Counted from the first letter of the stretch, positions 1 through 21,990 are shown. The stretch is DNA of 21,990 bases from a virus (IMGVR_UViG_3300025122_005837:1-21990), one strand, 5' to 3'. Numbers and translations: made by a program. The notes: a model not told the origin generated them from the sequence alone.

Positions 1-4
1 TCTA

Positions 5-430
5 ATCCTTTCCAAACACACGGATGGTAGCATACTGATTAGCGTGCGTCACGATTTTTGATGCAACAAGATCGTGCTGTTCAATCAAGCGGAAAGCGGT
101 ATTCAACGATGTCGTAGTCAAATCGCCAACATTAGTAACGATTTGATCTGCACGACTGTCTGCGGCAGCCAGAAGAGCATTGAAGATATTGGTATCTTCT
201 TCCTTCTGGATAGCTTCTTTCGCTTTAATCTGAGCGCGGTCTACGATGTAAAATCTTCGAGCTTTGATTTCGCTCAAACGGACTGTTGGGTAAGCAGCAA
301 TTTCGAAAGTAGGAACAAGGAATTCCTCACCTTCCTGGATTGCCTGTGGAACGGCACCTCTACGCGACACGATGTGCGCAATTGAGGCAACGTCACGCTC
401 ATAGCGTGCGAGAGCACCTTGTGGGAGCTC
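5..430 (-). CDS. MCP exon 5 (142 codons, probably ends at a further intron)
   Basis: It begins ELPQGALARYERD after the terminal G of intron 4 (431). A TTG at 433 could be mistaken for a start codon, but it belongs to the intron. The protein contains EEFLVPTFEIAAYPTV and a helix-rich region ending IVTHANQYATIRVFGKD, capsid-like throughout. The frame hits TAG at 2-4, in the middle of what should be the shell domain. All earlier exons also meet a stop within a few codons of the splice site, so GAT (5-7) is probably the last codon before a fifth intron. True termination is the alternative. Confidence 0.75.
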
Positions 431-2529
431 CAATATTTACTAGTCATCCCTTTCGGGAGCTTTGGACTATACCATCATCTCTTAAAATAAGAGAGCCCAG
501 CGTATTAGCATTTGAACATTTCAGAACAAACACTCTGTCCTAGAAAGGACAAGTCTCTACGGGGTCACGAAGACTTCCCTCGGGATTGCCATATATCCTT
601 TATGGATACGTAGGGTTCCCCGATATGAGCTAGGTTTTTTTATAGACCCTCGCGGGTCTAGGTGGACGAGATCCGGTCAATTATTGCCCGATTTTGTATT
701 TAAAAATTTGTAAAATATAAGGTTCTATAATTTTTATAAATCTGCGACTATTTTGATTATTCAAATATAGCATCTTGCCATTTGATTGATACAATTTGGC
801 TCTTGCATCTGAAATTTTTAGATCTAGGGAATATTGCAATTTCATAAAATCTACAAAATTATTAAGACTAACATCGTCATAGCTTTGTGTATGAAAGCAG
901 CATGAATGTCCATTGTAACTGCCATCATCCATATAAAACACTGCTAAAGCAAGAGGAGACACATAGATATTTTTAGGAATAATCTTTTCTCCATTAGGGT
1001 AAAAAGTTTTTCTTAGCTTGTAAAACTCTTCATGGAATACAGTCTCAAACAAATACTGTTGCTTGATTTTGCATTTTTTCCCACTGATTTTAATCTCTTT
1101 TCCTCCTTCGTATCTTGTTCTCATCGGATTGTGAATAAAATCCCTTAGCTTTTCATATTTCCATTCAACATATTCTCTTTGTTCTTCGGAATGAGCTTCT
1201 GTAAAACGACAACTGCGAACAGAATCGCAATTGTGTTTATAGATAGACCCATCTCCTAATATACTTCCGACGAGAATATCTTTTTGTTCTTGTGTCATTC
1301 TCCGACTACGATATTTCATAAATTCACGTTTGCCATAAATCGCTGTGACTCCATTATTTTTAAGAATTTTTCTACAAGTCACGGGGTGATATCCATGCTT
1401 TTTAGATATCTCTGTCGGGGACATCTGTGAATTATAATCTTTCGCCATTTCTTTTAGATCTATATTTTTATAATGTGTATTTTTTATTCCATGCCTTTTT
1501 GCATGAGCATGAATAGTTTTAACATTACATCCAACTTCATTAGCAATCTTCTGAAAAGTCTTTAGCCTATCATACATCTCCTCTAGTTCGTCTTTTGTAA
1601 AGAACCACCTGTTTGCATTCGATATGTTACCTTTTATTTTACGCATATATACCTATCGACAATAAGTGTTTCAAAAATCCACCATAAGCAGTTTTCTACC
1701 AACCAATTATGTTACCACAGGAATTTTTTATTTCCTGTTTCTGTATATTACTATACAGTTCGGCATATATCATTATATCCCTTTTAGGAATATAAACGGG
1801 CGCTCGTGGGCAGTTTATTGGATAAGCTCCTCACTGCCTATGCTCTACACTTTCTAACTTACTTTTATACTATTCAGTTAGCTTAGCTCGGTATTATCCC
1901 ATAAGGACTTCCACCGAATTCACCCGTTAAGGCCATTTATTTAGCCTGATACTCCAACGACCGACGAATTGGCTCGACCATGGCTTGCATACTAACTACG
2001 GCTTTCGCCGCTATCATATTGATATTTGTAGTCTGGACTATCCCATTGCCCGTTCTGGGCACTCTTATTATAGTCTCTGCACCTTTCAGATTTCTCTAAC
2101 TTGGCTCAGGATTAGCATATCATTAAGACTTAGCCTTCCCTGAATTTAAAGAGTTGTTAACTTAATGTTCCCATTAAGTAGGCCCATTATTGAGCCAAAG
2201 CCACGCGGCCTTCATCAGTTTCGAGTGCTTGCAATGATGTTATCGTTAAAGCTTTTTATCTTTAACTTCTGCATATTACTATGCAGTTCGGCATATCTCT
2301 TTATATTCTAAAGAATATACTGGGCGCTCGTGGGAATATTACTGGCATATCTTTTTAGACTTAGCCTCGATTCCTATGCTCTGCACCTTTTAGAAACTTT
2401 CATTTCTAACTTGGCTCAGGATTGTCCCAAAGGGATGTTCCCTGAATTCACCCAGACACAGCCCACTAGTTAGTAAGCGATAATCATTTCTTTATCTGCA
2501 TCAGAAACACTATCTTTCATAAGAGGCAT
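5..2529 (-). CDS. Major capsid protein gene, interrupted by at least four group I introns (3' end outside window)
   Basis: The joined gene is exons 2529-2476, 2231-2193, 1987-1943, 1703-1677 and 430-5, giving 197 codons before the window edge. The ATG at 2529 follows AAGGAG with an 8-nt gap; a second in-frame ATG lies at 2520. Every exon has an in-frame stop shortly into the adjoining intron, but the joined reading is open. The central joined part reads EYQA|VGRKLLMVD|ELPQ and continues into GALARYERD, then a long region ending in HANQYATIRVFGKD. I recognise this as the N-terminal arm and start of the shell domain of an HK97-fold phage capsid protein. The identity rests on remembered family sequence and on its place after portal and protease genes, not on a search. 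Exon ends were set from P1 pairing, the terminal intron G and the reading frame. Exon 3's start is the least certain. Confidence 0.8.
431..1676 (-). ncRNA. Group I intron 4 of MCP (1246 nt) carrying a LAGLIDADG gene in the P1 loop
   Basis: The 5' splice site is defined by P1 (exon GGTGGAT with IGS GTCCACC at 661-667). The endonuclease gene at 681-1646 lies inside this P1 loop. The catalytic core is downstream: P2 (TAGACCC-GCGA-GGGTCTA, 643-660), Q-like GGCAATCCCGAGG (to 590), R-like CGTAGAGACTTGT (549-561) and S GGTATAGTCC (464-473). The P9 hairpin CCC-GAAA-GGG is at 448-457. The intron ends at the G of TTG (431), directly before GAG CTC of exon 5. Exact P3/P8 pairings were not modelled. Confidence 0.78.
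681..1646 (-). CDS. LAGLIDADG homing endonuclease, intron-encoded
   Basis: A 321-residue double-motif LAGLIDADG endonuclease that would cut intronless MCP alleles and drive intron homing. Motif 1 is LVGSILGDGSI (125-135, acidic D132). Motif 2 is LALAVFYMDDGSYNG (232-246, D240/D241). Residues 1-110 hold two helix-turn-helix-like segments (about 17-54 and 64-100) that probably extend DNA contact. Both acidic catalytic positions are present and the frame is intact, so it may be active. The ATG at 1646 has only a weak upstream AGG and lies in the P1 loop of its host intron, 30 nt past the 5' splice site. Translation from unspliced RNA would therefore sequester or delay P1. Confidence 0.9.
   Translation of the reverse strand: MRKIKGNISNANRWFFTKDELEEMYDRLKTFQKIANEVGCNVKTIHAHAKRHGIKNTHYKNIDLKEMAKDYNSQMSPTEISKKHGYHPVTCRKILKNNGVTAIYGKREFMKYRSRRMTQEQKDILVGSILGDGSIYKHNCDSVRSCRFTEAHSEEQREYVEWKYEKLRDFIHNPMRTRYEGGKEIKISGKKCKIKQQYLFETVFHEEFYKLRKTFYPNGEKIIPKNIYVSPLALAVFYMDDGSYNGHSCCFHTQSYDDVSLNNFVDFMKLQYSLDLKISDARAKLYQSNGKMLYLNNQNSRRFIKIIEPYILQIFKYKIGQ
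1677..1703 (-). CDS. MCP exon 4: 27-nt micro-exon (9 codons)
   Basis: This exon encodes VGRKLLMVD, which completes the capsid sequence between SLEYQA and ELPQGAL. Its start follows the terminal G of intron 3. Its end follows from a 7-bp P1 between GGTGGAT (1683-1677) and GTCCACC (667-661), about 1 kb away across the endonuclease gene. The frame has TAA upstream and TGA downstream, so it is coding only after splicing on both sides. Confidence 0.75.
1704..1942 (-). ncRNA. Group I intron 3 of MCP (239 nt, no ORF)
   Basis: P1 is AGGCU (exon) with GGCCU, looped by AAATAAAT. A Q-like segment (TAATACCGAGCTAAG) lies near 1882-1896, R (AGTGTAGAGCATAGG) at 1837-1851 and S (GATATATGCCGAA) at 1759-1771. 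The hairpins CTGTATAGTAATATACAG and ACAGGAA/TTCCTGT match intron 1 in order and shape, and CCCACGAGCGCCC at 1798-1810 is identical to intron 1. The tail TAACATAATTG ends at the terminal G, 1704. Confidence 0.78.
1943..1987 (-). CDS. MCP exon 3 (15 codons)
   Basis: This exon encodes QAMVEPIRRSLEYQA, a stretch typical of phage capsid N-terminal arms. The upstream 27 nt are also open in this frame, so the exon could begin at 2014. I prefer 1987 because the GAAA-capped hairpin upstream fits an intron P9 and the joined protein reads better. The 3' end AGGCU pairs with GGCCU in the following intron. Confidence 0.7.
1988..2192 (-). ncRNA. Group I intron 2 of MCP (205 nt, no ORF)
   Basis: This is a compact group I intron. 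P1 pairs exon GGCU with IGS GGCC. A GGAA-capped stem (CTTAATG/CATTAAG) follows. The P4/Q signature AATCCTGAGCCAAG is at 2100-2113, R (GGTGCAGAGACTATA) at 2069-2083 and S (GGATAGTCC) at 2035-2043, forming a T4-type P7. A CGGC-GAAA-GCCG hairpin and the tail TAGTTAGTATG precede the proposed terminal G at 1988. An alternative 3' splice site 27 nt upstream is also in frame. Confidence 0.8.
2193..2231 (-). CDS. MCP exon 2 (13 codons)
   Basis: This exon encodes QALETDEGRVALA. Its start was placed after the intron tail TAACATCATTG by analogy with the matching tail of intron 3. Its end (GCT) was placed by P1 pairing of GGCU with GGCC downstream. The same frame hits TAA two codons past the exon end. 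Confidence 0.7.
2232..2475 (-). ncRNA. Group I intron 1 of MCP (244 nt, no ORF)
   Basis: The core element AATCCTGAGCCAAG lies at 2410-2423 and is a textbook group I P4/Q signature. The R-like stretch GGTGCAGAGCATAGG is at 2373-2387, and its partner ATATGCC near 2291-2298 closes P7. Two hairpins follow (CTGCATAGTAATATGCAG, then GTTAAAG/CTTTAAC). The 3' tail ends in TAACATCATTG, with the terminal G at 2232. It closely resembles intron 3, including an identical CCCACGAGCGCCC at 2322-2334. Confidence 0.8.
2476..2529 (-). CDS. MCP exon 1 (18 codons)
   Basis: This exon encodes MPLMKDSVSDADKEMIIA. The ribosome site AAGGAG and an 8-nt spacer precede the ATG. The last codon is GCT; its U can form the U-G wobble of P1 in the helix between GCUUAC (2478-2473) and GUGGGC downstream. 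Without splicing, the frame stops two codons later (TAC TAA). Confidence 0.75.
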
Positions 2530-2577
2530 AACATTTTCTCCTTGTTCAGAATTCGCGCAATTACAAATCCTGAACAC

Positions 2578-2607
2578 ATTGTGTTCGACAAATAATTAAC
2601 TTGTCAA
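2578..2607 (-). promoter_or_regulatory. Candidate sigma70-like promoter for MCP
   Basis: A perfect TTGACA (2607-2602) is followed after 18 nt by CACAAT (2583-2578, 4 of 6 matches to TATAAT). This would give a leader of about 40 nt before the MCP ATG at 2529. The -10 box overlaps the inverted repeat GAACAC-AAT-GTGTTC. This is the only sizeable gap between genes in the head module, which fits separate high-level MCP expression. Pattern match only. Confidence 0.35.
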
Positions 2608-2646
2608 AGATCTCATAAGTGCTCCCCTACAATGGTTCGCACTTCA

Positions 2647-2703
2647 GCTTGAACAATTAATACTCAAGCAATCGAGCTATTCATATATAAGCGGGTGCTT
2701 ATA
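2647..2703 (-). promoter_or_regulatory. Two hairpins in the gap upstream of MCP
   Basis: Reading the minus strand, TATAAGC-ACCC-GCTTATA forms a 7-bp stem at 2703-2686, just past the stop of the upstream gene. GCTTGA/TCAAGC forms a second stem at 2669-2647. Neither is followed by a T-tract, so an intrinsic terminator is not supported. They may be processing or stability elements. The rest of the 194-nt gap (2530-2723) shows nothing else beyond the candidate promoter and ribosome site. Confidence 0.3.
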
Positions 2704-2723
2704 CATGTTCTCTAATTAACAGA

Positions 2724-3308
2724 TTACACATTCAGCATATACGTAATAAACGTACCTAGTGTCAGCGACCCATCAGGGGTATCCGTACCTGGCACACCGC
2801 TAGGATAAGCGCGTGGGGCGACTACAACAGTCGCAAAGACTGTTCCTGCTGTGGTATTTGAAGTAGCCACTCCACCAGTCGTTGGATACAGTGCCTGACC
2901 TGGGGAGAAATCGAGTGGTGAACCTGAGACACCATCGGCTCCATCTAGGGCAGCATACTGGTCGGTATGGAATTGTCCACCGCCGTTATAGATGGTAATT
3001 CTTCCGGAGGCGAGTGTTTCATCGCCGAGGTCATCACTAACGCGGTTCTGCGTGAAAATTTGTTTTCCAGCAGAGTTGATAGTGATTTGGTCTGAGAAGG
3101 CAGTTGCCTTATTGCTATCGCTGGTACTTTTTCCGGTTGAGTCACCGAAGATACCCATAATACGTCTGCCGACAGCGCCGTCATGAATTTCAGCATAACC
3201 TGTGCTGAGCATTTTACAAACCATACCCTCAAAGATTGTTGCGCCTCCACGATTAGGATCGAGTGGGTAGTGTGTCGCAACTACAAAAAACTCTTCAATT
3301 AAAGCCAT
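2724..3308 (-). CDS. Virion protein, possible capsid decoration/stabilising protein
   Basis: A 194-residue protein (MALIEEFFVVATHYPLDPNR...) with no membrane segment, no Cys pairs and many Gly, Ser and Thr, a composition typical of beta-rich head or decoration proteins. A GGAGA box lies shortly before the ATG at 3308. It sits between the protease/scaffold fusion and the capsid gene, which suggests a head role. I do not recognise a named family. A tail or fibre-like protein is less likely from the position. Confidence 0.6.
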   Translation of the reverse strand: MALIEEFFVVATHYPLDPNRGGATIFEGMVCKMLSTGYAEIHDGAVGRRIMGIFGDSTGKSTSDSNKATAFSDQITINSAGKQIFTQNRVSDDLGDETLASGRITIYNGGGQFHTDQYAALDGADGVSGSPLDFSPGQALYPTTGGVATSNTTAGTVFATVVVAPRAYPSGVPGTDTPDGSLTLGTFITYMLNV

Positions 3309-3327
3309 AACTATTCTCCGTTTTTAT

Positions 3328-6300
3328 TTAGCCTTTTTGAAACGCCTGTCTTAGAGCAAAATCTGGCGTTTCGGTGGCAGCATCATTTTGTTTTTGCAGT
3401 GAAAACAACGAAGACAGTTTAGTAGCGAGCTCATCTTGGGAATTTCGCACACTACTTGCTTCATTGATAACCAAAGGCTGCTCTAGCCCTCTTGACTCTG
3501 TAGTAAACCCTTTTTTGCTTTCATTCGCTTGTTTCGCAATAGCATTACGAAAGTCTTGAATTTGAGCAGGCTCATACTTAGCGAGTTCATTTACCTTACT
3601 TTCAAGTTGCGCTGCTTCAATCAAATCATATTGAAGCATTTCAGCCGCGACTGAGAAAGCAAGTTTTCTGGACTCTATAAGAACCTCGGGTTTTTCGGTA
3701 TCGCCACCAGCGATAACAGTGCCTTTATCTCTAGTTTGTTTTTCTGGGCCTATTTCCCCACCTTCTTCGTGTCCCATCAATGCATTATCTACTGGGAGTT
3801 CTGGGTGATCTTTAGGGGAAGTAGGTTTATCGCCAAGGGTTTCTTTTTCGTGACCCATATGGCTATTATTAGCTGTTTCCGTATTAGTCGGAGTATCAGC
3901 AGTAAATTTAGGTTCATGTCCCATAGAGGTATTATCTTTTATGGGTTTAATATCTTCATCATCAGCGACTGGCTTTTTTGGTTCGAGCTTTTTATTTTGA
4001 GCTTCGAGAATTTTCTGAGCCATAGCAGCCAGTCTATCTTTCGGGTTACCGAATCCGTTCATTGCTCTGAGTTCAGCTTCTAGCATTTCTTCATTTGAAG
4101 CGGCGAGATTTGTTTTACCAGCGCCTTCATCGCCACCGGTATATCTAGCATCGCCACCTTCGAGTCCGACTTCATCTTCATGTCCCATTGTGCCCTTATC
4201 AGAAGGAATATGGGGTTGTGGTTTATCTTGTGGGTTCAAGTCAGAGTCTTCATGTCCCATGAGAGCATTATCTCTTGGGATACTTGGTTTTCCACCTGTA
4301 GGAACGGTTTCACTTTCGTGACCCATTTCGCTAGCGTGTCCACCATCTGCTGGGTTACCAGCTGAATAGGGTTTCGTATTTTCATCATCTTGAACATTTT
4401 GTTGTTGTATTTCGGTTTCGCCGGCTTCTTTAGTTTGCATACCTATAGCTTTAGCAACTGCGCTAAGATCGAGTTGAATATCTTGAGTTTTACCGATACT
4501 ACCTTTCATATGAGCAGCCTCCTTATAGGGATATTCGCCTGATGCTTCTGTGCCATCATCACCTTTGGCCAGTTCTCCGATTCCTTCTCCCACGCCTTCG
4601 GCAATACCGCCAACTGCTTTACCAGCTCCTGCTGCGATTCCGCCAGCTGCTGCCCCCACTCCAGCTGCTATTCCAGGCAGCAATGGTTTTTTGTCTCCTT
4701 CTACATATTGATCGCCTTCATCTGCGGGATTTTTTTCTTGACCGCAAATTGGACATGTGCCTGTGGGCTGTCCACAATCTGGGCAATCTGGGCAATCTCC
4801 ACCTGTTCCTTCTTCCATGACTTCGCCAACATCTTCAATAGACTCAGCGGGAGATCCGTCGTCTACTATACCTTCTTCTATACCTTCTTCTCCAGGAACG
4901 CCTTCGACTTCAACGTCGATGGCAACTTCATCTCCTGATCCGAGATCGTCAGTGGGATCACTACCCAGGGCGATATCAGCAGCAGCGTCGAGTTCAAGCA
5001 AGACTTCTTTTGGAAGTTCGAGCGTTACTGTTTTGCCACCACCACCTACTTCGTCTCCTAATCCTTCGTCTCCTAATACTTCATCTTCGCCTCCTACTTC
5101 TTCTGTTACTTCATCACCAAATGGATCTGCGCCTAAATCATCTTCTACACCTTCGTCTTCCAGTCCGACTTCTTCTACGAACTGAGCAATTTTCTCTGCC
5201 AAGATATCTTCTTGCGAAGCCATAACAATCTTCAAGGACTCGCAAACAGATGCAGCGTCCTTAATATTTAGTCCGAGACGAATCTGGTCTTCTACGCAGC
5301 AATCAGAGCCGTCATTATCTTCCCAAACTTCTCCAAGTTTTACGGCAAGATTCGTATTATACATACCGGCTTTCTTAAGCGACGAGCAAACACAATCGGC
5401 GAGCACTTTGCCTTCGCAAGGTCCACTCAATCCAACTGCATTATCACCAAATCGTCTTGACAGTCTTTCCGTGCATGCTTCCATTGGGAAGTCATCGCCA
5501 TACGTATGATATGCTGCTTTAAATTGAGTAAGCACATCTGGCTCGCCTTTGCCTGCCAGCTTAATACTCTTAAGAGCTCCTGCTTTCTTCATCTTCAGAA
5601 TAGTCTCTGATTTCTTTTGAATATCAAAAACATCAAACTGTTCAGCAGTAATACTTTGATCTTTCAGGGCTTTCGTAAATCGAGATTTTGCACGACGGCA
5701 AGACACACAATCACTTTCTGGCGTGCGAGGTGTCCACTCCCACTGAGCATACGCTACTTTAGTTTTTAAATCCGTAGCATAAGACAGTTTATAAGATGTG
5801 CCTGTATCTAAGCAATACCATTTGCCTTTTCCGAGGGCAACAGTATTTATTTTACCGTTACCTGGGCTCACTGAGCCTAGTTTAATTTTAGCTTCAGCGA
5901 GTTTCTTAAGTGAACCTGGCTGTAAGCGGACCATTGCGGCGAGTCCCATATCATTACCCATTCCTTCTTGCCCTGGCTCTGGAAGTTCAAAACCTTCGCC
6001 TTCGCCGAGACCAAGACCTTCAGCATCTTCGCCACCTTCTTCCGCTTCGGGAGTCAGGTTTGCCCAACGGGTGACATCTACAGAAACCTTAAATTGCATT
6101 TCTGAGCTACAGTTGTTACACTTACCTTTACCGGCAACGATATCGACATCACTGCTGCCGCATACGACGCAAATTGATCCGGGTGGCTTGGGCTCCAGAT
6201 CTTCCGTGCCTTCGAGTCCTTCTGCGCCCGGTCCTGCGGGGTCCGTAAAAGACTCCATTCCTGGGGCTTGATCCATAGCGCCTGGAGGTGTAGGCAGTGT

Positions 6301-9300
6301 TGCACCTGCTCCTGGAGCCTGCGATGCCCCTCCTTGACCTCCCATTTGACCGCCCATCATTTGGGCTTCTTTATCTGTTTTCTTTTCGCCCTTCGCTTCT
6401 TTAACAATATTTTCTCTTGTTTCTGCTAGCGAAGGAGTTGTAGAGAGCATTGAGCCACCTGCTCCGCCGCCAGAAGCAACGCCTGATCCGAGATCAGATG
6501 TCATAGGTCCGCCAGTCATGTCCTCTGTCTTTTTTCTCCTCAGCTGCTTATCAAACGGTCCTGAGAGCTCTTCTGCTGCACACATCTCTTCATCTGTGAG
6601 CATATCTTTCTCTTTGAACGTTCCAACGCCCGTTTCGTTCTGGTCATCAATCTTGATTTCCAAAACAACGGTATGCGGATTAGTATTAGTTCCTTCTTCG
6701 GGAGGAGCGATCATTGCTTGTCCAAATTTATTAACTGCTCGTGCAAATGCTTTCTTGTTTTTAGGATCTTCTTTAATTTCACTCAAAGCAAAACGAACCT
6801 CGTAAAGCCCGTCTTCTGGCTTATCAAGATCTGAAACAGCATTCTCAAAGGCAGCGAATTTATCAATAGCAATTTCATCTGGCTTCGTTTCAGCTATTTT
6901 ATGTTGAACGAGGGCATTAACTTTTGCCATTGCCTTTTTATTACCAAGTGAATACTCAATAGCTTCATAAACATCTTCTACTTTCACACCGTGCGTGCCG
7001 TTCTTAGCAACAGAATAGATAAGAGCATCAAGATCGGTAGGCGTATCAGCTGAAGCAAGTTTCTTAAAATAAGAAATATTACTTTCGAGATTTTCGAGAG
7101 CTTGCTTTTTATGAGGAAGCGAATGCAGCAAAGTTAAAAACGCAACTTTACCAGAAGAATTATCATCATTTGCTATAGCAGCGGCTCGCTGCAATTCTTT
7201 AGGAGACTTACTATATTTAGCAACAGCATCAGAGATAGCATGCGTAGCGACCTTAAACACTGTATTCGTATAATTCGAGCTTGCCCATCGTTTAATGCCG
7301 TAGTCTTGTTCTTTAAGTTGGCCTTCGGTAATAACTTCGGGAGGACCGACAAAGCGATGAGTAGTGAGAAGCGTTCTCAGCTGGTCTTCTGTAATTGTTT
7401 CTGTCCAGTCATCTGGGAGATTAGCACTAGCTAGGCGGCTAAATTCAGTCCACTGTTTTTCGGTAATAACTTCGGGCCAATCTTTCCATCTTGAAATATA
7501 GCCATCGGTAACCGTATCAAGTTGACCCTCTGTAATTACGTCGTATGACCCCTTGCGTGTCTGAGGGGAGTTACTAGTCGTGTCATCTAGTTCACTTGCG
7601 TCTTTTTCTCCAGAAATTTCAGCTTCTGTAATCTGTTCCCACGATTCATTTGTACGTGGATGCAATTTAGCATTTTCAGACTTAGAAAGTTGTTTTTCTG
7701 TAATAACTTCTGTCTGGGCGTCACTATCACTAGCGGGATTTCCGACTGCCGCAGTTTTATCTGTTTCTTTGGTTCCTGGCATGGCGTTAATTAACTCCTT
7801 GTTGGCCAAAAGTTGTTTTCCGGCTTTTTCCGGATCACTCTCAATCACCTTCTGTAGATCTTCCGGAAAAACAGAAGCAGCGGCAGATCGAATAATCTTA
7901 TCTCCCTTCGCTTCAATAACCATTGTTCCATCGGGTGAAGTTTTATCAATAACAATTCGACGAGCTTCTTTGTCAGAAACATCGCCTTCAGACACTTCAA
8001 TATACGTTTTAGACACGCTAGATCTCCTAGAGAGTTTATTTACACTATCTTTAAGATTACAAATCTTTTCCCTTACTTTAGAAGAAGATGTTAATAAATC
8101 CTTCTTTTTATTTAAAAAATTAGAGGAAAGTTTTGGTTTAGTTACTGAACCCAGCCCAGACATATCTTGAGTAGCTATCCCAGATGGAGTAACTTGAGTA
8201 GTTGTTCCTCCCGCTGGAGGCATTTCAGGAGACATTTCAGGAGTTGGCTGGGGCTCGGCAGCAGGAGGCTGAGATATATCAATTCCTGCTGCTTCAATAT
8301 CGGGAGAGGGAAGTTGAGCATATCCCATCTCCGAAAGCTCATCAACAACATTTTGTACATCAGCCATCGCTTTAACAAGATCGCTAACATACTCCATAGA
8401 AACTTCTTCTTTCTGCGAAAGCATACTTTTAACAACTTTCTCCATGCTGCCCATGCTTGCAGTCAAGTTATTTAATTCTTCTTGTCCTGCAACTTTCTGA
8501 AGGCTAGGAGTGTCATTTCTCGCTCTACGTAATTTATCTATAGTTTCTTTAATCTCAGATATTTTCTGTGTAACGTTAGGAACATGTAAAATGTCACAAA
8601 CACCGCATCTATGACATGCGGGATTTACAACAAAACTATTTTCAATGAATTTGAGTCCGTAGTTATGTTCGAAAATCTGCTGATCTTTATAATGATTTGT
8701 CTTCTTTTCACCTCGTTTTTTACCACAAAGGGGACATGGCTCATCTCCAGCATCTTCACTATTATGATATTCACAAGGATAATCGCCAGATACTTTACGA
8801 TTTTTACGTTCTTTTATATGCGCGCAATATGTATCTGCTGTGGGGGCGCGATGATGGCATACAGAACAACAACTTGCGTCCACCGAGCAGCCCATACTAG
8901 TATTTGAGACTGCCAAATGATTAACACAATAGGTGTGATCTTCTTCGACTTCTATGTCGTAAACAATACCATCAAAATCAACTTCGTCTATTTTTTTTAC
9001 CCTCCTTAAATCAACATTCTCTAATGCATGCCATAAAGCAGGAGGATGACACGACTCATCAGCTTTCTTGTAAATCAATTTCTCTCGTAAATTACCGGAC
9101 GTACTCAAGCCAGCATGTATTTCATATACTAATTTGTGTCCCCATCTATCGTCATCATCAGATAAGGCAAAATTAGACCTGACGCCGATTTTAGCCATTA
9201 AGATTCTTAACTGACTGGCGAGATAAGGAGAGACAGTAGCTGCGCCATAATATCTCCCTTTTACGTTATATCCATCCCCCTCTATATATCCCGCCAACAA

Positions 9301-10527
9301 AGATGCCGTCTTGGATAGACTTAAATGTAAAAGTTTAGGATGTAATCTTTTTCCATCTGAATATTCGCCACATTTATCATAGAACCAATCCGCAATGTCT
9401 TTGCCATATAGGTTCACTCTCGTTTGAGAAGATTTGGGATAAAAATTAGTAGTCGGAGGGTTACGGTGATTTGAAAATACTTTTTCCAATAATTCTGTGC
9501 AACGAAAGGCAAGGGTCTCCAACTCGGTATGAGCAAAATTAAATATAGCACTATGGCGAACCCCATTTCTTTTCTCAAAAGAGCCTTCTGCTAAAAATAA
9601 ACCAATAAGAAACGCTTCGTCTTCCGTAACCCAGTCATCGTTTGATTCGCTCAAAAATTTTGGTTCAACTAAAAAATCACCTTCTTGCAAGTCTCTTGCT
9701 TGAACCTTTTGAATGTATTGGTGATAGAAATCCTGCCCTCTTGGATTGTGCCCCTGTTTGAATATACGGCTAAAGTTGCCCCTTGTTATACGAGAATCCT
9801 TATGAACCATAAGCTCCTCGCCACATCCACATGCACATCCACATGCACACTCTTCTGGCAAACGATATACTACAATATTATGTCCGGCTGTACATACAAG
9901 CGGTTCGCTTATGCCTTCTGTTTTAATTGAATACAAAGGGTAATTATAAGCACGCTGTTTCTTGCCCAAAACTTTTCGTATATTACCGGCCCCAGATATA
10001 ACTTTATCTCCAGGTTGTATGTCAATAATGGCTCTTTCTGTGCCATCGCTCATTAAAACCGGAGCGTCGGCAGGAAAACAACCAGAAACATATTTTTCTT
10101 CTATACCTCTTGCTAGTTTTGGATATGCAACTTTATCAACTCTAGCGATAATAAAGATGCCGCCTTCTTTATCATCATACCACGAATGAACACATTCACC
10201 CCTTGCGTTCTCTACATCATTATTTTGATGATTTGTAAAAATAGGAACGCCGGTAAATGTATGAGCAGCTTTCTTTAATTCTGCTTCACAAAAAGCATCC
10301 CCATTATCGTTAACAACATCTTTCTCTATTGCAAATATTTTAACAAACAAGTGATCTGGATGCTTATCAACAGCAGACTTGATATCAAATCCGCCTAGTT
10401 TAATTTCTTCTGCTTCTTTGACAGAAGCAGTTTTGATCATTTCTGGTAATTCGAATATATCCCAATCTTTGGGATTATTCAAAGGTTCTATCGTGAAACT
10501 ATTAAATGCTATTTTTTTAAATGACAT
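3328..10527 (-). CDS. Prohead protease fused to a very large scaffold-like region, with an intein
   Basis: The 2399-residue precursor should be 2006 residues after intein removal. Residues 1-149 plus 543 onward form a prohead-protease-like domain: likely catalytic His100 in TNHQN and the likely nucleophile Ser544 in TSMGCSVD. A Cys/His-rich stretch follows (C-x2-C pairs, about 550-650), then predicted coiled coil. Six (I)TE repeats lie at about 935-1070, a zinc-ribbon-like CVVC...CNNC near 1450-1475 and an acidic region at about 1776-1910. A second Cys cluster (CPDCPDCG...CPICG) sits near 1910-1930, a Gly/Ala-rich segment near 1948-1986 and MGHE repeats at 2065-2254. Phage prohead proteases are usually 200-300 residues, so most of this is probably scaffold or internal head protein. 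The protease call is from motif and gene order. Confidence 0.7.
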   Translation of the reverse strand: MSFKKIAFNSFTIEPLNNPKDWDIFELPEMIKTASVKEAEEIKLGGFDIKSAVDKHPDHLFVKIFAIEKDVVNDNGDAFCEAELKKAAHTFTGVPIFTNHQNNDVENARGECVHSWYDDKEGGIFIIARVDKVAYPKLARGIEEKYVSGCFPADAPVLMSDGTERAIIDIQPGDKVISGAGNIRKVLGKKQRAYNYPLYSIKTEGISEPLVCTAGHNIVVYRLPEECACGCACGCGEELMVHKDSRITRGNFSRIFKQGHNPRGQDFYHQYIQKVQARDLQEGDFLVEPKFLSESNDDWVTEDEAFLIGLFLAEGSFEKRNGVRHSAIFNFAHTELETLAFRCTELLEKVFSNHRNPPTTNFYPKSSQTRVNLYGKDIADWFYDKCGEYSDGKRLHPKLLHLSLSKTASLLAGYIEGDGYNVKGRYYGAATVSPYLASQLRILMAKIGVRSNFALSDDDDRWGHKLVYEIHAGLSTSGNLREKLIYKKADESCHPPALWHALENVDLRRVKKIDEVDFDGIVYDIEVEEDHTYCVNHLAVSNTSMGCSVDASCCSVCHHRAPTADTYCAHIKERKNRKVSGDYPCEYHNSEDAGDEPCPLCGKKRGEKKTNHYKDQQIFEHNYGLKFIENSFVVNPACHRCGVCDILHVPNVTQKISEIKETIDKLRRARNDTPSLQKVAGQEELNNLTASMGSMEKVVKSMLSQKEEVSMEYVSDLVKAMADVQNVVDELSEMGYAQLPSPDIEAAGIDISQPPAAEPQPTPEMSPEMPPAGGTTTQVTPSGIATQDMSGLGSVTKPKLSSNFLNKKKDLLTSSSKVREKICNLKDSVNKLSRRSSVSKTYIEVSEGDVSDKEARRIVIDKTSPDGTMVIEAKGDKIIRSAAASVFPEDLQKVIESDPEKAGKQLLANKELINAMPGTKETDKTAAVGNPASDSDAQTEVITEKQLSKSENAKLHPRTNESWEQITEAEISGEKDASELDDTTSNSPQTRKGSYDVITEGQLDTVTDGYISRWKDWPEVITEKQWTEFSRLASANLPDDWTETITEDQLRTLLTTHRFVGPPEVITEGQLKEQDYGIKRWASSNYTNTVFKVATHAISDAVAKYSKSPKELQRAAAIANDDNSSGKVAFLTLLHSLPHKKQALENLESNISYFKKLASADTPTDLDALIYSVAKNGTHGVKVEDVYEAIEYSLGNKKAMAKVNALVQHKIAETKPDEIAIDKFAAFENAVSDLDKPEDGLYEVRFALSEIKEDPKNKKAFARAVNKFGQAMIAPPEEGTNTNPHTVVLEIKIDDQNETGVGTFKEKDMLTDEEMCAAEELSGPFDKQLRRKKTEDMTGGPMTSDLGSGVASGGGAGGSMLSTTPSLAETRENIVKEAKGEKKTDKEAQMMGGQMGGQGGASQAPGAGATLPTPPGAMDQAPGMESFTDPAGPGAEGLEGTEDLEPKPPGSICVVCGSSDVDIVAGKGKCNNCSSEMQFKVSVDVTRWANLTPEAEEGGEDAEGLGLGEGEGFELPEPGQEGMGNDMGLAAMVRLQPGSLKKLAEAKIKLGSVSPGNGKINTVALGKGKWYCLDTGTSYKLSYATDLKTKVAYAQWEWTPRTPESDCVSCRRAKSRFTKALKDQSITAEQFDVFDIQKKSETILKMKKAGALKSIKLAGKGEPDVLTQFKAAYHTYGDDFPMEACTERLSRRFGDNAVGLSGPCEGKVLADCVCSSLKKAGMYNTNLAVKLGEVWEDNDGSDCCVEDQIRLGLNIKDAASVCESLKIVMASQEDILAEKIAQFVEEVGLEDEGVEDDLGADPFGDEVTEEVGGEDEVLGDEGLGDEVGGGGKTVTLELPKEVLLELDAAADIALGSDPTDDLGSGDEVAIDVEVEGVPGEEGIEEGIVDDGSPAESIEDVGEVMEEGTGGDCPDCPDCGQPTGTCPICGQEKNPADEGDQYVEGDKKPLLPGIAAGVGAAAGGIAAGAGKAVGGIAEGVGEGIGELAKGDDGTEASGEYPYKEAAHMKGSIGKTQDIQLDLSAVAKAIGMQTKEAGETEIQQQNVQDDENTKPYSAGNPADGGHASEMGHESETVPTGGKPSIPRDNALMGHEDSDLNPQDKPQPHIPSDKGTMGHEDEVGLEGGDARYTGGDEGAGKTNLAASNEEMLEAELRAMNGFGNPKDRLAAMAQKILEAQNKKLEPKKPVADDEDIKPIKDNTSMGHEPKFTADTPTNTETANNSHMGHEKETLGDKPTSPKDHPELPVDNALMGHEEGGEIGPEKQTRDKGTVIAGGDTEKPEVLIESRKLAFSVAAEMLQYDLIEAAQLESKVNELAKYEPAQIQDFRNAIAKQANESKKGFTTESRGLEQPLVINEASSVRNSQDELATKLSSLFSLQKQNDAATETPDFALRQAFQKG
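3766..4326 (-). repeat. Six MGHE peptide repeats near the C-terminus of the protease fusion
   Basis: MGHE occurs at 4326-4315, 4260-4249, 4188-4177, 3924-3913, 3858-3847 and 3777-3766. Several have a similar lead-in: RDNALMGHE, SDKGTMGHE, KDNTSMGHE and VDNALMGHE. The linkers are Pro-, Lys- and Asp-rich and look disordered. The role is unknown; repeated short linear binding motifs are one reading. Confidence 0.85.
7315..7725 (-). repeat. Six (E)VITE(G/K)QL-type peptide repeats in the protease fusion
   Basis: The copies are EVITEKQL, EQITEAEI, DVITEGQL, EVITEKQW, ETITEDQL and EVITEGQL, spaced irregularly over residues about 935-1070. A diverged copy, DTVTDGYI, follows the third. DNA identity between copies is limited, so they are old or selected at protein level. 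Each has I-T-E, which fits the T4 gp21 cleavage rule of cutting after (I/L)-x-E. Confidence 0.85.
8902..10080 (-). mobile_element. Intein with LAGLIDADG endonuclease in the prohead protease
   Basis: A 393-residue intein occupying residues 150-542. It starts at Cys150 (CFPADAPVLMSDG, block A) and ends VSN followed by Thr543. Block B is CTAGHNIVV. The endonuclease motifs are IGLFLAEGSF and LAGYIEGDGYN, both with acidic residues. Block F is YDIEVEEDHTYCV. The penultimate residue is Ser, not the usual His. Removal joins KYVSG to TSMGCSVD, restoring the motif that should carry the catalytic serine. Next to block B is an odd run, ECACGCACGCGEE. Confidence 0.9.
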
Positions 10528-10538
10528 AATATACTCTT

Positions 10539-10598
10539 TTAATATGCTTTAGTAAGTTTTAATTGTGTTTTGCCTGATGCGTTTTTAATGAGTTTCAT
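10539..10598 (-). CDS. 19-codon mini-gene carrying the SGKT/LTKA motif
   Basis: It encodes MKLIKNASGKTQLKLTKAY, then TAA. AAAGGAT lies just before the ATG at 10598. It sits between the stop of the 523-residue gene (10611) and the start of the protease fusion (10527). It copies the first 18 residues of the 523-residue protein almost exactly, at both DNA and protein level. It could be a short translated peptide or a remnant left by duplication or recombination. Expression is not shown. Confidence 0.4.
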   Translation of the reverse strand: MKLIKNASGKTQLKLTKAY

Positions 10599-10602
10599 TT
10601 TT
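10546..10602 (-). repeat. 57-bp direct repeat, copy 1
   Basis: Matches 12130-12186 except for about five positions; the first 35 positions are identical. It covers the mini-gene and the spacer before it. The two copies bracket the 523-residue gene in the same orientation. Confidence 0.85.
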
Positions 10603-10610
10603 ATCCTTTG

Positions 10611-12182
10611 TTAAGATTGTTCTTTCTTTCTCGTAAGCATAGACCATCCTTGTTGTTGAGCTATCTTCAGCCACTCATTTTTAGTAATTCTCAGCACTGT
10701 TTTGCCATTTGCTTTTTTAACTAACTTAAGTTTAGCAGATGCTGATATTTCAGGAGACACATTAGGAGATACATTGGGAGTCATATCTACACTTGTAGTC
10801 TCAGGCATTGTTGCCATAGATGTTCTACTTTGCGTAGCTTTGCGTACAGCGTTATATAGCCTATTTAGTTCAACAGCTAACTCCACGTTACCCATCGATC
10901 CCGTTCGTCCAAACAATTTAGGATTAACATATCCTTCATCGGTAAAGACATCTACACTATACTTTTTAATAAATCCATAAGCAGCATCTAAAAAGGCTTT
11001 CATATTTTGAAGAACTTCTCGCCCCTCTATAGATCCTAAATATTCATCAGAAAATTGGCCTTTCTGCATGCCTGCTATTTGCGCATTCACATTATTCAAT
11101 GCGGCTTGCACGCCTTGCAAAGCTTTGATCTGAAAATTTATTTCTTTAAGCTTCGGAGATTGTTGTTTCTGATAAGATTGGAATGAACGATATGCATCTG
11201 GCTTTTGTACTGAACCTCCGGGCAGCGTTCCTGGTTCATGCTCAGGAACAGGCTGGATAGTAGGCTCTCGAATTTCAGGAAGTTCTTCTCCCATCCTGTC
11301 TTCTCTGTTCTGCCAGTCTTGTTGTCTTTTTTCGTTTTTATCTGTTGTGTTCCCAATCTCTGCTTGGGCAATATTCCTAAGTGTTTGCTTAAGGATATCA
11401 GATATATTAAAAGTTTCAACATCAGTTAACAATTGCTGTGGATTTTCTTGATACCAGAAAAGAGCAGTATCAATTGCATCTTGATCATTGAGTGTTCCTG
11501 ACTTTAATGACTCTAGGGACTCTTGTCTCCATTGTTCTGAGCCCTCTGAGGCATACTCGGGCTGAGATTCAGTTGCCTGCACTTGACTGTTTAAAATCGC
11601 TAACCTTTCGTCGATTAATTTTGCAACTCTTTGAACTCTAAGCGGAATCGTAATAAGTCCAACATTACCATCTAGCTTATCAATTTTAGCATTCCATTGT
11701 TGAATTGCGCTATTAGCCGTACCTCTAACTTCTTCTCTTCTTGCAGAATCTGTCAAATTAAGTTGCTCTACTGTGCCTTCGTATGGCAACTCAACAGGAT
11801 CACCTGACTGCAAATCAAGCAGCCAAAGTTTACCTGGATTGCTTTTAGCTTTAGACTTTTCATGATGCAAATAATAATATTCTTTACCATTCAAGGTAAC
11901 AACATTGCGATTTGTTGGATAAAATACTTTGGGCAAAAAAATGCCTTCTACGCCTCCTACGTCTTTCAGCAACCCTTTAAGTTCTCTGATTTTTGTGCTA
12001 GGAAGCATACGATTGATATCAAGCAACAATCGTATTCCTTCTTCTTCCATTTTGCTTTTAGTAAGAGGAGAAGGAGGCACAACTGGCATAGCAGTTTTAG
12101 TCCACCGCTGCCCTATCTTCTGCCATTCAGCTTTAGTAAGTTTTAATTGTGTTTTGCCTGATGCAGTTTTAATAAGTCTCAT
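10611..12182 (-). CDS. Virion-type protein of unknown function with SGKT/LTKxEW motif at both ends
   Basis: 523 residues. The N-terminus (LIKTASGKTQLKLTKAEWQK) and the C-terminus (KKANGKTVLRITKNEWLKIA, then QQQGW) are two copies of one motif. The middle is helical and Gln-rich, with a Pro-rich stretch near 300-330, and has no enzyme motif I recognise. The ATG at 12182 has only a weak AAGAG before it. It lies between the portal and the protease fusion, so a head-internal or scaffold-associated role is likely but inferred. Because the same motif recurs in the mini-gene, it may be a targeting tag. Confidence 0.6.
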   Translation of the reverse strand: MRLIKTASGKTQLKLTKAEWQKIGQRWTKTAMPVVPPSPLTKSKMEEEGIRLLLDINRMLPSTKIRELKGLLKDVGGVEGIFLPKVFYPTNRNVVTLNGKEYYYLHHEKSKAKSNPGKLWLLDLQSGDPVELPYEGTVEQLNLTDSARREEVRGTANSAIQQWNAKIDKLDGNVGLITIPLRVQRVAKLIDERLAILNSQVQATESQPEYASEGSEQWRQESLESLKSGTLNDQDAIDTALFWYQENPQQLLTDVETFNISDILKQTLRNIAQAEIGNTTDKNEKRQQDWQNREDRMGEELPEIREPTIQPVPEHEPGTLPGGSVQKPDAYRSFQSYQKQQSPKLKEINFQIKALQGVQAALNNVNAQIAGMQKGQFSDEYLGSIEGREVLQNMKAFLDAAYGFIKKYSVDVFTDEGYVNPKLFGRTGSMGNVELAVELNRLYNAVRKATQSRTSMATMPETTSVDMTPNVSPNVSPEISASAKLKLVKKANGKTVLRITKNEWLKIAQQQGWSMLTRKKEQS

Positions 12183-12186
12183 TTTT
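12130..12186 (-). repeat. 57-bp direct repeat, copy 2
   Basis: Covers the start codon and first 17-18 codons of the 523-residue gene. Recombination with copy 1 would delete that gene while leaving an in-frame start that reads into the mini-gene. Confidence 0.85.
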
Positions 12187-12233
12187 CACTCTTATTATTG
12201 GATCTTTCTATAATCTTTATTGGATCACAATCT

Positions 12234-12611
12234 TCACAATAATGGCGCATTGGGAAATGGTGCGTTAGGATTTGACCAATGATTAGGATCATCGTAAAGA
12301 AGATCAATATGTCGTTTACGTTCCGGCAGCTCTCCCGCATACATGCGTCTTTGCAGCTCTGAAGCATACACATGAACTTCATCTTGATAGAATCCTGCCT
12401 TCGAACTATCAAAGAGTGGCGGATTTAGATATTCAGGCATAGCTTCTAGTGCAGATTTTGAGTCTTGTATACTATATCTTAAAACTTCTTCAGGCTGACT
12501 CTTAGCCCATGCTTCAGCGGCTGCGAAATCAAGAGATATCGTTCCATCTGTATTCTGTATTTCAAACTTTGCCGCCGACTTTATATATCCCGCAGATTTA
12601 ATTATTTTCAT
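12234..12611 (-). CDS. Unknown 125-residue protein
   Basis: It begins MKIIKSAGYIKSAAKFEIQN and ends with a Pro/Asn-rich tail (SNPNAPFPNAPLL). AAGGAG lies 5 nt before the ATG at 12611, the strongest ribosome site in this part of the window. No motif or membrane segment is visible. An overlapping 77-codon frame (12179-12412) lacks a good start and is taken as a shadow. Its position among head genes suggests a minor virion or chaperone role, with no direct evidence. Confidence 0.6.
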   Translation of the reverse strand: MKIIKSAGYIKSAAKFEIQNTDGTISLDFAAAEAWAKSQPEEVLRYSIQDSKSALEAMPEYLNPPLFDSSKAGFYQDEVHVYASELQRRMYAGELPERKRHIDLLYDDPNHWSNPNAPFPNAPLL

Positions 12612-12677
12612 TTTCTCTCCTTATTAGATTCCGATTCTATCTCTTCCATTTCCTATAATCTATATAATTAAAAAAAA

Positions 12678-12705
12678 ATTATAATAATCCTTCTTAACCT
12701 CTTAA
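12678..12705 (-). promoter_or_regulatory. Weak candidate promoter in AT-rich gap
   Basis: TTAAGA (12705-12700), a 16-nt spacer, then a perfect TATAAT (12683-12678), followed by a T9 run and AT-rich DNA. It overlaps the end of the upstream gene and would drive the 125-residue gene. A match this simple is expected by chance in AT-rich DNA. Confidence 0.25.
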
Positions 12706-13144
12706 GTGCCTAGGAATTTTTACATCTGCTAAATCAGTTAATGAATAATTTTGAATACCTCTTGGAAAAGGAACTGCCCATCTATCAGCTGCAAAGCTCA
12801 AAGCTGCATGCGAAGTAGAAAAATATTCTCCAGACGGAGCATAAACTTTCTTATGCGGATCATCTGGCAATCTCTTGATACCTGCAAAAAACATTTTCTT
12901 CAAATCTTCTGTTACAGACGGTCCAGCAACAATAAAATAATCACCGTCTGTCGTATAATCATGTCCCTCCCAACGATGATATGCCCCCGGACCAACCTCT
13001 CTGTCTAACCGCTTCTTTAATGGAGCAGACCTCTCATGGTAAAACTCTTCCCACTTAATGCCTCTATCACGAATCCGCTTTCTGCTTTTCTTACTATCCG
13101 TGGGAGGAGGACGATAGTTCCTTGCCAATTTGTGAGATGACAGA

Positions 13145-13158
<14 letters not shown>
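12694..13158 (-). CDS. Unknown 154-residue basic protein overlapping the portal end
   Basis: Starts MGTFNLSSHKLARNYRPPP and contains a basic segment (KKSRKRIRDRG), then RWEGHDYTTDGDYFIVAGPS and a C-terminal SLTDLADVKIPRHLRG. I chose ATG 13158, with GGAG 12 nt upstream, over an upstream in-frame TTG at 13176. This overlaps the portal stop by 14 nt, implying translational coupling. Position after the portal would fit a head-completion or portal-associated protein, but no family is recognised. Confidence 0.6.
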
Positions 13159-17698
<4,540 letters not shown>

Positions 17699-17700
17699 AG

Positions 17701-19776
17701 TTAATTATCGATACATAAGATTAAACACGCTAATTCTACGTCTTTTCCATGCAAAGGACAATCACAATCTGATGGGTCACTTTGCATTGGTTGAAATTCT
17801 TCTGACACAAATTCATCTTTAAGATCGGGAACGAGATCTTTCTTCTTTTTAATTTTTATTTCATGTGCTTGCACAAACTTCTTCTGTTTGCTATCATAGA
17901 GGAGTCCTGCCAGGCGTTGTCCCGGTTGTAAATAAGTGTCGAAAGTTTGTGGACCTGGTTTATCTGGTGCATTTTTAGCAGGTCCTAATCGTGCTACTTC
18001 TATGCAAAGCCTGCTACAACCCTCACAACGACAGCCAGGATCAAAAGAGCCTCCACTGGCGGAAGACTTTAATCGATTTCCACACTGGCTACAATAATAT
18101 TGTGGCTTTTGGCGATCTTTAGCTTTAATATCCATGATCCCTTTAGGTCCAGGTTTATTTTCCCTAAACGGATCTTCGAGAGGTGCGAGTTGAGCTTTTT
18201 TTAGCTCACTTTTTTTTTTTGAAGCTTCTTTAGTCGCTGCGTTCTGAGACGCAAAAGCATCTGGATCCATTTTCATTTGTTCTTCTTTCATTCTTTGAAT
18301 CTGCTCTTCTTCATCCGGCGTTCTTTCTTGACTTAAAGAAGCATTCATTTCTTTATCCATTACTGCTAATTCCTCGGGAGACATATATTGCAGCATTTCT
18401 TTTTTCAAAGCTAGGAGGTCATCTTCTATCTCTTCCTCTCTTCTATCGGGTGATCCATCAACAGTTGTAGTGGTAGGGAAAGCAATTGCCGTCTTTACCT
18501 TAGGTTTTTTACTAGCTTCATGCCAATTGAATGGTTTTGAAGTATCAGAATTAGGACCATATCCTCTATCATCTTCAGCTCTATTAGCTTGCAGTCGTCC
18601 TTCTAGGACGCCATATTCGGGTGGACGGGGTTTACGTCTTTGACCTGGTTTTAGTTGCATATTGTTCGTTTCGGGTATCCACTTATCGACTTCAAATCGT
18701 TTTTGGATATATCCGCCGACCCAGTTGCCCTCTTTATCTCGATATGGGCGGGAATATTTATCCATAATATTACCTCGCCAAATAGCTTCATAGTCTATAT
18801 TCCAGATATCATCTACAGTTAATCCGAAGCCTTTATTTCTTTCAACCATATGCCAATCGGACACTGGTTGTCTATAAAAAGGATCAAAACGTTTTTCATT
18901 TGGTCCCCAGAGGAAAGCATTATCAACTGTTTTTTGCTGAGATGTTTTGGTCAAGTTAAAGCCTTTCTTACCTTGCAGTTTACGAGCTGCTTTTTCAGCT
19001 TGTGCTTTAATTTCTCGATTAGCATTTTCTATGATTTTTTTATACATTTCGAACTCAGCTTTTCTAGATGACGGTCCTGGTTTATAGGGTGCTTCAATGG
19101 TTCCTGCTTCTTCCTGAACATCCCTATGAGGCACTAATGGGTAAACATTCTGCACAAACACTTCTCTTGTGTGAGCATCTTCTGGCGGCGTTGAATAATA
19201 TCCCTCTAGCGCTTTTCGCGCAGCTTCTTTAGGATCTATTCTCACGCCCCCTTCTGAAACCATGTCTTCATCTGAAACGAGTGGATATAATGTTTCCCAC
19301 GCAGTTTTTAAATTTTCCCATGCATCAAGTTGGTTCTGTAGCTCTTCTTCAGATTGAAATTCCAAATGATTGCCAGGTGCAGCCTGTGGTTCATTTCCAT
19401 ATTGTTGTTCTTGATCAAAGCCTGTTAATCCTTGTTCTGCTCCAAACGGATCTTCTGGTGTTGCTAGAGGGAACTGAGGTAGGGGCAACTGTGCTTTCTT
19501 AAGATTAAACATTTTCGTTTTAGCTGCTTCCTGTAGCATCTGTTCCTGATTTGATCTTAATTGATTAGTTAAATCGACATATGTCTCCACATCTTCTGCC
19601 TGTTCAGTAATATCTCTTTGCATTTCCGCTAATTGTTCTAAAATCTGTCTATTTGCTATAGATAACGGATCGTTTCGATTCGATCTATCTAATAGTTTAT
19701 CTATTTGGTCTACAGTAATACCGTGTTCTTGCGCTATTTGAATTTTTAGTTCCACGTCTAAGGGAGTTTCTGGCAT
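17701..19776 (-). CDS. Unknown 691-residue virion-type protein with a zinc-binding-like cluster
   Basis: The ATG at 19776 directly follows the stop of the upstream gene (TAAATG). The N-terminal 90 residues are predicted helical/coiled coil. A short motif recurs: NLKKAQL...TPEDPF (91-111) and ELKKAQLAPLEDPF (about 523-538). A Cys cluster (YCSQCG...CRCEGCSRLC, about 560-592) may bind zinc, and the C-terminus has CDCPLHG. A GNWVGGYIQKRFEVDKWIP region lies mid-protein. No family recognised. Immediately upstream of the portal, where large terminase or head-internal genes are often found, but no ATPase or nuclease motif of terminase is present. Confidence 0.6.
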   Translation of the reverse strand: MPETPLDVELKIQIAQEHGITVDQIDKLLDRSNRNDPLSIANRQILEQLAEMQRDITEQAEDVETYVDLTNQLRSNQEQMLQEAAKTKMFNLKKAQLPLPQFPLATPEDPFGAEQGLTGFDQEQQYGNEPQAAPGNHLEFQSEEELQNQLDAWENLKTAWETLYPLVSDEDMVSEGGVRIDPKEAARKALEGYYSTPPEDAHTREVFVQNVYPLVPHRDVQEEAGTIEAPYKPGPSSRKAEFEMYKKIIENANREIKAQAEKAARKLQGKKGFNLTKTSQQKTVDNAFLWGPNEKRFDPFYRQPVSDWHMVERNKGFGLTVDDIWNIDYEAIWRGNIMDKYSRPYRDKEGNWVGGYIQKRFEVDKWIPETNNMQLKPGQRRKPRPPEYGVLEGRLQANRAEDDRGYGPNSDTSKPFNWHEASKKPKVKTAIAFPTTTTVDGSPDRREEEIEDDLLALKKEMLQYMSPEELAVMDKEMNASLSQERTPDEEEQIQRMKEEQMKMDPDAFASQNAATKEASKKKSELKKAQLAPLEDPFRENKPGPKGIMDIKAKDRQKPQYYCSQCGNRLKSSASGGSFDPGCRCEGCSRLCIEVARLGPAKNAPDKPGPQTFDTYLQPGQRLAGLLYDSKQKKFVQAHEIKIKKKKDLVPDLKDEFVSEEFQPMQSDPSDCDCPLHGKDVELACLILCIDN
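18191..18220 (-). promoter_or_regulatory. A11 homopolymer with hairpin: candidate slippage site
   Basis: The coding strand has eleven A's (18220-18210) encoding Lys codons, then G and the hairpin TGAGCT-AAAAAA-AGCTCA (18208-18191). A one-base slip in either direction meets a stop within four codons, giving a product of about 522 residues without the Cys cluster. Could be chance in a Lys-rich region. Confidence 0.3.
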
Positions 19777-20547
19777 TTACTTCCCAATCAATTTATCAAA
19801 CATTTCACTTACTACACTCGATGTAGTTAAATTAGCTCCTTTCGGAATAAAAGCATTTTTTTGTCTATCAGATTTTTCTTGTTTTGCTTCAGCAGCTTTC
19901 TTTTCGCCGTGAGTTTTTTCAGGAACTCTCCCAAAATCCCCCTCGGTATCAAAAATGCTCATACCAGACTCTGGTGTATTAAACTTATGCCCGCCATGAG
20001 ACGGCAATGAACTAACCTGAGAATCTTTACGTTGATCAGTTGATTTCAGATGTTCTATCAAAGTATCCATTCGTTTTTGTTCAGCTTCTCGCTTATTTGT
20101 AGCGATTGTTTCTTTATCATCTGTTGTTTTCTCTCTATTATCAAGAGTAGCTTTAAGTTCTGCTATTCTATCTGGATCCCAGATTGAATTTGATGATTCC
20201 GATTTAACAAATTTTGAAGGACCTCCTTCATCGCCTACTTTTCCACAACGAGCAGAGCCAACAGTACTAGCACCACTACGAGCGGGGTCGAAATCACCAG
20301 AAAGCTTATGTGCTGAGCGATCAGATTTAAACTCAGATTCTTTTTTAGGTGCTAGAACATCAGTCTCAAGAAAGCTAATTCTAGCCTTCTGCTGATACAT
20401 ATTTCCTGATGTTTGCTTCGTCAATTGAACAGGAGATTTTGGCTTATTGTTCTTAGCGTCATTAATTGCAGCAACTTCTTCCCCCAGTTTATTGTAATCA
20501 ACATCTAGGAAATTTATTTTATTTTCATTTGAAACTCTATGAATCAT
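19777..20547 (-). CDS. Unknown 256-residue hydrophilic protein
   Basis: Starts MIHRVSNENKINFLDVDYNK with the ATG overlapping the upstream stop by one base (TAATG), so it is translationally coupled. It is rich in Lys, Glu, Ser and Asp, largely disordered in appearance, with a helical Lys/Glu segment near 130-170 and a C-terminal TTSSVVSEMFDKLIGK. No catalytic motif, membrane segment or Cys cluster. Context suggests a minor head or scaffold-associated protein. Confidence 0.6.
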   Translation of the reverse strand: MIHRVSNENKINFLDVDYNKLGEEVAAINDAKNNKPKSPVQLTKQTSGNMYQQKARISFLETDVLAPKKESEFKSDRSAHKLSGDFDPARSGASTVGSARCGKVGDEGGPSKFVKSESSNSIWDPDRIAELKATLDNREKTTDDKETIATNKREAEQKRMDTLIEHLKSTDQRKDSQVSSLPSHGGHKFNTPESGMSIFDTEGDFGRVPEKTHGEKKAAEAKQEKSDRQKNAFIPKGANLTTSSVVSEMFDKLIGK

Positions 20548-21242
20548 TAGTCTTTACCTTTATACAAAGCTCGCACGAGAGAAGCTACTAAATTTGCTTT
20601 ATTATTCTTGATCATTTCGTGTATAGTCGAGCCCGCTGCCTTTGCTTCGGGCTGAAAGTTTTTACCTGGATTGCCATAGGTCTTGGACAGTTCATCATTA
20701 TCAAAATCTTCTTCTCCTTCTCCTTCTTGGTCATTATTCACTGACGTAAACTTAATAGTTAATTTGCCATCAGATCGCTCAGCGCCTTCAAAGAAGAGAT
20801 TGAACTTATGCTGAATCTCTTTCGCCATAGTATTAAAATCACGATCAGAGATTTGTTCACCACGACCATAATACGAATCGGGGATAAGTATTTCTACTCG
20901 TTTGGTGCCATCTGCATCAATAGTTTGCTTAACAAACTTGCTCTTAAACTCTTGCAGTCGTCTGCCGGGATAACCAAATCCCTGAAGTTTAGAGAATAGA
21001 TAGTGAGACAGATCGTGTTTATCTGTGCCAGGTTTCGGCTGCTGTGCTTGTTCTTGTTCGCTTTCTACTTGGTCTACTTCTTGTTTTAATTGCGTAGCAG
21101 CTTCAGGCCCAGGAACCTCTTCCGAAGAACCAACGCCACCAATATCTTCTTGTCCGATACCATCAAAATTAAGTTGTGACGTAGGGCTGTCGAAGCCTTG
21201 TGCAACCATAAAACGCCGCTTGCCACTAGGTGCAATGACCAT
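20547..21242 (-). CDS. Unknown 231-residue protein
   Basis: Starts MVIAPSGKRRFMVAQGF. After a Gln/Glu-rich stretch (about 45-70) comes a folded-looking region, HDLSHYLFSKLQGFGYPGRR through VEILIPDSYYGRG to KLTIKFTS (about 75-165). An acidic loop (EGEGEEDFDNDE) and a C-terminal helix follow. I recognise no family. The ATG at 21242 and its 1-nt overlap with the next gene mark it as part of the same operon. Confidence 0.6.
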   Translation of the reverse strand: MVIAPSGKRRFMVAQGFDSPTSQLNFDGIGQEDIGGVGSSEEVPGPEAATQLKQEVDQVESEQEQAQQPKPGTDKHDLSHYLFSKLQGFGYPGRRLQEFKSKFVKQTIDADGTKRVEILIPDSYYGRGEQISDRDFNTMAKEIQHKFNLFFEGAERSDGKLTIKFTSVNNDQEGEGEEDFDNDELSKTYGNPGKNFQPEAKAAGSTIHEMIKNNKANLVASLVRALYKGKD

Positions 21243-21271
21243 TATTAAATCGCCTTTCTAAAAAACAACTA

Positions 21272-21990
21272 TTATTTATCGGCAGTCATTGCGTCGGCAT
21301 ACTCAGCGGGATAAAGGTTCTTCCAATACTGAAACAGCCATGATTTCGACTTAGAGTCAAGATTAGCAACCTTCACATAGCGAGGCACTTTCTTGCCTGC
21401 TTTTGTTTCTGCTTTGGCATCTGCACTCATGCAAGACTTGCAGCCTTTGCATGCTTTGCACTTCTTGCCACAACCTGGATCTTTGCAGCATGTGCAACCA
21501 GCAGCTTCTTTGACTTCAGTGTCTTCTTCTGACTTTTTCTGGTCGCCATCGCCTTCGCGGTGCTTGCCAGCTTCTGGATCGTTATTATGTTCTTTCTTGC
21601 CTTCCCACTCCGGATGACCGCTTGAGTCGCCTTCGTCTTTTTCCTTACCTTCTGCTTCTTTCACTTCTGTGTCGCCTTCACTCTCTTTCTTCTTATGAGG
21701 TGAAGGAGTAGACTCACCTTTTTGATGCAGAGGTTCTACATCGAGCTGTCCACTTGAATCGCCTTCGTCTTTTTCCTTAGAGCTAGCGGCACCTTCGCCA
21801 CCAGCATCTGCCTTCTTAGCTTCTTTTACTTCGCCTTCTGCCTTAGATTCTGTGCCTTTCTCGCCTTTGTCTTTGTCTTTGTCTTCTTCCTTTTTCTTAC
21901 CAAACGGAGGAGCTTTTTTATCACCAAGATTGGCAATATTGGCTTCCTTGGTTTCTGTGACTTCTTCCGTCGCTTGTGCTTCTTTAGTTT
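21272..21990 (-). CDS. C-terminal part of a highly charged virion-type protein (5' end outside window)
   Basis: The frame is open to the window edge, so this is a fragment of at least 238 residues. An internal ATG at 21664 is probably not the true start. It has repeated acidic/basic peptides (KEKDEGDSSG twice; TEVKEA and related TETKEA several times) and a Cys cluster, CTCCKDPGCGKKCKACKGCK. The C-terminus is KSWLFQYWKNLYPAEYADAM. The repeats look disordered, and the Cys cluster may bind metal. The last 50 residues appear folded. Function unknown. Confidence 0.6.
   Translation of the reverse strand, partial: TKEAQATEEVTETKEANIANLGDKKAPPFGKKKEEDKDKDKGEKGTESKAEGEVKEAKKADAGGEGAASSKEKDEGDSSGQLDVEPLHQKGESTPSPHKKKESEGDTEVKEAEGKEKDEGDSSGHPEWEGKKEHNNDPEAGKHREGDGDQKKSEEDTEVKEAAGCTCCKDPGCGKKCKACKGCKSCMSADAKAETKAGKKVPRYVKVANLDSKSKSWLFQYWKNLYPAEYADAMTADK

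Follow-up and report, generated by a model that had tools for sequence, protein, structure and literature searches.

Evidence for four group I introns within 55 codons of a phage-G-type major capsid gene

Does a run of short open stretches on one strand of a viral contig encode a single capsid protein once the intervening segments are removed, and, if so, how could so many introns have come to lie within 55 codons? The record in question, IMGVR_UViG_3300025122_005837, is reported as a complete virus record, and the window analysed here comprises all 21,990 bases of it. An earlier note on this DNA had proposed that its capsid gene is interrupted by at least four group I introns within 165 coding nucleotides. 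Homology, Rfam matches and covariation agree with this proposal, and we consider it very probable that the gene is split by four such introns and spliced into one protein.

Structure and identity of the capsid gene

On the minus strand of the window (2529→1), this uncultured giant-phage relative carries a major capsid gene of the type found in Bacillus phage G. A megablast search with the window found no match among 50,697 phage records. The exon junctions were set with three homologues lacking introns at these sites, L005, L006 and L007. Once joined, the exons align over their full length with the single open frame of L005 (95% amino acid identity), and are 91% and 84% identical to L006 and L007, respectively. 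The spliced structure has 197 codons, the same length as L005. Exon 1 (2476..2529, minus strand, as are all the exons; 54 nt, MPLMKDSVSDADKEMIIA) was aligned to all three homologues and shares 94.4% of its nucleotides with L005. The alignment to L005 likewise defines exon 2 (2193..2231, 39 nt, QALETDEGRVALA), exon 3 (1943..1987, 45 nt, QAMVEPIRRSLEYQA) and exon 4 (1677..1703, 27 nt, VGRKLLMVD), and thereby the exon of nine codons that had been claimed. The 3' border of exon 4 is also used by introns of four related contigs, L086, L118, L119 and L134. Exon 5 (5..430) adds 426 nt up to the last codon, GAT, after which the relatives continue with FYDEATQREI...

The exons preceding intron 4 sum to 165 nt, i.e. 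55 codons. Relatives fix the 3' border of intron 1 at ...ACATCATTG^CAAGC and the 5' border of intron 2 at ...TTGGCT^CAATAA. With the borders taken from uninterrupted homologues, the 5' exon ends in U and the intron ends in G in all four cases, the frame runs through the exons without frameshift or stop, and all four junctions are in phase 0, as was expected from the earlier note. The introns sit after GCT or GAT codons, and 15 of the 19 GCT triplets in the capsid coding sequence end at codon position 3; the uniform phase thus follows from GCT codon usage and needs no special explanation. For the same reason, phase 0 was rejected as a sign of selected exon skipping.

A profile search assigned the spliced protein to the major head protein family phrog_2522 (E 7.7e-35, residues 28-194), and it is 49% identical over 96% to the Bacillus phage G major head protein, gp27; the query in both cases was a draft splice with 2 aa in excess overall. 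This bears out the capsid-like character attributed to the product. Codon differences from L005 are mostly synonymous (56, against 5 that change the amino acid), which indicates purifying selection on the gene.

One part of the original description did not hold, namely a capsid ending at position 5. The relatives extend about 93 residues beyond the last codon of the window, with FYDEATQREIITTGLYGHLWTAD..., so the contig stops inside the capsid gene. The terminal TAG was also considered as the capsid stop codon and rejected, since it is the contig end and no relative terminates there. The window ends 4 nt past codon 197 and the L006 contig 6 nt past the same codon; such a coincidence of two contig ends suggests that a variable insertion lies here. 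The last four bases, TAGA (1..4, minus strand), could be the first bases of a fifth intron, and the junction GAT^TAGA resembles a 5' splice site in shape. A fifth intron is therefore possible, though four bases cannot prove it; a search for the continuation of the contig end (TTTGGAAAGGATTAGA) returned 43 matches, none of them in a capsid gene.

The four introns and the endonuclease of intron 4

All four introns are matched by the Rfam group I model RF00028, whose curated cut-off is 50 bits, and three of them exceed it, in agreement with the group I signatures noticed earlier. Intron 1 (2232..2475, minus strand, as are the others; 244 nt, 59.5 bits) is IA-like, with P7.1/P7.2, and intron 2 (1988..2192, 205 nt, 64.6 bits) has no P7.1/P7.2. 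Intron 3 (1704..1942, 239 nt, 51.6 bits) belongs to the family of intron 1 according to nhmmer and covariation. None of these three contains an ORF. Intron 4 (431..1676, 1246 nt) scores 32.5 bits (E 6e-5), below the cut-off; it is classed as group I through its other features and four orthologues, and this assignment is less certain than for introns 1-3.

In all introns, the strands of P1, with its U-G pair at the splice site, and of the P3, P4, P7 and P8 core are present and paired, the helices having been picked by hand. The P1 pairing suspected previously is thus plausible throughout, though weak on the exon side in intron 1. P3, P4, P6a, P7, P7.1, P8, P9 and P9.1 of intron 1 are fully paired and covary with intron 3 and with one intron of L005. 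Introns 1 and 3 share the IA-like P7.1/P7.2 and a P9.1 hairpin, and form a family with that L005 intron; for instance, P7 is GCAUA/UAUGC in both of them but GACUA/UAGUC in the L005 intron, a compensatory difference. In intron 2, whose helices were checked by hand, the L9 loop is GAAA and P5 contains a receptor-like motif (CUAAG...UAUG), both recognised by eye. An exact search of IMG/VR for the core of introns 1 and 2, AATCCTGAGCCAAGTTAGA, gave no match.

P1 of intron 4 pairs GGUGGAU (1683-1677) with GUCCACC and is identical in the orthologues, which follow the same codon in L086, L118, L119 and L134. Across the five codon-55 introns, P2, P3, P7.1, P7.2 and P8 are fully paired despite differing sequences, and most of these helices covary. 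When strands are exchanged between phages, just 35-75% of the pairing is retained in the codon-55 introns, and the mini-introns behave similarly; since the helices were picked by hand, this control is supportive and not a formal test. Covarying helices therefore back introns 1, 3 and 4. Collectively, the four ribozymes, packed into 165 coding nucleotides, represent no fewer than three structural types.

The P1 loop of intron 4 holds a gene for a LAGLIDADG homing endonuclease (681..1646, minus strand; PF03161, E 3.1e-32; phrog_11023), the only endonuclease gene among the four introns. It looks intact, and its PF03161 match spans positions 2-168 of 168, so the LAGLIDADG domain is complete. Its location means that P1 must form across about 1 kb, which counts against our main reading. 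The codon-55 intron of L119/L134 bears its endonuclease in the P6 region, as opposed to the P1 loop in the window, and the endonuclease genes probably entered this intron separately. A 4-bp hairpin, GGAU-CUC-GUCC, adjoins the internal guide of intron 4 (window 660-690, minus strand) and mimics the P1 splice-site helix; it may compete as a decoy 5' splice site located after the endonuclease gene, a further point against that reading.

The minus-strand order of the neighbouring genes is a portal gene with inteins, a very large intein protein, a 194-aa ORF and then the capsid region. The portal ORF (13145-17698, minus strand, 1517 aa) has internal intein-type and LAGLIDADG_3 matches and probably contains two inteins; at its C-terminus lies a DUF559/MTES_1575 nuclease-like domain that is conserved in relatives. 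A 2399-aa ORF (3328-10527, minus strand) with a weak head-maturation-protease match has an intein at about residues 147-540 and also contains extended acidic regions of low complexity. Counting the introns, mobile elements are found in three genes of the contig.

Origin of the cluster and introns in other capsid genes

The three small exons differ from their surroundings. Exons 2-4 share 75.7% of their nucleotides with L005, compared with 94.4% for exon 1 and 90.6% for exon 5, i.e. 27 differences in 111 positions against 43 in 480 (Fisher p 3e-5), nearly all of them synonymous. Exons 2-4 are, moreover, slightly closer to L006 (81%) than to L005, though L006 is more distant overall. Such excess divergence is the pattern of homing repair with co-conversion of flanking exons. 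The simplest account would be one transfer of the entire cluster, driven by the endonuclease of intron 4, and we regard this block transfer by homing as somewhat probable. The endonuclease would cut uninterrupted capsid genes near codon 55, repair would copy intron 4 together with adjoining exon DNA, and the endonuclease-free introns 1-3 would hitch-hike. The similarity between introns 1 and 3 does not exceed their similarity to introns of other phages; they are thus not recent mutual copies, and the donor cluster would have been assembled from a diverse pool. Intron 3 had been considered as a recent duplicate of intron 1 and was rejected on the same grounds.

Alternatively, the introns may have been gained singly, through their own, now lost endonucleases or by reverse splicing, with no movement as a block. 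This is a serious possibility, though we do not regard it as probable. Introns 1-3 carry no endonuclease genes, intron 2 is of a different structural type, the distance between introns 1 and 3 is roughly that separating either from introns of unrelated phages, and other capsids of the family bear single introns at single sites. Against gain one by one, the three small exons have diverged from the nearest relative as one block, and exons 1 and 5 have not. We prefer transfer of the whole cluster.

Apart from the window, 9 contigs among the 92 distinct relatives retrieved have an interrupted capsid gene. L005 has two introns in the C-terminal half of the gene (104.7 and 61.4 bits), L086 has three and, immediately ahead of codon 55, an exon of 35 nt, and L122 has two, while L052, L053, L054, L082/L134, L118 and L119 carry one or more each. 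In L052/L053 (4740-5990) and L122 (5116-6471), an intron lies near codon 34, and its 5' exon seemingly lacks the terminal U. When 24 related records of up to 548 kb were searched with RF00028, 7 matches were obtained, 2 of them above the cut-off, and all those that could be placed fell in the capsid gene; as the model misses several introns shown by homology, these counts are a lower bound and absence elsewhere is weak evidence. The capsid gene appears to be an intron hot spot.

An intron-only pattern and iterative nhmmer also place introns 1 and 3 in a family that is large among environmental phages. At about 40 IMG/VR loci (L208 to L326), the flanking exons were typed blind to the gene. Among the matches listed, 20 of the 25 assigned loci are major head protein genes, which span at least four PHROG families (1328, 9953, 283 and 3437); the other five are three tape-measure genes, one psbA and one weak DnaB helicase match. 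With a generic phage-intron pattern as a control, 7 of 17 were major head protein genes among the matches listed (Fisher p 0.02 against 20 of 25), but the loci are not phylogenetically independent and the bias should be read as a lead. A compact, mostly endonuclease-free IA-type family might prefer genes with abundant late mRNA through reverse splicing, dense clusters being the result. This reading, which we hold to be unlikely, covers capsid genes of unrelated families as well as psbA, and its mechanism is putative.

In L317 (IMGVR_UViG_3300042987_001812, 6527-11257, plus strand), a cyanophage psbA gene for the photosystem II D1 protein contains nine group I introns and ten exons, two of which measure 14 nt (8767-8780) and 18 nt (10937-10954). 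Eight of its introns exceed the RF00028 cut-off, and the remaining one has 48.7 bits. Upstream of the gene is a PhotoRC-II RNA, and the contig is related to Synechococcus phage S-SRM01. This psbA gene is more extreme than the four-intron capsid gene. A major head protein gene of phrog_1328 has four compact group I introns in L261 (328-2500, plus strand), and another has at least two in L265 (2900-4200, plus strand); L261 and L265 come from related phages and have two introns in common, 92-96% identical.

Predicted splicing, precedents and significance

On this reading, the late transcript would be a single precursor in which each ribozyme would cut after the U of the P1 U-G pair and ligate the exons, yielding the phage-G-type capsid protein. 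The second codon of each intron is an in-frame stop (TAC TAA, CAA TAA, AAA TAA and TTT TGA in introns 1-4), and these early stops would release ribosomes ahead of the ribozyme core. In the introns of phage T4, ribosomes likewise leave before the core.

The guides of introns 2 and 3 are nearly interchangeable, and the 5' exon ends pair with both at -5.9 to -7.6 kcal/mol. Some mis-splicing is therefore likely, and skipping of exon 3 is predicted. Alternative splicing by design, producing in-frame, exon-skipped capsid isoforms through phase 0 and the shared guides, would also fit the nearly equal match of these exon ends to either guide, and exon skipping has been published for Twort orf142 (PMC10136302) and SIOphi (PMC11878797). 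However, GCT codon usage already accounts for phase 0, and the residues that would be skipped are highly conserved in uninterrupted relatives, which makes assembly of such isoforms improbable; we judge a designed isoform system very unlikely. It is even harder to believe that this copy is a pseudogene, dead or unable to splice, whose role is taken by a second, intact capsid gene: the contig shows only a fragment of the genome and intron 4 lies under the Rfam cut-off, but the exons all share one phase with no frameshift or stop, the codon differences from L005 (56 synonymous, 5 amino-acid-changing) point to selection, and the ribozyme helices are intact. We thus retain splicing into a single capsid protein as the working reading.

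The arrangement had been called exceptional. It is indeed unusually dense, but less exceptional than was claimed in view of two published cases. In the first, the MCP gene of a crAss-like phage (Zeta group, OLRF01000054) is described in five fragments (PMC7886860). It is also a capsid gene in five pieces, but the phage is not phage-G-like, and its segments were recognised mainly through endonuclease domains, which three of the four introns lack here. The second is orf142, the tail tube gene of Staphylococcus phage Twort, with three group I introns, a 23-nt exon and observed exon skipping (PMC10136302). The likeness lies in several introns in a structural gene, two of them similar, and in a very short exon; Twort has three introns whose splicing was demonstrated by experiment, whereas the four described here are known from sequence.

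Other precedents are more distant. Mycobacteriophage LittleE (Cluster J) has a group I-like capsid intron with a LAGLIDADG gene and splicing shown by RT-PCR (PMC3706429), but this is a single intron in a mycobacteriophage capsid gene, as against four in a phage-G-type one. Jug phages bear many compact (~206-nt) group I introns in essential genes, with splicing backed by RNA reads for 37 of 76 (PMC12363816); they form a different clade, and the genes highlighted are terL, nrdD and DNA polymerase. Capsid introns, a five-piece MCP gene and shorter exons were therefore already known, and it is the packing density that stands out. No equally dense published case was found in the literature searched, whose coverage is incomplete.

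Introns packed so tightly make standard gene calling lose a phage hallmark gene. The locus also offers a natural four-ribozyme precursor for studying how adjacent group I introns avoid mis-pairing. Furthermore, when the related loci are considered as well, compact group I introns of environmental phages seem to favour capsid genes, a preference that would depart from the customary stress on DNA-metabolism genes for phage introns (PMC11878797).
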